From: Gordonia malaquae NBRC 108250
GTDB taxonomy: Bacteria > Actinomycetota > Actinomycetes > Mycobacteriales > Mycobacteriaceae
NCBI RefSeq assembly: GCF_000344135.1
Contig: NZ_BAOP01000018.1
Location: 1-64,000 of the forward strand
Direction of reading: 5' to 3'
Length of the DNA stretch: 64,000 nucleotides
The notes beneath the pieces were generated by a model. The model ran no database searches. It saw only the letters and a program-made list of their open reading frames with translations, and was not told the origin of the DNA. Of this stretch, positions 1 to 64,000 are shown one piece after another (the stretch's first letter is position 1; every line of letters begins with the position of its first letter). A program made the position numbers and the translations under genes.

Positions 1-2
1 GG

Positions 3-584
3 CTAGTGGTCACCTACTGTGGTGCGGTCCTGCTGAGGCTGCTGAATATACTCGTTGGCGATGCACCAGACATCACACTCTCACTGGGTTGGCCCGCTCC
101 GGAAGGTCTGCCCGTGGATCAGGATCGGTTAGCTGGTCGCCTGGTATTTGACGCTTCACTGTCCATTCTGCATTTTCCCGTTGACGCGGTCAATCACGTC
201 TGCCGGTTCTCTGACCCCGTGGCGTATCGACTCGCTATCAGTGACTTGCAGCGAAGGCTCGACGAGCGGAGTAAAATCGCCTCGTATTCGGACAAGGTGA
301 GACGTCTGATAGAGAAGCGTCCCGCAGATTGTGGAAGTCAGTGGATTGCAGACGAACTCTCCATCTCTACGAGCACACTTAAGCGGCGCCTCTCTGAGGA
401 AGGGATGACCTATCGCGGACTGCGCCAGTCGGTCATTCGTGAGTACGCGATTCTTCGTTTACTGGACGGATCTGTGTCCGCGAGCGAGATCGCCACGGAC
501 CTCGGATATAGCGACCTCGCCAGCTTTTCACACGCTTTCAAGCACTGGACCGGCCACCCGCCGACGGGGTTCCGTCGTAGGTAG
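3..584 (+). CDS. AraC-family transcriptional regulator, 5'-truncated by the window edge
   Basis: The C-terminal part of an AraC/XylS-type DNA-binding regulator. The frame is open to the left edge, so the GTG at position 6 need not be the true start. The first ~85 residues look like the end of the N-terminal effector domain of AraC proteins of the OruR type (LLRLLNILVG, LVFDASL). The last ~80 residues are the double helix-turn-helix (ADELSISTSTLKRRLSEEG, then SEIATDLGYSDLASFSHAFK) ending in the usual GxPPTGFRR. Full-length relatives are about 320-340 residues, so roughly 130 are missing. The gene is visibly richer in A/T than its neighbours, which suggests recent acquisition. Family call is firm; target unknown. 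Confidence 0.85.
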   Translation, partial: LVVTYCGAVLLRLLNILVGDAPDITLSLGWPAPEGLPVDQDRLAGRLVFDASLSILHFPVDAVNHVCRFSDPVAYRLAISDLQRRLDERSKIASYSDKVRRLIEKRPADCGSQWIADELSISTSTLKRRLSEEGMTYRGLRQSVIREYAILRLLDGSVSASEIATDLGYSDLASFSHAFKHWTGHPPTGFRRR

Positions 585-733
585 CGCTGCCTCTTGGTTG
601 ACTCGTACAGGGCAACTGGCGATGCACGGTGCCTTCAGCTTCGCCCTTTCTTTGGGCGTGGCGTTCAATAGCTTCAGGCTCCGCCGACATCCTCGACGTA
701 TTCGGGCCTGGTGCTCGCGGCGGTGAGTTTGGC

Positions 734-1258
734 CTAAGCCCTCGAGTTTCTCTGTGACTGCAAAAAGTGTTCAACCTCGACCACGATGAACAGGGCAGTG
801 GCAGTAATAACAGTGCGGCCCTCTGCATCCTCCATCGTGGACGTGAGGTCCAATTTCCGGCCATCGCGAGACCGAACTGCAGCGCGCAGGATGTACGGGG
901 TGTCGAGTAGTGCTGGCGCAAGATACTCGAGCTCGAGACGGCGCGTCACGGCGAGCTCGCCGACCGAATAGAGCAAGAAGCCGAAGAGGTCGTCAATCAC
1001 GGTCGCTACCGCGCCGCCGTGTGCAATGCCGGGTGCCCCGACGTGGCGCTGGTCGAACTGGTGGTGTGCGACGACGCCGTCTCCGTCACGCCGTACCGAG
1101 AGGAAGTGACCATTCGGGTTCTCTGGTCCACAGCCAAGGCAGTTGGGGTGGTGGGGAGGAAGCTCGGAGGAACCGGATTCCATGCGCGTAAACGAGCGCA
1201 CCCAGGTGTCGATATCGGTACCTATCGGCCCGCCGGCCTTGTCGCGAAATGTGTCCAT
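734..1258 (-). CDS. PaaI-family hotdog thioesterase
   Basis: A 174-residue hotdog-fold protein of the PaaI/YbgC-like acyl-CoA thioesterase group. Seen: an N-terminal HPNCLGCGPENPNG segment typical of this subgroup, then the catalytic-loop HGG (GIAHGGAVATVIDDLFG) and a C-terminal strand-rich half. The family hydrolyses acyl- or aryl-CoA thioesters. The ATG at 1258 was chosen over an upstream in-frame ATG because AGGAAGG lies 8 bases before it and the family starts there. It stands alone, facing left, with ~400 bp of gene-free DNA upstream that carries a dyad and a MITE-like element. Substrate cannot be read from sequence. Confidence 0.85.
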   Translation of the reverse strand: MDTFRDKAGGPIGTDIDTWVRSFTRMESGSSELPPHHPNCLGCGPENPNGHFLSVRRDGDGVVAHHQFDQRHVGAPGIAHGGAVATVIDDLFGFLLYSVGELAVTRRLELEYLAPALLDTPYILRAAVRSRDGRKLDLTSTMEDAEGRTVITATALFIVVEVEHFLQSQRNSRA

Positions 1259-1467
1259 GTCCAGACCTTCCTGTCGATGAAGTTGTGCTGGGTGCGATAC
1301 CTCGGCTTGTGGCGACGGAGATATCGCCGACACCCGTACGTCCGACCCGTGACCCAACCTCCACCTGGCGTCCAAGGGGCCGGGAGGCCGATGCGGGTGG
1401 CCTGAGCAACTGGCTGCCGACGGCGCGATAGTCAGGTCGACAAGGCCGACTGAGCCGGGACACCATG

Positions 1468-1487
1468 TACTGTACGAACATACAGTA
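1468..1487. promoter_or_regulatory. candidate operator dyad TACTGTA-N6-TACAGTA
   Basis: A perfect 7-bp inverted repeat with a 6-bp spacer, the size expected for a TetR-type operator. It lies about 210 bp upstream of the thioesterase start and 11 bp from the MITE-like element. No adjacent regulator is an obvious match, and the operator by the TetR gene at 2974 has a different sequence. Confidence 0.45.
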
Positions 1488-1498
1488 TGCGGTATAGG

Positions 1499-1656
1499 GG
1501 CGTGTCTCCTAATTCGCCGCTCGGGATCGGCGGATCAGGTGTGCGCCCCGCAAGGCGGAGGAGGAAGGGATACCGGTAGGTATCACGACCGACGACAACG
1601 CCGCGGGGAGTGCATCTGGCCGTCGAGACCGCGCGAAGCGAATTAGGAGACACGCC
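1499..1656. mobile_element. MITE-like element with 19-bp perfect terminal inverted repeats
   Basis: The two ends are exact inverted copies: GGCGTGTCTCCTAATTCGC at 1499-1517 and its reverse complement at 1638-1656. The 158-bp body is too short for a transposase and has no coding resemblance. The right end abuts the stop codon of the acyl-CoA dehydrogenase gene (stop at 1657-1659). Flanks read ATAG on the left and TTAG on the right, compatible with a short, imperfect target duplication around TAG. The structure fits a non-autonomous miniature element moved in trans by an IS transposase. A large hairpin or terminator is the alternative, but the arms are 120 bp apart. Confidence 0.7.
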
Positions 1657-2817
1657 TTAGAGCGAGCGGCCGATCAGTTCCTTCATGATCTCGCTGGTGC
1701 CGCCGTAGATGGTCTGAACGCGGGTGTCGGCGTACATGCGCGCGATCGGGTACTCGGCCATGTAGCCGTACCCTCCGAACATCTGCAGGCAGCGATCGAC
1801 CACTTCCTTCTGCTTCTCGGTGCCCCACAACTTGGCCATCGACGCCGTCGCCGGATCCAGACGGCCGGCGATCTGCTCCGAGATGCAGTGATCCATGAGC
1901 GTTTTGCCCGCAAGGACGTCGGCCTTGCATTCCGCGAGAACGAATCGGGTGTTCTGGAACTTGAGGATCGGCTGCCCGAACGCCTCTCGCTCCTTGACGT
2001 ACTTGAGGGTCTCGATGACGGCGGCTTCGGCGACGGCGACGGCCCCGACGCCGATGATCAGACGTTCGCGCTGCAACTGACTCATCAACTGATAGAAGCC
2101 CTTGCCTTCGACGCCGCCGAGGAGATTCGCGGCAGGCACCCGCATGTCGGTGAACGACAGTTCGCGCGTGTCCTGGCCGTGCTGCCCGATCTTGGCGAGG
2201 ACGCGTCCGCGCGCGAAGCCCGGAAGGTCCTTCGTCTCGGCGACGATCAACGAGACGCCCTTCGCACCCTGGGTCGGGTCTGTCTTGCACACGATGACGA
2301 GCAGGTCGCAGTGGGAGCCGTTCGAGATGAACGTCTTCGATCCGTTGATCACGTACTCGTCGCCTTCGAGGACAGCGGTGGTCCGGACGGACTGGAGATC
2401 GGAACCGGTGCCCGGCTCGGTCATGGCGATCGCGAGAACCGACTCACCGCTGGCCGCGCTCGGCAGCCACCGGCGCTTCTGCTCGTCGGTGCCGTACGCG
2501 TTGATGTAGTGCGCGACGATCGTCGAGTGCACGGCGAAACCGAATGCCGAGTCGCCTGCGAAGGCGAGTTCTTGCTGAACGATCGCCTCATGCCCGAAGT
2601 CGCCGCCCGATCCACCGAACTCCTCCGGCAGATCGAGGCAGAGCAGACCTGCGTCTCCGGTCTTGGTCCAGAACTCACGGTCCACCTGGTGCTGTTCCGC
2701 CCACCGTTCCTGATTCGGGGTGGCCTCCTTGGTGAAGTACGCGCGAGCGTGTGCGCGGAGCGCGGCCTGGTCGTCGCTCTCCCACGATGCGCGGTAGTCG
2801 GGGAACAGTGTGGTCAT
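1657..2817 (-). CDS. acyl-CoA dehydrogenase
   Basis: A 386-residue FAD-dependent acyl-CoA dehydrogenase that introduces the alpha-beta double bond of an acyl-CoA and passes electrons to ETF. Seen: N-terminal helical domain, AMTEPGTGSDLQ in the middle beta domain, then the C-terminal helical domain with QTIYGGTSEIMKELIGRSL. The glutamate in GTSEIMKE sits where short/medium-chain members carry an active-site region. The start at 2817 (MTTLFPDY) is where family homology begins; an in-frame ATG 60 bases upstream adds an untypical leader. It is divergent from a TetR regulator with a dyad between them, so it is probably that regulator's target. The stop codon touches the MITE-like element. Confidence 0.92.
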   Translation of the reverse strand: MTTLFPDYRASWESDDQAALRAHARAYFTKEATPNQERWAEQHQVDREFWTKTGDAGLLCLDLPEEFGGSGGDFGHEAIVQQELAFAGDSAFGFAVHSTIVAHYINAYGTDEQKRRWLPSAASGESVLAIAMTEPGTGSDLQSVRTTAVLEGDEYVINGSKTFISNGSHCDLLVIVCKTDPTQGAKGVSLIVAETKDLPGFARGRVLAKIGQHGQDTRELSFTDMRVPAANLLGGVEGKGFYQLMSQLQRERLIIGVGAVAVAEAAVIETLKYVKEREAFGQPILKFQNTRFVLAECKADVLAGKTLMDHCISEQIAGRLDPATASMAKLWGTEKQKEVVDRCLQMFGGYGYMAEYPIARMYADTRVQTIYGGTSEIMKELIGRSL

Positions 2818-2886
2818 GGGCTTCTCGATTCCGATAGGGGCGGGTGGCGTCGCGAGCCGGCAGAGAAGCATCTCCATCCAACATCG

Positions 2887-2902
2887 CTATACAGCCGTAT
2901 AG
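2887..2902. promoter_or_regulatory. TetR operator candidate CTATAC-AGCC-GTATAG
   Basis: Perfect 6-bp inverted repeat with a 4-bp spacer, in the 156-bp gap between the acyl-CoA dehydrogenase and TetR genes. Its place between divergent genes fits a site controlling both. Confidence 0.6.
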
Positions 2903-2973
2903 TAAGCAGTGTGCGTGTATCGGTCAATGGCCCCGCCGTAGACTCAATCCACTGACGATCGGAAGGAGCCGAC

Positions 2974-3573
2974 ATGAGTGATCCCCGCACGTCCGCCTCC
3001 GATCTGACCGCTCGCGCGAAGATCCGGAACGCGGCGCTCGACCTGTACTCCGAGCACGGCGAGGACCGTGTGTCGATGCGAATGATCGCGGCGCAGGCCG
3101 GGGTCACCGTCGGTCTCGTGCAACACCATTTCAAGACCAAAGACGGTCTTCGTGACGCCGTCGAGCAACTCGTGGTCGACTATCACGCACAGGCGATCGC
3201 CGACGCCCCCTCAGGCGACTCGCCGGCCGAATCGGCTGCGGCTCGTGATCGTGCGGTCGCACAGATGCTCCACGCGCACCCGCCGGTGGTGAACTACATG
3301 CGTCGTGTGCTCCTCGACCCGCACAACAGCGGCGGCACTCTCCTCGCGCGCCTCACCGAACTGAGTCGGCAGGGTGTCGTCGAGATGCGTGGAGCCGGAC
3401 AGGCGTCGACCGACCGCAGCGTCGCCGATCAGACACTCGGGCTCATGATCAAGCACGTCGGCCACCTGTTCCTGCAGCCGATGGTCGACGCGATGTGGGC
3501 CCAACTCACCGCGGACGACGAGCCGCCCGCCGACAAGCCCGTGCTCAGCGTGACCGCTCGCACGACGGATTAG
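2974..3573 (+). CDS. TetR-family transcriptional regulator
   Basis: A 199-residue one-domain repressor with the N-terminal TetR helix-turn-helix at about residues 15-60 (ISVRMIAAQAGVTVGLVQHHF-like segment followed by KTKDGLRDAV) and a variable C-terminal ligand/dimer domain. GGAAGGAG lies 6 bases before the ATG. It is divergent from an acyl-CoA dehydrogenase, with a palindrome between them. By analogy with FadR/KstR-type neighbours, an acyl-CoA or related lipid is the likely inducer, but that is inference. The downstream metallophosphoesterase, 86 bp away, may be independent. Confidence 0.9.
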   Translation: MSDPRTSASDLTARAKIRNAALDLYSEHGEDRVSMRMIAAQAGVTVGLVQHHFKTKDGLRDAVEQLVVDYHAQAIADAPSGDSPAESAAARDRAVAQMLHAHPPVVNYMRRVLLDPHNSGGTLLARLTELSRQGVVEMRGAGQASTDRSVADQTLGLMIKHVGHLFLQPMVDAMWAQLTADDEPPADKPVLSVTARTTD

Positions 3574-3659
3574 CGCCCACTTCATCAGCTACGACGCGTC
3601 TCCGGTTACAGTCGCTTCATGTCGTGTTCAGAATCACTTCATCTGAGCGAGGTCGCCCG

Positions 3660-5327
3660 ATGAGCATGTCCCGCCGTTCCTTCTTGCGTCGCAGCGGTGC
3701 TGCGGCCGGAGCCGTCGCCGCATCGTCCCTGGTCTCCGGTGTGGCACACGCAGAGCCCGGCGCGACGTCGTCCGCGAATGCGGCGGGCACCACGCTGGAG
3801 AAGGTCGGTGTCGGAGGACGCGCGAATGCCAAGGGCTACCGCAAGCTGGTGCAGGGCAAGGGCTGGCCGCTCTTCATCCGCGAGGAGCTCGCGACGGCGA
3901 AATCGGGCCGCGACGACCGTCGGACCGCGGTCGCGTCGTTCGTGCAGCTCACCGACATCCACATCACCGACGTGCAGAGCCCCGCACGATTCGAGTATGT
4001 GCACCCGATTCAGGGCCCGGCGTTTCGTCCCCAGGAAGCCCTCGGCACCCAGGGCGCCGTCGCCTTGATCAACCGGATCAACGCACTCTCTGGTGGACCG
4101 TTCACCGGTCGCGCGTTCGACTGCGTCGTCTCGACCGGAGACAACACGGACAACCACGAGATCATCGAACTCGAGTGGTACCAGCGACTCCTCGCAGGCG
4201 GTGCGATCACCCCGAACACCGGCTCGAAAACCCGCTTCGAGGGTGTCCAGGCCCTCGGGTCCGCGCTCTATTACCGACCTGAGCTTGACAAGCCCGACAT
4301 CTACAAGGACCGCGGATTCCCGACGATCCCCGGGATACTGCACGCCGCGATGCGCACGCACACCAGCCCGGGCCTGAACATGCGGTGGTACTCGGTCTTC
4401 GGCAACCATGACGACCAGTTGCTCGGCACCGTTCCCAACGGACTCGTGGACTGGCTGTACCTGTCAGACGTGAAGTACGACCTCCCCGGCTCCGACCCGA
4501 CCGCGCAGGCGATCGGCCAGGCGCTCGGCTCCGACCCGGCGGCGGTCGCCGGGATGCTGGCGAAGCTCAAGACCACCGGCCCGACGTTGCCGGCCACCCG
4601 AGATCTGCGCCGACGCCCGTACTCGCCGCGAGAGTTCGTCCGCAGGCACTTCGATCCGGCGTTGACCGGAGCGGGTCCGGTCGGCCACGGGTTCGCCGAT
4701 CCGGAGGGCCCCACCTGGTACAAGTTCCAGATCGCGCCCGGACTCCTCGGCATCGCGATGAACACGACGAACAGCATGGGCATCGCCGACGGCTCGATCA
4801 GCGAGAAGCAACTCGCGTGGATCGAACGCCAGATCTCATCGCACAGCGACCAGCTCGTCATGGTGTTCAGCCACCACACGTCGTCGACGATGACCGCCAA
4901 ACTCCCCAACCCGGAGACCCCGGGGGAGCGGACGTTCGACGGCACGCACCTCGTCGAACGACTGAAGTCGCACACCAACGTGATCGCGTGGGTCAACGGC
5001 CACACGCACCGCAACGAGATGATCGCGCACCGCGGGTCCACCGGAAAGCACAGCTTCTGGGAGATCAACACGGCGAGTCACATCGACTTCCCTCAGCTCG
5101 CACGCATCATCGAGGTGTCCGACAACAAGGACGGCACGCTCAGCATCTTCACCCCGCTGATCGAGGCCGACAGCCCGTACACGGCAGACACGTCTGACCT
5201 GTCACAGAAGGGTCTGGCCAGCCTGTACCGCGAACTGTCGTACAACGACATCCACGCCGACCTCGAACTCCTCGGCAAGGCGTCGGACCGCAACTGCGAG
5301 CTCCTGCTCACTCACCCGCTGCGCTGA
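3660..5327 (+). CDS. Tat-exported metallophosphoesterase (TIGR03767-like)
   Basis: A 555-residue exported calcineurin-type phosphoesterase. The N-terminus has a twin-arginine signal ([10 protein letters not shown], then a hydrophobic run to AHA near residue 31). Metal-ligand motifs appear in order: TDIHITD (~96), GDNTDNHE (~160), GNHDD (~249), SHHTS (~405) and NGHTHRNE (~447). These are the di-metal ligands of the superfamily. The size and layout match the actinobacterial family TIGR03767. The start was moved from an upstream frame extension to the ATG before the Tat motif. Its last 16 bases overlap the end of the convergent scoB gene. The substrate is unknown. Confidence 0.88.
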
Positions 5328-5977
5328 CTCGCGACGCGCAGTTCGGCGTCCGTCGCTGAGACGACGTGATCGACGGTCACTCCGGGAGCGGTCTCGCGCA
5401 GGACGAGCCCACTGCCGGTGACGTCGATCACGGCGAGGTCGGTGATGATCCGGTCGACCACTCGCCTGCCGGTCAACGGCAACGTGCAGGTCGGAACGAT
5501 CTTCGAGGATCCTGCACGGTCGCGATGTTCCATGACGACGATGACGCGAGCAGCACCGTGCACGAGGTCCATCGCGCCGCCCATGCCCTTGACCATCTTG
5601 CCGGGGACCATCCAGTTGGCCAGGTCGCCGTCGGCCGACACCTGCATCCCGCCGAGGACCGCCGTGTCCACGTGACCTCCGCGGATCATCCCGAACGACA
5701 GCGCCGAGTCGAAGAACGCGGCGCCCGGTTCGACGGTGACGGTCTCCTTGCCCGCGTTGATCAGGTCCGGATCGACGTTCTCGACAGTCGGGTAGCCGCC
5801 GGTGCCGAGTATCCCGTTCTCCGAGTGGAGCACAACGTTCACTGAGTCGTCGAGGTACGTCGGGATCAGGGTGGGCAGACCGATACCGAGGTTGACGTAC
5901 TCGCCATCGATCATCTCTGCCGCGGCACGTTGCGCCATCTGCTCACGTGTCCAGCCTCGTGCGACGGTGGTCGTCAT
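5312..5977 (-). CDS. scoB: 3-oxoacid CoA-transferase, subunit B
   Basis: The 221-residue beta subunit of a class I CoA-transferase of the SCOT type, which moves CoA from succinyl-CoA to a 3-oxoacid such as acetoacetate. Seen: [12 protein letters not shown] near residue 31 and the catalytic glutamate in SENGILG (Glu53), which forms the glutamyl-CoA intermediate. It overlaps the alpha-subunit gene by 4 bases (ATGA), implying coupled translation of a heteromeric enzyme. The 3-oxoadipate (PcaJ) specificity of close relatives cannot be excluded. Confidence 0.9.
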
Positions 5978-6738
5978 GCTGCGGCTCCTTCGGTCGCGAC
6001 GGTGAGCTTCTCAATCCGTTTGGCCTGCGGTCCGGTGTCGACGATGCGCTGGACGAAGACACCGGGAAGGTGCACCTCGCTCGGGTCGATGACGCCGGGC
6101 GCCACCAGCTCCTCGACCTGAGCGATCGTGATGCGCCCGGCCATGGCGGCGAGCGGATTGAAGTTCTGGGCGGTCTTGTCGAAGACGAGGTTGCCGTCGG
6201 TGTCGCCGAGTGCGGCGTGGACAAGCGCGTAGTCCGCGGTGATCGACCGTTCCATCACGTACTCCCGACCGCCGAAGGTACGAACCTCCTTCGCGGGCGA
6301 CGCCACCTCGATCTCTCCGCCCGGCGCGTACCGCCAGGGCATCCCGCCTTCGGCGACGAGGGTGCCGACTCCGGCCGGGGTGTAGAACGCGGGAATCCCC
6401 GCTCCACCCGCGCGGAGTCGTTCGGCGAGTGTGCCCTGCGGGACCAATTCCACCTCGAGCTCGCCTGCGAGGTACTGCCGCGCGAACTCCTTGTTCTCAC
6501 CGACGTACGAGGCGGTGACCCGCCTGATCCGCCGTTGAGCGAGGAGGATTCCGAGGCCGTAGTCGTCGACGCCGCAGTTGTTGGTGAACACCTCGAGGTC
6601 ACCGACGCCCAGATCGTGCAGCGCCTCGATCAAGGCGTCCGGCACACCGCAGAGCCCGAACCCACCGACGGCGAGCGTCGCGCCGCTGGTGATCACACCG
6701 ACCGCGTCAGCCGCCGACGCACACACTTTTCTGGACAT
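5974..6738 (-). CDS. scoA: 3-oxoacid CoA-transferase, subunit A
   Basis: The 254-residue alpha subunit partner of the next gene. Seen: the glycine-rich [16 protein letters not shown] near residue 25, [22 protein letters not shown] and FYTPAGVGT, all typical of ScoA. The ATG at 6738 was preferred because GAGG lies 6 bases before it; two upstream in-frame ATGs lack spacing to a ribosome binding site. It is divergent from an IclR regulator with a palindromic site between them. That arrangement resembles pcaIJ-pcaR loci, so a role in beta-ketoadipate or ketone-body breakdown is possible. Confidence 0.9.
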
Positions 6739-6860
6739 GTCCAGCCTCATTCCTCCGTTGAACAAACACCTCAGTATCGGCTTCGAGTGTCACTTTCTGC
6801 ACGTCAACAGTTCAAGAGGTGCGGTCCAACCTCTCTCTGGGCGGTCGCCGGATGAACCTT

Positions 6861-6879
6861 GCGTTCATTGAGTGAACGC
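6861..6879. promoter_or_regulatory. IclR operator candidate GCGTTCA-N5-TGAACGC
   Basis: A perfect 7-bp inverted repeat with a 5-bp spacer, 16 bp before the IclR start and 123 bp before scoA. The TTCA...TGAA core is like sites reported for other IclR proteins. Likely used for autoregulation and control of scoAB. Confidence 0.65.
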
Positions 6880-6894
6880 CCTAGCGTTGAGGCC

Positions 6895-7686
6895 ATGGCG
6901 TCGACAGACAAGTCCGGACAAGGCGTTGCGCGGATCGCGGCGCTGCTGCGGGCCATCGGCTCGAGTTCGGCGGCGACGTCGACGACGGCGCTCGCCGCAG
7001 CCGCAGGCCTGGCACGCCCGACCGCGCACCGTCTGCTCACCGCGCTGGCGGCCGAGGGCCTCGTCGATCGCGACAACAGAACCGGCGATTGGTCGCTCGG
7101 GCCGGAGCTCTATCTGCTCGGCGCCACCGCAGCCGCGGCCTACGACATCAGGGACGACGCCCAGTCCGTGCTCGATCGACTGGCCGGAGAGTCGGGCGAG
7201 TCGGTGTTCTTGAGCGCCAGGCGCGGTGACGAGACCGTGTGCGTCGCAGGTCAGGAAGGAAGCTTTCCGGTCCGTTCGCACGTGTTGTACGAGGGCATTC
7301 GGTTCCCGCTCGGCGTCGCCTCGGCCGGGCTCGCGATCCTGAGCCATCTCCCGGACCGCGACATCGACGACTATTTGCAAAGGTCCGATCTGGGTGCCAC
7401 GTGGGGCCCCGAGCATGCGCACGACATGATCCGCCGCCGCATCGCTCGAACTCGCCTCGACGGGTACGCCACCAATCCAGCCCTGCTCGTCGAAGCGAGT
7501 TGGGGCATGGGCGCAGCAGTGTTCGATTCCGACGGCCGTCCCGCATGGGCCTTGAGCCTGACCGGCGTGGAGGCTCGATTCCAACCAGAGCGCAGGACCG
7601 AACTGGGCCGACTACTCCTGGCTCAGGCACACGAGTTGACACGAAAACTCCAGGTCAGGCGTAAGTCCAGCACGCGGCTCTCCTGA
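6895..7686 (+). CDS. IclR-family transcriptional regulator
   Basis: A 263-residue IclR protein: N-terminal winged helix-turn-helix (about residues 8-65, with STTALAAAAGLARPTAHRLLTALAAEG) and a C-terminal effector domain ending in a typical amphipathic tail. The start at 6895 (MASTDKSG) is 16 bp after the palindrome; a start further upstream would run through the operator. It is divergent from the scoA-scoB pair, its probable target. The ligand is probably a 3-oxoacid or its aromatic precursor, by analogy to PcaR-type regulators. Confidence 0.9.
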   Translation: MASTDKSGQGVARIAALLRAIGSSSAATSTTALAAAAGLARPTAHRLLTALAAEGLVDRDNRTGDWSLGPELYLLGATAAAAYDIRDDAQSVLDRLAGESGESVFLSARRGDETVCVAGQEGSFPVRSHVLYEGIRFPLGVASAGLAILSHLPDRDIDDYLQRSDLGATWGPEHAHDMIRRRIARTRLDGYATNPALLVEASWGMGAAVFDSDGRPAWALSLTGVEARFQPERRTELGRLLLAQAHELTRKLQVRRKSSTRLS

Positions 7687-7735
7687 CGCGTCTCAAAAAC
7701 GACGCTTCAGACTTTGCCGCCGACAACGACGAGCA

Positions 7736-7754
7736 ATAGGGTTGGCTGACCTTA
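7736..7754 (+). promoter_or_regulatory. IdeR/DtxR iron-box candidate
   Basis: The 19-mer ATAGGGTTGGCTGACCTTA matches the DtxR/IdeR consensus TTAGGTTAGGCTAACCTAA at 14 of 19 positions, counted by hand. It ends 23 bp before the start of the neocarzinostatin-like protein, where bound repressor would block transcription in iron-replete cells. Confidence 0.65.
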
Positions 7755-7777
7755 CTAGAGAATTGTGAAGGACGGCC

Positions 7778-9625
7778 ATGCGACGCCCGATCATCCGACT
7801 GTCCGTCGTGACGACGTCTGTTCTGCTCACCGCAGCGCTCGGCGTCGCACCCGCGTACGCCTCACCGATCGACGACGGCCTCGCCGCTGTCGGCAATCTG
7901 CTGCCCGGTGCGCCGCACCCCGACAAGCCGAAGACCTCGAAAACCGCTCCCTCGACACCGAAGGCCCGACCGACCACATCGTCACCCAAGCCTTCAACGA
8001 CGACGTCTGCGGCGCCCACACCGGCCGCCGCTCCAGCCGGTGAGCGTGTCGACCTGGTGGACGGCACGTCGATTCTGCTGCCGCACAACGCATCCGCCGC
8101 GACCAAGGTCTCCATGCTGACCGACGTCCGCGAACGTCTCACGGCACAGGGCATGGACCTGCTGAACCGGCTGATGTCCCTCCTCCCGGGAACGAACGGT
8201 CCCAGCCGTGGAACTCCGGTCCTCACAGTGACGCCCACGACCGGTCTCCGGTCGGGCGCGACGGTGACCGTCAGCGGCAAGGGATACCGCAGCGGCGAGA
8301 ACGTGTACGTCACCCAGACGATCGCGAAGCCTTCGTCGGGCTACCCGAGCACATACGCCGACGCCAAGAAGGTCACGGTGGGCTCCACCGGGACCTTCAG
8401 CACACAGATCGCCGTCACCTCGACGTTCGGCAAGGTGAACTGCCTGCGCACGGCATGCTTCGTCGCATCGTTCACGGCATTCCCGAAACTCGCCGACCGC
8501 AGTCAGGACGCATGGGTCCCGATTTCGTTCAGCGCGGCGGGCGGCCCGGCGGAAACCTCTCCCAGTGCACCCGGCCGACCGGCCGCACCAGTGGCTCCCA
8601 GGCCGGGCGCAGGTCCGTCCGTAAGTGTCGATCGAACCTCCGGACTCAACCCGTCGGGCGATTCCGTCACCGTCTCGGGCTCGGGATTCTCCACCAGCGG
8701 TCCCGGGGTCTACGTCGGCATCGCGCAGTCGAACCAGTTCTCGGTCACCGACCAGTCGTCGTTCGACGATCGTGCAGTCTGGGTGGCCACCAGCAACGGG
8801 CGCATGCGCGCCGACGGCTCGTTCAGCGTGCAACTCCCGGTCAAGGCGAAATTCGGCCGCGCCGACTGCACCACCTCGCCGTGTGCGGTCTACACGTTCG
8901 CCGCACACGGCTCATCCGACCGCAGTCAGGACACCGCGACCGGTGTCTCGTTCACCGGAGGGCCCGCCGCCGACCGCGCCGTGGCGGTTCCGACCGACGG
9001 CGGCCGGTCGCGCCCCGCGCCGCCCGCAGAGAACCGCGGCACCGGCACTGCCTCGACGTCCCTGTCCACATCGACGATCGCCGCGACCGGCACCACGTCG
9101 GTCACCGTGAACGGCACCGGTTTCGCGACCACCGGTCCGGGTGTCTACGTCGGTGTCGCCGAGACCGGCAAGTACTCGACCACCGACTCGAGTGCGTACA
9201 ACCCGGTGACATGGGTGCCGTCGACCCAGATCTCCGCCGACGGCTCATTCTCGGTGACCCTCGACGTGGCCCCTGTGTTCGGTGCGGGCAACTGCATCAA
9301 GAACGCATGCGCCGTGTACACCTTCGCCGCCCACGGATCATCTGATCGCAGCCAGGACACCTCGTCGCCGCTGACCGTCGCAGGCACTGCTGCCGAGAAG
9401 GCGCGCGCGCTCAGCGACGGCCCGAAGCCCGGTGCCCCGTCGTCAACCGCTCCCGGCTCGTCGACGGCGCCCGCCGTCGCTGCGGCAGGCGACCCGTCCG
9501 CACCGACCACCACGGCGTCCGCACAGGACGATTCCTCGACCAACTGGTGGGCGTGGGGAGGCGGAGCACTCGCCGTGGTGATCGCCGCTGCCGCAGGCTA
9601 CGGAGCCGCTCGACTCCGCAACTGA
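7778..9625 (+). CDS. exported wall-anchored protein with three neocarzinostatin-like domains
   Basis: A 615-residue exported protein. Seen: a signal peptide ending near APAYA (residue 28), a Thr/Pro/Lys-rich spacer to about 90, three repeats at roughly 147-248, 280-392 and 425-536, a low-complexity Ala/Ser/Thr linker, and a C-terminal membrane helix (about 590-612) with a short basic end. Each repeat has one close cysteine pair (CLRTAC, CTTSPC, CIKNAC), and two end in AAHGSSDRSQDT, resembling the CTTAAC region of neocarzinostatin apoprotein. An iron-box-like site precedes the gene, so iron-starvation control and a surface role in heme or iron handling are inferred. Its 3' end overlaps the convergent MaoC-like gene by 28 bp. 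Confidence 0.75.
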   Translation: MRRPIIRLSVVTTSVLLTAALGVAPAYASPIDDGLAAVGNLLPGAPHPDKPKTSKTAPSTPKARPTTSSPKPSTTTSAAPTPAAAPAGERVDLVDGTSILLPHNASAATKVSMLTDVRERLTAQGMDLLNRLMSLLPGTNGPSRGTPVLTVTPTTGLRSGATVTVSGKGYRSGENVYVTQTIAKPSSGYPSTYADAKKVTVGSTGTFSTQIAVTSTFGKVNCLRTACFVASFTAFPKLADRSQDAWVPISFSAAGGPAETSPSAPGRPAAPVAPRPGAGPSVSVDRTSGLNPSGDSVTVSGSGFSTSGPGVYVGIAQSNQFSVTDQSSFDDRAVWVATSNGRMRADGSFSVQLPVKAKFGRADCTTSPCAVYTFAAHGSSDRSQDTATGVSFTGGPAADRAVAVPTDGGRSRPAPPAENRGTGTASTSLSTSTIAATGTTSVTVNGTGFATTGPGVYVGVAETGKYSTTDSSAYNPVTWVPSTQISADGSFSVTLDVAPVFGAGNCIKNACAVYTFAAHGSSDRSQDTSSPLTVAGTAAEKARALSDGPKPGAPSSTAPGSSTAPAVAAAGDPSAPTTTASAQDDSSTNWWAWGGGALAVVIAAAAGYGAARLRN

Positions 9626-10074
9626 TCTCCAGGGGTGGGCGCCAGGTGCACGTAGAGGGTCGTCGACACGGCCAGCACCTGGCGTCCCGTCTGGTTCGTG
9701 AGCGTCCGCTCGACCGCGACGAATGCTCGTCGACGATCGGGCTCGTGGTCGATCCGCATGATCTCGCCCTGACCGGACAAGACGTCACCGACGCGCACCG
9801 GACGCAGGAATCGCACGTCGACGCTGCGTCCAGCGATCACGTGCCAGTGCCGGTACATCGCTTCGACGGACAGTCGTTGATTGATCGCCATCGTGTGGAC
9901 ACCGGACGCGATCAGCCCGTCGTATGCGCCGTCGTCGGCCGCCGCCGCGTCCGAGTGAAAGTCTTGCGGGTCCCACTTCTGCGCGAACTCGACGAGTTCG
10001 TCGTGCGTCACCTCGTGTCGGCCGAACCGGTACACGGTCCCGACCCGGAGGTCGTCGCCGTAGAGCTTGTCCAT
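9598..10074 (-). CDS. MaoC-like hotdog dehydratase-domain protein
   Basis: A 158-residue single hotdog protein of the MaoC/R-specific enoyl-CoA hydratase group. Seen: YRFGRHEVTHDELVEFAQKWDPQDFHSDAAAA at the N-terminal half, which carries the D-x(4)-H pair (DPQDFH) of hydratase-type active sites, then GLIASGVHTMAI and FLRPVRVGD. Such proteins hydrate 2-enoyl-CoA. It overlaps the convergent exported-protein gene at its 3' end and lies downstream of an SDR gene in the same direction (28-bp gap), which may form a pair acting on acyl chains. Confidence 0.85.
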   Translation of the reverse strand: MDKLYGDDLRVGTVYRFGRHEVTHDELVEFAQKWDPQDFHSDAAAADDGAYDGLIASGVHTMAINQRLSVEAMYRHWHVIAGRSVDVRFLRPVRVGDVLSGQGEIMRIDHEPDRRRAFVAVERTLTNQTGRQVLAVSTTLYVHLAPTPGDQLRSRAAP

Positions 10075-10102
10075 CGTCCGACCGTATCGGACGAGTTCGA
10101 CG

Positions 10103-10912
10103 TCAGACTTTGCGGCGGATGAGTCCCTGCATCATCTTGTGGTGACCGAGGACCGCGCGGGCACGATCGGGCAGGCCGGTGACGACGGGACTGTCCTGAT
10201 TCGGCGAGACGACGTGCACCGGTCCGGCGGCGAGGTTCGCCAGCCCTTCACGAGCGACGTCGCTCGGCTGCCCGACAACCAGGCCCGGCATGTCGAAGTC
10301 GAGTCCCCCGCGTCGCATCGCAGGAGTGTCGGTGACTCCGAGGACGAGATGGAGGACGTCGACGCCCGCATCCCGAAGCTCCAGCCACAGGCCTTCCGTG
10401 AAGATCCGCATGTACGCCTTCGACCCGCCGTAGACCGTGTGCTCCGCCGATCCCAGATACCCGCTCATCGATCCGATCGTGACGATCCCACCGGAGCCAC
10501 GCTTGCGCATGCGCGCGCCGAAATGGTGAGCGAGCGCCATCGGCACGGTCACGTTGAGCGTCAACACGTTCATGAACTCGCCGAGATCGCCTTCGACGAA
10601 CCGCGAGCCGTAACTGTTGGCGCCCGCGTTGCAGACGAGCAGCCCGACGTCGAGCCCGTGAGTCTCGTCCATGACGAGTTGGAGGTCGGAGGGAACTGTG
10701 AGGTCGGCGCTGATCACGAGGACATCGGCGCCGAGCGCCCGGCATCGCTCCGCAGTCTCCTCGAGCGGAGCCTTCTTCCGTGCGACCAGGACGACGTTCA
10801 GACCGGCTGCGGAGACCTGTTCGGCGAACTCCGCGCCGACGCCTTCGGAGCCCCCGACGATCACCGCCCACGGGCCGTACTTCGCGGCGTCGATTCCTGC
10901 CACGTCTGACAT
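10103..10912 (-). CDS. short-chain dehydrogenase/reductase
   Basis: A 269-residue SDR. Seen: a nucleotide-binding GGSEGVGAEF near residue 20 (a variant of TGxxxGIG), NAG at about 87, and the catalytic YxxxK as VYGGSKAYM, with the serine in IGSMSGYLG. It is a Rossmann NAD(P)-dependent oxidoreductase. The start at 10912 (MSDVAGID) is preferred over a start 27 bases upstream that would lie in the stem-loop at 10924-10950. It is followed closely by the MaoC-like gene. Substrate unknown. Confidence 0.88.
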   Translation of the reverse strand: MSDVAGIDAAKYGPWAVIVGGSEGVGAEFAEQVSAAGLNVVLVARKKAPLEETAERCRALGADVLVISADLTVPSDLQLVMDETHGLDVGLLVCNAGANSYGSRFVEGDLGEFMNVLTLNVTVPMALAHHFGARMRKRGSGGIVTIGSMSGYLGSAEHTVYGGSKAYMRIFTEGLWLELRDAGVDVLHLVLGVTDTPAMRRGGLDFDMPGLVVGQPSDVAREGLANLAAGPVHVVSPNQDSPVVTGLPDRARAVLGHHKMMQGLIRRKV

Positions 10913-10923
10913 CGCTCTCCCGT

Positions 10924-10950
10924 CGTCGAAGGCTTGCATCGCCTTCGACG
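10924..10950. terminator. stem-loop between coaX and the SDR gene
   Basis: Perfect 10-bp inverted repeat CGTCGAAGGC / GCCTTCGACG with a 7-base loop, placed just after the coaX stop on the minus strand. There is no T-run, so it is a weak or non-canonical terminator, and it could also be a processing hairpin. Confidence 0.5.
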
Positions 10951-10972
10951 CTACCTATGCGGTGAGACTCGC

Positions 10973-11764
10973 TCAGCGCTTACGGGACCGTTCATGGACG
11001 CGACGCAGGCCGTCCAGGGTGAGATGGGGCCTGTGGTCGGTGAGCGTGACGCATTCGCCGAACATGAGCGGCGCCAGGTAACCGGTCGCGACGACGGCGA
11101 CGTCCGGACCGTCGAAGCCCGGAACGTCACGGCGGATCCGCTGGACGAGACCGTCGATCTGACCTGCGAATCCGTAGAGGATGCCCGACTGCAGCGCTTC
11201 CACGGTGTTCTTGCCGACGACGCTGCGTGGGGGTCGGAGTTCCACCTTGCGCACGGTCACCGTGTGGTCGCTGAGAGCTCCGACGGCGAGGTCGATGCCG
11301 GGAGCGATCGCACCACCGAGAAACTCGCCGTTCGCCGACACCGCGTCGACGACTGTCGCCGTTCCGCAGGCCACCACGATGCACGGGCGGCCGGGGAAGT
11401 TCTCGTGTGCGGCGAGCGCGTTGGCGACCCGGTCCGTGCCGACTTCCTTCGGGTTGTCGACGAGCAATGGGACACCCGTCCGGACGCCCGGCTCGAGCAG
11501 CACGTGCGGCCCGTTCCCGAAGTACCGCGGCAGCATCACGCGCATCTCACGCAGCAGCGACGGGACCGTCGACAGCACTGCCACCGCCGTCACCTGCTCG
11601 ACGTCGCGCCCGAGCAGGCCGCGCAATGTCAGCGCGAGTTCGTCAGCGGTGTAGTTCGGCTGGGTGTGTATTCGCCAGTCGCGCACGAGTGCCGCATTGT
11701 CACCGACACCTGCGAACACTCCGAGATGGATGTTCGTGTTGCCGATGTCGACTGTGAGGAGCAT
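10973..11764 (-). CDS. coaX: type III pantothenate kinase
   Basis: A 263-residue CoaX that phosphorylates pantothenate, the first step toward coenzyme A. Seen: the N-terminal phosphate loop DIGNTNIHLGVF and the later VDNPKEVGTDRVANALAAHE and VVACGTATVVDAV segments of the ASKHA fold. The start overlaps the panD stop region by one base, so panC-panD-coaX is probably one transcript. Length matches the family. Confidence 0.96.
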   Translation of the reverse strand: MLLTVDIGNTNIHLGVFAGVGDNAALVRDWRIHTQPNYTADELALTLRGLLGRDVEQVTAVAVLSTVPSLLREMRVMLPRYFGNGPHVLLEPGVRTGVPLLVDNPKEVGTDRVANALAAHENFPGRPCIVVACGTATVVDAVSANGEFLGGAIAPGIDLAVGALSDHTVTVRKVELRPPRSVVGKNTVEALQSGILYGFAGQIDGLVQRIRRDVPGFDGPDVAVVATGYLAPLMFGECVTLTDHRPHLTLDGLRRVHERSRKR

Positions 11765-12201
11765 CAGGCGGGGGTGGTGACGAGTTCACGCTCGGGGTGG
11801 CGCGGATCCTTGAGGCCGGAGTCGGCGGGGACGTCCGCCGGGTCGTCGCCGACGCTGATCTGTCGGTTGTCGGCGTCGACGAACACCACGCGCGGGGAGT
11901 AGGCGGCCACTTCGGCCTCGTCCATCACGCCGTAGGCGATGATGATCACCAGATCGCCAGGGTGGACGAGATGGGCTGCAGCACCGTTGATCCCGATCAC
12001 GCCGGTGCCGCGTTCGCCTGCGATGGCATACGTCTCGAGGCGGTTGCCGTTGTTGATGTCGACGATCGTCACCTGCTCGCCCTCGCGGATGTCGGAGGCC
12101 TCGAGCAGGTCGGCGTCGATGGTGACCGAGCCGACGTAGTGCAGGTCGGCCTGCGTCACCGTCGCCCGGTGGATCTTGGACTTCATCATGGTGCGGAACA
12201 T
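11764..12201 (-). CDS. panD: aspartate 1-decarboxylase proenzyme
   Basis: A 145-residue pyruvoyl-dependent enzyme making beta-alanine from aspartate for pantothenate synthesis. Starting at the ATG at 12201 puts the self-cleavage pair in HYVGSVTID at Gly24-Ser25, exactly as in the classical enzyme, and AAGAAGG lies 6 bases upstream. A TTG two codons earlier is possible but less likely. It begins 2 bp after the panC stop. The C-terminal tail after about residue 115 is longer than in E. coli, as in mycobacterial PanD. Confidence 0.96.
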
Positions 12202-12203
12202 GC

Positions 12204-13097
12204 TCAACCTTCTTCTTTTCCGATGAACCCGGTACCGATCGCGACGCCGACGTTGTCGAGCAGTCGCGTGGATCCCAGTCGGGCCGCCACGAGCAGCCGC
12301 CCGTCCCCCACCTCGGGGGGATCTTCCAGTCCTCTGCCGCGCAGCGCGAGGTAATCGACCTCGATGCTCGGCTCGGTGTCGAGCACGGCCCGGGCCGCCG
12401 CAAGAATCGCGGCCTCCCCGTGCTCTGCGGCATGCGTGCCAGCGAGCAGAGCCGCCGACAGCGTTGTCGCCAGTTCACGATCCTGCGCCGACAGGTACCG
12501 ATTGCGCGACGACAGGGCGAGGCCGTCCGCCTCGCGAACCGTCGGGACACCGACGACCGCGACGTCCAGGTTCAGATCGTTGACCATCTGGTTGATGAGA
12601 ACGAGCTGCTGGTAGTCCTTCTCGCCGAAGTACGCGACGTGCGGGGCCACGATGTTGAAGAGCTTGTTGACGACGGTGAGCATGCCCGAGAAGTGCGTGG
12701 GACGCGCAGCTCCCTCGAGTATCTCCCCTGCCGGGCCCGGGTGGATCGTCGTCCGCGGCCCGATCGGATACATGTGCTTCGCGGTGGGCGCGAACACCAG
12801 CTCGACGCCGAGCTCGCGGAGCTTGGCGACGTCGTCGTCGAACGTGCGCGGGTACGCGTCGAGGTCTTCGCCCGCGCCGAACTGCAGCGGATTGACGAAG
12901 ATCGACACGACCACCACGGTGCCCAGGTCCTGTGCGGTCCGCACCAACTGCAGGTGTCCCTCGTGGAGGGCGCCCATCGTCGGGACGAGCGCGACGCGCT
13001 TGCCGGTGCCGCGCAGGGCCTTGGTGATGCGACGCATCACCGCGGGTTCGCTGTGCACGGTCAGCTCGCCGGGCGTGAACAGGGGTGCATCGGTCAC
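12204..13097 (-). CDS. panC: pantothenate synthetase (pantoate--beta-alanine ligase)
   Basis: A 297-residue ATP-dependent ligase joining pantoate and beta-alanine. Seen: [14 protein letters not shown] with the nucleotidyl-transferase HxGH at residues 45-48, [17 protein letters not shown], and SSRNRYLS (the KMSKS-equivalent loop). Its start overlaps the DUF2520 gene stop by 4 bases. It is followed by panD at 2 bp. Confidence 0.96.
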
Positions 13098-14011
13098 GGG
13101 TGTGCCTCCAGCATTTCGCGGAGGGCCTGCGGCGAGTCGTGCTGGGCTGCAGCTCGACCGGCGAGCACACGGTAACCGTGAGCGATGCCCTCGTGGACGT
13201 CGGACAATTCATCGAGGTGTCGGGCGACTGTGTCGATGTCACCGCGGGCGACGGGACCGGTCAGCGCGGACCGCCCCTGTGAGAGCACGTTCTCCAACGA
13301 CGCGGTGACCAGCGGTGCGAGGAGTTGCTCGGCGAGACCGATGGATCCGCCGTCGACTGTCGCGGTGCGCGCGGCGTGACCGCCGGGCCCCGCGATCGCC
13401 GCCTGCAATGCCGTGACGGCGTCGGTGATCAGTGCGTTCAAATTGTTCGCGCCGTGCGCGAGGGCCGCGTGATAGAGCGTCCTGCTCGTCTCGGCGATGC
13501 GGATGGGCGTCGCTCCCAGTTCCAGCACCAGAGCCATCGCGATCGCGTCGCCGATCTCATCGGCCGCTGTGACGCCGAAGCACGACGCCGACAGCCGAGC
13601 CGTATCGTCGCGGGTGCCGACGAATGTCATGGCCGGGTGGGTCGCGAGAACGATGCCGCCGCGGCGGGCGATCGGGCCGAGGACATCGACGCCGTGGGCG
13701 CCTGCGGTGTGGGTGACGATGGTTCCCGGCCGAAAGGCGTCGGCGGCGGCGATCTGCGATGCGACGTCGGCGAGAACGGTGTCCGGGACGGCGACGACGA
13801 TGAGGTCAGACGCCGCGACGAGCGAGTTCAGATCGCAGATCTCAGCGGACGGCAGTCGATCATGGACGCGTGCCGCAGACTGCGGGGAGTTCGCGACGAC
13901 GGAGTTCACGTGGTGACCTGCGGCGGCTAGGGCTTCGCCGAGTGCAGTACCGACACGTCCCGCACTCACGATCCCGACGCGTAGCCGCGCCGGCGCCGTC
14001 GGTGAATTCAC
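13094..14011 (-). CDS. Rossmann-like DUF2520 protein
   Basis: A 305-residue protein with an N-terminal Rossmann-like domain ([22 protein letters not shown]) and a C-terminal DUF2520 domain ([11 protein letters not shown]... [19 protein letters not shown]). It corresponds to Rv3603c. Its constant position before panC-panD has led to the idea that it supplies a ketopantoate-reductase-like step; this is not proven here. The GTG at 14011 was chosen because GGAGG lies about 5 bases upstream; a longer frame starting 48 bases earlier lacks one. It overlaps panC by 4 bases. Confidence 0.88.
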
Positions 14012-14173
14012 CGCTGCCTCCAACTCGATGTTCCAGTCCCTCCCACATGCGGTGCGCATGCTCCGGGTACCAGACGTCCGGACACCACGATAGGCGTCCC
14101 GCCACGACCTCGCCAGACGCCTGTGACTGGCTTCACCCTGAAGTGTTGTCGCCGTGGTGAGTCCCGACGCAGA

Positions 14174-15226
14174 TCAGTCGCGGCGGCGGCGGCCTCCGGA
14201 CTTGCGTTCGCCGTCGTTCGCGCCTTCGCGAAGGCGCGAGAACAGTTCACTAGCGGGCCGGCCTGCGGCGTGCGCGCCGTCTTCGTTCGGATGCTGCTGC
14301 GGCTGGGACTGCGGGGGCTGGGACTTCGGGGGCTGGGGACGCTGCGGGCGAGCGGGCGTCTGACGCATTGGGCCCGACGGCGGTTCGTACGCGCCTGCGC
14401 CGAACGCGGCACGCAGATGTCCACCGGTCTGCGGGCCCGCGGGAAACTGCGGCCGTGGTGCGGGTCCGGCCTGCTGGGGACGCTGGGGCGCCTGCGGGAC
14501 CGGCGGCGGCTGCGGGAACCGGCCCGATGGAGCCTGCTGGGGCTTGGCCTGAGACGGCTGCGGCTCTGCACGGACAGGTTCGGGTGCCGGCTCCTCGGTG
14601 ACCACAGGGATGATCTCCGTCATGCCCGACGGCGGGACGTCACTCGCGGGGGCATGGCGTCCCGACTCGACGGGCGGGGCCGTCGAGGCGAAGTCTCGCT
14701 CAGCGGCGGCACGGTCGTCCGAGTCCCCGGCGTATGTCGCTCCCGCAAGGCCCGATCCGAGTTCGCGGGGCCGTTCGAGGCCGATCGCGATCCGCGACGC
14801 AGGCAGTGGCTCGCCGAGCAACTGCTCGAGGCTCGACCGCAGCGCCAGGACCTGAATCTTGAGGTCTTCGAGTTCGTGGTTGGTCTCCGTCGACATCTCG
14901 TGCCGGATCGACGCCTCGACGTCCGACTCGTACTGACGACGGGCCGCGATCTCACGCTCCAACTGGAGCTCGTAGACGAGTCGCAGATCTCGGGTGCGCC
15001 CTTCGGCGACGTCTGCCTGGCGTCGGTACTTCGTCACCAGGACCGCGCCGATCACCGCCGCCCACAGAGCCGCGATCACGGCGAGAGACGCCTGCATCGA
15101 CAGGTCGTCGCCCAGGACCATGAGCAGACTCGCGACCAGGGCCAGCACCACGAAGAGCGCGATCACCCACTGGCCTGCGGAAGTACGCGAACCCTGATTG
15201 GAGTCGGACTGTGCCTCGTCGGTCAT
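14174..15226 (-). CDS. DUF6779 membrane protein (Rv3604c-like)
   Basis: A 350-residue membrane protein. Seen: two N-terminal helices (about residues 18-38 and 44-65), a charged, probably coiled-coil segment (RLVYELQLEREIAARRQYESD, about 80-135) and a long Pro/Gln/Arg-rich disordered tail. The start at 15226 (MTDEAQSD) directly precedes the membrane segments; the frame upstream has no homology. It sits in the folate/pantothenate cluster as its counterpart does in M. tuberculosis. No function is established. Confidence 0.85.
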   Translation of the reverse strand: MTDEAQSDSNQGSRTSAGQWVIALFVVLALVASLLMVLGDDLSMQASLAVIAALWAAVIGAVLVTKYRRQADVAEGRTRDLRLVYELQLEREIAARRQYESDVEASIRHEMSTETNHELEDLKIQVLALRSSLEQLLGEPLPASRIAIGLERPRELGSGLAGATYAGDSDDRAAAERDFASTAPPVESGRHAPASDVPPSGMTEIIPVVTEEPAPEPVRAEPQPSQAKPQQAPSGRFPQPPPVPQAPQRPQQAGPAPRPQFPAGPQTGGHLRAAFGAGAYEPPSGPMRQTPARPQRPQPPKSQPPQSQPQQHPNEDGAHAAGRPASELFSRLREGANDGERKSGGRRRRD

Positions 15227-15332
15227 GCACGCCAACTTACCGGCCCGTAGACGCGTACGGACGTACCGGACCTCGGAAAGTCGTCCCGTCGCCTTCGTTC
15301 GCCGTCCGACGCCCCCCATCGAGGCGACGCTG

Positions 15333-15845
15333 TCAGGCGGGAGCGGGGTCGGAGGCGTCCGATTCGGAGTCGGGATCGTCGGGTGCGCGGCAGCAGTGTT
15401 CCAGCCACACTGCGGCGGCCGCGAGCAGGACACCACCGACGGCCCCGACAATCGCGGCCGGACGGTCGGCGCGCGCAGCGTCGAGCAGGCCGTTGTCGAG
15501 CAGGAACACGAGCACACCGGTCCACCCGCCTGCGGCGATCGCACCGAGGATGGCTGACGCCTTCGCCAGCACCATCACTCGGGCGACGGCGATCGGGTGC
15601 AGTTGTCCGCGTGCCCGACCGATGTCGCGTCCGGCGACGCGCGCTCGAACGATGAAGCCCGTGATCAACTCGAACACCGCGAGAACGTACAGGGACACTC
15701 CGGCGGGCCACGGCAGCGACGGAAACGCGCCGTAGTTGTAGCGGATCAGGATCCACAGTGCGAGTCCGGCGACCACGGCGATCAGAAGCAGGTCGCGGAC
15801 GCGGGTGAGGGTCATCCGCTCTTCGTCGTCGCCGGTCCCCTTCAT
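15333..15845 (-). CDS. DUF3180 membrane protein (Rv3605c-like)
   Basis: A 170-residue integral membrane protein with about four helices (LLLIAVVAGLALWILI, GVSLYVLAVFELITGFI, ASAILGAIAAGGWTGVLVFLL, IVGAVGGVLLAAAAVWL) and an acidic tail ending DSESDASDPAPA. The start at 15845 overlaps the folK stop by 4 bases (ATGA), so it is coupled to the folate genes. Conserved in actinobacteria without known function. Confidence 0.88.
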   Translation of the reverse strand: MKGTGDDEERMTLTRVRDLLLIAVVAGLALWILIRYNYGAFPSLPWPAGVSLYVLAVFELITGFIVRARVAGRDIGRARGQLHPIAVARVMVLAKASAILGAIAAGGWTGVLVFLLDNGLLDAARADRPAAIVGAVGGVLLAAAAVWLEHCCRAPDDPDSESDASDPAPA

Positions 15846-16351
15846 CGCAGCGCTCCCGCACGGCGGACGCCCGCCGCTTCGGCGGAATCCAAACCGCTGA
15901 TCAGGTCGGCGACTGCCCGCGGACCGGCCTCTGTGACGAGCACGGCGTCGGGGTCGACTGCGAGCCACGGCACGAGCACGAAGGCACGCAGTTGGGCACG
16001 CGGGTGCGGGAGCGTGAGGTCCGGGTCGTCCGAGACGACTGTCGTTCCGTCGACGTCGACGGTGATCACGTCGACGTCCAAGGTCCGCGGCCCCCATCGC
16101 ACGTCGCGGACCCGTTCCGCGGCCTGCTCACACGATCGGCAGAACTCGAGCCATTCCGCCGGAGTCCGGTCGGCTTCGACGATCAGGGTCACGTTGGCGA
16201 AGTCGTCTTGTTCGACGCCGCCCCACGGCGCGGTGAGGTAGACGTCGGACACCGCGACCAGGTCGTCGCCCGCAGCGTCGACCACCGACCGCAGGAACGC
16301 CTCGCTGTCGCCGATGTTCGACCCGGCGGACAGGACTGCGCGGCTGGTCAC
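15842..16351 (-). CDS. folK: 2-amino-4-hydroxy-6-hydroxymethyldihydropteridine pyrophosphokinase
   Basis: A 169-residue HPPK, which transfers pyrophosphate from ATP to 6-hydroxymethyldihydropterin in folate synthesis. Seen: [13 protein letters not shown] at the start, [18 protein letters not shown], and the metal/ATP motif [10 protein letters not shown]. The GTG at 16351 overlaps the folB stop (GTGA); a longer frame reading back to 16447 would run deep into folB. Confidence 0.95.
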
Positions 16352-16725
16352 GCTCCGCGCGGCTTCCGTGAGCGTCGTGCGACGACCGCGACGTCGTCGA
16401 AGGTCAGTGGGATCGGCGCAGACGGCTTGTGCAGTGTCACTTCGCACGCGACGATCCGTTCATCGTCGGCCATCACCGCGTCGGCGATCTCGGCGCTGAC
16501 CGTCTCGATGAGGTCGCGCGACGGACCTGCGATGATGTCGTGCGCACGCTGCGCGAGCGTGCCGTAGTCGACGGTGTCGGCGAGGTCGTCGGACGCGGCG
16601 GCGGCGCGCAGGTCGACCCACAGTGTGACGTCGACGATGAACTCTTGGCCGTCGCGCTTCTCGTGGTCGAAGACGCCGTGGTTGCCGCGGACCCGCAGTC
16701 CACGGAGTTCGATCCGGTCAGCCAT
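16348..16725 (-). CDS. folB: dihydroneopterin aldolase
   Basis: A 125-residue aldolase converting dihydroneopterin to 6-hydroxymethyldihydropterin. Seen: [25 protein letters not shown] with the usual G-x-HGVxxxE active-site motif, [10 protein letters not shown], and the C-terminal [11 protein letters not shown] (catalytic Lys). It overlaps the folP end by 8 bases and has AAGGGGA upstream. The start at MADRIEL fits family length. Confidence 0.95.
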
Positions 16726-17611
16726 GAGTTCCCCTTCGTCCCCCGGCACGCCATGCGGCGGCCACGTCGATCGCGTCACGGCTCGCCGCGACGTCGTGCA
16801 CTCGCACTCCCCACGCGCCCCCGGCCGCCGACAACGCCGAGACGGCCGCGGTCGCGACCTCACGTCCGGCAGGCGGGCGGTCACGCCCGTCCGCGGCCAA
16901 CAGGGACCCGAGGAATCGCTTGCGCGACGCCCCGATCAGAATCGGGAAACCCAGTCCGACAAGCGTTGGAAGCGCGTGCAGCAAGGCCCAGTTGTGCTCC
17001 GCGGTCTTCGCGAAGCCGAGACCCGGATCGAGGACGATCCGATCCGGATCCACTCCGGCGGCGACTGCCGCGTCGACCTGACCGAGGAGTTCACCCGAGA
17101 CCTCGGCGACGACGTCGCGGTACCCGACCGCGTCGTCGACCCGGTGGGTGAAGTGACGGTCTCCGGCCGCAGCCTCACCCGCTGGTCGCCAGTGCATGAG
17201 AATCCACGGCGCGCCGGCGTCGGCGAGGACACGCCCCATGTCAGGGTCGGCACGGCCACCCGACACGTCGTTGACGATGCTCGCACCCGCTTCCAACGCC
17301 GCCGCCGCGACCGACGCACGCATCGTGTCCACGGACACGCGAACCCCGGCATCGGTGAGCGCCGAGATCACCGGGACCACCCGCTGAGCCTCCGTACCGG
17401 GATCGACGCGAATCGCGCCCGGCCTCGTGGACTCCCCGCCGACGTCGACGATGTCGGCGCCGGCCGAGGCGAGAGCCTGGCCGTGCCGAACCGCGTCGTC
17501 CACGTCGAGGTACCGACCGCCGTCGGAGAACGAGTCGGCCGTCACATTGAGCACACCCATCACCAGGGTGCGCTCATCGACGGGCTCGTCTGCGAGTGGT
17601 CGGCCGGTCAC
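16718..17611 (-). CDS. folP: dihydropteroate synthase
   Basis: A 297-residue TIM-barrel enzyme joining the pterin diphosphate to p-aminobenzoate; the sulfonamide target. Seen: [44 protein letters not shown] and [12 protein letters not shown]. The GTG at 17611 overlaps the folE stop (GTGA), and the reading frame further upstream runs antiparallel through folE without homology. Confidence 0.96.
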
Positions 17612-18237
17612 CGAGTGATCAGGTCCAGAGCTTCGCCGCGCGAGGTCGCGCTGGTCTTGAACAGTCCGCGCACGGCGGACGTCGTGGTGGTGGCTCCGGG
17701 CTTGCGGATGCCTCGCATCGCCATGCACAGGTGCTCGGCCTCGATCACGACGATCACGCCGCGCGGGTCGAGTCGACGCACGAGCGCGTCGGCGATCTGA
17801 CTGGTCAGGCGCTCTTGAACCTGCGGACGCTTCGCGTACAGGTCGACGACGCGAGCAAGTTTCGACAGGCCGGTGACCTGCCCCGACTCACCCGGGATGT
17901 AGCCGACGTGCGCAACGCCGCGGAACGCGACGAGATGGTGCTCGCACGTCGAGTACATCGGGATGTCCTTGACCAGGACCAGCTCTGAATGACCCTCGTC
18001 GAAGACTGTCGCGAGGACCTCGTCGGGCTCGATGTAGAGCCCGGCGAACATCTCGCGGTAGGCGTTGGCGACGCGGTGCGGCGTGCGCTTGAGCCCTTCG
18101 CGGTCGGGATCCTCGCCCACTGCGATGAGAAGCTCGCGGACTGCGGCCTCCGCGCGAGCCTGGTCGAACTCTCCGACCGCACCGTGTCCCGGCGCAGTCA
18201 CGCCGTCCACCGCGTGGGTGTCGTCGACGCTGGTCAT
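17608..18237 (-). CDS. folE: GTP cyclohydrolase I
   Basis: A 209-residue enzyme converting GTP to dihydroneopterin triphosphate, the entry to folate synthesis. Seen: zinc-site [37 protein letters not shown], and [16 protein letters not shown] holding the second zinc cysteine. The ATG at 18237 has GAGGAGAG about 5 bases upstream and follows the ftsH stop by 14 bases; an in-frame GTG six codons earlier is possible but has no site of its own. Confidence 0.96.
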
Positions 18238-18251
18238 TGTCTCTCCTCGAG

Positions 18252-20621
18252 TCACCGGCGGTCGGACGAGCCGTCGCCGTCAGTCTGGTTCTCCGGCGGC
18301 CATCCGGGTGCCGACCAGTCACGCGGAGCCCCGTAATCGGGCCGCGTGCCGTGCGTGGACTGACCGTTCGGGGCGGCAGGCGGTGTCGTCCCCGGGTACA
18401 GGTAGCCCTGGCCTGCCTGTGGCTGTGGTCCGGTGGCCGGCTGCCCGCCCGCAGGTTGCCCGTACGACGGCTGCCCAGCCGGAGGCTGCCCGTACTGGGC
18501 AGGAGCACCGTACGCAGGCGGCTGCTGCGGGTACGTCTGTCCGTCGTACGCGGGCAGCGGCTGGTACTCAGGCGCCTGCTGGTACTGGGGAGCCTGGTAC
18601 TGGGGCGGCTGATTCTGCGGCGCCTGGTACTGGGGCGGCTGATTCTGCGGAACCGGTGCGACGGGCTCTGCAGGCTTCGGCGGCCATTCCTCCCCACGCT
18701 CGACTGCCAGCTCACCCGGCGTCTTGATCGGCGGCTTGGTGCTAGGCGTGCGGTCGCCGAAGACGTCGAACTTGGTGATCCGCGGACGTTTCACGACGCC
18801 TTCGAGGATCTCTTCGAGATCCTTGCGGAGCAGCGTCTCCTTCTCAAGGAGAGCGCCCGCGAGAACGTCGAGGACGTCACGGTTCTCGTCGAGGATGGCC
18901 CACGCCTCGGTGTGGGCCGCCTCGATGAGGTCACGGACCTCGGCGTCGATTTCGGCCGCCACGCCGGACGAGTAGTCCACGCTGTTGCCCATCCCGCGCC
19001 CGAGGAACGGGTCGCCCTGTTCCTGGCCGTAACGGACGGCGCCGAGCTTGGCGCTCATTCCGTACTCGGTGACCATGGCGCGCGAGATCTTGGTGGCCTG
19101 ATCGATGTCAGAGCTCGCTCCGGTGGTCGGTTCGTGGAACACGAGTTCCTCCGCGGCCCGACCGCCCATCGCCATCACCAGACGCGCAAGCATCTCCGAG
19201 CGGGTCATCAGTTCCTTGTCCTGCTCGGGCACGGCGAGCGCGTGTCCGCCGGTCTTGCCTCGGGCCAGGATGGTGACCTTGTAGATCGGGTCCAGATCCG
19301 GCATCGCCCACGCGGCGAGCGTGTGACCGCTCTCGTGGTAGGCGACGACCTTCTTCTCGTGCTCGCTGATGATGCGGCTCTTGCGACGCGGTCCGCCGAT
19401 CACGCGGTCGACCGCCTCTTCGAGCGCCTCGCCGGTGATGACGTTCTTGTGCTCACGGGCGGTGAGCAGTGCGGCCTCGTTGATGACGTTCGCGAGATCC
19501 GCGCCCGACATGCCGGGCGTGCGCTTGCCGAGACCGTCGAGGTCGGCGTCGGGCGCGATCGGCTTGCCCTTGGCGTGCACGGCGAGGATGGCTCGACGGC
19601 CCGCGATGTCCGGGTTCGAGACGGGGATCTGACGGTCGAAGCGGCCGGGCCGCAGCAACGCCGGATCGAGGATGTCGGGACGGTTGGTCGCGGCCATCAC
19701 GATGACGCCGGACCGGTCGCCGAATCCATCCATCTCGACGAGCAGCTGGTTCAGCGTCTGCTCGCGCTCGTCGTGACCGCCACCCATGCCTGCGCCGCGC
19801 TGGCGTCCGACGGCGTCGATCTCGTCGACGAAGATGATGCAGGGACTGTTCTCCTTGGCCTGTTCGAACAGGTCACGGACACGCGACGCACCGACACCGA
19901 CGAACATCTCGACGAAGTCGGAGCCGGAGATCGTGTAGAACGGCACGCCCGCCTCGCCCGCCACTGCGCGCGCGAGGAGCGTTTTGCCGGTTCCCGGCGG
20001 ACCGTAGAGCAGGACGCCCTTCGGGATCTTCGCGCCCAACGCCTGGTAGCGGGCCGGGTTCTGCAGGAAGTCGCGGATCTCGTCGAGTTCCTCGACGGCC
20101 TCATCGGCGCCGGCGACGTCGGCGAACGTCGTCTTCGGCATGTCCTTGCTGAGCTGCTTGGCCTTCGACTTCCCGAAGCCCATCACGCCGCCGCGTCCAC
20201 CGCCCTGAGCCCGGTTCATCAGGAAGAAGAACAGGCCGAACAGGATGATCATCGGGAGGACGAAGATCAGGATCGACTGCCAGATCCCCGAGTCCTTGGT
20301 GATGTTCGTCTGGTAGGTCGCCCCCGACTTCTGGGCTGCGGTGAAGATGCGCGACGAGACACCCGACGGGTACTGCGTCGTCACCTTGGTCTGGTCGGCG
20401 TCGTCGACCTTGACGGGCTTCTTCAACTCCATCCGGAGTCGTTGTTCGCGGTCGTCGATCTGAATCGACTTCACGTTCTTCGCGTCCAGCTGCGCCATGG
20501 CGACGGACGTGTCGACGCCGGTGTATTCACGGTCGGAGTTCCGCATCACGCTCCAACCCCACAGGGCGAGCAGCACCACGGCCACGATGGCGAGGTTTCG
20601 GAACAGTTTCTTACGGTTCAT
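18252..20621 (-). CDS. ftsH: ATP-dependent zinc metalloprotease FtsH
   Basis: A 789-residue membrane-anchored AAA+ protease that degrades misfolded membrane proteins and short-lived regulators. Seen: two N-terminal helices (about 8-27 and 113-135), Walker A GPPGTGKT near 206, Walker [12 protein letters not shown], second region of homology RPGRFDRQI, and zinc site HESGH near 429. The last ~140 residues are an unusual Pro/Gln/Tyr-rich tail with repeats such as [10 protein letters not shown], probably disordered and cytoplasmic; mycobacterial FtsH has a tail too, but this one is long. It heads the folE-folP-folB-folK run. Confidence 0.97.
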
Positions 20622-20761
20622 GGGTGTGCGCGTGGACCGGTGCGTGAGGTGGCGTACTCGCCGCGCATGGGCACCGGACCTCTAGTCCTTCCCGTCGTTC
20701 GACGAATACGAGGCTACCTGTCAACGCTCGGGCGACCCGCGGTGTTCCCGGCGACGCCAGA

Positions 20762-21346
20762 TCAGGACGAGTAGACGTCCGGATGCAGGGTGCCGATGTA
20801 CGGCAGATCGCGGTACCGCTCGGCGTAGTCGAGTCCGTATCCGACGACGAACTCGTTGCCGATGTCGAAGCCGACGTCTGCCACGTCGATCACGGCGCGC
20901 ATCGCATCCGGCTTGCGCAGCAGGGTGACCACTTCGAGTGACCGCGGTGAACGGGTCGCGAGATTCTTCATCAGCCACGACAACGTGAGTCCGGAGTCGA
21001 TGACGTCTTCGACGATCAGAACGTCACGCCCCGCGATGTCCCGGTCGAGGTCCTTGAGGATGCGGACCACACCGGACGACGACGTCGACGAGCCGTAACT
21101 GGAGACCGCCATGAACTCCATCTGCGACGGGATCGGCAGTGCACGAGCGAAATCGGTCATGAACATGATCGCGCCCTTGAGGACACCGATCAGGACGAGG
21201 TCTTCGTCCGCGTCCTTGTACCGTTCGCCGACGGCCTGAGCCATCTCGACCGTGCGTGCATGAATCTGCTCACGGCTGATCAGGACGGACTCGATGTCTC
21301 CGCCGTAACCGCTGTCTGAACCCAAGGCGTTGTCGTCACGTGCCAC
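20762..21346 (-). CDS. hpt: hypoxanthine-guanine phosphoribosyltransferase
   Basis: A 194-residue type I phosphoribosyltransferase salvaging hypoxanthine and guanine with PRPP. Seen: [20 protein letters not shown] near 50-70, the flexible-loop [13 protein letters not shown], the PRPP motif [16 protein letters not shown], and the C-terminal [20 protein letters not shown] 140-bp gap separates it from ftsH, which probably has its own promoter there. Confidence 0.96.
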
Positions 21347-21421
21347 GTCTCTAGCTTGTCACGCCGACCATCGGTGCGGCACATCGGCACCGATCCGATC
21401 GATCGAAGGCTGCAAATACCA

Positions 21422-21438
21422 CTGATTCAGAGAATCAG
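21422..21438. promoter_or_regulatory. palindrome CTGATTC-AGA-GAATCAG
   Basis: Perfect 7-bp inverted repeat with a 3-bp centre in the 144-bp gap between the divergent hpt and exported-protein genes. Likely a protein-binding site; no adjacent regulator gene. Confidence 0.5.
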
Positions 21439-21454
21439 AAGTCTCTTCCATCAC

Positions 21455-21467
21455 AGTTGTCACAACT
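21455..21467. promoter_or_regulatory. palindrome AGTTGT-C-ACAACT
   Basis: Perfect 6-bp inverted repeat around a single base, 16 bp beyond the previous palindrome and 23 bp before the ATG of the exported glycine-zipper protein. Confidence 0.5.
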
Positions 21468-21490
21468 TTGCCGAAAGCGAGGAATCCATC

Positions 21491-22243
21491 ATGTTTCGTG
21501 TGGCACGTTCAGACGACACTCCGCGCTCTCGTGCGCGCTCCATCATTGAAATGAGGCCCATGCCCACCCCAAGGCTCAACCGTGTCCGAATCACGGTCAT
21601 CACGCTCATCGCAGCCGTTCTGACCATCCCCCTCGTCGCCGGACCGGCCGCAGCAGCACCCGCGAACACCCCTGTCCGAGCCACCGTTCAGGCGAACCAG
21701 AACGACGTCGTCGTCCGTATCGCGGACGGGTCGCTCACCGTCGAATCCGGTTCGCTCGTCGTCCGCGACGCGGCCGGGTCCGTACTCGAAACGGTCCCCC
21801 TCGCATACCTGAACACTGACAAGCGCGCGTACCCGATCGATGCGACGGTGAAGGGCCGTACCGCCACCCTGGTCCCGTCGACCGACGTCACCCGTTCGGT
21901 CGCCGCTCCGGCGCGGGTCCGGAACGCGGCCGAGGTCCGACAGTCGGTGGCTGACGAGAAGCAACTCTGCGGCCCGCAGACACGCAAGCAGCGCGATCTG
22001 GAGGCACTCAATCGGATGAACTCCGAGCTGGCGACGGCCACCACCATCGGCGGTCTCGCCGGCGCGGTGATCGGCGCGGTCGTCGGTCTTGTCGGCGGCC
22101 CGCTCGCTTTTGCGGGCGCAGCGATCGGCGTTGTCGTCGGCGTCGGACTCGGCCTCGGCGGCGCCGCCGTGGCAGGCACCTTCACCCGCTACTTCGACAC
22201 CATCCACTCGAAGTTCAAGCCGAAGTTCTGCAAGGTCACCTAG
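21491..22243 (+). CDS. exported protein with C-terminal glycine-zipper segment
   Basis: A 250-residue exported protein, not recognised as a named family. The ATG at 21491 has GAGGAA 7 bases upstream; ATGs at 21551 and 21560 would give a more ordinary signal peptide (RLNRVRITVITLIAAVLTIP then AAA). The middle is a strand-rich domain with no clear motif. The C-terminal third has a long Gly/Ala/Val-rich stretch (about residues 185-230, GLAGAVIGAVVGLVGGP...) of glycine-zipper type, then a short basic end with a cysteine. Such segments insert in or associate with membranes. Its last bases overlap the convergent tilS stop. Confidence 0.65.
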   Translation: MFRVARSDDTPRSRARSIIEMRPMPTPRLNRVRITVITLIAAVLTIPLVAGPAAAAPANTPVRATVQANQNDVVVRIADGSLTVESGSLVVRDAAGSVLETVPLAYLNTDKRAYPIDATVKGRTATLVPSTDVTRSVAAPARVRNAAEVRQSVADEKQLCGPQTRKQRDLEALNRMNSELATATTIGGLAGAVIGAVVGLVGGPLAFAGAAIGVVVGVGLGLGGAAVAGTFTRYFDTIHSKFKPKFCKVT

Positions 22244-23204
22244 CGGCACGCTCGACGACGAGCACTCCGGCCCGTCTGGTCACGACCAGGCGGGCCTCGT
22301 CGTCTCCCCCGACTGCGATCGGCCCCTGTCCGCGCCAGTCGGAGACCAGAGCGTCGACGGCCGTGACATTTCGGTGCGACGGCGTCTCGATCCCCCGCCG
22401 CTGAAGCCAGAAACGCACCGCACGGGTGCGAACGGCAGGTGGCGCGTCTCCGATGTCGCCCACCGCGAGCCCCTCGTCCACCTGCCGGTCGAGGAGGCTC
22501 TCAGCGAACCCGTCGAGGGCGTCGGAGTCGGCGGTGAGCTGATCAGCGGTGCGCGCGAGGGCTTCGGCGACCCCGGACGCCAGCACGTCCTCGAGCAACG
22601 GGAGCACTTCGGTGCGCACCCTGACGCGTGTGAACCGCGGATCGTCGTTGTGCGGGTCGTCCCACACCGGCAGCCCCCAGCCCGCGCACGCGGCAACGGT
22701 CTGCGCGCGACGGATGCCGAGCAGTGGGCGCCCCCAGGGGGACGACCACGGCCGCATTCCCGCGAGCGACCTGCCGCCCGATCCGCGTCCGAGACCGAGG
22801 AGAACGGTTTCGGCCTGATCGTCGAGGGTGTGGCCGAGCAGGACCGGCCTGCCGTCGCGCCCCGCCCGCAGCGCGGCGTAGCGCGCCGTCCGGGCAGCCG
22901 CTTCGAGCCCTCCGCCGCCGTCGACAGTCACTCGGCGGACCTCGGCGGTCGCCCCCAGCTTCCTGGCCGTGGCCGCAGCCGTTTCGGCGACGACATCGGA
23001 TCCGGTCTGCAGGCCGTGATCGACGACGATCGCGTGGACGTCCAGTCCCGCGCGTGCCGCACCCGCTGTCAACGCGAGTGAGTCCGCACCTCCCGACAAT
23101 GCGACGCAGACGGGACCGCCGTCGAGGTGGGCCGACACGAAGCCGCGGATCGCGCCGATCACGGCGCGTTCCGCGGGGCCGGTCAGAGAACCCTGTCGAT
23201 CCAC
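22236..23204 (-). CDS. tilS: tRNA(Ile)-lysidine synthetase
   Basis: A 322-residue ATP pyrophosphatase that changes C34 of the AUA-reading tRNA(Ile) to lysidine. Seen: PP-loop CVALSGGADSLALTAGA near residue 36, VDHGLQ, LLGHTLDDQAETVLLGLGRGSG, and WDDPHNDDPRFTRVRVR, then the C-terminal HxLxxH-type region is reduced as in mycobacterial TilS. The start is uncertain: GTG at 23204 gives the mycobacterial length and overlaps the metalloprotease gene by 22 bases; GTG at 23162 is the alternative. Confidence 0.92.
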   Translation of the reverse strand: MDRQGSLTGPAERAVIGAIRGFVSAHLDGGPVCVALSGGADSLALTAGAARAGLDVHAIVVDHGLQTGSDVVAETAAATARKLGATAEVRRVTVDGGGGLEAAARTARYAALRAGRDGRPVLLGHTLDDQAETVLLGLGRGSGGRSLAGMRPWSSPWGRPLLGIRRAQTVAACAGWGLPVWDDPHNDDPRFTRVRVRTEVLPLLEDVLASGVAEALARTADQLTADSDALDGFAESLLDRQVDEGLAVGDIGDAPPAVRTRAVRFWLQRRGIETPSHRNVTAVDALVSDWRGQGPIAVGGDDEARLVVTRRAGVLVVERAAR

Positions 23205-24283
23205 TTCGACGGCTCGTCGATCTCGCTCATCTTCGGGAGCGTGTCGGGAGAGGTCCAGACGGTGTTGAACCGCTCCATGCCGACGGTCTCGACGACTTCG
23301 TCGACGAACGCCTTGCCGCGCACGTACTGTGCGATCTTCGCGTCCATGCCGATCAGCGCCCTGATGAGCCGCTGCAGCGGATTGCGCGGCGCACTGCGCC
23401 TCGCATCGAATCCGGCGCGGATCTGCTCCACGGTGGGAACGTGGGCTGGTCCGACGGCGTCCATCACGTGATCTGCGTGCCCTTCGAGGAGAGTCCCGAG
23501 CACCAGGACGCGCTCGAACGCTTCGAACTGTTCCGGCGACTGCAGCAGCTGCATGACTCCGACCATGCCCTTCTCGCGGGGCTTCCCGCTCCGCGCCGCC
23601 TCGGTGACGCGTGCGAGGACCTCGGTCACCGAGTCCTCGTCGCCGCCCGCGAGTCCGCTGACGTTCTCGCGCATGTAGCCGGTGAGCCAGGGGTTGGCGG
23701 AGAACTGCACGCGGTGGGTCACCTCGTGCAGGCACACCCACAGCCGGAAGTCGGACGGCACTGCGCGGAGCTGCCGTTCGACCGCGATGATGTTGGGCGC
23801 CACCAGCAGCAGCACTCCGGGTTCACCGGTGTCGGGGTCGGTGCTGAACGGGTCGTACTGCCCGAGAATCGCGCCCGAGAGGAACGCCAGCAGACCGCCG
23901 GCCTGGACACCTGCGATCTTCGCTCCCAGCCCCGTCTCGGGTTGCGGGTCGTCAGTCAGCATCGCAGGCATGGACCGCGACGCCGCGTCGATCCATCCGG
24001 CGCGGTCGACGATGCGCGCCGTCGGCACGCGCAGTCCGTCGGCGAGTCCGGTGACCTCCCGGACCGGGCCCTCCGCGCGCACTGCGGCGGCCGCCAGTTC
24101 GGCGCGCGCCTGGTCCATCGTGTAGCGGGTCACGCGCGGCCCCGGCCGCGCCACTCGTCGCCCGATCGAGGCCGCGAGCTCCCAGTCCACGCCGACAGTG
24201 AGCGCAGACGTCTCGGCGGTGACGATCGATTCGTCCCGGGTGGTCTCGGCCATGTCGTGGCTCCTGGTCTGTGGGTCGGTCAT
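23183..24283 (-). CDS. zinc-dependent metalloprotease (DUF2342, Rv3626c-like)
   Basis: A 366-residue protein of the actinobacterial zincin family typified by Rv3626c. Seen: HExxH as CLHEVTHRVQF near residue 190, an extended DPFSTDPDTGEPG segment before it, and a following helix-rich domain. Substrates are unknown. Start choice is open: ATG at 24283 (GGAG 6 bases upstream, right behind dacB) or ATG at 24253 (AGGAG 7 bases upstream). It is always between dacB and tilS in this lineage. Confidence 0.88.
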   Translation of the reverse strand: MTDPQTRSHDMAETTRDESIVTAETSALTVGVDWELAASIGRRVARPGPRVTRYTMDQARAELAAAAVRAEGPVREVTGLADGLRVPTARIVDRAGWIDAASRSMPAMLTDDPQPETGLGAKIAGVQAGGLLAFLSGAILGQYDPFSTDPDTGEPGVLLLVAPNIIAVERQLRAVPSDFRLWVCLHEVTHRVQFSANPWLTGYMRENVSGLAGGDEDSVTEVLARVTEAARSGKPREKGMVGVMQLLQSPEQFEAFERVLVLGTLLEGHADHVMDAVGPAHVPTVEQIRAGFDARRSAPRNPLQRLIRALIGMDAKIAQYVRGKAFVDEVVETVGMERFNTVWTSPDTLPKMSEIDEPSKWIDRVL

Positions 24284-24284
24284 G

Positions 24285-25697
24285 TCAACTCCGGCATCCG
24301 CATTCGCGGAGCGCGCCGGCGACGGTGTCTATCGCGGGCCGCGCGTCGGCCGGTGAGGTGCCGCCCGACATCAATGCGAACGACAGCACTCGACCATCGA
24401 CGGTCTGCACTATTCCGGTCAACGACGTGACGCCTGTCAATGTTCCGGTCTTCGCACGCACCCATCCCGCACCGGGCATCTCGTCCGGATCGAATCGGTC
24501 GGCGAGCGTTCCGGTGCCATGCGCCACTGGAAGCGTGTCGAGGAGCGATCGCAGCTTCGGCGAGTTGTCGCCGCCCACTGTCGCGCCCATCACTGCGTCG
24601 AGAACACCGGCAGGCACCTTGTCCGCGTACGACAGTCCGGACAGGTCGGACAGCTTCACGTCGTCTACGTCGAACCCCGCGGTGCGCAGGGCCTTCAGGA
24701 CGGCGTCCACACCGCCGCTTGTGCTCGCCTCGCCGCCGGTCGCTGCGGCGAGCTCGACACCGAGCATCTCGGCGAGCACGTTGTCGCTGAACCGCATCAT
24801 GTCGCCGACCCGCACGGAGAGCGGAGCAGATTTCACCGACGCGATGGTCCGAGCGCCCGCCGGGGCGTCGACCTCGGTGACTGGACTGTGCACGCCGAGC
24901 GCGTCGGCGAGTGCACGGCCTGCCTCTTCCGCAGGCTGATCGGTACGCGGCGAGTACTCGTCCAGCGGATCGCGGCGGCCGGCGTCGACCATCAGCGACG
25001 TCAGCGGGGTGATGTCCCCGCCCTCGATGTCTCGACGATCCCACGTGCGAACCATCGACGGTCCGGTGAAGCCCGGCGTCGCGAACGCCACCGAGGTGAC
25101 CTCCACTCCGGACCGTTTGATCTGCGTCGCCAGGTCGGAGATGCGACCGGGATCCGAGTAGAACGTCTGCTCCCCGTCGCCGGAGGTGAGTGTCGGATCG
25201 CCCGCACCGACGAGAATCGCCTGGCCGTCGTCGCCGAGGACGACGTTCGTAGTGATCCGCTTGTCATGGGGAAGCGTCATCAGGACCGCCGCCGCGGTGA
25301 GGATCTTCGCATTCGACGCGGGGGTCCGCGCTTCGTCGGCGTCACGACTCCACAACACCTTGCCGGTCAGCGGGTCGGTGACCTGCCCGGTGAACTCACC
25401 GAGTGCATCGGCCCGCGACGGCTTCGACAGCACCGCGCGGACACCGGCTGCCGTCGGTGCGGGTGCAGTCTCGGACACGGCTGTGATCACCTGGTCGACG
25501 GTGACCGCGGCCGGCTGCGCGGGGGTTCCGTCCGGCACGGGGTCCGGTCGCTGCGTGTAGGACCACCAGCCCGCCGTTCCGCCGCCTGCGAGCAGTGCGA
25601 CGAGCAGCAGGATCAGCGTGATGCGCAAGCCTTTTCGGGACTTCCGAGTGGGCTCGCCCGTCGGCGGGATCACGGTCGGCGGGATGCGCGAAGCCAC
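24285..25697 (-). CDS. dacB: D-alanyl-D-alanine carboxypeptidase/endopeptidase (PBP4 type)
   Basis: A 470-residue class C penicillin-binding protein trimming peptidoglycan peptides outside the membrane. Seen: one N-terminal anchor helix (about 25-47), active-site SxxK as ASNAK near 140, SxN as FSDN near 295, and KTG as RAKTGTLTGVT near 405. The GTG at 25697 is preceded by GGAGG at 5 bases, so the 60-residue extension upstream is rejected. It is divergent from ppa across 133 bp. Confidence 0.94.
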   Translation of the reverse strand: MASRIPPTVIPPTGEPTRKSRKGLRITLILLLVALLAGGGTAGWWSYTQRPDPVPDGTPAQPAAVTVDQVITAVSETAPAPTAAGVRAVLSKPSRADALGEFTGQVTDPLTGKVLWSRDADEARTPASNAKILTAAAVLMTLPHDKRITTNVVLGDDGQAILVGAGDPTLTSGDGEQTFYSDPGRISDLATQIKRSGVEVTSVAFATPGFTGPSMVRTWDRRDIEGGDITPLTSLMVDAGRRDPLDEYSPRTDQPAEEAGRALADALGVHSPVTEVDAPAGARTIASVKSAPLSVRVGDMMRFSDNVLAEMLGVELAAATGGEASTSGGVDAVLKALRTAGFDVDDVKLSDLSGLSYADKVPAGVLDAVMGATVGGDNSPKLRSLLDTLPVAHGTGTLADRFDPDEMPGAGWVRAKTGTLTGVTSLTGIVQTVDGRVLSFALMSGGTSPADARPAIDTVAGALRECGCRS

Positions 25698-25830
25698 GGA
25701 ACCTCCGGTCTGGGAAATACAGGGGACGGAACTAACAGTATCGTTGGAGGCCGTCGCACGTGTTTTCCACCGGCGCTGGGCCCACACGCTTTGATGCAGG
25801 GTCCCACACACGAGATGAAGGAGTGAACGC

Positions 25831-26310
25831 ATGGAGTTCGAGGTCACCGTCGAGATCCCCAAGGGCGCACGCAACAAGTACGAAGTCGATCACGAGACGG
25901 GCAAGGTCTACCTGGACCGCTACCTGTACACGTCGATGGGCTACCCGGCCGACTACGGCTACATCGACCACACCCTCGGCGAGGACGGCGACCCGCTCGA
26001 CGCGATGGTCCTGCTCCCCGAGTCGGTATACCCCGGCGTCATCGTCAAGGCGCGCATCGTCGCGATGTACACGATGACCGATGAGGCAGGCGGCGACGAC
26101 AAGCTGCTCGCGGTGCCCGCAGGCGACCCGCGGTGGGACCACATCCAGGACGTCGGGGACGTCAACGAGTTCGAGCTCAAGGCCATCGCGCACTTCTTCG
26201 AGCGCTACAAGGACCTCGAGCCCGGTAAGTCCGTCACCCCGGGCGGTTGGGTCGGCAAGGACGAGGCGATCAAGGTCGCCGAGGCCGCTGTCGCCCGCTA
26301 CCAGGGCTGA
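25831..26310 (+). CDS. ppa: inorganic pyrophosphatase
   Basis: A 159-residue family I pyrophosphatase that hydrolyses the PPi made in biosynthetic reactions. Seen: [29 protein letters not shown], the metal motif [11 protein letters not shown], and KFLEPGK-like [10 protein letters not shown] near the C-terminus. GAAGGAG lies before the ATG. It ends before a strong hairpin terminator. Confidence 0.97.
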
Positions 26311-26332
26311 CACTCCTCCCGAGATACACCAA

Positions 26333-26371
26333 GACGCCGCGAACCACTGAGGTTCGCGGCGTCTTTCTTCT
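26333..26371. terminator. rho-independent terminator between ppa and the MFS gene
   Basis: Perfect 13-bp stem GACGCCGCGAACC / GGTTCGCGGCGTC with a 5-base loop (ACTGA) followed by TTTCTTCT on the plus strand. It serves ppa and may also act for the convergent MFS gene. Confidence 0.88.
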
Positions 26372-28059
26372 CACTCGGCGGCCAGAACCTCTGCGGGTTC
26401 GGATTCCTTCTTCGGGCCACCGCGAAGAGGCACTTCAGTCCAGGTGATGGTGCCGATGATCGCGAGCAGCGACAGAATCGACACCGACAGGAACACCTTG
26501 TCCATCGAGTCCGCAAAACCCTGCTTGATCGGGTGCGAGATGCCGTGAGGCAGCCGTTCGATGATCGTCGTGTCCTTCATCAGCCCATCGCTGTCGCCTC
26601 CGCCGGCTTCCGGGTTCTTGGCGGACGCGATGAGGCCCTTGCCGAATGCCGCCACGTCGGGGTCGTCGCTCTGCGCGGCTTCGACCACCGCCTGCTGAAA
26701 CTCCGGGGCTCCGGCGGCGGCACGCATCTCGTCGGAGATGTTGGTTCCCATCGTCGAGAACAGCAGCGAGAAGAACACCGCCACGCCGAGCGTTCCACCG
26801 ATCTGACGGAAGAACGTCGCCGTTCCGGTCGCCATGCCGACGTCGCGCATCGGCAGGATGTTCTGCATCGCGAGCATCATCGGCTGCATCAGGTTGCCGA
26901 GGCCGAAGCCGAGGCCGAACGCCGCGAGCATCACCAGGTACAGCGGTGTCTCGGTGCTGAGGTAGTGCAGGAGGAACGCCATCGTGGTGATCAGGATCGA
27001 GCCGATGATCGGGAACTTCTTGTAGTGCCCGCTCCGGGAGATCAACTGGCCCGACAGGATCGAGGCGCTCATCATGCCGAGGACCATCGGCAGCATCTGC
27101 AGACCGGCCATCATCGGGCTCGAACCGCGAAGCACCTGGAAGTACTGCGGCAGCATGGAGATGCCGCCGAACATCACGGCGCCGACCACCAATGAGATGA
27201 AGACGCCCTGCGTGAACACTCGGTTCTTGAACACGCGCAGCGGGATGATCGCCTCGTCACCCATCCGGGATTCGACGAGCACGAACAGCGCGATGCCGAT
27301 GAGGCCGACGGCGTAGCAGATCATCGAGTTGGTCGACGTCCATCCCCAGGTGCGGCCTTGCTCGGCCACGATCAGGAGCGGAGTGACGGCCACGGCGACG
27401 GTCGCCGCACCCCAGTAGTCCGTGCGGTGTCCGACGAGCTTCTGCTGCGGGTAGTTCAGGACCTTGTAGACGACGACGAGTGCGATCAGGCCGATCGGCA
27501 CGTTCACCAGGAACACCCAGCGCCACCCGGACACACCGAGGATCGAATCGGCTCCGGCGAACAGGCCGCCGAGCACCGGCCCCAGGACGCTCGAGGTGCC
27601 GAAGACGGCGAGGAAGTAGCCCTGGTACTTGGCTCGTTCCAGCGGCGGAACGATGTCGGCGATCGTGGTGAGCGCCAACGTGAACAGACCTCCGGCTCCG
27701 AGACCCTGCAGTGCGCGGAATCCGGCGAGCTCGTACATCGACGTCGCCATGCTGCACGCGAGGGAGCCGATCACGAAGATCGTGATGGCCACCAGGAAGA
27801 ACGGCTTGCGTCCGTAGATGTCGGACACCTTGCCGTACAGCGGCGTCACGACGGTCGACGTCACGAGATAGGCAGTGGTGACCCACGCCTGCATGTCGTA
27901 ACCGTTGAGGTCGTCGGCAATGGTGCGAATGGCCGTCGACACGATCGTCTGGTCGAGCGCGGCCAGGAACATGCCGATCATCAGGCCGGCCATCACCGTG
28001 AGGATCTGGCGGTGTGTCAGACCCTTTCCGGGGAAGTCGGCCGAAGCTGCGGAGGTCAT
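26371..28059 (-). CDS. MFS multidrug exporter, DHA2 (EmrB/QacA) family
   Basis: A 562-residue transporter with about 14 membrane helices, exporting drugs by proton antiport. Seen: motif C-like MIGMFLAALDQTIVSTAIRTI at the first helix, motif A GKVSDIYGRKPFF, and GLGAGGLFTLALTTIADIVPP in helix 4-5. A soluble loop of about 80 residues precedes the last helix (EMRAAAGAPEFQQAVV...). It overlaps the upstream MarR gene by 4 bases, so export is probably relieved when MarR binds its ligand. Confidence 0.93.
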   Translation of the reverse strand: MTSAASADFPGKGLTHRQILTVMAGLMIGMFLAALDQTIVSTAIRTIADDLNGYDMQAWVTTAYLVTSTVVTPLYGKVSDIYGRKPFFLVAITIFVIGSLACSMATSMYELAGFRALQGLGAGGLFTLALTTIADIVPPLERAKYQGYFLAVFGTSSVLGPVLGGLFAGADSILGVSGWRWVFLVNVPIGLIALVVVYKVLNYPQQKLVGHRTDYWGAATVAVAVTPLLIVAEQGRTWGWTSTNSMICYAVGLIGIALFVLVESRMGDEAIIPLRVFKNRVFTQGVFISLVVGAVMFGGISMLPQYFQVLRGSSPMMAGLQMLPMVLGMMSASILSGQLISRSGHYKKFPIIGSILITTMAFLLHYLSTETPLYLVMLAAFGLGFGLGNLMQPMMLAMQNILPMRDVGMATGTATFFRQIGGTLGVAVFFSLLFSTMGTNISDEMRAAAGAPEFQQAVVEAAQSDDPDVAAFGKGLIASAKNPEAGGGDSDGLMKDTTIIERLPHGISHPIKQGFADSMDKVFLSVSILSLLAIIGTITWTEVPLRGGPKKESEPAEVLAAE

Positions 28060-28526
28060 CGGGCTTCTCCTTTCTCACTACAGGGATCGATGCGGTCTTC
28101 CACCGCGTCGACGAATCGGGTCAGCAGAGCTGAGAAGGTGTCGAACTCTTCGTCGGACCAGTCGGCCACCATCTCGCCGACCACCTGGCGACGACGTGCG
28201 CCGAGTTCGCGGACTCTGACGTGACCTTCGTCGGTGAGGATCAAGCGGAACGCGCGGCCGTCTGCGGGATCCGGTTCTCGCCGAACGAATCCTTCGGAGA
28301 CGAGCTTGGCGACATGCCGGCTGGTGGTGGACGGGTCGGCGGCCATCGCCGCGGCGAGTTCACTCGCGCGCATGGGGCCGTGTTTGAGGACGAACAGCCC
28401 ACGGTAGGCCGCTGTCTCGACTTCGCCTTCCGGTGAGCGGAACGACGTGTGAATGCCCCGGTCGCGGAGTCTGATGAATCGCCCCAGCGCGAGGAACACC
28501 TCGTCGATGCATTCGGGCGCGGGCAT
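28056..28526 (-). CDS. MarR-family transcriptional repressor
   Basis: A 156-residue winged-helix regulator. Seen: MRASELAAAMAADPSTTSRHVAKLVSEGFVRREPDPADGRAFRLILTDEG, the recognition helix and wing of MarR. The ATG at 28526 has GGAG 8 bases upstream; a TTG further upstream would place the start within the dyad. It is co-transcribed with the MFS exporter, and a palindrome 14 bp before its start is the likely autoregulatory operator. Confidence 0.92.
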   Translation of the reverse strand: MPAPECIDEVFLALGRFIRLRDRGIHTSFRSPEGEVETAAYRGLFVLKHGPMRASELAAAMAADPSTTSRHVAKLVSEGFVRREPDPADGRAFRLILTDEGHVRVRELGARRRQVVGEMVADWSDEEFDTFSALLTRFVDAVEDRIDPCSEKGEAR

Positions 28527-28539
28527 GGTTCGACTCCAA

Positions 28540-28560
28540 TTACTTGCGTTGTGCAACTAA
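28540..28560. promoter_or_regulatory. MarR operator candidate TTACTTGC-N5-GCAACTAA
   Basis: Inverted repeat of 8 bp with one mismatch and a 5-bp spacer, directly upstream of the marR-MFS pair. Size and spacing fit MarR sites. Confidence 0.65.
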
Positions 28561-28696
28561 GTTCAGGTCCACCAGCATGCGCTCGCCGAGATCAGCTAGC
28601 AACTCGGCGATAGCCGCCCAATCCCACGGAACGGATGAAACGGCGAAGCGTCTACGATCAGTTGACTCGAAACACTGAGCACGCGAAAGGCCAACA

Positions 28697-29377
28697 ATGA
28701 CGGATCCGTGGCAGCACACGACACCGCAGCATCCGAAGTCGCGGACCGCCCTGATCGTCATCGGAGTCCTGGCCGCCGCACTGCTCGTGTCGGGAGGTCT
28801 GATCGCAACCCTGCAACCGTGGAACAGCAAGTCCGACGACGACTCCGCCACGTCAGACACGTCAGACACATCGACGTCTTTGATTCCACCTTCGCCCACG
28901 CCGACAGTCACCGATCGCACGCTGTCGCTGGAGTACGGCGTCACGGCAACCCTGCGCCTCCACGAAGATTGGAAGACTGTACCTGTCACCATCGGAGCGA
29001 AGCCGGACAACGCCTTCGCGGTCGTACGCGCTGATGATCCGCGGACTACTGCGGAGTTGCAGAAGGACATCTCGATGGCGGATCGAGCCGAAGGCATCAG
29101 CGACCTCGGCCTCGACGTCGCGTTCTTGAATGCAGGATTGTGCCCCGAGAACGTCGCGGCGCTGCCAGTCGGCGGCTTTGACTTCCTCGATATCAAAGTG
29201 ACCGACAAGGTCGGGTTCCACGCGAAGGTGAGCAAGGGCATCATGCGCGTCGACTCGACGTACTGCATCCGCCTCGACAGCGGCGCCGCCGATCCGACAG
29301 CGGCCCCGCTATCAACTCCTGCCATCGACCTGGCCAGGACATTCAGCGAGAACGGGACACTGACCGCGCGCCGTTAG
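28697..29377 (+). CDS. membrane-anchored exported protein, unknown function
   Basis: A 226-residue protein with a short cytoplasmic Gln/His/Pro N-terminus, one helix (about 16-38, TALIVIGVLAAALLVSGGLI), an acidic Ser/Thr/Asp linker and an extracytoplasmic domain of about 150 residues with two cysteines (GLCPEN and TYCIRL). Its plan matches the 263-residue protein starting at 30972: same KSRT(A/G)LIV helix start and the same order of a late cysteine pair. They look like distant paralogs. No known family was recognised. A terminator follows. Confidence 0.7.
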   Translation: MTDPWQHTTPQHPKSRTALIVIGVLAAALLVSGGLIATLQPWNSKSDDDSATSDTSDTSTSLIPPSPTPTVTDRTLSLEYGVTATLRLHEDWKTVPVTIGAKPDNAFAVVRADDPRTTAELQKDISMADRAEGISDLGLDVAFLNAGLCPENVAALPVGGFDFLDIKVTDKVGFHAKVSKGIMRVDSTYCIRLDSGAADPTAAPLSTPAIDLARTFSENGTLTARR

Positions 29378-29392
29378 CGCCGCCGGAACGAC

Positions 29393-29427
29393 GCGACCCT
29401 CCCCGCTCAGTGAGCGGGGAGGGTCGC
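29393..29427. terminator. hairpin terminator after the anchored protein and the PLP enzyme
   Basis: GCGACCCTCCCCGCTCA and its exact complement separated by one base (effective loop of 3-5), followed by GTTT on the plus strand. It lies between convergent genes and can serve both. Confidence 0.8.
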
Positions 29428-29439
29428 GTTTGGAGAAAG

Positions 29440-30669
29440 TCAGGCCAGTTCCGCCAGAGCGTTGAGAAGGCGATCGACGTCGTCGGACGTGGTGCCCACA
29501 CCGAAGCTGGCGCGGACGGCGCCGTCCGGATGACCCAGCTTGGCCAGGAGCGGGTGCGCGCAGAACTTGCCGTCGCGAACGCCGATGCCGCGACTGCTCA
29601 AATGCTCGGCCACAGCACGAGGCGTGTGGCCGACGACAGTGAAACTCGCGATGGCGACCCGGTCGAGGCCGTCGTCGAACGCGCGGAGCGGACGCACGTG
29701 CGGGAGCGCTGCGAGACCCGCGTCGAGGCGGCGGATCAGCACGTCGTCGTGAGCCCCGATGTTCTCGAAGCCGACTCGGCGCAGTTCGTCGGCCGCCGCG
29801 GCGATGGAGACGGCGCCGAGCACGTTCGGCGAACCGGCCTCGTGCCGAGCGGCCCCGGCATGCCATGCGACGTCGTCGATCGAGACGTCGGCGCTCGCTC
29901 CCCCGCCTGCGAGGTAGGGAGGTGCGCTGTCGAGCCAATCCGGACGACCTACGAGCACTCCCGCGCCGAACGGCGCGTACACCTTGTGGCCGGAGAACAC
30001 CAGGTAGTCGATGCCGAAGCTCGCTATCGACACCCCGCGGTGCGCCACCAGCTGAGCCGCGTCGACGAGAATTCTGGCCCCGTGGCGATGCGCCAAACCT
30101 GCGAGGCGTGCGAGCGGGAGCACCTCGCCGGTCACGTTCGACGCAGCGGTGACGGCGAGGAGCGCAGCGGGCGCCGACGCGAGTTCGTCCTCGAGAGCGG
30201 CGAGCGTGGCGTCGATCGTCGACTGCGATTCGACGATGCGGGCCCGACCGGTGCGCGTCCACGGCAGCAGGTTGGCGTGATGCTCGATGTCGAGGACGAC
30301 CACGTCGCCCGGCACGATCGATGCGGCGAGGTTGATCGAGTCGGTGGTGTTGCGGGTGAACACGACGGTGTCGTCCGCACGACCGCCGACAAACGTCCGG
30401 ACCGTTTCTCTGGCCTGCTCGTAGCGGGCCGTCGTGACCTGCGACAGGTGACCTGCACCGCGGTGCACGCTCGCGTACTCCGCGAGCGCACCCGCGAGTC
30501 GATCCGCGACTGCGGTCAACGCGGGAGCAGACGCCGCGTAGTCGAGATTGGCGTACGCGACGCCCCCGGAGTGTCCGGTAGCGGGCACCGTGACATCGGC
30601 GCCCACCACCGGGGCCAGAGCGAGAACAGAGGCAGGACGGCACACGGGCGCGTCGAGAACAGCGGTCAT
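29440..30669 (-). CDS. class V aminotransferase, cysteine-desulfurase-like
   Basis: A 409-residue PLP enzyme of fold type I. Seen: HRGAGHLSQVTTARYEQARE, TRNTTDSINL, DIEHHANLLPW, VDAAQLVAHRGV, and the PLP lysine in FSGHKVYAPFGAG. It resembles SufS/CsdA-type enzymes in this backbone; FCAHPLL near the C-terminus may carry the substrate cysteine, but the RxGxxCA loop of true SufS is only loosely matched. The ATG at 30669 has AAGGAG 8 bases upstream. A SAM-IV riboswitch precedes it, so its job is probably in sulfur or methionine metabolism. True reaction uncertain. Confidence 0.85.
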   Translation of the reverse strand: MTAVLDAPVCRPASVLALAPVVGADVTVPATGHSGGVAYANLDYAASAPALTAVADRLAGALAEYASVHRGAGHLSQVTTARYEQARETVRTFVGGRADDTVVFTRNTTDSINLAASIVPGDVVVLDIEHHANLLPWTRTGRARIVESQSTIDATLAALEDELASAPAALLAVTAASNVTGEVLPLARLAGLAHRHGARILVDAAQLVAHRGVSIASFGIDYLVFSGHKVYAPFGAGVLVGRPDWLDSAPPYLAGGGASADVSIDDVAWHAGAARHEAGSPNVLGAVSIAAAADELRRVGFENIGAHDDVLIRRLDAGLAALPHVRPLRAFDDGLDRVAIASFTVVGHTPRAVAEHLSSRGIGVRDGKFCAHPLLAKLGHPDGAVRASFGVGTTSDDVDRLLNALAELA

Positions 30670-30684
30670 GGTGAAGACTCCTTG

Positions 30685-30799
30685 AAAATCGCGCTTGCCG
30701 CGCACTCCTTGCGCGCGGCCAGGTCGTCACCCGGAGCACCCCACCGCGGAGGAGGGTTGCCGACCAGCTAGCCGGGGCTTGTCGCTGATACTCGTGACC
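30685..30799 (-). promoter_or_regulatory. SAM-IV riboswitch
   Basis: Read on the minus strand, the leader from 30799 down to about 30685 follows the actinobacterial SAM-IV aptamer almost element by element: GGTCACGAGTATCAGCG, then CAAGCCCCGGCTAGCTGG, CGGCAACCCTCCTCCGCGG, TGGGGTGCTCCGGGTGACGACC (pairing with the 5' end), and the 3' arm GCGGCAAGCGCG that ends in a pseudoknot region. It ends about 15 bases before the ATG of the PLP enzyme and overlaps the region of its ribosome binding site, so SAM binding probably blocks translation. Confidence 0.9.
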
Positions 30800-30971
30800 T
30801 GCCGACCACTATCCGCGGCCTCGTGGGTGCAGACGAGGGTTTGGCGCGCGGTGGTTTCAACTTCCGGGTCATTCGTTCACTCGTCGCCGACTCCTCCCCG
30901 CCTCAGTCGACAGATAGAGTCGTCAGCAGACACTTCGGGCATCGCCCGACCACGATGGAAGGCCCGACCCC
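30800..30971. promoter_or_regulatory. divergent promoter region
   Basis: A 172-bp gap between the riboswitch and the GTG of the next operon. It must hold promoters in both directions. I see no palindrome that stands out. Confidence 0.4.
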
Positions 30972-31763
30972 GTGACGTATCCGCAGGACCCGCGCTTCGG
31001 CCACCCTGGCAGCCCGGCGGACCCGCGCGCACGGCCGGGCTTCGGCGGTCCGGCGGCGCAGGCGCCCCGTCAGTACACGCCTCCCCAATACGCACCTCCG
31101 CAGTACGGGCAGCAACCCCCGCAGTTCGGCCCGGCGCAGTTCGGCCCGCCCAATCAGTTCGGCCCACCCAACCCGTTCGGGTACCCGCCGCTTCCGAAGA
31201 AGTCGCGGACCGGGCTGATCGTCGGCCTCACCGCGCTGGTCGCGGTGATCGGCGTCGGGGTCGGCGTACTCATCTGGCAGCCACGGAAGTCCGAGGCAGA
31301 ATCCGGCCCGCACACCGAGACCGCGATGCTCAACGACAGCATCGCCCTCACCGTCGAAGTCCCGGAGGGGTGGACGCTCACCACCGGCACCATTGAGGAC
31401 AAGAACGTGACGATGATCGTCCCCGACTCCGAGACCCGCTCCCCGGACCAGATCGACTCCGACGGAAAGTCGCTCGCCAGCGGCGGCCGAGGCGTACCGA
31501 TCCACGCGCTCATCGCCCGATCCGGGACGTGCCCGCGCGACGAGTCCCTGCAATTGGGCACGTGGACGCAGGACGTCGACAACAGCTCGTCGCATGCCAA
31601 GGCATCGCGCCGCGGTGCGACCACCCGGGTCGACGACACACACTGTGTCCGCGTGGTCGGCGTCGATTTTGCGCACTCTGCGGACACGCTCAGCACGGAG
31701 GCGTCCGAACTGCTTCCCGAACTCGTCAACAAAGAGAAGATCACCGCCGCCCGCGCGGTCTGA
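30972..31763 (+). CDS. membrane-anchored exported protein, first gene of the SPFH operon
   Basis: A 263-residue protein: Pro/Gln/Tyr-rich cytoplasmic N-terminus of about 75 residues (repeats like PPQYAPPQYGQQPP), one helix (about 80-102, GLIVGLTALVAVIGVGVGVL), and an extracytoplasmic domain with two cysteines (RSGTCPRD and DTHCVRV). It uses a GTG start with GGAAGG about 9 bases upstream. It precedes the SPFH gene by 31 bp in the same direction. It is a likely distant paralog of the protein at 28697. No named family recognised. Confidence 0.72.
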   Translation: MTYPQDPRFGHPGSPADPRARPGFGGPAAQAPRQYTPPQYAPPQYGQQPPQFGPAQFGPPNQFGPPNPFGYPPLPKKSRTGLIVGLTALVAVIGVGVGVLIWQPRKSEAESGPHTETAMLNDSIALTVEVPEGWTLTTGTIEDKNVTMIVPDSETRSPDQIDSDGKSLASGGRGVPIHALIARSGTCPRDESLQLGTWTQDVDNSSSHAKASRRGATTRVDDTHCVRVVGVDFAHSADTLSTEASELLPELVNKEKITAARAV

Positions 31764-31794
31764 CCTGCACACCATCTGCGAACGGAGACTTCAC

Positions 31795-32943
31795 ATGGGC
31801 ATCATCGGCAAGATGCGTGGCGAACTCGTCGACATCATCGAATGGGTCGACGACTCGCGTTCCACCCTCGCGTGGCGCTTCCCGCGCTACAACAACGAGA
31901 TCAAGAACGGCGCTCAGCTGATCGTGCGCGAGGGCCAGCAGGCGGTGTTCGTGTACCGCGGGCAGCTCGCCGACACCTTCGAGCCGGGCCACTACGAGCT
32001 GACTTCCGAGAACCTGCCGATCATGAGCACGATCCAGGGGTGGAAGCACGGGTTCAACAGCCCGTTCCGCAGCGAGGTGTACTTCATCAACCGCAGGCCA
32101 GTCACCGACCTGCGCTGGGGCACGCCCAACCCGATCACGTTGCGCGATCCCGACTTCGGCATGGTCCAGGTCCGCGCCAACGGACTGTGCGTCATCCGCA
32201 TCGCCGACCCGGCGATCTTCCTCCGCGAAGTGATCGGCGCCGACAGCCAGGTGAACGCCGACGAGATCGCCGAACTGCTGCGTCGCGTCATCTCCACAGC
32301 GTTCTCGGACATGATCCTCGAGACCGGAGTCGGGGCGATCGACCTGCAGGGCAAGCAGGTGGAACTCAGCGACAAGCTCCGCGAATACGTGCAGACCCGC
32401 GTCGACGACGAGTACGGACTGGCCATCGAGTCGGTGACGATGAACATCTCGCTGCCCGACGAGATCACCGCCGCGATGACCCGCGGTGTCGCCCGAGGTG
32501 TCGAAGAACGCGGCTTCCTCAACAACGTCGGCGACATGAATCGCTTCCAGCAGGGTCGTGCGGGCGACGCCATGCTCGCCGCCGCCCAGAATCCCGGCGG
32601 AGGCACCGCGGGCGACATGATGGGCATGGGCGTCGGGATGGCGATGGCCGGGCAGTTCGCCAACCAGTTCAATCAGCAGCAACAGCAGCAGGCGCCTGCC
32701 GGGCCGCCACCCGTTCCGTCGGCACAGACGTTCCACGTGGATCAGAACGGCACCGCCGCAGGCCCGTTCACGATCGACCAATTGCGCGGCTCACTCACGC
32801 CGACCACACTCGTCTGGTCCCAGGGCATGGCCGGCTGGACGCAGGCGGGCCAAGTTCCGGCACTCGCACCGCTGTTCGCCCCGGCCGGGCCTCCGCCCCT
32901 GCCGCCGCAGGCTCCGCCCGCACCCCCTGCGCCCGGGCAGTGA
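31795..32943 (+). CDS. SPFH-domain protein with C-terminal GYF_2 domain (YdjI-like)
   Basis: A 382-residue protein. Residues 1-270 are an SPFH/band-7 domain of the subgroup sometimes named 'virion core protein' (GIIGKMRGELVDIIEWVDDS, VREGQQAVFVYRGQLADTFEPGHY, GVAIDLQGK-type segment). A Gln/Gly/Met-rich linker follows, then a GYF_2 domain near 318-365 (GPFTIDQLRGSLTPTTLVW). The N-terminus has no membrane helix, so it may associate with the membrane through partners. Bacillus subtilis YdjI has the same SPFH type and works next to PspA and YdjG. Here it is the second gene of a five-gene run. Confidence 0.85.
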   Translation: MGIIGKMRGELVDIIEWVDDSRSTLAWRFPRYNNEIKNGAQLIVREGQQAVFVYRGQLADTFEPGHYELTSENLPIMSTIQGWKHGFNSPFRSEVYFINRRPVTDLRWGTPNPITLRDPDFGMVQVRANGLCVIRIADPAIFLREVIGADSQVNADEIAELLRRVISTAFSDMILETGVGAIDLQGKQVELSDKLREYVQTRVDDEYGLAIESVTMNISLPDEITAAMTRGVARGVEERGFLNNVGDMNRFQQGRAGDAMLAAAQNPGGGTAGDMMGMGVGMAMAGQFANQFNQQQQQQAPAGPPPVPSAQTFHVDQNGTAAGPFTIDQLRGSLTPTTLVWSQGMAGWTQAGQVPALAPLFAPAGPPPLPPQAPPAPPAPGQ

Positions 32944-32947
32944 CCCG

Positions 32948-34171
32948 ATGACCCAACCGCCACCCATCCCGCCGACCGGCGGGCCCTCTGGCGCGCCACC
33001 GCCGATCCCGAGGGCCGCCGCGCCTGTGCCCGCACCGCCCTCGACACCCAACGCCGCCGACCGTGCGCAGCGTCAGGTGACCGAGCAGACCCGCACCTAC
33101 CCGTGCGGGAACTGCGGGGCACCGCTCGCATTCGTCCCCGAGCGGCAGTGTCTCGGCTGTTCGTCGTGCGGAACGTCGTACCCGATCGAATTGGATCAGT
33201 CGGCGCGCATCGTCAAACACGACCTGCAGTCGACGATGAACCAGCTCGCTCAGCGGGCGCCCCTCGGCCTCGCGTCGATCGGCGGAAACGAACACGTCGT
33301 CACGTGTCAGGCGTGCGGCGGCAAGACCATCTTCAACGGCAGCCTCACCGCAACCCGCTGCCCGTACTGCGCCACTCCGATTCAGCGCGACGACGTCCAG
33401 GACGCTCCCGAGCGTCTCGCGTTGGACGCCGTCCTGCCGCTGCAGGTCGGCGAGCCACAGGCCCGCGACTCGATCGAGAAGTGGATCAACAGCCGCTGGT
33501 TCGCACCGACCGAGTTCAAGAAGTATCGGACGCTCGGTTCGTTCACCAGCGTCTACATGTCGTATTACACCTACGACGTCGAGGCGACTACCGGCTACTC
33601 CGGGCAGCGAGGCGACAATTACACCGTCGTCGTCGGATCGGGCGACAACCAGCACACTGAGACACGCATCGCCTGGCGGTCGGTGTCCGGGGTGGTCCAC
33701 AACAGCATTCGCGACCTGCCCGAACTCGCCAACACCGGAATGGACGAGCCGCGCGTGCGGGAGCTCGAACCGTGGCCGATCCAGGCAGCGGTGCCGTACA
33801 CGCCGGAGTTCGTCGCGGGACATCTGTCTCGGACCTACGACCGCGACCCGGGCGACGTGTTCGACCGCGACGCCCGCCCGCGCGTCGACGCCCAGGTGGA
33901 GAGCACCATCCGCTACGACATCGGCGGCGACCACCAGCGGATCAGCCGCAAGCAGACGTCGTTCGACATGTTGCAGTTCATGTATCTCCTGCTGCCCATG
34001 TGGCTGCTCACAGTCAACTTCGACGGCAAGCCGTTCCAGGTGGTCGTCAACGGGCTGACCGGCGAGGTCCAGGGCCAGCGACCGTGGAGCAAGGTGAAGA
34101 TCGCCGCCGCCGTCATCGCCGGGCTGATCCTGATCGGCGTCATCGTGTTCCTGTATCAGAGGATGAGGTAA
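32948..34171 (+). CDS. double zinc-ribbon membrane protein (YdjG-like)
   Basis: A 407-residue protein. A Pro-rich N-terminus is followed by two zinc ribbons: CGNCGAP...CLGCSSCGTS at about residues 52-78 and CQACGGK...CPYCATP at about 119-142. A middle domain of about 150 residues follows, then a membrane helix near the end (IAAAVIAGLILIGVIVFLYQ); FMYLLLPMWLLTV near 345 may be a second. The order of ribbons, soluble domain and membrane end, right after an SPFH gene, matches Bacillus YdjG next to YdjI. It starts 4 bases after the previous stop. Homology of the middle domain is inference. Confidence 0.8.
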   Translation: MTQPPPIPPTGGPSGAPPPIPRAAAPVPAPPSTPNAADRAQRQVTEQTRTYPCGNCGAPLAFVPERQCLGCSSCGTSYPIELDQSARIVKHDLQSTMNQLAQRAPLGLASIGGNEHVVTCQACGGKTIFNGSLTATRCPYCATPIQRDDVQDAPERLALDAVLPLQVGEPQARDSIEKWINSRWFAPTEFKKYRTLGSFTSVYMSYYTYDVEATTGYSGQRGDNYTVVVGSGDNQHTETRIAWRSVSGVVHNSIRDLPELANTGMDEPRVRELEPWPIQAAVPYTPEFVAGHLSRTYDRDPGDVFDRDARPRVDAQVESTIRYDIGGDHQRISRKQTSFDMLQFMYLLLPMWLLTVNFDGKPFQVVVNGLTGEVQGQRPWSKVKIAAAVIAGLILIGVIVFLYQRMR

Positions 34172-34175
34172 CTCC

Positions 34176-34694
34176 ATGATCGTTGTCGTGATCCTGCTCG
34201 TGCTCGTGGCGATCGCCGGCCTTGCGACCGCGTTCGCCGTCGCACTGGCGAGATCGGGGAGGAAGTCGCAGGCAGCGGCGATCCACATCCCCGGAGTGGA
34301 CGTCGCCGTCCCCGCGTCCTGGGCCGGCTCGCACGATCCGGAGGCTCGACTGCATCGCCGGATCCGTGATGCCGCCAAAGCCCTCGACGCGACGATCGGC
34401 AACGCCGACGTCACTCAGCTCGACGAGCGCGCACGCCTGCTGATCACGGCGCGGGAACTCGATCAACGACTGGTGACCATCTGGGCGCTGCCTGCGAACG
34501 CGAAAGCCGATCCGCTGGCCGCCGTGGACCGCGGCATCTCTGATTTCGAGAAGGCCGCCGCGTCGATCACGCTCGCTCCCGGACTCGACTCCGGTCTTTC
34601 GACGCCGCCGACGCTGCCGCCGATCCCACCTCTCCCGCCCCAGCCGGCGGAGCGCCGCGACCAGCCCGAGCCACCTGCTGGTCTGGCTCAGTGA
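34176..34694 (+). CDS. small membrane-anchored helical protein
   Basis: A 172-residue protein with a single N-terminal helix (residues 2-27, VVVILLVLVAIAGLATAFAV), a charged helical segment of about 100 residues without zinc or catalytic motifs, and a Pro-rich C-terminus (PTLPPIPPLPPQP). GAGG lies 8 bases before the ATG, and it starts 4 bases after the zinc-ribbon gene. Not recognised as a known family; by position it is a partner of the SPFH and zinc-ribbon proteins. Confidence 0.65.
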   Translation: MIVVVILLVLVAIAGLATAFAVALARSGRKSQAAAIHIPGVDVAVPASWAGSHDPEARLHRRIRDAAKALDATIGNADVTQLDERARLLITARELDQRLVTIWALPANAKADPLAAVDRGISDFEKAAASITLAPGLDSGLSTPPTLPPIPPLPPQPAERRDQPEPPAGLAQ

Positions 34695-35767
34695 CCCTCA
34701 GTTCGTTCTTCTCCTCACCCACCCTGACCCTGCGAGGTTCCGGCGTGTCCGCCGAGTTCAGCAGCGTCGGGCAGGCCCACGACGCGATGGCCGCCGGTGC
34801 GGTCGCCACGGTGACCGGCGCGTTCGGATTCGACCCGACCGGCGACGCCGCGCTGATCGCGCCCGAGACCTTCGGCCCCGCCGCACCCCTGTCCGTCGTC
34901 ACCTCCGGGTTCGGTCGAGCCGTCTCCACGATCACTCCGGCCGACGTGCACGCCGACCGCGTGCGGTCCGCTCTCGCCGCCATCGGTCAAGGCCGAGTCG
35001 GCAAGGCGGTCCTCGCACGCACCCTGAATCTCCGGTTCGACGATCCGATCGACCCGGTTGCACTCGCGTCGCGGTTCGTTCCCGGCCGCGATGCGACCAC
35101 CACCACCGCGTTCGCCGTCCCCCTGGACGCTGCCGGCCGCCGTGGACACTGGTTGATCGGCGCGAGCCCCGAACTCCTCGTCCGCCGGTCCGGCCGAGTC
35201 GTGACCTGTCACCCGTTTGCCGGCACCGCGCCTCGTGGGAGTGACGCCGCATCCGACCGCGCAGCCGTCGAATCGTTGCGCGCCTCCGACAAGGACCTTC
35301 GCGAACACGCCTTCGTCGTCGACTCCTTGGTCAACGCGCTCCGTCCGCTCTGCACCGAGCTCGACGTACCGGATGGGCCGCAGATCCAGTCCACGCCCGC
35401 TGTGTGGCATCTCGCGACGCCGATCCGCGGTGTGCTGGCGGACGCCTCGATCACTTCACTCGACCTCGCAGCTCTGCTGTCCCCGACTCCCGCCGTCTGT
35501 GGGACTCCGACGACGGCGGCGGCCGAGTTGATCGCAGAGATCGAAGGCCCCCGAGACTTCTATGCGGGCGCAGTCGGCTGGTGCGACGCCTCGGGTGACG
35601 GCCAGTGGCTCGTCTCGATCCGCTGCCTCGAACTCGACGCGGCGCACACCGGTGTGACGACGTGGGCGGGCGGCGGCATCGTCGCCGGTTCCGATCCGGA
35701 CGCCGAAGTGGCCGAGACAGAAGCCAAGTTCCGAACCGTGCTGTCCGCCCTCGGCTTGTCCGACTGA
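34691..35767 (+). CDS. isochorismate synthase-like chorismate-utilising enzyme
   Basis: A 358-residue member of the chorismate-binding family that makes isochorismate for menaquinone or salicylate-type siderophores. Seen: KAVLARTLNLRF with the base lysine, GASPELLVRRSGRVVTCHPFAGTAPRG, HAFVVD, TPAVWHLATPIRG, FYAGAVGWCD and GGIVAGSDPDAEVAETEAK. The usual HPTPAV motif reads SPTPAV (near residue 264), a change that deserves attention. The GTG start overlaps the previous stop (GTGA), tying it to the SPFH operon. Whether it is EntC- or MenF-like is not decidable. Confidence 0.85.
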   Translation: MTLSSFFSSPTLTLRGSGVSAEFSSVGQAHDAMAAGAVATVTGAFGFDPTGDAALIAPETFGPAAPLSVVTSGFGRAVSTITPADVHADRVRSALAAIGQGRVGKAVLARTLNLRFDDPIDPVALASRFVPGRDATTTTAFAVPLDAAGRRGHWLIGASPELLVRRSGRVVTCHPFAGTAPRGSDAASDRAAVESLRASDKDLREHAFVVDSLVNALRPLCTELDVPDGPQIQSTPAVWHLATPIRGVLADASITSLDLAALLSPTPAVCGTPTTAAAELIAEIEGPRDFYAGAVGWCDASGDGQWLVSIRCLELDAAHTGVTTWAGGGIVAGSDPDAEVAETEAKFRTVLSALGLSD

Positions 35768-35800
35768 TCCCAACGCGCTTGCTCCAACGACCTTTCGAAA

Positions 35801-37000
35801 TCAGCCGAGAGCCTGGTCGAGGTCGCGGAGGAGGTCGTCGGCGCCTTCCAGCCCCACCGACAGGCGCACCATCGCATCGGTGAGACCGATCGAGGCGCGT
35901 CCCTCCGGGCCCATCGCCCGGTGGGTGGTGGTCGCCGGATGCGTGATCAGGCTCTTCGCGTCGCCGAGGTTGTTCGAGATGTCGATCACCTGCAGCTTGT
36001 TGAGGACCTCGAAGGCCCGCTCCTTGCCCGACTTCCCCGGCTGCGCACCGAGTTCGAAGGTGATCACGGTACCGCCGCCCGCCATTTGGGCACGCGCGAG
36101 ATCGTGCTGCGGATGAGAGGTGAGGAACGGGTAGATCGCGTTCGCGACGCGGGGGTCGGCGTCGAGGAACTCCGCGATGCGCAGCGCAGACGACACCGAC
36201 TGGTCGAGGCGCACCTTCATCGTCTCGAGACCCTTGAGCATGGTCCACGCGTTGAACGGACTCAGGGCAGGCCCGGTGTGCCGCATCAGTTCGCGGACCG
36301 GCCCGTCGATGAACTCCTGTGTGCCGAGCACCGCCCCGCCCATCACCCGGCCCTGGCCGTCGATGTGCTTGGTGCCCGAGTAGACGATCACGTCGGCGCC
36401 GAAGTCGAGGCCGCGCTGCAACAGCGGCGTCGCGAAGACGTTGTCCAGCACCACCTTCGCGCCTGCCGCGTGCGCCATGTCGGCGACCGCGCGAATGTCG
36501 ACGAGCGTCTGCATCGGGTTGGACGGCGTCTCGAAGAACACTGCGTCCGTCGGTTTGGACAGCGCCTCCTCCCACTGGGAGAGGTCTTCACCGTCCACGA
36601 ACACCGTCTCGACGCCCCACGACGGCAGGATCTCGTTGCAGATCACAAAGCACGACCCGAACAGACTGCGTGCGGCGACAAGGCGCGTCCCCTTCTTGCA
36701 GATCGCACCGAGTGCGACGAAGACCGCAGCCATGCCGCTGGCGGTGGCGAACGCCGCCTCCGTGCCCTCGATCTGCCGGAGGCGTTCCTGGAACATGGCG
36801 ACCGTCGGGTTGCCGTAGCGGGTGTAGACGAAACGCTCGTCTTCACCGGTGAACGCGCGTTCCGCCGCCTCAGCGGACTCGTACACATAGCCGCTGTTCA
36901 GGTACAGCGCCTCCGAGGTCTCGAAGAAGCCGGAACGCATCAGCCCGCCGCGGACGGCGAGGGTCTCCGGCGACACCCAGTCGGGAAGCTCGTTGCTCAT
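35801..37000 (-). CDS. metZ: O-succinylhomoserine sulfhydrylase
   Basis: A 399-residue PLP enzyme of the Cys/Met metabolism family that makes homocysteine directly from O-succinylhomoserine and sulfide. Seen: YTRYGNPTVAMFQERLRQIEG, ASGMAAVF, ETPSNP, VLDNVFATP, and PLP lysine in YSGTKHIDGQGRVMGG; TSHPQHDLARAQM near the C-terminus. It matches Rv0391 in type. The rhodanese gene upstream (12-bp gap) is the same neighbour as in M. tuberculosis. Confidence 0.94.
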   Translation of the reverse strand: MSNELPDWVSPETLAVRGGLMRSGFFETSEALYLNSGYVYESAEAAERAFTGEDERFVYTRYGNPTVAMFQERLRQIEGTEAAFATASGMAAVFVALGAICKKGTRLVAARSLFGSCFVICNEILPSWGVETVFVDGEDLSQWEEALSKPTDAVFFETPSNPMQTLVDIRAVADMAHAAGAKVVLDNVFATPLLQRGLDFGADVIVYSGTKHIDGQGRVMGGAVLGTQEFIDGPVRELMRHTGPALSPFNAWTMLKGLETMKVRLDQSVSSALRIAEFLDADPRVANAIYPFLTSHPQHDLARAQMAGGGTVITFELGAQPGKSGKERAFEVLNKLQVIDISNNLGDAKSLITHPATTTHRAMGPEGRASIGLTDAMVRLSVGLEGADDLLRDLDQALG

Positions 37001-37012
37001 GATTGATGCTCC

Positions 37013-37426
37013 TTACGGCTGTCGCCAGGGAAGAGATTCTGCGCGCCACCCGGCGCCGCCGCGATGCCCCTCGGCGTCGGTCGCGCCTTCGAAGCCGTCG
37101 CTGATGTTGAACGCCGACTGGAAGCCCGCAGCAGTCGCGGCTTCGGCGGCACCGATCGATCGTTGGCCGGACCGGCACAGGAAGAGCACCTCATCGTCGT
37201 CGGTCAGGCCGGCGGCGCGGAGTTCGTCGACGAAGTGCGGGTTGCGGGCGCCGTTCGGGTAGTCGACCCACTCGACGAACACCGTCTGCTTGCCGAGCGA
37301 TGTGATGTCGGGGACACCGACGAAGTTCCACTCCGCACGGGTACGGCAGTCGACGAGCACGGCCTTCGGGTTGTCGCGGAGCCTGACCCACGCGTCGCTG
37401 ACCGGGATGTCGCCGGAGTACGTCAT
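37013..37426 (-). CDS. rhodanese-domain protein
   Basis: A 137-residue single rhodanese domain. Seen: AVLVDCRTRAEWNFVGVPDI and the catalytic cysteine loop FLCRSGQRSIGAA. Such proteins carry persulfide sulfur; next to metZ it could deliver or detoxify sulfide. The ATG at 37426 overlaps the upstream gene's stop by 4 bases. Confidence 0.92.
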   Translation of the reverse strand: MTYSGDIPVSDAWVRLRDNPKAVLVDCRTRAEWNFVGVPDITSLGKQTVFVEWVDYPNGARNPHFVDELRAAGLTDDDEVLFLCRSGQRSIGAAEAATAAGFQSAFNISDGFEGATDAEGHRGGAGWRAESLPWRQP

Positions 37427-37905
37427 GCTGCGCACACCTTCCACTCGTCACCCTGTTTGATCACGGTGAGTTCGGTCTTGGTCTCGACTCCCTTGTTCTC
37501 GCGCTTCTCGGTGACAGTCACCGCGGCACGGTCCCCGGCCACTTCGACGTCCATGTTCGGGACGATCAGCTTTCCGTCGCGATCTCGCTCGGCCCGGTTC
37601 TGGTTGGCGAAGTCCAACGACTTCGGGAATGCGGCGTCGGAGAGGTTCTTCTCACACTGGGTGCTGCGGTACTTCTCGTAGTCGAGCGAGTTCCGCGCCG
37701 TGTACATGTCGTTGACGACGTTCTGGACCTGAGCGGAGTCGGTGAGCCGCTCTTCCGCAGGGTTGGTCCAGTGACGGATCCCGATGAATCCGACGGCGAG
37801 CAGCACGACGACGAACGCGATGATGAAAGGCAGCGCGTCCCGCCACGTCTTCGGGGCCTGCTCCTCGGCGGGCACGTCGGTGCTGTCGGGCTGTTTCGCG
37901 CTCAT
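37423..37905 (-). CDS. membrane-anchored NTF2-like (DUF4878-type) protein
   Basis: A 160-residue protein with one N-terminal helix (about 25-45, ALPFIIAFVVVLLAVGFIGI) and an extracytoplasmic domain of about 110 residues with cysteines in STQCEKN and the end WKVCAA. The domain resembles the C-terminal part of the Rv0361-like protein at 51741, which also ends DDWKVCKKP, so both appear to be NTF2-like DUF4878-type domains. It heads the rhodanese-metZ run. Confidence 0.78.
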   Translation of the reverse strand: MSAKQPDSTDVPAEEQAPKTWRDALPFIIAFVVVLLAVGFIGIRHWTNPAEERLTDSAQVQNVVNDMYTARNSLDYEKYRSTQCEKNLSDAAFPKSLDFANQNRAERDRDGKLIVPNMDVEVAGDRAAVTVTEKRENKGVETKTELTVIKQGDEWKVCAA

Positions 37906-38016
37906 AGGTCCTGAGTCTATCGAGTTGGGCGTCGGTGGTCGGCGGGGCGTCCCGCCCAGTTCAGCGCGGCATACCGGGTCCAGATCGTCAAGAGTTTCCC
38001 TCACGCCCAGGACGAC

Positions 38017-38030
38017 TGAGGTTCACCTCA
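38017..38030. promoter_or_regulatory. palindrome TGAGGT-TC-ACCTCA upstream of fprA
   Basis: Perfect 6-bp inverted repeat with a 2-bp centre, 11 bp upstream of the predicted -35 of fprA. A longer window around it matches the iron-box consensus at about 12 of 19 positions by hand, which is borderline. Confidence 0.45.
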
Positions 38031-38040
38031 CTTAGAGATT

Positions 38041-38068
38041 TTGGCAGGGACCGCACACGACCTAACGT
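38041..38068 (+). promoter_or_regulatory. predicted fprA promoter
   Basis: TTGGCA and TAACGT separated by 16 bp, 44 bp before the ATG. Fits a housekeeping-type promoter; no transcript data. Confidence 0.45.
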
Positions 38069-38111
38069 AAGAGACGACAGCATTCCAACCAGTGCGAGGA
38101 AGCACGAGCAC

Positions 38112-39494
38112 ATGACTGACACCAACCGCCCGTTGCGGGTCGCCATCGTCGGCGCCGGACCGGCAGGCATCTACTGTGCCGATGCCCTGATGAAGTCGGA
38201 CACCGCCGGTGAACGCGGCGTGAGCATCGACCTCTACGAGCGCATGCCCGCTCCGTTCGGCCTGATCCGCTACGGCGTCGCGCCTGACCACCCGCGCATC
38301 AAGGGCATCATCAACGCCCTGCACAAGGTCCTCGACAAGCCGCAGGTCCGCCTGCTCGGCAACATCGACTACGGCACCGACATCACGCTGGACGACCTGC
38401 GCGCCCACTACGACGCCATCGTCTTCTCGACAGGTGCCACCGACGACCGCGGCATGGACATCCCGGGAATCGATCTCGAGCGCAGCTACGGCGCAGGCGA
38501 GTTCGTCGCCTGGTACGACGGCCATCCCGACTTCTCGCGCACCTGGCCGCTGGAGGAGGAGAAGGTCGCCGTCATCGGTGTCGGCAACGTTGCACTCGAC
38601 GTCGCGCGTGTCCTCGCCAAGACCGGCGACGAACTGCTGCCGACGGAGATCCCGGACAACGTCTACCAGGGTCTCAAGTCGAACAAGGCGATCGAGGTGC
38701 ACGTGTTCGGCCGTCGTGGTCCGGCGCAGGCCAAGTTCACGCCGCTCGAGCTCAAGGAACTCGATCACTCGCCGAACATCGAGGTGATCGTCGATCCCGA
38801 GGACATCGAGTACGACGAGGGATCGGCCGTCGCCCGCCGCAGCAGCAAGATCACTGATCAGGTCGCGACGATCATCGAGAACTACGCGATCCGTGAGCCG
38901 AAGCAGGGCGCGATTCACAAGCTGTTCCTGCACTTCTTCGAGAACCCCGTTGAGGTCCTCGGTGAGGACGGCAAGGTGGTCGGTCTCCGCACCGAGCGCA
39001 CCGAGCTCGACGGCACGGGCAACGTGAAGCCGACCGGCGCGATCCGCGAGTGGGATGTCACCGCCATCTACCGCGCGGTCGGATACCTCTCGGACAATCT
39101 GCCAGGTCTCCCCTTCGACAGCCAGGCAGGCGTCATCCCGAACGAGGCCGGGCGAGTGTTCGACGACGGCGCTCATCTGACCGGGCTGTACACGACCGGA
39201 TGGATCAAGCGCGGGCCCGTCGGTCTCATCGGCCATACCAAGGGCGACGCCAACGAGACCGTCGAGTGCATTCTCGACGACATGAAGGCCGGCACGTTGA
39301 ACACGCCTGCGACCCCGGCAGACGACGCGATCATCGCGCTGCTCGAAGAGCGCAAGATCCCGTTCACCACGTGGGACGGCTGGAACCGTCTCGACGAGCA
39401 CGAGCGCGCTCTCGGCGCCGAGCAGGGTCGCGACCGCATCAAGGTCGTCGAGCGCCACGACATGTTGGCCGCATCCGAGCCTGACAAGGTCTGA
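38112..39494 (+). CDS. fprA: NADPH-ferredoxin reductase FprA
   Basis: A 460-residue flavoprotein of the adrenodoxin-reductase type passing electrons from NADPH to ferredoxins that serve cytochromes P450. Seen: FAD motif VAIVGAGPAGIYCADAL at the start, PFGLIRYGVAPDHPRIK, NADP-binding VAVIGVGNVALDVARVL near 155, and GWIKRGPVGLIGHTKGDANET near 375. GAGGAAG lies about 10 bases before the ATG. A strong terminator follows. Confidence 0.96.
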   Translation: MTDTNRPLRVAIVGAGPAGIYCADALMKSDTAGERGVSIDLYERMPAPFGLIRYGVAPDHPRIKGIINALHKVLDKPQVRLLGNIDYGTDITLDDLRAHYDAIVFSTGATDDRGMDIPGIDLERSYGAGEFVAWYDGHPDFSRTWPLEEEKVAVIGVGNVALDVARVLAKTGDELLPTEIPDNVYQGLKSNKAIEVHVFGRRGPAQAKFTPLELKELDHSPNIEVIVDPEDIEYDEGSAVARRSSKITDQVATIIENYAIREPKQGAIHKLFLHFFENPVEVLGEDGKVVGLRTERTELDGTGNVKPTGAIREWDVTAIYRAVGYLSDNLPGLPFDSQAGVIPNEAGRVFDDGAHLTGLYTTGWIKRGPVGLIGHTKGDANETVECILDDMKAGTLNTPATPADDAIIALLEERKIPFTTWDGWNRLDEHERALGAEQGRDRIKVVERHDMLAASEPDKV

Positions 39495-39505
39495 TCTGCA
39501 CAGAC

Positions 39506-39543
39506 GACAAAAGGTCCGTCCCGAAAGGGACGGACCTTTTGTC
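39506..39543. terminator. terminator between fprA and a convergent gene
   Basis: 17-bp perfect stem from GACAAAAGGTCCGTCCC through its complement around a GAAA tetraloop; reads T-rich on both strands, so it is likely bidirectional. Confidence 0.9.
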
Positions 39544-39555
39544 TGTTGTCGAAGT

Positions 39556-40017
39556 CTACGGCTTCGGCTGCGAACGCTTCACGTTCTGCCAGTAGCCTGC
39601 GTTGTTGAACGGGTTCTCGACCTGCTGGCCGATCGTGTAGCCGGAGATCGACGCGGGCCAGCAGCCCTTCCACTTGTCGTTCCACAGGATCGCGGTCTGA
39701 CCGGGCTTGAGCTCGCCGGTCTTGGTCTTCTTGTCCTTGTCTGCCTTGACCCACCGGGTCGGTCCGCCGAACTCGGTGACGGTCACGCCGGTCATCGTCG
39801 AGCCGCCGATGTTCTTGACGCCCATGAAGCGGTTCATCTGCCAGACGGGGCCGTCGGACCAGTTGGGGCCCCAGAGTTTGAACGTACAGGTGACGCCGCC
39901 GATGATCTGGAGATCTCCGGGGCCTGCGGCCTGAGCCGGAGCAGCGACAAGCGAGCTTGCACCGATTGCGCCCGCCGCGGCGATGCCGACGGCAGCACGT
40001 GTCAGGGTCTTCTTCAT
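39556..40017 (-). CDS. small secreted protein, unknown function
   Basis: A 153-residue protein with a Sec signal (KKTLTRAAVGIAAAGAIGASSLVAAPAQA, cut near residue 29) and a mature domain of about 120 residues rich in Trp and Gly, with two cysteines (GVTCTF and KGCWPAS). It resembles a small beta-sandwich. No family recognised. The ATG at 40017 is the last before the signal; an earlier one adds 11 residues. Confidence 0.72.
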   Translation of the reverse strand: MKKTLTRAAVGIAAAGAIGASSLVAAPAQAAGPGDLQIIGGVTCTFKLWGPNWSDGPVWQMNRFMGVKNIGGSTMTGVTVTEFGGPTRWVKADKDKKTKTGELKPGQTAILWNDKWKGCWPASISGYTIGQQVENPFNNAGYWQNVKRSQPKP

Positions 40018-40144
40018 GAGGAGTACCTTTCGTTTCATCTGATAGAGCAACAGGTGGAAGCGTGTCCGCCCTTAACCGGTCTATCGGGACCCGCATACAC
40101 GGGTGTTACGAAACTGTTCAGGTTTTCCTCAGGTGGGGCACGGA

Positions 40145-41623
40145 TCAGGCGGGTGAGGGTCCCGGCCTGCGGGGCGGAGCGGGGTGGCCGCCCGCACCGG
40201 GCGGAGGCGGGGCGACGGGCCTCGGGCCTGCGGGTCCGGCTGGTCCGGGGCGCGGTCCTCCTGGACGTCCCATGGGTGGGCGCGGAGGCTGGCCCATGGG
40301 ACCTCCGCGTGGCATCGGCGGCCGGGGCTGCGCGGGCTGCGGACGTTTGACCGCGACAGTCTCCTGCGCGACGGTCGGCGGCGCCGTGGGTTCGGCCGCG
40401 TCGGCGACGAGTGGCTGAACGAGTTCCGCCGCGCGTGTCGCCTTCTGACGCGCGATGTCGGTGGTCGGCGCGGTCGCGACGGCGACGCCCATCCGACGGC
40501 GCGCGAAGCTCTCCGGCTTTCCGAACAGTCTGACGTCGACGGCCGGGTCGGCCAGCGCCTGGGCGACGCCCGCGAACTTGATGCCGACGGCTTCGTGCCT
40601 GCCGTAGATGACGGCAGACGCGCCCGGCGACACCGCGGTGGTGTCGACGGGCAGCCCGAGGACCGCTCGAGCGTGGAGTTCGAACTCGGAGAGTCGCTGA
40701 GTGGCCAGGGTGACCAGTCCGGTGTCGTGCGGGCGGGGGCTGACCTCGGAGAAGTACACCTCGTCGCCTTTGACGAACAGTTCAACGCCGAACACACCGC
40801 GGCCGGTGCCCTCGCCGTCGCCCATCGCGGTGGCGATCCGCGCGGCCACCGACCGAGCGGTGCCGTAGGCGATCTCGCTCATCGGCTGAGGCTGCCAGCT
40901 CTCGACGTAATCGCCGGACACCTGACGGTGGCCGATGGGATCACAGAAGTAGGTTGCGAGCTTGCCTGTCGACGGATCGACGGCGCGCACGGTGAGCAGG
41001 GTGATCTCGTAATCGAAGTCGACGAAGCCCTCGATGATCACGCGGTCGTTGTTGACTCTGGCGCCGGTCCGCGCCGCTTCCCATGCCGCATCGATGTCGT
41101 CGGGGCCCTTGAGCACGCTCTGGCCCTTGCCCGACGACGACATCACCGGCTTCACCACACACGGGAATCCGATGCTCGTGACGGCGCGGCGCATCTCCTC
41201 CAACGAGCCCGCGAACAGGTAGGGCGACGTCGGGAGCCCGAGTTCCTCGTCGGCGAGGCGACGGATCCGTTCACGATCGAGCGTGGCCGACACCGCCTTG
41301 GCACTCGGGATCACCTCGGCCAGGCCTTCGCTCTCGACCGCTTCGAGAGCGTCGGTCGCGATCGCCTCGATCTCTGGGAGCACGTAGTGCGGCTTGTGCT
41401 TGTCGATCACGGCACGGACCTGCGCGGCGTCGGTCATGTCGATCACTTCGGCGTGATGTGCCACCTGGTGGGCCGGAGCGTCGGCGTATCGATCGACGGC
41501 GACGACCTCGACACCGAATCGTTGCAGAGCGATCGTCACTTCTTTGCCGAGCTCACCCGAACCGAGCAGGAGGACTTTGACCGCGGTCGGACTCAGCGGG
41601 GTGCCGATCACTGTAGACGCCAT
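40145..41623 (-). CDS. purT: formate-dependent phosphoribosylglycinamide formyltransferase with Pro/Gly-rich tail
   Basis: A 492-residue ATP-grasp enzyme making formyl-GAR from formate in purine synthesis. Seen: [21 protein letters not shown] at the N-terminus, [14 protein letters not shown] near 160, [41 protein letters not shown]. The typical family length is about 390-400; here a tail of ~90 residues, almost all Pro/Gly/Arg/Ala, follows the last conserved block. It matches Rv0389 in neighbourhood. Confidence 0.94.
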
Positions 41624-41692
41624 ACCCGGCAGTTTACGGGCATCCGCGCGTGCACCACCCACGGCGGCATTCGATGGAAGTACGCTCGGTTG

Positions 41693-42001
41693 ATGGGCGT
41701 GTTCGACTCCGTGAAGAAGGCATCTCAGAATCTCGCAGTGAAGCAGTCCGCAGAGGACAACGCCCGCGTCGCGACGATGTTCCCCGGCGTTGAACTGCCT
41801 CGAGTCGACTACATCCCGAAGTCGCGCGAGTACGGCACCGCGACACCGACCGCGTACATCGCGACTGTCGGACTACTGCCGGAGGAGTTCGGAATCCTCC
41901 CGGTCAACTCGGAGAGTGCAGCACAGGGTTTCGAGTTCGTCTACCGAGACCGGCCGGAGTACGCACGCGGGCGAGCCGCGTGGCATCGACATCACGGATA
42001 G
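41693..42001 (+). CDS. small conserved-looking protein
   Basis: A 102-residue soluble protein beginning [26 protein letters not shown] and including [22 protein letters not shown]. No signal or membrane segment and no family recognised. It has an ATG without a clear ribosome binding site and lies 5 bp before the VOC gene, so it is probably its partner. Codon use matches the neighbours. Confidence 0.65.
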
Positions 42002-42006
42002 GAATC

Positions 42007-42468
42007 ATGAGTCTCGACATCCAGGTCACCTTCGACGCCCACGATCCGCGGAGTCAGTCGCGTTTCTGGGCGGCAGTGCTCGACTACCGCGTTCCGGGCC
42101 CACCTGGAGTTCAACTCGGACCGGGTGACGACCCGTTCGACGCGTGGGACACGTTCCTCACAGGCCTCGGCGTGCCCGCGTCGCAGTGGAACTCGCGGTC
42201 GGCGGCGGAGGATCCCGACGGAGTGGGTCCACGGCTGTTCTTTCAGCAGGTACCGGAAGACAAGGTCGTCAAGAATCGTGTGCATCTCGACGTGCGCGGG
42301 GCGCCCGGCCTGGTCGGCGACGCCCGCATGGCCGCGCTGGAGGACATGTGCGCTCGCCTGACGTCGCTCGGCGCACAGCGTGTGCGCCGCCAGGATCCCG
42401 TCCCGCCGATGGAGGGCGGTTACATCGTGATGACCGACCCCGAAGGCAACGAGTTCTGCCTCGACTGA
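42007..42468 (+). CDS. VOC (glyoxalase/dioxygenase-fold) protein
   Basis: A 153-residue vicinal-oxygen-chelate protein. Seen: VTFDAHDPRSQSRFWAAVLDYRV and the end GGYIVMTDPEGNEFCLD, typical of the glyoxalase-like family (pfam Glyoxalase_6). The E in the last motif is a metal-ligand candidate. Substrate unknown. AGGA precedes the ATG by 3-4 bases. A hairpin with repeats follows. Confidence 0.85.
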   Translation: MSLDIQVTFDAHDPRSQSRFWAAVLDYRVPGPPGVQLGPGDDPFDAWDTFLTGLGVPASQWNSRSAAEDPDGVGPRLFFQQVPEDKVVKNRVHLDVRGAPGLVGDARMAALEDMCARLTSLGAQRVRRQDPVPPMEGGYIVMTDPEGNEFCLD

Positions 42469-42915
42469 GGAACACTGCACTACTCGACACCGACCGCCAC
42501 CTCGTTGGCAAACGCGGCCTCCCTGAAGGCCGCGTCTGTCAGTGGAAGTCGCGGGCGACGTCCAGCGCGGCCGCTCCCTACGGGAGCAACACCCAAAGCC
42601 GTGTCCACGACGAGAACGGGCTGATTCACGCCGAACCGGCCATCTCCCTGCCGAGCACAGGCGAACGAAGCCCCTCACACCCACCACAACCCTCGCCGCG
42701 ACCCTCACAGACAAACGCGGCCTTCACAGAGGCCGCATTTGCCAACGAAGCGTCGGTTTCGTCAACGAAAGCCGCGTTCGTCGACGAGGGCCGCGGCTCG
42801 TTGACGACGGAGGCCCTACTGCTCGTTGAGCGAGCGCAGCCAGTCGAAGCGTCTGGCGTCGGCCACGGGTTGAGTGGGCACGGTGGGTACTGCGGCCGCT
42901 CAAGGAACAGGGTGG
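42469..42915. repeat. gene-free stretch with repeated palindromes and tandem units
   Basis: About 450 bp without a supported gene. The 12-mer CAAACGCGGCCT occurs at 42509-42520 and 42712-42723; each forms the left arm of a hairpin (42512-42535, 8-bp stem; 42712-42741, 12-bp arms with one mismatch). Two imperfect ~20-bp tandem units (42761-42779 and 42780-42799) follow. At 42826-42850 lies TTGAGCGAGCGCAGCCAG..., like a palindromic repeat spread through many high-GC actinobacterial genomes. The first hairpin could terminate the VOC transcript. Confidence 0.6.
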
Positions 42916-44457
42916 CTACTGTGCGCGGTAGACGGGCGTCGATTCGGTCCGACCGCGGAGGGTCATCTCACGAAGCAGCGACCAATGCGCGGCCTCGTCG
43001 GGTGATGCGGCGCCGATCGCACGAGCCGACGCGACGGGGTGGCGGGGATCGTCTTTGGCGACCTCGGAGAGTCGAGCGCTCTCGTTGACTGGATCACCGA
43101 TCACCGTGTACTCGAACCGCTGGACGGCGCCGACGTTGCCCGCGACGACAGTCCCGTGGCTGACGCCGATGCCCGCCGTCAGTTCCGGTACGTCCGCGGC
43201 GAGTCCGTCGGCGATCTCCCGGGCTGCGGTGAGCGCTGCAGTCGCCGGCTCATCGAGCGCGACCGGGGCGCCGAAGATCGCGAGAACCGCGTCGCCCTCG
43301 AACTTGTTGACCAGTCCACGGTTGCGTTCAGTGGCGTCGACGATGACGGCGAAGAACCTGTTGAGCAGGGCGACGACCTCGGTCGGTGAGCGCTTCTCGG
43401 CGATCGTCGTCGACCCGATGACGTCGACGAAGACCACGGCGACCACTTGCTCGGTTCCGCCTAGCTCTGGGTCGCTGCGCAGAGCGGCGGCGGCGACGTC
43501 CCGCCCGACGTGCCGTCCGAACAAGTCTCGCAGTCGCTCCTGCTCCCGAAGCCCCGAGACCATCGTGTTGAATCCGTACTGCAGTTCTCCCAGCTCTGAG
43601 CCGTCGTAGACGACGAGGTCGACGTCGTGATCGACGGCTCCGCCGCGGACCTCCGCCATCCCTGCACGTACGCTCTGCAGGGGCCCGGTGATGCTCCACA
43701 CGAACAGCGACGTAGTGAGCAGACCGACCGCTCCCGCGATCACCGCGAGCACGGAGACTGAGATGAGGACGCTGGTACTGCTCGTCTCACCGCGTATCGC
43801 GCCGAACAGCACGACGAATGTGATGCCGAGCAGCGGCACGCCCGTACCGATGAACCAACTGGTGAAGGCGCGAGACCGCACCGTGCCGCCGCGCATGCCG
43901 AGGCCTGCCTGCATCATCCTCGCCCACACCGGCCGCAGCAGTATCTCGGTGAACAGACTCGCGATCGACACGACGACGAGTCCGCACATCAGGATGATCA
44001 GGACCGTCTTCGGGATCAGCTCGGGATCGGCGAGCCCGTACAGCAGGCCGAGCACACCCGCGCCCCCGATCCACAGCACACCTTGCAGAAGGACGAGGCG
44101 TCGTTGTGCACGACGCGCCCGCCTGGCGTCGTCGCGAGACGGGACCTCCCCGTCGATCGACCACCGGACGGCTTTGACCGTCGACGCCGTTCCGACGACC
44201 ACACCGAGCAGGAGTGCCACTCCGATGTAGACCGGCACTGCGAGAAAGTTGATCAGGACCAGGTCACGCCGCAGGAACGACGGTTCCGGGATGCCGAACA
44301 GCACCAGGCAGATCGCGATCACGATGCCGATCACGTTCGCCGTGACGATCGCGATGGTGAGGAACGTCTGGATCCGCACCCGCTGGCTGCGGCTCGATTG
44401 ATCAGCCGACCCCAGCAGCACGGAACCGTAGTCCCTGCTGATCCCCGGCATCCTCAT
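42916..44457 (-). CDS. membrane-bound class III adenylate cyclase
   Basis: A 513-residue protein: about six helices to residue ~255, a HAMP-like linker (TGPLQSVRAGMAEVRGG), then the cyclase domain. All catalytic positions are visible: metal Asp in FVDVIGST and FEGDAVLAIFG, adenine-selecting lysine in NKFEGD, and transition-state residues in GDPVNESARLSEV. The plan matches the Rv1318c-Rv1320c group. It makes cAMP in response to an unknown signal. It lies downstream of the repeat-rich gap, convergent with the VOC gene. Confidence 0.93.
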   Translation of the reverse strand: MRMPGISRDYGSVLLGSADQSSRSQRVRIQTFLTIAIVTANVIGIVIAICLVLFGIPEPSFLRRDLVLINFLAVPVYIGVALLLGVVVGTASTVKAVRWSIDGEVPSRDDARRARRAQRRLVLLQGVLWIGGAGVLGLLYGLADPELIPKTVLIILMCGLVVVSIASLFTEILLRPVWARMMQAGLGMRGGTVRSRAFTSWFIGTGVPLLGITFVVLFGAIRGETSSTSVLISVSVLAVIAGAVGLLTTSLFVWSITGPLQSVRAGMAEVRGGAVDHDVDLVVYDGSELGELQYGFNTMVSGLREQERLRDLFGRHVGRDVAAAALRSDPELGGTEQVVAVVFVDVIGSTTIAEKRSPTEVVALLNRFFAVIVDATERNRGLVNKFEGDAVLAIFGAPVALDEPATAALTAAREIADGLAADVPELTAGIGVSHGTVVAGNVGAVQRFEYTVIGDPVNESARLSEVAKDDPRHPVASARAIGAASPDEAAHWSLLREMTLRGRTESTPVYRAQ

Positions 44458-44476
44458 GAGAGGACTCTAGCCAGTC

Positions 44477-45787
<1,311 letters not shown>

Positions 45788-45875
45788 CTACCCTATCGGG
45801 TCGCGGGCCGCGAGCGCCTATTGGTCGCCGAGTGTCTTCGGCAGCGACTCGACAGGCGTGGCGTGAGCCGCTGGT

Positions 45876-45881
45876 TAGGCT
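45876..45881 (+). promoter_or_regulatory. possible leaderless promoter (-10 TAGGCT)
   Basis: TAGGCT ends 6 bases before the GTG at 45888, and no ribosome binding site is visible. This is the pattern of leaderless transcripts common in mycobacterial relatives. Confidence 0.4.
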
Positions 45882-45887
45882 GGTCGA

Positions 45888-46529
45888 GTGGCAGCAACAC
45901 ATCTCACGCCGTCGAGGCCGGAAGACGGTGGCCTCACAGCGGCTCAACTCGTGGCCGACGCCGTGACCGACCCCGACCTGACCCGCCTCATCGTGTCGCC
46001 CCCGGCCGCAGCCGAGTCGGGCGTCGACCCGGACGTCTTTCTGTCCCAGGTGGTGGCGGCGCTGATGAAGAACGACCGCCTCGACATCGAAATCGCCTAC
46101 ATCGCACCGCATTCGACACGGGCGACCAAGGTGTACGGGCTGAAGCACGGCGCCAGGGCGATCGCTCTCGCCGAGTCGGGCGTGGCCCGGACACTCCCCT
46201 TGATCCGCGATGACGCCGCCACCGTGCTCGTCGGACGGGCTCGCCATCTGGGTGCGGAGGGCGCGCGGCTGCACGGCGAGACGTACGTGGACTCGCATCG
46301 GCTGTTCGACGGGGAGACGACGGCCGTCGAGATCGAGCCCACCGTTGACGAGCCGGGAGTCCGAGGGCGTGTCGCGCGCAGGCTGCCGGGCGGCTGGCAC
46401 GCCGGGCGCGCCGTCCAGACGGGCGGGACCAACGTGGTCGTCGAACGCGAAGGTGTGCTCACTGAGCGGGTGGTGAAGCGGTCGACCTTCTACCGCCACC
46501 ACATCGACTGGAAGCTGGTCGCGACGTGA
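45888..46529 (+). CDS. conserved protein (Rv0358-like)
   Basis: A 213-residue soluble protein of the Rv0358 family, with blocks RLIVSPPAAAESGVDPDVFLSQV, AYIAPHSTRATKVYGL, and the C-terminal end TERVVKRSTFYRHHIDWKLV. No catalytic motif is evident. GTG start; it overlaps the M50 protease gene by 4 bases, so the two are probably linked in function. Confidence 0.82.
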   Translation: MAATHLTPSRPEDGGLTAAQLVADAVTDPDLTRLIVSPPAAAESGVDPDVFLSQVVAALMKNDRLDIEIAYIAPHSTRATKVYGLKHGARAIALAESGVARTLPLIRDDAATVLVGRARHLGAEGARLHGETYVDSHRLFDGETTAVEIEPTVDEPGVRGRVARRLPGGWHAGRAVQTGGTNVVVEREGVLTERVVKRSTFYRHHIDWKLVAT

Positions 46530-47311
46530 CGACACCCACCGCGGCCGCATTGAAGTCGGTCCGCCCCGGACCCGTGTTCCTCGGCTTGTGCGCCGCGTTC
46601 GGCGTCGGCGTCTACCTGCTGATCGACTCGGGCAAGGACGACACCGCCACCGCGACGGTCGGCACGGTGCTTGTGGTGTTGAGCGGTTGGGTGATCTCGC
46701 TGTCGCTGCACGAGTTCGCGCACGCGTTCACCGCATTCAGGTTCGGCGACCGCTCGGCCGAGCTCCGCGGGTATCTGACGTTGAATCCGCTCAAGTACAC
46801 CCACCCGGCGATGTCGATCGGCTTCCCCCTGCTGATCATCGCGCTCGGAGGCATCGGCTTCCCCGGCGGAGCCGTCTACGTGAACGAGGCCGGCTTCACC
46901 CCGGAACAGCGGACCAAGGTCTCGCTCGCGGGCCCGGCGGCGAACCTGATACTCGGTCTGGTGCTGTGTGCGGCGCTGATCGGTCTCGCCCCCGGCGACG
47001 ACCTCGCAGGCCTGAATCTGTACTCTGCGCTGGCATTGTTGACATTCCTGCAGTTCACGGCCGTTCTGCTGAACATGCTGCCGGTCCCCGGACTCGACGG
47101 TTTCGGCGCGATCGAGCCGTACCTCTCTTACGAGACTCGTCGCTCGGTCGCCAAGGTCGCGCCGTTCGGTTTCCTCATCGTGTTCGTCCTGCTCTACATT
47201 CCCGTGCTGAACAGGACGTTCTTCAACATCGTATACACGGTGATGGACACCTTCGGCATCGACTCGGCGTTCATCAGCTACGGCTGGGCGCTGTTCGAGT
47301 TCTGGCGGTAA
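46526..47311 (+). CDS. M50 (site-2-type) membrane protease
   Basis: A 261-residue integral membrane protein of about six helices. Seen: zinc HExxH in SLHEFAHAFTAF near residue 63 and the third ligand in LNMLPVPGLDG near 190, both within helices. This is the Rv0359 plan, a minimal S2P without PDZ domain. It would cleave membrane-bound substrates. Its last 34 bases overlap the convergent acyl-CoA synthetase gene. Confidence 0.92.
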   Translation: MTTPTAAALKSVRPGPVFLGLCAAFGVGVYLLIDSGKDDTATATVGTVLVVLSGWVISLSLHEFAHAFTAFRFGDRSAELRGYLTLNPLKYTHPAMSIGFPLLIIALGGIGFPGGAVYVNEAGFTPEQRTKVSLAGPAANLILGLVLCAALIGLAPGDDLAGLNLYSALALLTFLQFTAVLLNMLPVPGLDGFGAIEPYLSYETRRSVAKVAPFGFLIVFVLLYIPVLNRTFFNIVYTVMDTFGIDSAFISYGWALFEFWR

Positions 47312-48921
47312 CGCTCCACCAGCGTCCGCCTCAGCAGTTTCCCGGCGGCGGCGCGGGGCAGTTCGTCGACGAAGTGCACCTCACGCGGTGTCTTGTACCT
47401 CGCCAAGTTCTGCTTCACGTGGGCTCGGATCTCGTCCGCGGTCACCGTGGACCCGGCCCCGCGGACGACAACTGCCACCAACCGCTGGCCGAAGTCGTCG
47501 TCGGGCGTTCCGACGACCGCGGCGTCGAGCACGTCGTTGTGCGCGAGGATGAGATCCTCGACTTCGCCGGGATACACGTTCTCTCCGCCGGACACGATCA
47601 TGTCGTCGTCCCGGCCGTCGACGAACAGCCTGCCGTCGGCATCCCAGTGGCCGCGGTCGCCGGTGGCGAGCAGTCCGTCGATGCGGTCTTTCGTGCCGCC
47701 ACCGGTGTAGCCGTCGAAGGCGAGCGCGCTTCCCGCGTGAATCGATCCGATCAGTCCGGGTTCGGTGATCTCTCGACCGTTCTCGTCGTAGATCCTGGTG
47801 CGGACGACGGATGGCGGGCGGCCTGCGGTGGTCGGGGCCGCCGCGAGGTCCTCGGGTGTCGCGACCGAGACGACGCTGACCTCGCTCGACCCGTAGAGGT
47901 TGTAGAGCACCGGGCCGAACCGTTCGAGCGCCGCTACCGCGACGGGGCCTGGAAGCAGGGAGCCCGCCGTGAAGATCACTTCGACCCTCGACGCGTCGAA
48001 CCTGGTGTGATCGGGGACGGCGAGGAGTCGTTGGAGGATCGTCGGAACGAGGACGATCGACGTCGCGCGGTGCCGCTCGATCAGTTCCCACAGTTCGTCG
48101 GACGAGCGGCCCGCCGCGGGCACGATGGTGCTGCCGAGAGACATCGAATACAGGACCTGGCTCAGCCCGGTGCCGTGGAACAGCGGCGCCGCGCACACCA
48201 CGACTCCGCAGCGTGGGAGCGGGATCCGCTCGATGAGACCGGCCGCGTCGAGGGGATTGCGCACGCTGCGTTCGGCGCCCTTCGGAAGCCCCGTGGTGCC
48301 GCCGGTGAGCAGCACCATCGAGCCCGGACGCTTCGGCCGCGGCGCGGGCGCCGACGTGACGCCCTCTGCGATGAGGTCGGCGACGCTCTCCTCCCCTGCG
48401 GTGTCGCCGTTCACGACGAATCGGTTCGGCACCGCGCACATCTCGGCGATCGGCGAGAACTCCGCGTCGTACGCGAGCACCGTGACGTTCTCGCGCGCCA
48501 CGATTTCTGCCACCTGGGGACCCGCCATGGCCGTGTTCAGCAGGACCACCCTCGCGCCGGTCTTCGACGCCGCGATCATCGCCTCCATCGAGCCGATGCC
48601 GTCCCGGCACAGGACTCCGACGGTGCGTCCCTGCGTGCTTCCGCGTTTCACGAGGGAGGCGGCGAGGGCGGACGACGCCGCGTCGAGCTCGGCGTAGGAG
48701 ATCGATCGGTCACCGTCGATCACCGCGACGCGGTCCGGGTACCGGCGGGCACTCGAAGCGACCGGGGTGGCGAGTGGACCGATCGTCCGCATGTCGATGA
48801 CCGATGCCAGTGCGTGGTCGGGTCGAGTGACGTCGGCGACTCCGGACCGGGCCACGACAAGCGCCGATCGTGCGGTTCGCAGTGCGGCGTCCACGATGTC
48901 GGCGCAGTGGGTCGTGATCAC
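47278..48921 (-). CDS. acyl-CoA synthetase (AMP-binding)
   Basis: A 547-residue adenylate-forming enzyme activating a carboxylic acid to its CoA thioester. Seen: MVLLTGGTTGLPKGAERSV near 205, YNLYGSSEVS, ATGDRGHWDADGRLFVDGRDDDMIV, and the C-terminal catalytic lysine in LPRAAAGKLLRR. The GTG start overlaps the CDF stop (GTGA). It is not at this place in M. tuberculosis, so it is an insertion in the otherwise syntenic block. Substrate unknown, probably fatty acid. Confidence 0.92.
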   Translation of the reverse strand: MITTHCADIVDAALRTARSALVVARSGVADVTRPDHALASVIDMRTIGPLATPVASSARRYPDRVAVIDGDRSISYAELDAASSALAASLVKRGSTQGRTVGVLCRDGIGSMEAMIAASKTGARVVLLNTAMAGPQVAEIVARENVTVLAYDAEFSPIAEMCAVPNRFVVNGDTAGEESVADLIAEGVTSAPAPRPKRPGSMVLLTGGTTGLPKGAERSVRNPLDAAGLIERIPLPRCGVVVCAAPLFHGTGLSQVLYSMSLGSTIVPAAGRSSDELWELIERHRATSIVLVPTILQRLLAVPDHTRFDASRVEVIFTAGSLLPGPVAVAALERFGPVLYNLYGSSEVSVVSVATPEDLAAAPTTAGRPPSVVRTRIYDENGREITEPGLIGSIHAGSALAFDGYTGGGTKDRIDGLLATGDRGHWDADGRLFVDGRDDDMIVSGGENVYPGEVEDLILAHNDVLDAAVVGTPDDDFGQRLVAVVVRGAGSTVTADEIRAHVKQNLARYKTPREVHFVDELPRAAAGKLLRRTLVERYRQNSNSAQP

Positions 48922-49853
48922 CAGGTCAGCTCACCAGAACATGCGCCCGTAGTGCCACTCGACTCGATCTGAACCGTCGCGTGTTCCAGCCCGTGACCGT
49001 CGAGCACACGGCGAGCGTCCGCCAGCACCTGCTCGTGATCGCCCGAGCTGGTCAGATGCACGGTTGCGACGTCCATGCCGGTGGTCACCGACCAGACGTG
49101 CAGATCGTGAACATCGTCGACACCCGGCAGATCTGTCAGTTCGGTCCGCAGCGCCGCGAGGTCGAGATGAGCCGGCGCCTGCTGGTTGAGGATCTTGAGC
49201 GCGTCACGAGCGAGCTTGACCGCGCGAGGCACCACCCACAGGGCAATGAGGACCGCGACGAGCAGATCCGCGTATCCCCACCCGGTCGTCATCGCGATGA
49301 CGCCTGCGACGAGGACTCCGACGCTGCCGACGGCGTCCGCGAGCACTTCGAGATACGCGCCACGGACCGCGATGGACCCCTCCGCGTCGGCACGCAGCAG
49401 GAACATCACGACGATGTTGGCGAGCAGCCCGAGACTGGCGACGATGATCATCGCGCCGCCGGGAACTTCGGGGTCGGTGCCGATGCGGCGGATCGCCTCG
49501 ACGAGGACGAACACGCCCACACCGATCAGGAGCACCGCGTTCACCACTGCGGTGAAGACCTCCGCGCGATACCAACCGAAGCTCCGACCGTCGGTCACCC
49601 GACCGTGTCGCGCCAACAACAACGCGGACAGACCCATGCAGAGCGCGACCACGTCGGTGAGCATGTGCCCGGCGTCGGCCACCAGCGCCAACGAACCGAA
49701 CACGAGTCCGGCGACCAATTCGACGACGAAGAATCCGCCGATGATGACCACGGAGACGACCATCGGCCACAACCTGCGGTTGACCGCACCCGAGGCCAGG
49801 TCGGCGGCCGTCGGCCCGTGCGAGTGCCCCTCATGTCCATGCTCACTACCCAT
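48918..49853 (-). CDS. CDF-family metal cation exporter
   Basis: A 311-residue cation diffusion facilitator exporting Zn2+, Co2+ or Cd2+ by proton exchange. Seen: His-rich N-terminus (SEHGHEGHSHG), LVADAGHMLTDVVALCMGL in helix 2, an equivalent pair in helix 5, and a C-terminal cytoplasmic metallochaperone-like domain. Six helices. The region just upstream carries an ArsR/SmtB-type dyad, so metal-dependent derepression is likely. Confidence 0.92.
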   Translation of the reverse strand: MGSEHGHEGHSHGPTAADLASGAVNRRLWPMVVSVVIIGGFFVVELVAGLVFGSLALVADAGHMLTDVVALCMGLSALLLARHGRVTDGRSFGWYRAEVFTAVVNAVLLIGVGVFVLVEAIRRIGTDPEVPGGAMIIVASLGLLANIVVMFLLRADAEGSIAVRGAYLEVLADAVGSVGVLVAGVIAMTTGWGYADLLVAVLIALWVVPRAVKLARDALKILNQQAPAHLDLAALRTELTDLPGVDDVHDLHVWSVTTGMDVATVHLTSSGDHEQVLADARRVLDGHGLEHATVQIESSGTTGACSGELTW

Positions 49854-49857
49854 GACC

Positions 49858-49878
49858 TCAATATATGCGCATTATTGA
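49858..49878. promoter_or_regulatory. ArsR/SmtB-type operator candidate by the CDF gene
   Basis: TCAATA and TATTGA separated by 9 bp around the perfect 8-mer palindrome ATGCGCAT, starting 5 bp before the CDF start. AT-rich dyads with TGAA/TTCA arms are typical of metal sensors such as SmtB, CzrA and NmtR. No ArsR gene is adjacent. Confidence 0.65.
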
Positions 49879-49913
49879 ATATGTCAAGAGTCTTGGACGC
49901 TCCCTTCGTCGAC

Positions 49914-49981
49914 CATCCGCTCCCTTCACCGACATCCGCTCACCTCCCGAAGTGAGCGGATGTCGACGAGAGGAGCGGATG
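49914..49981. repeat. nested inverted repeat made of four CATCCGCTC units
   Basis: Inner arms CGACATCCGCTCA (49930-49942) and TGAGCGGATGTCG (49953-49965) are perfect over 13 bp; outer arms CATCCGCTCC (49914-49923) and GGAGCGGATG (49972-49981) over 10 bp. It lies between the divergently placed CDF start and the FUSC stop, so it may end FUSC transcription or be a REP-like element. Confidence 0.7.
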
Positions 49982-49998
49982 TCAGCCGGGCAGCCCGT

Positions 49999-51111
49999 TC
50001 ACCGGTTGAGATGGAGTTGGGCGATGGCCGACGACCGCTTCAACCCCGCGACCATCAGCATGTCGACGAGCAGGGATCGCAGCTCCACGAGAACCGCAGT
50101 CTCGGAGATGTCCTCCACGTTGTCGGCGATCGAGGTTCGTGCTTTGCGTACGATCGACCTGATCTCACGAGCCGCGTCGGCCTGGTCGGGCGACTCCCCG
50201 GGCTCGGCCATCATCATGGCTCGCAGCATCTCGAACCCCGACGACATCGAGTCGATGATCTCGACGATCGCCGGCTCGATGGTCACGCCGCGCTGGGTGA
50301 CGCCGAGGCACCGTCTGGTGATCACCCTGAAGTTTCGGACGGCGTTGTCGATCGGATCCGCAGTGGCGGCGATCCGCTTGAGACGGTCGCGCGACGACCA
50401 GTAGAGGGGAGACAGCCGTCCTACCTCACGTCCCGCGGCAACGTCGTTCCGCAGCGCCTCGATCGACGCTTGTGTGCCGCGCGCGGACGCGAGAACGCGA
50501 TAGATGGCGTCTTCGTCGTTCGTACGGAGCCCCACGGCCAGGTCGGCCGACAGGTTCTTGAGCGTGTGGAGGATCGCAGCGGCGTCACGGCGTGCTCGTC
50601 GAGCAGGGTTCACGGGCGCCACTGCCACCACCAGAATGCCGAGGCCGCCGCCGATCAGAGCGTCCACCGCGCGGTCCAGGCTTCCCGGTCCCGGTGGGAT
50701 CAGCGTCGCGATGAGCACAGCGGACGATGCCGCCTGGATGGGAATCATCAGACCGCCGTCGAGGAACACCGCGATCGACATCGCGACGGCGACGACCACA
50801 CAGATCTGCCAGGCACCGGAGCCGATCGTGGAGATCAAGAGGTCTCCGACGAAGATGCCGATGAGCACTCCGCCGATCAGCTCAACAGAGCGGCGCCATC
50901 GTTTCGCCAGGGAGAGACCCAGGGAGACCACCGCGGCGATCGGCGCGAAGAACGGTCTCGAGTGTTGGAGCAGATCCGCGGCCACCCACCACGCAAGACC
51001 CGCCGCGGCCGCGCACTGCGCGATGGGGACCAGCGACAGCCAGAGCCGGCGGAGTCGCACGAACAACCACCGCGGGATTCGCCTGGCGATGCGGGCACGC
51101 ATCGTCCGCAA
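49999..51111 (-). CDS. FUSC-family membrane protein (aromatic acid exporter-like)
   Basis: A 370-residue protein with about six helices in the N-terminal half and a long cytoplasmic C-terminal domain. The segment RPFFAPIAAVVSLGLSLAKRWRRSVELIGGVLIGI is typical of FUSC/ArAE proteins, which export aromatic acids. The start at 51111 is provisional; the open frame runs further upstream but without a good start. It sits next to DUF3151 in an otherwise syntenic block, an insertion like the CDF and ligase genes. Confidence 0.85.
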   Translation of the reverse strand: MRTMRARIARRIPRWLFVRLRRLWLSLVPIAQCAAAAGLAWWVAADLLQHSRPFFAPIAAVVSLGLSLAKRWRRSVELIGGVLIGIFVGDLLISTIGSGAWQICVVVAVAMSIAVFLDGGLMIPIQAASSAVLIATLIPPGPGSLDRAVDALIGGGLGILVVAVAPVNPARRARRDAAAILHTLKNLSADLAVGLRTNDEDAIYRVLASARGTQASIEALRNDVAAGREVGRLSPLYWSSRDRLKRIAATADPIDNAVRNFRVITRRCLGVTQRGVTIEPAIVEIIDSMSSGFEMLRAMMMAEPGESPDQADAAREIRSIVRKARTSIADNVEDISETAVLVELRSLLVDMLMVAGLKRSSAIAQLHLNR

Positions 51112-51177
51112 CGCCTCGTCACCGGCGTGATGAGCGTCGCGGAGCGAACGCGCAGTGCTGCTCAGCAGGACCTCCGG

Positions 51178-51621
51178 TCAGTCGAGGCCGAGTTCGGAGA
51201 TCGCGCGGGGATCACTGTCGTTGAGCAGGTCGAGGCAGCGGAGGTGCTCGTCCTCCTCACCGATCGCCCCTGCGGCCCGCGCGAGGGCGCCGACGCAGCG
51301 CAGGAACCCCTGGTTCTGCTCGTGGCTCCACGGCACCGGACCGAAACCCTTCCAGCCGTGTCGACGCAGCTGGTCGAGTCCACGGTGGTAGCCGGTGCGC
51401 GCGTAGGCGTAGGCGGCGACGATTCGTGCCGTGTCCGGCTCGGCGCCGTCAGTCGCACCGTCCAGTGCAGCTTCAGCCAAGTACGCCCACGCGATGGACG
51501 CCGTCGGGTGCTCCGCCGCGACAGCGGCCGGGTCGGCCCCGTTGAGCAGGTCCGATTCGGCCTCATCGTCTCCGGTGAGGAGCGTGGGCTGGGGTCCGAG
51601 GAGGTCTCCGAATGACGTCAC
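51178..51621 (-). CDS. DUF3151 protein (Rv0360c-like)
   Basis: A 147-residue soluble protein of the DUF3151 family, found in actinobacteria beside fba. Seen: DPAAVAAEHPTASIAWAYLAE and the Trp-rich YHRGLDQLRRHGWKGFGPVPWSHEQNQGF. No catalytic residues recognised. Divergent from the Rv0361-like gene. Confidence 0.9.
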   Translation of the reverse strand: MTSFGDLLGPQPTLLTGDDEAESDLLNGADPAAVAAEHPTASIAWAYLAEAALDGATDGAEPDTARIVAAYAYARTGYHRGLDQLRRHGWKGFGPVPWSHEQNQGFLRCVGALARAAGAIGEEDEHLRCLDLLNDSDPRAISELGLD

Positions 51622-51740
51622 ACCACCATTGAATCATTCGACTGGACTCTCCGAAGAGACCGTTGCCAGACTAATTCGATAGTCTCAGGCGACGCGCGTA
51701 TGCGCGTTGCATCATTTTTCACCACACGGGATTGAGCCGC

Positions 51741-52733
51741 ATGCCTGACTCAGACAACGACAAGTCCACCCCCGACGCACCCACGCGCGTCGTGAAACTG
51801 GGCGACGACGCCCCGAAGGCTCCCCAGCCCCAGGGCAGCGACTCGGAGTCGCCGACGAGGGCGTTCGCCGTGCCCGCAGATGTGGCTGCGGCAGCCGCAG
51901 CCGCGACATCCGGCGACGAACTTGTGGAGGAGAACGTCGTCGGCGATCCAGTCGAGGCACCCGAGCCCGCAGCCGAGGCAGACGAGCCCGCGGCCGACGA
52001 TGCGGCGAGCTCGGACGTCGTCGAGGAGTCAGTCGATGTGGCCTCTGACGCCAACGATTCGACGGAGGGTTCCGTCGAATCGACCGCTGACGTCACTCCG
52101 ACCGTCCAGATCACCAAGTCCGCTGCCGCCGCCGCGCCGGTTGCAGCCGCCACCGCGGACAAGACCGAGAAGTTCGCCGCTCAGCAGCCTGCACCTGCCG
52201 CACCTGTGGCTCCCGCTGCCCCGGCGCCCGAAGCTCCGGCACAGCCGGCGGCTCCGCAGGTGATCGCCCCCGCCGCTCCCGCCGCCCCGGCCGCTCCGGC
52301 CGCTCCGAAGAGCAAGCGCGGCAAGCTGATCGGCCTCGTGATCGCAGCTCTCGTCGTGATCGCGGCCATCGCAGTCGGCATCTGGTACATGACCATCGGC
52401 ACCTCACCCGAGACGAAGGCCGCGGACGCCGCGAAGTCGTACCAGCAGGCGATGAACGACGGTGACCTCGCGAAGCTCCGCGACATCACCTGCGGCGAGG
52501 AGAACACGACCTACACGTCGATGGACGAGGCCGAGTTCAACAAGGCCTACCAGGCTCAGAAGGCCAACGACCAGCTGATGAAGTTCGACGACGTGAACGC
52601 GGTCGCAATCGACGGCGACACCGCCCGTGTCGGTGTCGACATGTACCCGTCCGGCGACCCGTCGAACAAGGCTCCCGCGCAGATCACCCTCCACAAGGTC
52701 GGCGACGACTGGAAGGTCTGCAAGAAGCCGTAA
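51741..52733 (+). CDS. Rv0361-like membrane protein with long acidic Ala/Pro-rich N-terminus
   Basis: A 330-residue protein: about 195 cytoplasmic residues of acidic, Ala/Pro/Glu-rich low complexity (including a phospho-acceptor-like TRVVKLGDD), one helix (about 200-222, GKLIGLVIAALVVIAAIAVGIWY), and an extracytoplasmic domain of about 105 residues with cysteines in DITCGEE and WKVCKKP. The last domain is NTF2-like (DUF4878-type) and resembles the protein at 37423. A terminator follows. Confidence 0.82.
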   Translation: MPDSDNDKSTPDAPTRVVKLGDDAPKAPQPQGSDSESPTRAFAVPADVAAAAAAATSGDELVEENVVGDPVEAPEPAAEADEPAADDAASSDVVEESVDVASDANDSTEGSVESTADVTPTVQITKSAAAAAPVAAATADKTEKFAAQQPAPAAPVAPAAPAPEAPAQPAAPQVIAPAAPAAPAAPAAPKSKRGKLIGLVIAALVVIAAIAVGIWYMTIGTSPETKAADAAKSYQQAMNDGDLAKLRDITCGEENTTYTSMDEAEFNKAYQAQKANDQLMKFDDVNAVAIDGDTARVGVDMYPSGDPSNKAPAQITLHKVGDDWKVCKKP

Positions 52734-52750
52734 AGGCGGAACGAGACGAA

Positions 52751-52784
52751 GAAGGGGCGCCCGGAATCATCCGGGCGCCCCTTC
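52751..52784. terminator. terminator between the Rv0361-like gene and fba
   Basis: Perfect 14-bp stem GAAGGGGCGCCCGG / CCGGGCGCCCCTTC with an AATCAT loop, between convergent genes, probably bidirectional. Confidence 0.88.
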
Positions 52785-52800
52785 TTGTCAGTGCCGCGGG

Positions 52801-53835
52801 TCAGCGACCGATGGTCTTACCTGCCGAACCGAGGTCGTTGCACGCTTCGACGACACGCTCGGCCATCGAGGTCTCGGCCTTCTTCAGGTAGCTGCGCGGG
52901 TCGTAGACCTTCTTGTTGCCGACCTCTCCGTCGACCTTCAGGACGCCGTCGTAGTTCGCGAACATGTGCGCCGCGACCGGTCGCGTGAATGCGTACTGGG
53001 TGTCGGTGTCGACGTTCATCTTGATGACGCCGTAGCTGACGGCTTCTTCGATCTCACTCTTGAGCGAACCCGAGCCGCCGTGGAAGACGAAGTCGAACGG
53101 CTGTGCATCGGCGGCGAGGCCGAGCTTGTTGATCGCCGCGTCCTGGCCCTCCTTCAGGACCGCCGGGCGCAGCTTGACGCCGCCCGGCTTGTACACGCCG
53201 TGAACGTTTCCGAAGGTCGCAGCGAGCAGGTACTGACCGTTCTCGCCGGTGCCGAGGGCGTCCACGGTCTTCTCGAAGTCTTCCACCGAGGTGTACAGCT
53301 TGTCGTTGATCTCGTTCTCGACGCCGTCCTCTTCGCCGCCGACGACGCCGATCTCGACCTCGAGGATGATGTTGGCTTCCTTGGTCTTGGCGAGGAGTTC
53401 CTTGGCGATCTCGAGGTTCTCGTCGATCGGCACGGCCGAACCGTCCCACATGTGCGACTGGAACAGCGGGTTCTGACCGTTCGCGACGCGCTCGCGCGAG
53501 ATCTCGATGAGCGGGCGGACGAAGCCGTCCAGCTTGTCCTTGGGGCAGTGGTCGGTGTGCAGGGCGATCGTCACGTCGTACTGCTCGGCGACGACGTGTG
53601 CGAACTCTGCCAGCGCAACAGCACCGACGACCATGTCCTTGACGTTGAGACCCGATCCGAACTCCGCGCCGCCGGTCGAGAACTGGATGATGCCGTCGCT
53701 GCCCGCGTCGGCGAAGCCCTTGATGGCTGCGTTGATCGTCTCCGACGAGGTGCAGTTGATGGCGGGGAAGGCGTAGCCCTCCGACTTCGCCTTCGCCAGC
53801 ATCTCGGCGTACTTGGCGGGTGTTGCGATGGGCAT
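52801..53835 (-). CDS. fba: class II fructose-bisphosphate aldolase
   Basis: A 344-residue zinc aldolase of glycolysis and gluconeogenesis, closely matching mycobacterial Fba. Seen: MPIATPAKYAEML, AINCTSSETINAA, HTDHCPKDKLD (zinc His), EVEIGVVGGEEDGV, FGNVHGVYKPG (zinc His), FVFHGGSGS (zinc His), and KMNVDTDTQYAFT. The ATG at 53835 gives the conserved start, with AGGA 9 bases upstream; one 6 bases earlier is less well spaced. Confidence 0.97.
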   Translation of the reverse strand: MPIATPAKYAEMLAKAKSEGYAFPAINCTSSETINAAIKGFADAGSDGIIQFSTGGAEFGSGLNVKDMVVGAVALAEFAHVVAEQYDVTIALHTDHCPKDKLDGFVRPLIEISRERVANGQNPLFQSHMWDGSAVPIDENLEIAKELLAKTKEANIILEVEIGVVGGEEDGVENEINDKLYTSVEDFEKTVDALGTGENGQYLLAATFGNVHGVYKPGGVKLRPAVLKEGQDAAINKLGLAADAQPFDFVFHGGSGSLKSEIEEAVSYGVIKMNVDTDTQYAFTRPVAAHMFANYDGVLKVDGEVGNKKVYDPRSYLKKAETSMAERVVEACNDLGSAGKTIGR

Positions 53836-53969
53836 GCGCATGTTCCTGTCGAGCCGGTGGATGTTTTCCACGCTTGAAATAGGGATCGGCATCCAGTCTG
53901 CCAGGTCGCTCTCGACGTCGGGGCGGTCCCCCGTCAATCGTCTATAAGGGTTCTTGAAGGTTTCACCGG

Positions 53970-53975
53970 TATCGT
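53970..53975 (+). promoter_or_regulatory. possible leaderless promoter of dedA (-10 TATCGT)
   Basis: TATCGT lies 8 bases before the GTG at 53984, and there is no ribosome binding site, as expected for a leaderless transcript. Confidence 0.4.
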
Positions 53976-53983
53976 GTGGGCCT

Positions 53984-54685
53984 GTGATCGACACACTTCT
54001 TGCCGAGTCCACCTCGACCGTCGCCCTGATGCCCGGATTCATGGATCCGTTCAACTTGATCGGGTACTTCGGGACATGGGCTCTTGCCGGCCTCTTGCTC
54101 GTGATTCTGATCGAATCGGGAGTCCTCTTCCCTGTTCTACCAGGGGACTCATTGCTTTTCGTCGCGGGTCTCATCGCGGCAGGAAGCGCGACCGGCGATC
54201 ACAAAGAGAAGGTCGAAGCTGCAAACTTCAACATCTGGATACTGATCATCTCCGTACCCATCGCCGCCATCATCGGCGGCCAGATCGGGTACTGGATCGG
54301 CCGCTACGCCGGCACCTCCATGTTCAAGCCCGATGCGCGCTTCCTCAAGGAGAAGTACCTGGACGAGGCGCATGCGTTCTTCGAGAAGCGTGGCCCGATC
54401 ACGATCCTGCTGGCACGCTTCGTGCCGATCGTGCGCACTCTCGCTCCGATCGTCGCGGGTGCCGCCCGCATGAAGTTCGCGGTGTTCTCGCTGTACAACG
54501 TCGTCGGCGCGATCGTCTGGGGCGCAGGCATCACGCTGCTGGGCTACTGGCTCGGCCAGTTCGAGATCGTCCAGAAGCTCATCGAACCGATCTTCATCCT
54601 GATCGTTCTGATCTCGGTGCTGCCGATGGTGTTCGAGTGGCTGCGCCGTCGCCGCAACAACCCGTCCGACGCCGAGGCCGCCTGA
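53984..54685 (+). CDS. DedA-family membrane protein
   Basis: A 233-residue integral membrane protein of the DedA/SNARE-associated family, which includes flippases for undecaprenyl phosphate and phosphatidylethanolamine. Seen: SGVLFPVLPGDSLLFVAG near 45, and GPITILLARFVPIVRTLAPIVAGAARM near 130, both characteristic. Divergent from fba, as Rv0364 is in M. tuberculosis. GTG start. Confidence 0.93.
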   Translation: MIDTLLAESTSTVALMPGFMDPFNLIGYFGTWALAGLLLVILIESGVLFPVLPGDSLLFVAGLIAAGSATGDHKEKVEAANFNIWILIISVPIAAIIGGQIGYWIGRYAGTSMFKPDARFLKEKYLDEAHAFFEKRGPITILLARFVPIVRTLAPIVAGAARMKFAVFSLYNVVGAIVWGAGITLLGYWLGQFEIVQKLIEPIFILIVLISVLPMVFEWLRRRRNNPSDAEAA

Positions 54686-54771
54686 CGGTCTCGCAGGCTG
54701 GCGTCAACGCTCACAGGCGACTCCCACGTCGCTCGCATCGGGGCTCCAACTTCGCGAGCCATTCTCGGTGC

Positions 54772-55062
54772 ATGAGAAACCGACGGAAGATCACTCCCAC
54801 CGACATTCCACTCATCGTCCTCGACGACGAGACGACCGAGTACGCGAGGCGCCTCGCCGAGGCGGGCACACCGATGGCCGTGGTAAGCGACCAGTACGCC
54901 CCGGTGCTGCCGTTCATGGTCGGCAACAACGGCTACACGGTCGCGATGGTCGCCGATGTCGAGGATCCGATCCAACTCGCCGACGTCCTGGGACGGGTCG
55001 AGTCGCGGATCGGGCCGGTGACCAGGACCGTCCGCGGGCATCGTTCGACGCCCGCGGCGTGA
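54772..55062 (+). CDS. small soluble protein, unknown
   Basis: A 96-residue protein with MRNRRKITPTDIPLIVLDDETTEYARRLAEAG and a strand-rich second half. No family recognised. ATG without a clear ribosome binding site, 86 bp after dedA and 3 bp before the convergent GMC gene end. Codon use is normal for the region, so it is likely real. Confidence 0.55.
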   Translation: MRNRRKITPTDIPLIVLDDETTEYARRLAEAGTPMAVVSDQYAPVLPFMVGNNGYTVAMVADVEDPIQLADVLGRVESRIGPVTRTVRGHRSTPAA

Positions 55063-55065
55063 CAC

Positions 55066-56664
55066 TCAGATCGTGACCCCGACGTCGTTCGCGACGATGT
55101 CGTCAAGCGCCCGTTCGGCGATCGCCGCGATGGTCATCGACGGGTTGCAGGCCGCGGCGGTTCCCGGAATCAGTGCTCCGTCGATCACGTAGAGGCCCTG
55201 CTGACCGTGCACCCTGCCGCTGAGGTCACAGACGGCGCCCATCGCCGCACCGCCGAGCGGATGCCAGGTGGTGTCGACAAACCTGTTGGAGTCGGTGAGG
55301 ACCGACCCCGGCCCGGCGATCTTGAGTGCAGTCGGATGAATATGGCGCCACTGAATCCTCGTGTCACCACTGGCAGGCCAGATCAACCGTGCGTCGCCTG
55401 TCGACGCGTCGTACCGGAACCGGCCCCGCGATTCGCTCACGCCGTAGCCGACCATCATCGTGCTGTGCACATTCACGCCGAAGGGCGGGATGGACGCTTG
55501 GATGACCGTATGTGCAGTCCGCGGCGAGTCCCAGTTGAGGCTCCCGAAGACCACCGGGCCGCCTTGCTTGACGCCGAAGTCGAGTTCGGGATTGCTCCAC
55601 ACGTATATCCGGTCGGCGTTGGTGCCCCAACCGCTGCCGATCTCGTCGGGGAGGTCCCGCGCCGAGTTCGCCCGAGCACGCATGAGCAGGCGCGTCGTGT
55701 GGACACTGCCTGCGGCCATGATCAGCGACGGCGTGACGAGCTTCTTGCGGGCGACGGTCGTACCGTTGACATCGGTCTGCACGACGTCCAGGCCCCACTT
55801 CCCGTCGCTCAGACGCTCCACGTCGAGCACTTCGTGCAGGGTGGCGACGGTGAGCAGCCCGGTGGCAAATGCTTTCCGAATGTATGTGGTGTCGACGCTG
55901 TGCTTGCCCCCGTTGTTGACCCCGAGGGCACCGGATCCGTCGGTGTAGGACGGCTTCATCCTTCCGTCGATCTCGGCCTGCGCGTAGCTCCAGTCGATGG
56001 GCATCGGAATCTTGGAGATCGGGAGTGCCGCTTTCCTGGCGCGGTCGGCGAAGATGCGCGCTGCGCGGTACTCCGGTCGCCGTACAAGGGAATCCGGCGC
56101 CGTCTGGAGACCAAGCATCTTCGCAACGCGGGGATAGTGGACGCGATTCATCGTCGGCCAGTCGAGCGACTCGGGAAGGCACTCGTTGAAGATCTCCTCC
56201 TTCGGCTGCAACGACATGCCCTGGTAGATGAGGCTTCCGCCGCCCAGTCCTGCCGCAGTCACCGCAGTCATACCGTCTCCGACGACGGCGTCGATCAGGC
56301 CGACATAGGGATCGAACGCTACAGGCCTGCCGAACAGTTGGGGATCGCCGCGATGCCATAGCGCCCGCTTGTCGGGTGAGGCCGGGTCAGGGAAGGTGTC
56401 TGCGTTCGGCCCGGTCCTCCATGCTCGACCACGTTCCAGCAACAACACGGGCACTCCCGCCTGAGTGAGACGCAGTGCCGCGATCGCTCCCCCGAAACCC
56501 GAGCCGACCACAATCACACGATGGTCCGACGTCGACGTGCGAACACGACTCGGCGATGCACCAGCCTTTCCGACAGCCGCCAGTCCCGCTGCACCAGCCA
56601 CCAGGGCCGCCGTTCCGGCAAGGAGACTGCGTCGGCTGATGCCCTCCGATGTGGGTAAGAGCAT
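55066..56664 (-). CDS. exported GMC oxidoreductase, cholesterol-oxidase-like
   Basis: A 532-residue flavoprotein of the class I cholesterol oxidase type (ChoD/ChoB). Seen: twin-arginine-like signal (GISRRSLLAGTAALVAGAAGLAAVG), FAD motif VIVVGSGFGGAIAALRL near 50, AAGLGGGSLIYQGMSLQP, and the C-terminal HPLGGAAMG and CNPSMTIAA. Such enzymes oxidise sterols to 3-keto products outside the cell. The start at 56664 has AAAGGTG upstream. It is divergent from a TetR regulator, its likely repressor. Confidence 0.9.
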   Translation of the reverse strand: MLLPTSEGISRRSLLAGTAALVAGAAGLAAVGKAGASPSRVRTSTSDHRVIVVGSGFGGAIAALRLTQAGVPVLLLERGRAWRTGPNADTFPDPASPDKRALWHRGDPQLFGRPVAFDPYVGLIDAVVGDGMTAVTAAGLGGGSLIYQGMSLQPKEEIFNECLPESLDWPTMNRVHYPRVAKMLGLQTAPDSLVRRPEYRAARIFADRARKAALPISKIPMPIDWSYAQAEIDGRMKPSYTDGSGALGVNNGGKHSVDTTYIRKAFATGLLTVATLHEVLDVERLSDGKWGLDVVQTDVNGTTVARKKLVTPSLIMAAGSVHTTRLLMRARANSARDLPDEIGSGWGTNADRIYVWSNPELDFGVKQGGPVVFGSLNWDSPRTAHTVIQASIPPFGVNVHSTMMVGYGVSESRGRFRYDASTGDARLIWPASGDTRIQWRHIHPTALKIAGPGSVLTDSNRFVDTTWHPLGGAAMGAVCDLSGRVHGQQGLYVIDGALIPGTAAACNPSMTIAAIAERALDDIVANDVGVTI

Positions 56665-56749
56665 GAAACACACCTTTCAACTATTCGGTCAGATGACTTA
56701 AAATTCGACCGGCGGCGTCGGCCGACACTCAGTGAGGGATCATGGTCCG

Positions 56750-57391
56750 GTGAGCGCCGACCGCAGCAGCAGGGCAGACGAGACTCGCGCGCGTCTACTG
56801 AGCGCTGCCGAACGCCTGTTCGCCGAGCGCGGCCTGTCCGCCGTCTCAAATCGACAGATCAGCGAAGCAGCAGGTCAAGGCAACAACTTCGCCGTCGGCT
56901 ACCACTTCGGCACCAGGGCCGATCTTGTACTCGCCTTACTCAAGGCGCACCAGGAGCCGATCGACGTGATCCGCAAGCGGATGGTGGCCGACATCGGGTA
57001 CGTCGCCGAACTCCGGGACTGGTTGAGATGCCTGGTCCAACCCCAACTCGAGCACATCGGAACAAGTCCCGATCCAACGTATTACGGACAGTTCTGGCGT
57101 CAGTTGTTGAATGATCCCATCTCGGTCGCACTGGTGCACCAGGAAGCGTTCACCTCGGAACCGTTGGCCACGATTCTCGACGGCATGTACCGCAGTCTTC
57201 CGGCATTGCCGGAGTCGACCGTCCATGTCCGGAATCTGATGTCGCAGAACACCCTGATCGCGACTTTCGCCGACTTCGAACGCAACAGGAACGAACTCGG
57301 CGCCCTCGACACCACGTCGTGGTCAGGATTCTCCGATTCGATGGTCGACAGCCTCGTCGGCCTCTGGCTCGCGCCGGTCACCACTCGCTGA
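56750..57391 (+). CDS. TetR-family transcriptional regulator
   Basis: A 213-residue repressor with an N-terminal helix-turn-helix (RARLLSAAERLFAERGLSAVSNRQISEAAGQGN, then YHFGTRADLVLALL). The GTG at 56750 is the best start. Divergent from the cholesterol-oxidase-like gene across 85 bp, in which I see only weak dyads. Likely controls that gene; ligand unknown. Confidence 0.88.
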   Translation: MSADRSSRADETRARLLSAAERLFAERGLSAVSNRQISEAAGQGNNFAVGYHFGTRADLVLALLKAHQEPIDVIRKRMVADIGYVAELRDWLRCLVQPQLEHIGTSPDPTYYGQFWRQLLNDPISVALVHQEAFTSEPLATILDGMYRSLPALPESTVHVRNLMSQNTLIATFADFERNRNELGALDTTSWSGFSDSMVDSLVGLWLAPVTTR

Positions 57392-57581
57392 CCGGACGTC
57401 GCATCGGCGATCACCTCCCTCTCAGGACTACGTTTGCCCGCAACACGTTCGTCCATGTTCAGTCATGCGACTTAGAAATGGAAGACCGCGCCGACAATGC
57501 GACACGCATCACCATGTGTGCATCGCTGCTCGACTGAATCCGTCTACGCTGGTGTCGTCGACGAACGAACGGGAGACTGCT

Positions 57582-58022
57582 GTGAGTGACTGGAACGCCG
57601 GAATCATCGACGAGTTCCGCGCCAACGACGGGCACGTCGGAGGCCCCTTCGAGGGCGCCCCGATGATCCTGGTCCACCATGTCGGACGGAAATCGGGCAA
57701 GCAGAGCATCGCGCCGATGATGTACTTGCAATCCGACGACGACCCGTCGACGGTGTACGTCTTCGCGTCCAAGGGCGGTGCACCGACGAATCCGGCCTGG
57801 TACTTCAACCTCGTCGCAGCCGGAAGCGCAAGCGTGGAGCGCGGCACCGAGACCTATGACGTCACCGTCGCCGAGGTGACAGGAGCCGACCGCGACCGCA
57901 TCTTCGCCGAGCAGGCGAGCCGCTACCCCGGGTTCGCCGAATACGCGGAGAAGACGGCAGGCATTCGCGTGATCCCGGTGCTGGCTCTTACCCGCGTCTG
58001 CCCCGGGAGCTACCAGGCCTGA
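57582..58022 (+). CDS. Ddn-like (nitroreductase/deazaflavin-dependent) protein
   Basis: A 146-residue protein of the split-barrel F420-binding family that includes Rv3547 Ddn. Seen: APMILVHHVGRKSGKQSIAPMMYLQ, VFASKGGAPTNPAWYFNLVA and the C-terminal IPVLALTR. It probably binds F420 and reduces quinone-like or nitro compounds. The GTG at 57582 has GGGAG 7 bases upstream. It overlaps the convergent SpoU gene by 13 bp. Confidence 0.88.
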   Translation: MSDWNAGIIDEFRANDGHVGGPFEGAPMILVHHVGRKSGKQSIAPMMYLQSDDDPSTVYVFASKGGAPTNPAWYFNLVAAGSASVERGTETYDVTVAEVTGADRDRIFAEQASRYPGFAEYAEKTAGIRVIPVLALTRVCPGSYQA

Positions 58023-58747
58023 TCGAGGTCTGCGTGACGGGCGATCCAGGAGTGCATGACGATCCCCGCCGCCACACCTGCGTTGATGCTGCGCGTGGAC
58101 CCGAACTGCGCGATGGAGACGGTGAGATCGGCGCGCGCCTGCGCATCGTCGCTGACACCCGGGCCTTCCTGCCCGAACAGCAGGACGCAACGACGTGGGA
58201 GCTCAGTCGTCTCGAGACGGACCGATCCCGGCGTGTTGTCGACGGCGACGACAGCCAGATCGTTCTCCCGCGCCCACACCATCAGCTCGTCGACGGTGTC
58301 GTGATGCCGTAGGTGCTGATAGCGGTCGGTGACCATCGCTCCACGACGGTTCCAGCGGCGGCGACCGACGATGTGGACCTCCGCAGCCAGAAACGCATTG
58401 GCCGTACGGACGACCGTCCCGATGTTGGCGTCGTGCGCCCAGTTCTCGATGGCTACGTGGAAGGCATGGCGACGCGTGTCGAGGTCGGCGACGATGGCCT
58501 CACGCCGCCAGTACCTGTAGTCGTCGACCACGTTGCGCCGGTCCCCGTCCGCGACGAGCTCCGGGTCGAGCCGCGGATCGTCGGGAGACTGACCCGGACG
58601 TTCGACAGCCCACGGGCCCACTCCGACTGCGGGGCCGACGCCGGTGACCCACTCGGTTGGTCCGGGCGTCTCGACTGCGCTCGACGGGCAGGACGACTCG
58701 CTCGACGCGGCGGAAGACTCGCTCGACGGGCGGGGAACGTCAGGCAA
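58010..58747 (-). CDS. SpoU-family RNA 2'-O-methyltransferase
   Basis: A 245-residue SPOUT-fold enzyme that methylates ribose of tRNA or rRNA. Seen: motif 1 ENWAHDANIGTVVRTANAF, motif 2 LLFGQEGPGVSDDA and motif 3 FGSTRSINAGVAAGIVMH. The first ~75 residues are acidic and Pro-rich, without homology. It overlaps the pyrE end by 8 bases and matches Rv0380c in position. Confidence 0.9.
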   Translation of the reverse strand: MPDVPRPSSESSAASSESSCPSSAVETPGPTEWVTGVGPAVGVGPWAVERPGQSPDDPRLDPELVADGDRRNVVDDYRYWRREAIVADLDTRRHAFHVAIENWAHDANIGTVVRTANAFLAAEVHIVGRRRWNRRGAMVTDRYQHLRHHDTVDELMVWARENDLAVVAVDNTPGSVRLETTELPRRCVLLFGQEGPGVSDDAQARADLTVSIAQFGSTRSINAGVAAGIVMHSWIARHADLDQAW

Positions 58748-59279
58748 GGCCGAGGTCGGCCAGTCCCAGCAGCGAGCGGTAGGGCACGCCGAGGGCGCCG
58801 ATCACCTGGTCCGCGCCGGTCGCACGGTCGACGACAGTCGCCACGCCGATCACTTCCGCGCCTGCCTCCCGTGCCGCTTCCACAGCCTGCGACGGCGAGG
58901 CGCCGGTGGTGGACGTGTCCTCGACGACCAGCACTCGCTTGCCGGCGATGTCCGGCCCCTCGATACGACGCTGCATGCCGTGCGTCTTGGCCGCCTTGCG
59001 CACCACGAATGTGTCGATCGGGCGACCGTCGGCATGCATGATCGACGTCGCAACCGGATCTGCACCGAGGGTGAGCCCGCCGACGGACGCGTAGTCCCAG
59101 TCCGCGGTCAGGTCACGCATGAGCTTGCCGATGAGGCGGCTCGCCTCGTTGTGCAGCGTCGCACGACGGAGGTCGACGTAGTAGTCGGCCTCCTTGCCGG
59201 ACGACAGGGTCACCTTGCCGTGGACGACGGCTAGTTCGGTGACCAGTTCGGCGAGGCGGGCACGGTCGGCGTCCGACAT
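58740..59279 (-). CDS. pyrE: orotate phosphoribosyltransferase
   Basis: A 179-residue enzyme of UMP synthesis. Seen: GKVTLSSGKEADYYVDLR, GGLTLGADPVATSI, RKAAKTHGMQRRIEGP and the PRPP motif VLVVEDTSTTGASPSQAV. Length is normal. It is coupled to the SpoU gene and lies downstream of the Rv0383c-like gene. Confidence 0.96.
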   Translation of the reverse strand: MSDADRARLAELVTELAVVHGKVTLSSGKEADYYVDLRRATLHNEASRLIGKLMRDLTADWDYASVGGLTLGADPVATSIMHADGRPIDTFVVRKAAKTHGMQRRIEGPDIAGKRVLVVEDTSTTGASPSQAVEAAREAGAEVIGVATVVDRATGADQVIGALGVPYRSLLGLADLGLA

Positions 59280-59308
59280 GAAGCTCCTTCAGAGGTGACG
59301 CGGATGCG

Positions 59309-60265
59309 TCAGCGATTACGCGGGTCGTTCAGCGGCGGCAGGTTGGGCGGCGCGACACGTTCACGCCGGGGCTGCTGCTCCGGAATCGCGGTCGTCGGTT
59401 CCTGCGGGCGCGGCGCGGCGCGGCGGATCGGTTCGACACGCGACCGCTCGTCGGACGCGGGCTGCGGGCGGGCCGCGGGGCGGGACGGCGTGCGTACGCT
59501 CTCGGCTACGGGAGGCGCCGATCGCGGAGCCTCCGCGGCGGCCTCTTCGAGACGACGGCGGCGTTCCTTGTCGCGCAACGACTCCGTCTTCTTGTCGGCC
59601 AACTCCTCGCGGGCCGGGCCGTGCGGATCGCGCGGGTCGGGCGCATCCTGCGGATCGACTGCCGGAGGCAGCACGCGCAGCAGGTCGGCGAAACGGCGGA
59701 CCGTGTCGAGCGCTACGTCGAGCTTGGTGTCGTCCGCGGTGAGCGGCATGGACCCGAGCACCCAGTTGCCCTCGTTCCACAGGATCTCGACGTAGTCGGG
59801 CGCCTCGGTCGCAAGCGTCACCATGCGGCGGTCGCAGATGCGGCGCGCAGCGTCGAGGTTCGACGCGAACATGACACGCGAGCCCATCGCACCGAGCAGG
59901 TCGACGTCGTCCTCCGCCGGCGCGAGGACGTCTTCGTACCGCAGGTCGACGGTCACAGCCGATGCCGTGGGACGTCGGACGGCGATCACGGTGGCCGTCT
60001 CCTCGAGGTCGAAGACGACGGCCTCGGCGCCTTCGTAGACGCCGTAGGCGACGTTGCGCACCACGACGTGGTCGGGCGCGTCCATCGCGGCACGCTGGAA
60101 GACGGTGCGCAGCTTGGAATCGCTGTCGCGGAACTTGAAGGAGTGCGTCTCTCCCCACACTGCCCGCTGGTGGTGTACCTGCTCGGACCGGTTACGGTCG
60201 AGCCACAGCAGTACCACCGCACCGGCAAGTGCGAGCGCCGCAATCACGAAATAGACAATGGTCAT
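59309..60265 (-). CDS. Rv0383c-like membrane-anchored protein
   Basis: A 318-residue protein with one N-terminal helix (IVYFVIAALALAGAVVLLWL), a domain of about 190 residues and a C-terminal Arg/Pro/Glu-rich tail of about 110. It corresponds to Rv0383c by position and plan. No catalytic motif. The start at 60265 is the ATG immediately before the helix; the frame further upstream is unrelated. Confidence 0.82.
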   Translation of the reverse strand: MTIVYFVIAALALAGAVVLLWLDRNRSEQVHHQRAVWGETHSFKFRDSDSKLRTVFQRAAMDAPDHVVVRNVAYGVYEGAEAVVFDLEETATVIAVRRPTASAVTVDLRYEDVLAPAEDDVDLLGAMGSRVMFASNLDAARRICDRRMVTLATEAPDYVEILWNEGNWVLGSMPLTADDTKLDVALDTVRRFADLLRVLPPAVDPQDAPDPRDPHGPAREELADKKTESLRDKERRRRLEEAAAEAPRSAPPVAESVRTPSRPAARPQPASDERSRVEPIRRAAPRPQEPTTAIPEQQPRRERVAPPNLPPLNDPRNR

Positions 60266-60332
60266 CACCGATAGCCTACTATCGAACGCCCTGCGAACCA
60301 TGCCGACGCGTGTGCCAGAGAAGGGAAACCCC

Positions 60333-61529
60333 ATGACCGAACGACGCGACGACGCCCTGCAGCGCCTCGTCGACAGCGTCGACGTCTCCGCAATCGACGC
60401 GCTGACCTGCGCATTGATCGCCGAGCCGAGCGTCAACCCCGGAGGAACCGAGGAGTCGACGGTCACGGTCCTCGCCGACGCGTGCAGATCCGCGGGGTTC
60501 GCCGTGGAGGTTGTCGACGCCGCTCCGGGACGGCCGAACCTGGTCGCGACAGCCCAGGTGGGCGGCGACGGACCCGGTCTCATGCTGCTCGGCCATTCGG
60601 ACGTGGTGCCCGCCGGACCCGGATGGACGGCCGATCCCTTCGTGCCGCGCCGAGACGGCGACCTGATCATCGGCCGCGGCGCGTCGGACATGAAGGGCGG
60701 GATCGCCTCCGCAGTCGCCGCCATGTCTGCTCTGCAACGCGCCGCCGAGTTCGGCGTCGCCCTCACCGGTCCCGTCCAGCTCGTGGTGACCGTCGACGAG
60801 GAAGAGCACGGAACCGGCGTCCGACAGCTCGTCGCCCGCGGCGTCGACCGCGAGTTCGCGGGCTGCATCGTGGCGGAGCCGACGCGGATGGAGGTGGTTC
60901 GCGGGTGTCGCGGCGCGTCGTATTTCGACATCGAGGTGACCGGTCGCGCCGCTCATTCGGGACGACCCAGCGACGGGGTGAGCGCCATCGACGCCGCCGC
61001 ACGGGTGATCGAGGTGATCCGGGCGGATCAGGAGCGTCTCGCCGCAGATCCCGATCCGCTGCTCGGGTTCGGCACGTGGAACGTGGGCACCATCGAGGGC
61101 GGTCAAGGCATATCGGTGGTGGCGCCGTCGTGCTCCCTCGGCGTAGACCGACGCCTGATGCCCGGTGAAGACGTCGAGCAGATCGGCCGAGATCTACAGG
61201 CGGCGATCCGCGCCGCGGGAATCGAGTCGGACGGCGTGACGGTGACCGTCACGCCCACGATGTTCCTTCCCGGATTCGCCACCGACGGCGACCACCCGCT
61301 GGTCACCGCCGCCGCCGACGCGAGCGGAGGCGCCGTCGGCGGATGGACCGCCGCCTGCGACGGCGGATTCATCAGCACCGCGCTCGGCATCCCGACAGTG
61401 GTGATGGGTCCCGGCGACATCAACGGCCAGGCACACCAGCCCGACGAATCGGTCCGCCTCTCCGAACTCGCCGACGCCGCACGCGCGTACGTCCGGGCGG
61501 CGGTCGCTCTGCTGGGTGAGGCCGAATAG
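60333..61529 (+). CDS. M20-family metallohydrolase (ArgE/DapE-like)
   Basis: A 398-residue di-zinc amidohydrolase. Seen: GLMLLGHSDVVPAGPGW (zinc His and catalytic Asp), GASDMKGGIAS (bridging Asp), TVDEEEHGTG (base Glu and zinc Glu), AHSGRPSDGVSAID of the dimer domain, and the last zinc histidine in INGQAHQPDE. It likely hydrolyses an N-acyl amino acid; ArgE, DapE and carboxypeptidase relatives cannot be told apart. ATG at 60333 with AAGGGA upstream. Confidence 0.9.
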   Translation: MTERRDDALQRLVDSVDVSAIDALTCALIAEPSVNPGGTEESTVTVLADACRSAGFAVEVVDAAPGRPNLVATAQVGGDGPGLMLLGHSDVVPAGPGWTADPFVPRRDGDLIIGRGASDMKGGIASAVAAMSALQRAAEFGVALTGPVQLVVTVDEEEHGTGVRQLVARGVDREFAGCIVAEPTRMEVVRGCRGASYFDIEVTGRAAHSGRPSDGVSAIDAAARVIEVIRADQERLAADPDPLLGFGTWNVGTIEGGQGISVVAPSCSLGVDRRLMPGEDVEQIGRDLQAAIRAAGIESDGVTVTVTPTMFLPGFATDGDHPLVTAAADASGGAVGGWTAACDGGFISTALGIPTVVMGPGDINGQAHQPDESVRLSELADAARAYVRAAVALLGEAE

Positions 61530-61564
61530 TCACGTCCACGTCAGGGCCGTGCAAGCGGTGTGGA

Positions 61565-63361
61565 TCAGCGGAGGAGAAAGAGCTCGCGCGATTCCGGAGA
61601 ACCGCCGTTGCACCGGATGAGGACTCCACCTCCCACGGTGAACACGCTGCTCGTCGAGTCACGGGTGAGCCGGCACGGAGACGTCTTCATCGTCACGTTC
61701 GGTGGCGGCTGGAGAGTTCCACTTCCGGGAATCGACGGACCGACGAAGGTGAGGGGCGCAACCTGCGGGAATGAAGTTCGATCGTCCACCTCGATCGGCG
61801 TCGCATAGGCGACGGTGGTCACGAGGGAGTCGCCGAAGCCGGTCCACGCGGACGCGAAGCGATCGCCGACCGCCTGCGTCGAGCCCGTCGATCGGGTTCG
61901 ACGCACGGGATTGGAGTAGATGACCGCGGCGTGACCTGCGGGATCAACGCCGGTGATCGTCCAATCGTCGTTCGACCGAGCCAGTCCGGTGACGGTCCAC
62001 CCGGTGGGAAGTCCATCGGGCGCCGCGGTCCCCCGCGATGCCACGAAGACTGTCTTCCGTCGATCTCCGTCCTCAACCGCGAGAGCCGCGACACTGCCGA
62101 CGGACGCCGACACGCGAACGCTCGCATCCGGGGCGCCGAAGTCGCGACCGGTGTAGGTGTGCACCCGCTTTCCGGTCGAGTAGTCGTATGCGTCGACCGT
62201 TCGGGGTCCGTGACCGCACACGACCGGGAGAGCAACCGCGCCGTCGACGAAGTCGAAGCGTTCGGGACGCTCGCACTGACGGTCCGTAGGCGGCACCGAC
62301 ACCCGTCCGGCGTAGGCACCGTCCGCCAGACTCAGTTCGCCGACGGAGACGCTGCGGTCGTCACTCCAGGTGAGGATCATCGCGCCCGCGTCGTCGAAGC
62401 GACCCGCTTTGATGTCGTCGACGGCATCCGTCACCCAGTCGATCCGACCGGTTTCGCCGTCCACCCCGTAGGTCAGCAACGTTCGGGTGGCCAGGTCGCG
62501 GACCTGGACCACAACCGGCGAGGCCGTGTTGGAGGCGTCGACGACCGGACCCCACAGTCCGATCACCGGACGCCGGAACTGGATTCGCCACGACTGTGTC
62601 GCGCCGACGAACGCGGTGACCGATGTGTCGTCCGCGACGGCGAAGCCACCCGCGATCGGGGCGGGCGCGATCGACGTCCAGGCGGCCGGCCGCAGAGTGG
62701 AATGCCAGTCGATACGGCGGACGTCGTTCTGGAACCCCTGAGGCACCCAGCCGATTCCACGCGCAGTCGCCTGGTCGACTGTCGGCGACACCCCCTGCGG
62801 CCACGCGACGACAGCCGCCACGGTCGCCAGCAGCGCAGTGGAAGCGGCGAACGCCGCTCCGAACCGTCTGCGCAGTCGGTGGCGGCTCCGGTGCTCGACC
62901 CGTGCACGTCGGGCGAGGAGGTTCACCAGCCCGATGATCACGCCGAGCACGCAGACGAACATCAGCACTCGCCCGGCGCCGACGACACCCGGCAACGACT
63001 GGACTGTCGATGCGGCTCGACGGTCGTCGGATGTGACGATCAGGATCGCCACCAGCGCTGCGACGCCGACGACGGTGACCGCGACGTCGACCCGATCGAA
63101 CGTCGCCGACGGGCGCAGGCGGGCGCCGACATGCACGAGCACCGGGACCGCGACGGCGACGCCCGCTCCGACGAGGAACCACCTCAGCTCCTCGCCGGGG
63201 AAGTCGCCGGGCGAGTGATGCCACATCGGCGCGGCCCACACGACGGCGACTGCGACAACGCCTACCGTGACCAGGATCGATCCGGCCAGCACACCCGTCC
63301 ACACGGCCCTGAATCGACGTATCTCACGGACCGGTGCGGTGTCCGCCTCGTCGAGCTTCAT
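61565..63361 (-). CDS. membrane protein with PQQ-like repeat domain
   Basis: A 598-residue protein: five or so N-terminal helices (to about residue 175), then an extracytoplasmic domain of about 400 residues with repeated strand patterns and Trp/Gly motifs (DLATRTLLTYGVDGETGRIDWV, YSTGKRVHTYTG) that look like PQQ-type beta-propeller blades. Two cysteine pairs in the domain (RQCERP/PVVCGH and SPCRL/IRCNG). No enzyme motif. The start is uncertain: ATG at 63361 or ATG at 63400, neither with a ribosome binding site. Confidence 0.72.
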   Translation of the reverse strand: MKLDEADTAPVREIRRFRAVWTGVLAGSILVTVGVVAVAVVWAAPMWHHSPGDFPGEELRWFLVGAGVAVAVPVLVHVGARLRPSATFDRVDVAVTVVGVAALVAILIVTSDDRRAASTVQSLPGVVGAGRVLMFVCVLGVIIGLVNLLARRARVEHRSRHRLRRRFGAAFAASTALLATVAAVVAWPQGVSPTVDQATARGIGWVPQGFQNDVRRIDWHSTLRPAAWTSIAPAPIAGGFAVADDTSVTAFVGATQSWRIQFRRPVIGLWGPVVDASNTASPVVVQVRDLATRTLLTYGVDGETGRIDWVTDAVDDIKAGRFDDAGAMILTWSDDRSVSVGELSLADGAYAGRVSVPPTDRQCERPERFDFVDGAVALPVVCGHGPRTVDAYDYSTGKRVHTYTGRDFGAPDASVRVSASVGSVAALAVEDGDRRKTVFVASRGTAAPDGLPTGWTVTGLARSNDDWTITGVDPAGHAAVIYSNPVRRTRSTGSTQAVGDRFASAWTGFGDSLVTTVAYATPIEVDDRTSFPQVAPLTFVGPSIPGSGTLQPPPNVTMKTSPCRLTRDSTSSVFTVGGGVLIRCNGGSPESRELFLLR

Positions 63362-63400
63362 GAGAAGAGCAAACACCGCAGAGTGGCGCGGACCACGCAT

Positions 63401-63416
63401 TAGTCCAATCGGACTA
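63401..63416. promoter_or_regulatory. palindrome TAGTCC-AATC-GGACTA
   Basis: Perfect 6-bp inverted repeat with a 4-bp centre, immediately upstream of a candidate ATG at 63400 and 40 bp before the ATG at 63361, in the gap to the F420-type gene. Likely an operator for the membrane protein gene. Confidence 0.5.
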
Positions 63417-63431
63417 CATCTTCGTGTCGCC

Positions 63432-63812
63432 TCAGACCACGTCGCGGACTCGGATCTCCACCGTCGCATCCGCCCCTCGGCGAATCCTCGAACCCCATAC
63501 CGTGAGACGCCCGAGAATCCCGTACTTCTTGACGATCAGATCGGCGGCACGCGACGAATCGTCGATCACCTCACCGATGCCCGCAACCTCCGGCCCCGAC
63601 GTCTTCTTGCCCCGTGCGTCACAGGTCTGCACCAGCACCCGATTGTCGCGGCGCAGACGTTTGACCTTCCACGAGTCGCCGACCGTCCACATCACGAGGT
63701 CGTCGCCGTCCCGCGCCGCCCACAACGGTGTCGGTACCGCCGTCCCGTTCTTCCGGTAGGTGGTCAGCATGACGTAGGTGGATTCGGCGATCGCCCCAAC
63801 TGTTTCGCTCAT
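63432..63812 (-). CDS. PPOX-class F420-dependent protein
   Basis: A 126-residue split-barrel protein of the pyridoxamine-oxidase-like superfamily, subgroup 'PPOX class F420-dependent'. Seen: STYVMLTTYRKNGTAVPTPLWAA and WTVGDSWKVKRLRRDNRVLVQTCDARGK. These use F420 or a flavin for small redox steps. Second F420-type protein in this window after the Ddn-like one. Confidence 0.88.
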   Translation of the reverse strand: MSETVGAIAESTYVMLTTYRKNGTAVPTPLWAARDGDDLVMWTVGDSWKVKRLRRDNRVLVQTCDARGKKTSGPEVAGIGEVIDDSSRAADLIVKKYGILGRLTVWGSRIRRGADATVEIRVRDVV

Positions 63813-63861
63813 ACCTGCAGGGTACGCAGGTTCTTGACCTTTCGACCCGCTCGGACGGCAA

Positions 63862-63891
63862 AGGCCGCCGGGACTCTCGTCTCGGCGGCCT
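63862..63891. terminator. hairpin terminator of the right-edge gene
   Basis: Stem AGGCCGCCGGGAC / GTCTCGGCGGCCT (one wobble in 13) with a TCTC loop, followed on the minus strand by TTTGCC. It lies 16 bp after the stop of the gene entering from the right. Confidence 0.75.
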
Positions 63892-63907
63892 CTGGTCAGA
63901 AGTCAGA

Positions 63908-64000
63908 TCAAGCGCGGCGCTTGGCCTCTTCGGTCAGGCCCTTCTTGGCCGTGTCCACGGCCATCTTCTGGGCACGCTTGACGATCAGCCCGGGCAGCTT
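63908..64000 (-). CDS. 3' end of a gene entering from the right edge
   Basis: Thirty codons plus the stop on the minus strand: a Lys/Arg/Ala-rich helical end that includes IVKRAQKMAVDTAKKG and finishes KRRA. The frame is open to the window edge and a terminator follows. Too short to name. Confidence 0.6.
   Translation of the reverse strand, partial: KLPGLIVKRAQKMAVDTAKKGLTEEAKRRA

Follow-up and report, generated by a model that had tools for sequence, protein, structure and literature searches.

Among the closest described relatives of the proteins analysed here are those encoded by the pspA–ydjG–ydjH–ydjI operon of Bacillus subtilis. In this bacterium, YdjI is reported to be soluble and to require YdjG/H for its membrane localization, and YdjH is described as the PspA-binding subunit (PMC8581546). 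A further point of reference is the SPFH pair HflK–HflC of Escherichia coli, the loss of which is reported to decrease IspG, UbiE and ubiquinone, the decrease in UbiE being, according to the authors, possibly a result of the loss of IspG (PMC12005517). In the literature, we found no experiment in any actinobacterium on the gene module described below.

The module lies in the window, which is the whole 64,000-nt stretch of Gordonia malaquae DNA that was analysed (source genome G000), within a run of plus-strand genes that ends in an isochorismate synthase (ICS) gene (Table 1). The spacings from orf1 through the SPFH-GYF2, zinc-ribbon and small genes are 31, 4 and 4 bp, respectively, and the small and ICS genes overlap by 4 bp, such that the ICS start codon overlaps the stop codon of the small gene. 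These coordinates confirm the five closely spaced genes recorded in the preliminary description, and the overlap supports its view that ICS is coupled to the upstream gene. A promoter and terminator scan for separation of ICS from the module returned no sigma-70-type promoter-like sites and three terminator-like sites, all on the minus strand (2.3 expected by shuffling), thus favouring neither separation nor coupling.

Table 1 Genes of the locus and its flanks in the window.
Feature	Coordinates	Strand	Description
Flanking gene	29440–30705	−	Old neighbour of orf1/ICS in divergent orientation; cysteine-desulfurase-like (SufS-like, under curated cut-offs)
orf1	30972–31763	+	Pro-rich N-terminus, single predicted transmembrane stretch, C-terminal domain; old neighbour of ICS, outside the module
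SPFH-GYF2 gene	31795–32943	+	Module subunit 1 (382 aa), with a Band_7_1 SPFH domain, a C-terminal GYF_2 domain and a Pro-rich tail
Zinc-ribbon gene	32948–34171	+	Module subunit 2 (407 aa), YdjG-like, with a double zinc ribbon and a C-terminal transmembrane helix
Small gene	34176–34694	+	Module subunit 3 (172 aa), with an N-terminal transmembrane helix, a three-helix bundle and a Pro-rich tail
ICS gene	34691–35767	+	Isochorismate synthase, probably menF-type; TIGR00543
metZ	35801–37000	−	O-succinylhomoserine sulfhydrylase (NF005870, 743.6 bits; cut-off 618); old convergent neighbour of ICS

The SPFH protein matched Band_7_1 (PF13421; E 1.2e-96), a family that also has matches in B. subtilis, and GYF_2 at residues 314–357 (E 7.7e-14); a sequence search of solved structures gave no match at E <= 0.01. 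The motif PPP[LMIVPF]P was present in the SPFH tail of all 103 sequences (background genes, 3/945) and in the zinc-ribbon N-terminus of 37 of 57 actinobacterial sequences (background genes, 0/945), and on this pattern it is a candidate ligand motif of the GYF domain. None of 13 planctomycete zinc-ribbon N-termini carried the motif, indicating that GYF binding at this site is not general. In the zinc-ribbon protein, eight cysteines were invariant across 36 relatives and the structure model placed the C-terminal helix at residues 382–406; its likeness to the YpeB-like domain of YdjG was weak, with a PepSY match in 5 of the 36 members (best E 0.0018). A profile search of this protein against solved structures retrieved RNA-polymerase-type zinc ribbons only, all at E >= 0.01. 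Fold look-ups with the zinc-ribbon and small-protein models found no PDB match under E 0.04 and E 0.9, respectively, the names listed being meaningless in both cases. No Pfam or NCBIfam model exceeded its cut-off for orf1 or the small protein, the TPM model matched none of 24 small proteins at E <= 0.1, and a tblastn search of the planctomycete loci detected nothing related to the small third gene. The likeness to YdjI and YdjG noted previously holds in that the SPFH and zinc-ribbon proteins share the domain make-up of YdjI/YdjG-type proteins.

Of 59 Gordonia-genus genomes, 15 carried the SPFH gene and these same 15 the zinc-ribbon gene, the two being adjacent in every one. The complete five-gene order was found in 7 of the 59; among the 15 module-bearing genomes, the module lay two genes upstream in three and elsewhere in five. 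The preliminary description had treated the five genes as one conserved operon, and this is ruled out: their order is broken in close relatives, 44 of the 59 genomes carry ICS without the module, and in genome G060 the orf1 relative and ICS likewise stand without it. The core is instead three genes, encoding the SPFH-GYF2, double zinc-ribbon and small N-anchored proteins. The G060 locus (L097) reads orf1 relative–ICS–metZ with no module between, an empty site, from which we take the module to be a cassette that entered between neighbours already present. In the 16 ICS loci that we read without an adjacent module (14 from genomes lacking it, 2 from genomes with it elsewhere), metZ was convergent downstream of ICS in 15, the sixteenth locus being cut, and a cysteine-desulfurase-like gene was divergent upstream in 13. 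Orf1 was ruled out as a module subunit, as it remains beside ICS in L097 and in three genomes with the module upstream (L005/L122, L007/L109 and L108). The best explanation is that the ancestor of a single Gordonia clade acquired the module by insertion between orf1 and a housekeeping ICS gene. The module also occurs without ICS in Williamsia, in Nocardia and in a record labelled Tsukamurella plasmid 5.

A second placement beside ICS was found in another class. The 13 module-bearing genomes of the Ilumatobacter family (Acidimicrobiia) divide into eight with the module directly upstream of menG–ICS (seven with ICS on that contig, one split across two contigs) and five with it elsewhere; in the eight, menD lies beyond on the opposite strand. 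A further genome, G591, shows the arrangement from the middle of the zinc-ribbon gene onward. Scores in this family were 170.8 for TIGR01934 (cut-off 158.35), 253 for TIGR00543 (224.75) and 336.8 for TIGR00173 (244.2). Genomes G609 and G608 have the same gene order minus the module, that is, empty sites in relatives, and in the SPFH tree the Gordonia and Ilumatobacter placements form separate clades. Across 24 contexts, tallied by hand and possibly not all independent, 22 had no ICS next to the module. These contexts were Gordonia with ICS; Gordonia two genes upstream; G016; G021/G042/G067; G051; Williamsia/Jongsikchunia; the Nocardia nova group; N. uniformis; L015; L018; L016/L019/L025; L017; L028; L032; L035; L137–L139; L141; Ilumatobacter with menG–ICS; L168; L172–L174; L202; L205/L206; L207/L208; and Tsukamurella, with contig-end modules (L021/L203, L036 and L164) and non-actinobacterial loci excluded. 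Men genes near other modules were searched for with the Ilumatobacter MenG, ICS and MenD queries only. In L059 and L073, both planctomycete loci, the opposite strand carried matches of 31–34% to the ICS query.

We propose that the module is a YdjI/YdjG-like membrane scaffold cassette with which ICS is co-expressed as a passenger, without being one of its subunits; as a whole this is our best explanation, and we hold it with moderate confidence. The SPFH protein, predicted to have no membrane helix of its own, would oligomerize, with its two anchored partners keeping it on the inner side of the membrane, a reading for which we counted the dependence of YdjI on YdjG/H as described in PMC8581546. 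The GYF domain may bind PPP-L/M/P-P motifs in the protein's own SPFH tail and, in many actinobacteria, the motif at the zinc-ribbon N-terminus as well, which would tie the subunits together. The assembly would serve membrane maintenance in the manner of Bacillus YdjI–YdjG–YdjH, although with a third subunit peculiar to it, and ICS, probably a menaquinone enzyme, would be translated in step with the module, most likely as a passenger. On our best reading, the GYF domain and the third subunit are new here, and the module has twice come into co-expression with menaquinone genes.

The absence of PspA stated in the preliminary description applies to the locus, not to the organism: the source genome has a single detected PspA gene on another contig (G000:C100:96915-97622), adjoining a ClgR-like gene. 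The module could form a YdjGHI-type system with PspA in trans, in keeping with its domain kinship to YdjI/YdjG and with the PspA gene found in all 25 Gordonia-genus genomes searched. We regard this as rather unlikely, because the SPFH family occurs in only 6 of the same 25, so that PspA does not depend on the module, and because the PspA-binding YdjH has no counterpart among the small proteins. ICS might, alternatively, serve siderophore or salicylate synthesis in an iron-responsive operon. The window ICS scored 229.5 bits against TIGR00543 (cut-off 224.75), a model that does not split MenF from EntC/DhbC; its closest NCBIfam model is DhbC, it reached 93.9 against the MenF model NF011588, far under the cut-off of 488, and its best solved relatives were 9va5/9v0m (E 2e-83). 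Against such a role, the window ICS is near-universal (56/59 Gordonia-genus genomes) and was the sole ICS at E <= 1e-40 in 5 of the 10 genomes in which the module adjoins ICS or lies close to it. The source genome does have a second ICS (L118), which follows a 2,3-dihydro-2,3-dihydroxybenzoate-dehydrogenase-like gene and, by this position, would be the better fit to a siderophore role. We therefore judge the siderophore assignment very improbable.

The passenger reading can explain the recurrence upstream of menG–ICS in another class only as chance, which counts against it. In the competing explanation, the SPFH scaffold stabilizes ICS and MenG (a UbiE-family protein) or gathers them at the membrane, tying quinone synthesis to the membrane state; we consider this possible but doubtful. 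The separate Gordonia and Ilumatobacter placements, the empty sites in G609 and G608 and the effect of HflKC loss reported for E. coli (PMC12005517) speak for it, as does the chance of one more ICS among the 23 other contexts, 0.6–1.5% (about 1%). This estimate is after the fact, however, and would be 5.6% had any of about 10 men genes counted as a hit; moreover, ICS is not the only recurrent neighbour, a pair of an SNF2-type helicase and a small gene adjoining the module in two contexts as well. Most Gordonia genomes manage without the module, 5 of 13 Ilumatobacter-family genomes place it elsewhere, and the UbiE decrease in E. coli may be secondary. The quinone-supply link raised in the preliminary description thus gains from the Acidimicrobiia placement and loses from the many ICS genes without the module, and the 22 contexts lacking ICS leave a dedicated quinone role suggestive only. 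In its strongest form, which we advance tentatively, the mobile scaffold would be a dedicated menaquinone-synthesis partner in actinobacteria, captured twice upstream of ICS (once with menG) for stabilizing or gathering quinone enzymes at the membrane, and a bacterial counterpart of the HflKC/prohibitin effects on quinone and respiration. Given the separate recurrence in a distant bacterial group, it is worth testing whether membrane upkeep is linked to respiratory quinone supply. If the module controls menaquinone enzymes, it would allow the SPFH–respiration link, so far seen as an indirect effect in E. coli, to be studied in a simple system open to genetics; even without a quinone role, it defines a widespread three-part membrane scaffold with a GYF domain, a zinc-ribbon anchor and a new helical subunit.

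Compared with known systems, the scaffold cassette resembles pspA–ydjG–ydjH–ydjI of B. subtilis, in which one operon is likewise reported to encode an SPFH protein lacking its own membrane helix and two membrane proteins, one of them with two zinc ribbons (PMC8581546, PMC11237479). Here, however, the SPFH protein ends in GYF_2 rather than in the C-terminal zinc ribbon of YdjI, the third subunit lacks the TPM match of YdjH, and the locus has no pspA and is followed by ICS. E. coli HflK–HflC shares the SPFH type and the reported quinone effect (PMC12005517), but acts with FtsH, belongs to another SPFH branch and has neither a zinc-ribbon/GYF partner nor a link to men genes. Relative to MenF, EntC and DhbC, the window ICS is an ordinary enzyme, over the TIGR00543 cut-off and unusual only in its neighbours. 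Planctomycetota, Paracoccus and Vibrio carry the same SPFH-GYF2 and zinc-ribbon core pair, adjacent, but differ in having no adjoining menaquinone gene among those searched for.

The first four genes of the G. malaquae locus are separated by 31, 4 and 4 bp, and the fourth and fifth overlap by 4 bp, which bears out the tight packing reported in the preliminary description. G. spumicola (locus L024) has an identical gene order, and its SPFH protein is 97% identical to the G. malaquae copy. The SPFH protein carries both a Band_7_1 and a GYF_2 domain. In the double zinc-ribbon protein, the eight cysteines are invariant among 36 aligned relatives and a structure model (pLDDT 85.9) predicts a C-terminal membrane helix. 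The model, which had no PDB match below E 0.04, places three strands of about 25–32 residues each in residues 198–368, and this modelled region is possibly an undescribed fold. For the small N-anchored protein, which matched no Pfam family, the predicted structure (pLDDT 84) has a membrane helix and, after it, three further helices. By TIGR00543, the fifth gene encodes an isochorismate synthase (ICS). We refer to the SPFH, zinc-ribbon and small genes as the module, and to the gene 5′ of it as orf1. Elsewhere in the window, about 11 kb from the module, lies a gene for FtsH, which in E. coli is HflKC's partner.

Coordinates of the loci and genes discussed
Feature	Sequence	Coordinates	Strand	Remark
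Five-gene locus, orf1 to ICS	window	30972–35767	+	
FtsH gene	window	18252–20621	−	TIGR01241, 845 bits (cut-off 600)
Iron–sulphur oxidoreductase (CCG, Fer4)	L035	4487–6805		61 bp 3′ of module
Complete three-gene module	L209	9001–11869		beside polA; record labelled Tsukamurella tyrosinosolvens plasmid 5
SPFH–zinc-ribbon pair and TelA-type gene	L211 (Paracoccus ferrooxidans pFER4)	3719–8437		TelA-type gene two genes 5′ of pair

Among 59 Gordonia-genus genomes, G. malaquae (G000) included, 15 have SPFH and exactly these 15 have the zinc-ribbon protein, with the two genes always adjacent. ICS (E ≤ 1e-40) is present in 56 of the 59, of which 12 also carry the module and 44 do not; the three genomes lacking ICS at this threshold (G021, G042 and G067; loci L111, L120 and L121) all have the module, elsewhere. 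The complete order from orf1 to ICS occurs in seven genomes (G000, G066, G020, G074, G054, G007 and G073), five of which share the 4-bp overlap between the small gene and ICS, whereas in the remaining two 9 and about 47 bp separate these genes. In G024, G049 and G057 the module lies upstream of a cysteine-desulfurase-like gene, which is followed by orf1 and ICS, and in five genomes (G016, G021, G042, G067 and G051) it occupies other sites. The preliminary description had read the five genes as one operon; its own test, gene order in relatives, refutes a conserved operon.

We read 16 ICS loci without an adjoining module, 14 from genomes lacking it and 2 from genomes carrying it elsewhere. metZ lies convergent 3′ of ICS in 15, directly or after one to several genes (the 16th stretch ends before this position), and the cysteine-desulfurase-like gene is divergent 5′ of ICS in 13. 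G060 (L097) has the cysteine-desulfurase-like gene, orf1, ICS and metZ in this order, with nothing of the module between, and genome searches found no SPFH or zinc-ribbon copy anywhere in that genome. The simplest account is that a three-gene cassette was inserted between orf1 and ICS; the empty sites of relatives may instead reflect loss of the module rather than insertion in the G. malaquae lineage.

A second placement beside menaquinone genes was found in the Ilumatobacter family. An uncultured Ilumatobacter (L023) has SPFH, zinc ribbon, small gene, MenG and ICS in that order, and MenD is encoded on the other strand. SPFH is present in 13 of 221 genomes of the family, and 8 of these have menG and ICS directly after the small gene (7 on a single contig; in G590 the contig breaks inside menG). 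A further genome, G591, has the final part of this arrangement at a contig start. The module is not beside menG–ICS in the other five (G682, G689, G690, G692 and G693); menG–ICS stands alone in all of them except G690, for which the ICS search reported no match. G609 and G608, which lack the module, have an acyl-CoA synthetase gene, menG and ICS, with about 50–60 bp at the module position. A tree built from 59 SPFH proteins, some deep branches of which are weak, places the seven Gordonia copies (99/88), the three upstream-placed copies (100/99) and the eight Ilumatobacter copies (100/99) each in one clade, and these clades lie far apart.

Among 24 actinobacterial contexts tallied by hand with the downstream side visible, ICS is the first or second gene 3′ of the module in two. 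Estimated after the fact and assuming independent contexts, the chance of at least one ICS case among the other 23 is 0.6–1.5% (1–2 ICS per 3000–4000 genes), or 5.6% if some ten menaquinone genes would each have qualified. A SNF2-type helicase gene with a small basic gene also recurs beside the module, 5′ in three related genomes (L137–L139) and 3′ in G690 (L168), so recurrence alone is no proof of function. The proposed link to quinone supply survives in changed form. As an anecdote, the oxidoreductase next to the L035 module has a weak Nitrate_red_gam match, slightly under the model cut-off, and is the sort of enzyme that meets quinones.

The module is uncommon, with 6 of 396 genomes in a phylum sample (G. 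malaquae included) and 10 of 395 in a class sample around G467. The first survey, covering the best 80 of 147 loci with exact peptide patterns, missed several genomes found by later searches. Planctomycetes, as well as Paracoccus and Vibrio plasmid records, have the SPFH–zinc-ribbon pair but not the small gene; the TelA-type (toxic-anion-resistance) gene on pFER4 is a possible stress link. The Tsukamurella module, assigned to a plasmid by the record's own label, is a mobile copy or else a stretch of chromosome under a wrong label. L020, titled Kitasatospora arboriphila, has a gene map around the module nearly that of Williamsia muralis L009, a sign that an assembly may be contaminated or wrongly labelled.

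The genus Gordonia is expected to make menaquinone by the classical route. G. malaquae has four chorismate-binding enzymes, two of which match the ICS query; the other ICS (L118) follows a 2,3-dihydro-2,3-dihydroxybenzoate-dehydrogenase-like gene (258 bits, below the cut-off of 312), a position that fits siderophore synthesis. Ten genomes have the module beside or near ICS, and in 5 of them no second ICS was found at E ≤ 1e-40. G021 has a salicylate synthase as third chorismate enzyme (TIGR03494, 474.7 bits; cut-off 325.15).

GYF domains bind proline-rich peptides. The motif PPP[LMIVPF]P occurs in the last 60 residues of all 103 SPFH sequences (59 actinobacterial and 44 others, many closely related). 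In the zinc-ribbon partners it stands ahead of the first zinc ribbon in 37/57 actinobacterial but 0/13 planctomycete sequences; 945 neighbouring genes gave 3 tails and 0 first-60 stretches. Judged from this candidate motif, the GYF domain would generally tie SPFH protomers to each other and, in many actinobacteria, would also tie in the zinc-ribbon anchor.

Searches of the open-licence PubMed Central literature returned no description of the module or of its placement beside menaquinone genes. E. coli without HflKC offers a parallel, not a test: IspG is down (log2 −2.28 in LB), UbiE is down (−0.92) and ubiquinone is lower, and IspG expression restores ubiquinone; per the authors of that study, UbiE loss may be a consequence of IspG loss (PMC12005517). 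UbiE is of the family of MenG, the module's neighbour in Ilumatobacter. In B. subtilis, YdjI is predicted to be soluble and requires YdjG and YdjH for arrival at the membrane; both YdjI and PspA are bound by YdjH, and YdjI loss lowers membrane fluidity (PMC8581546). A further source describes a Bacillus SPFH protein that joins band-7 to a zinc ribbon at its C-terminus; YdjG there combines a pair of zinc ribbons, a YpeB-related domain and a membrane segment, and YdjH has a TPM domain (PMC11237479). Because the three defining Bacillus features tested, the SPFH C-terminal zinc ribbon, the TPM partner and pspA in the operon, are absent here, we file the module as a variant form of the YdjI/YdjG kind, in which GYF_2 stands where the C-terminal zinc ribbon of the SPFH protein would be.
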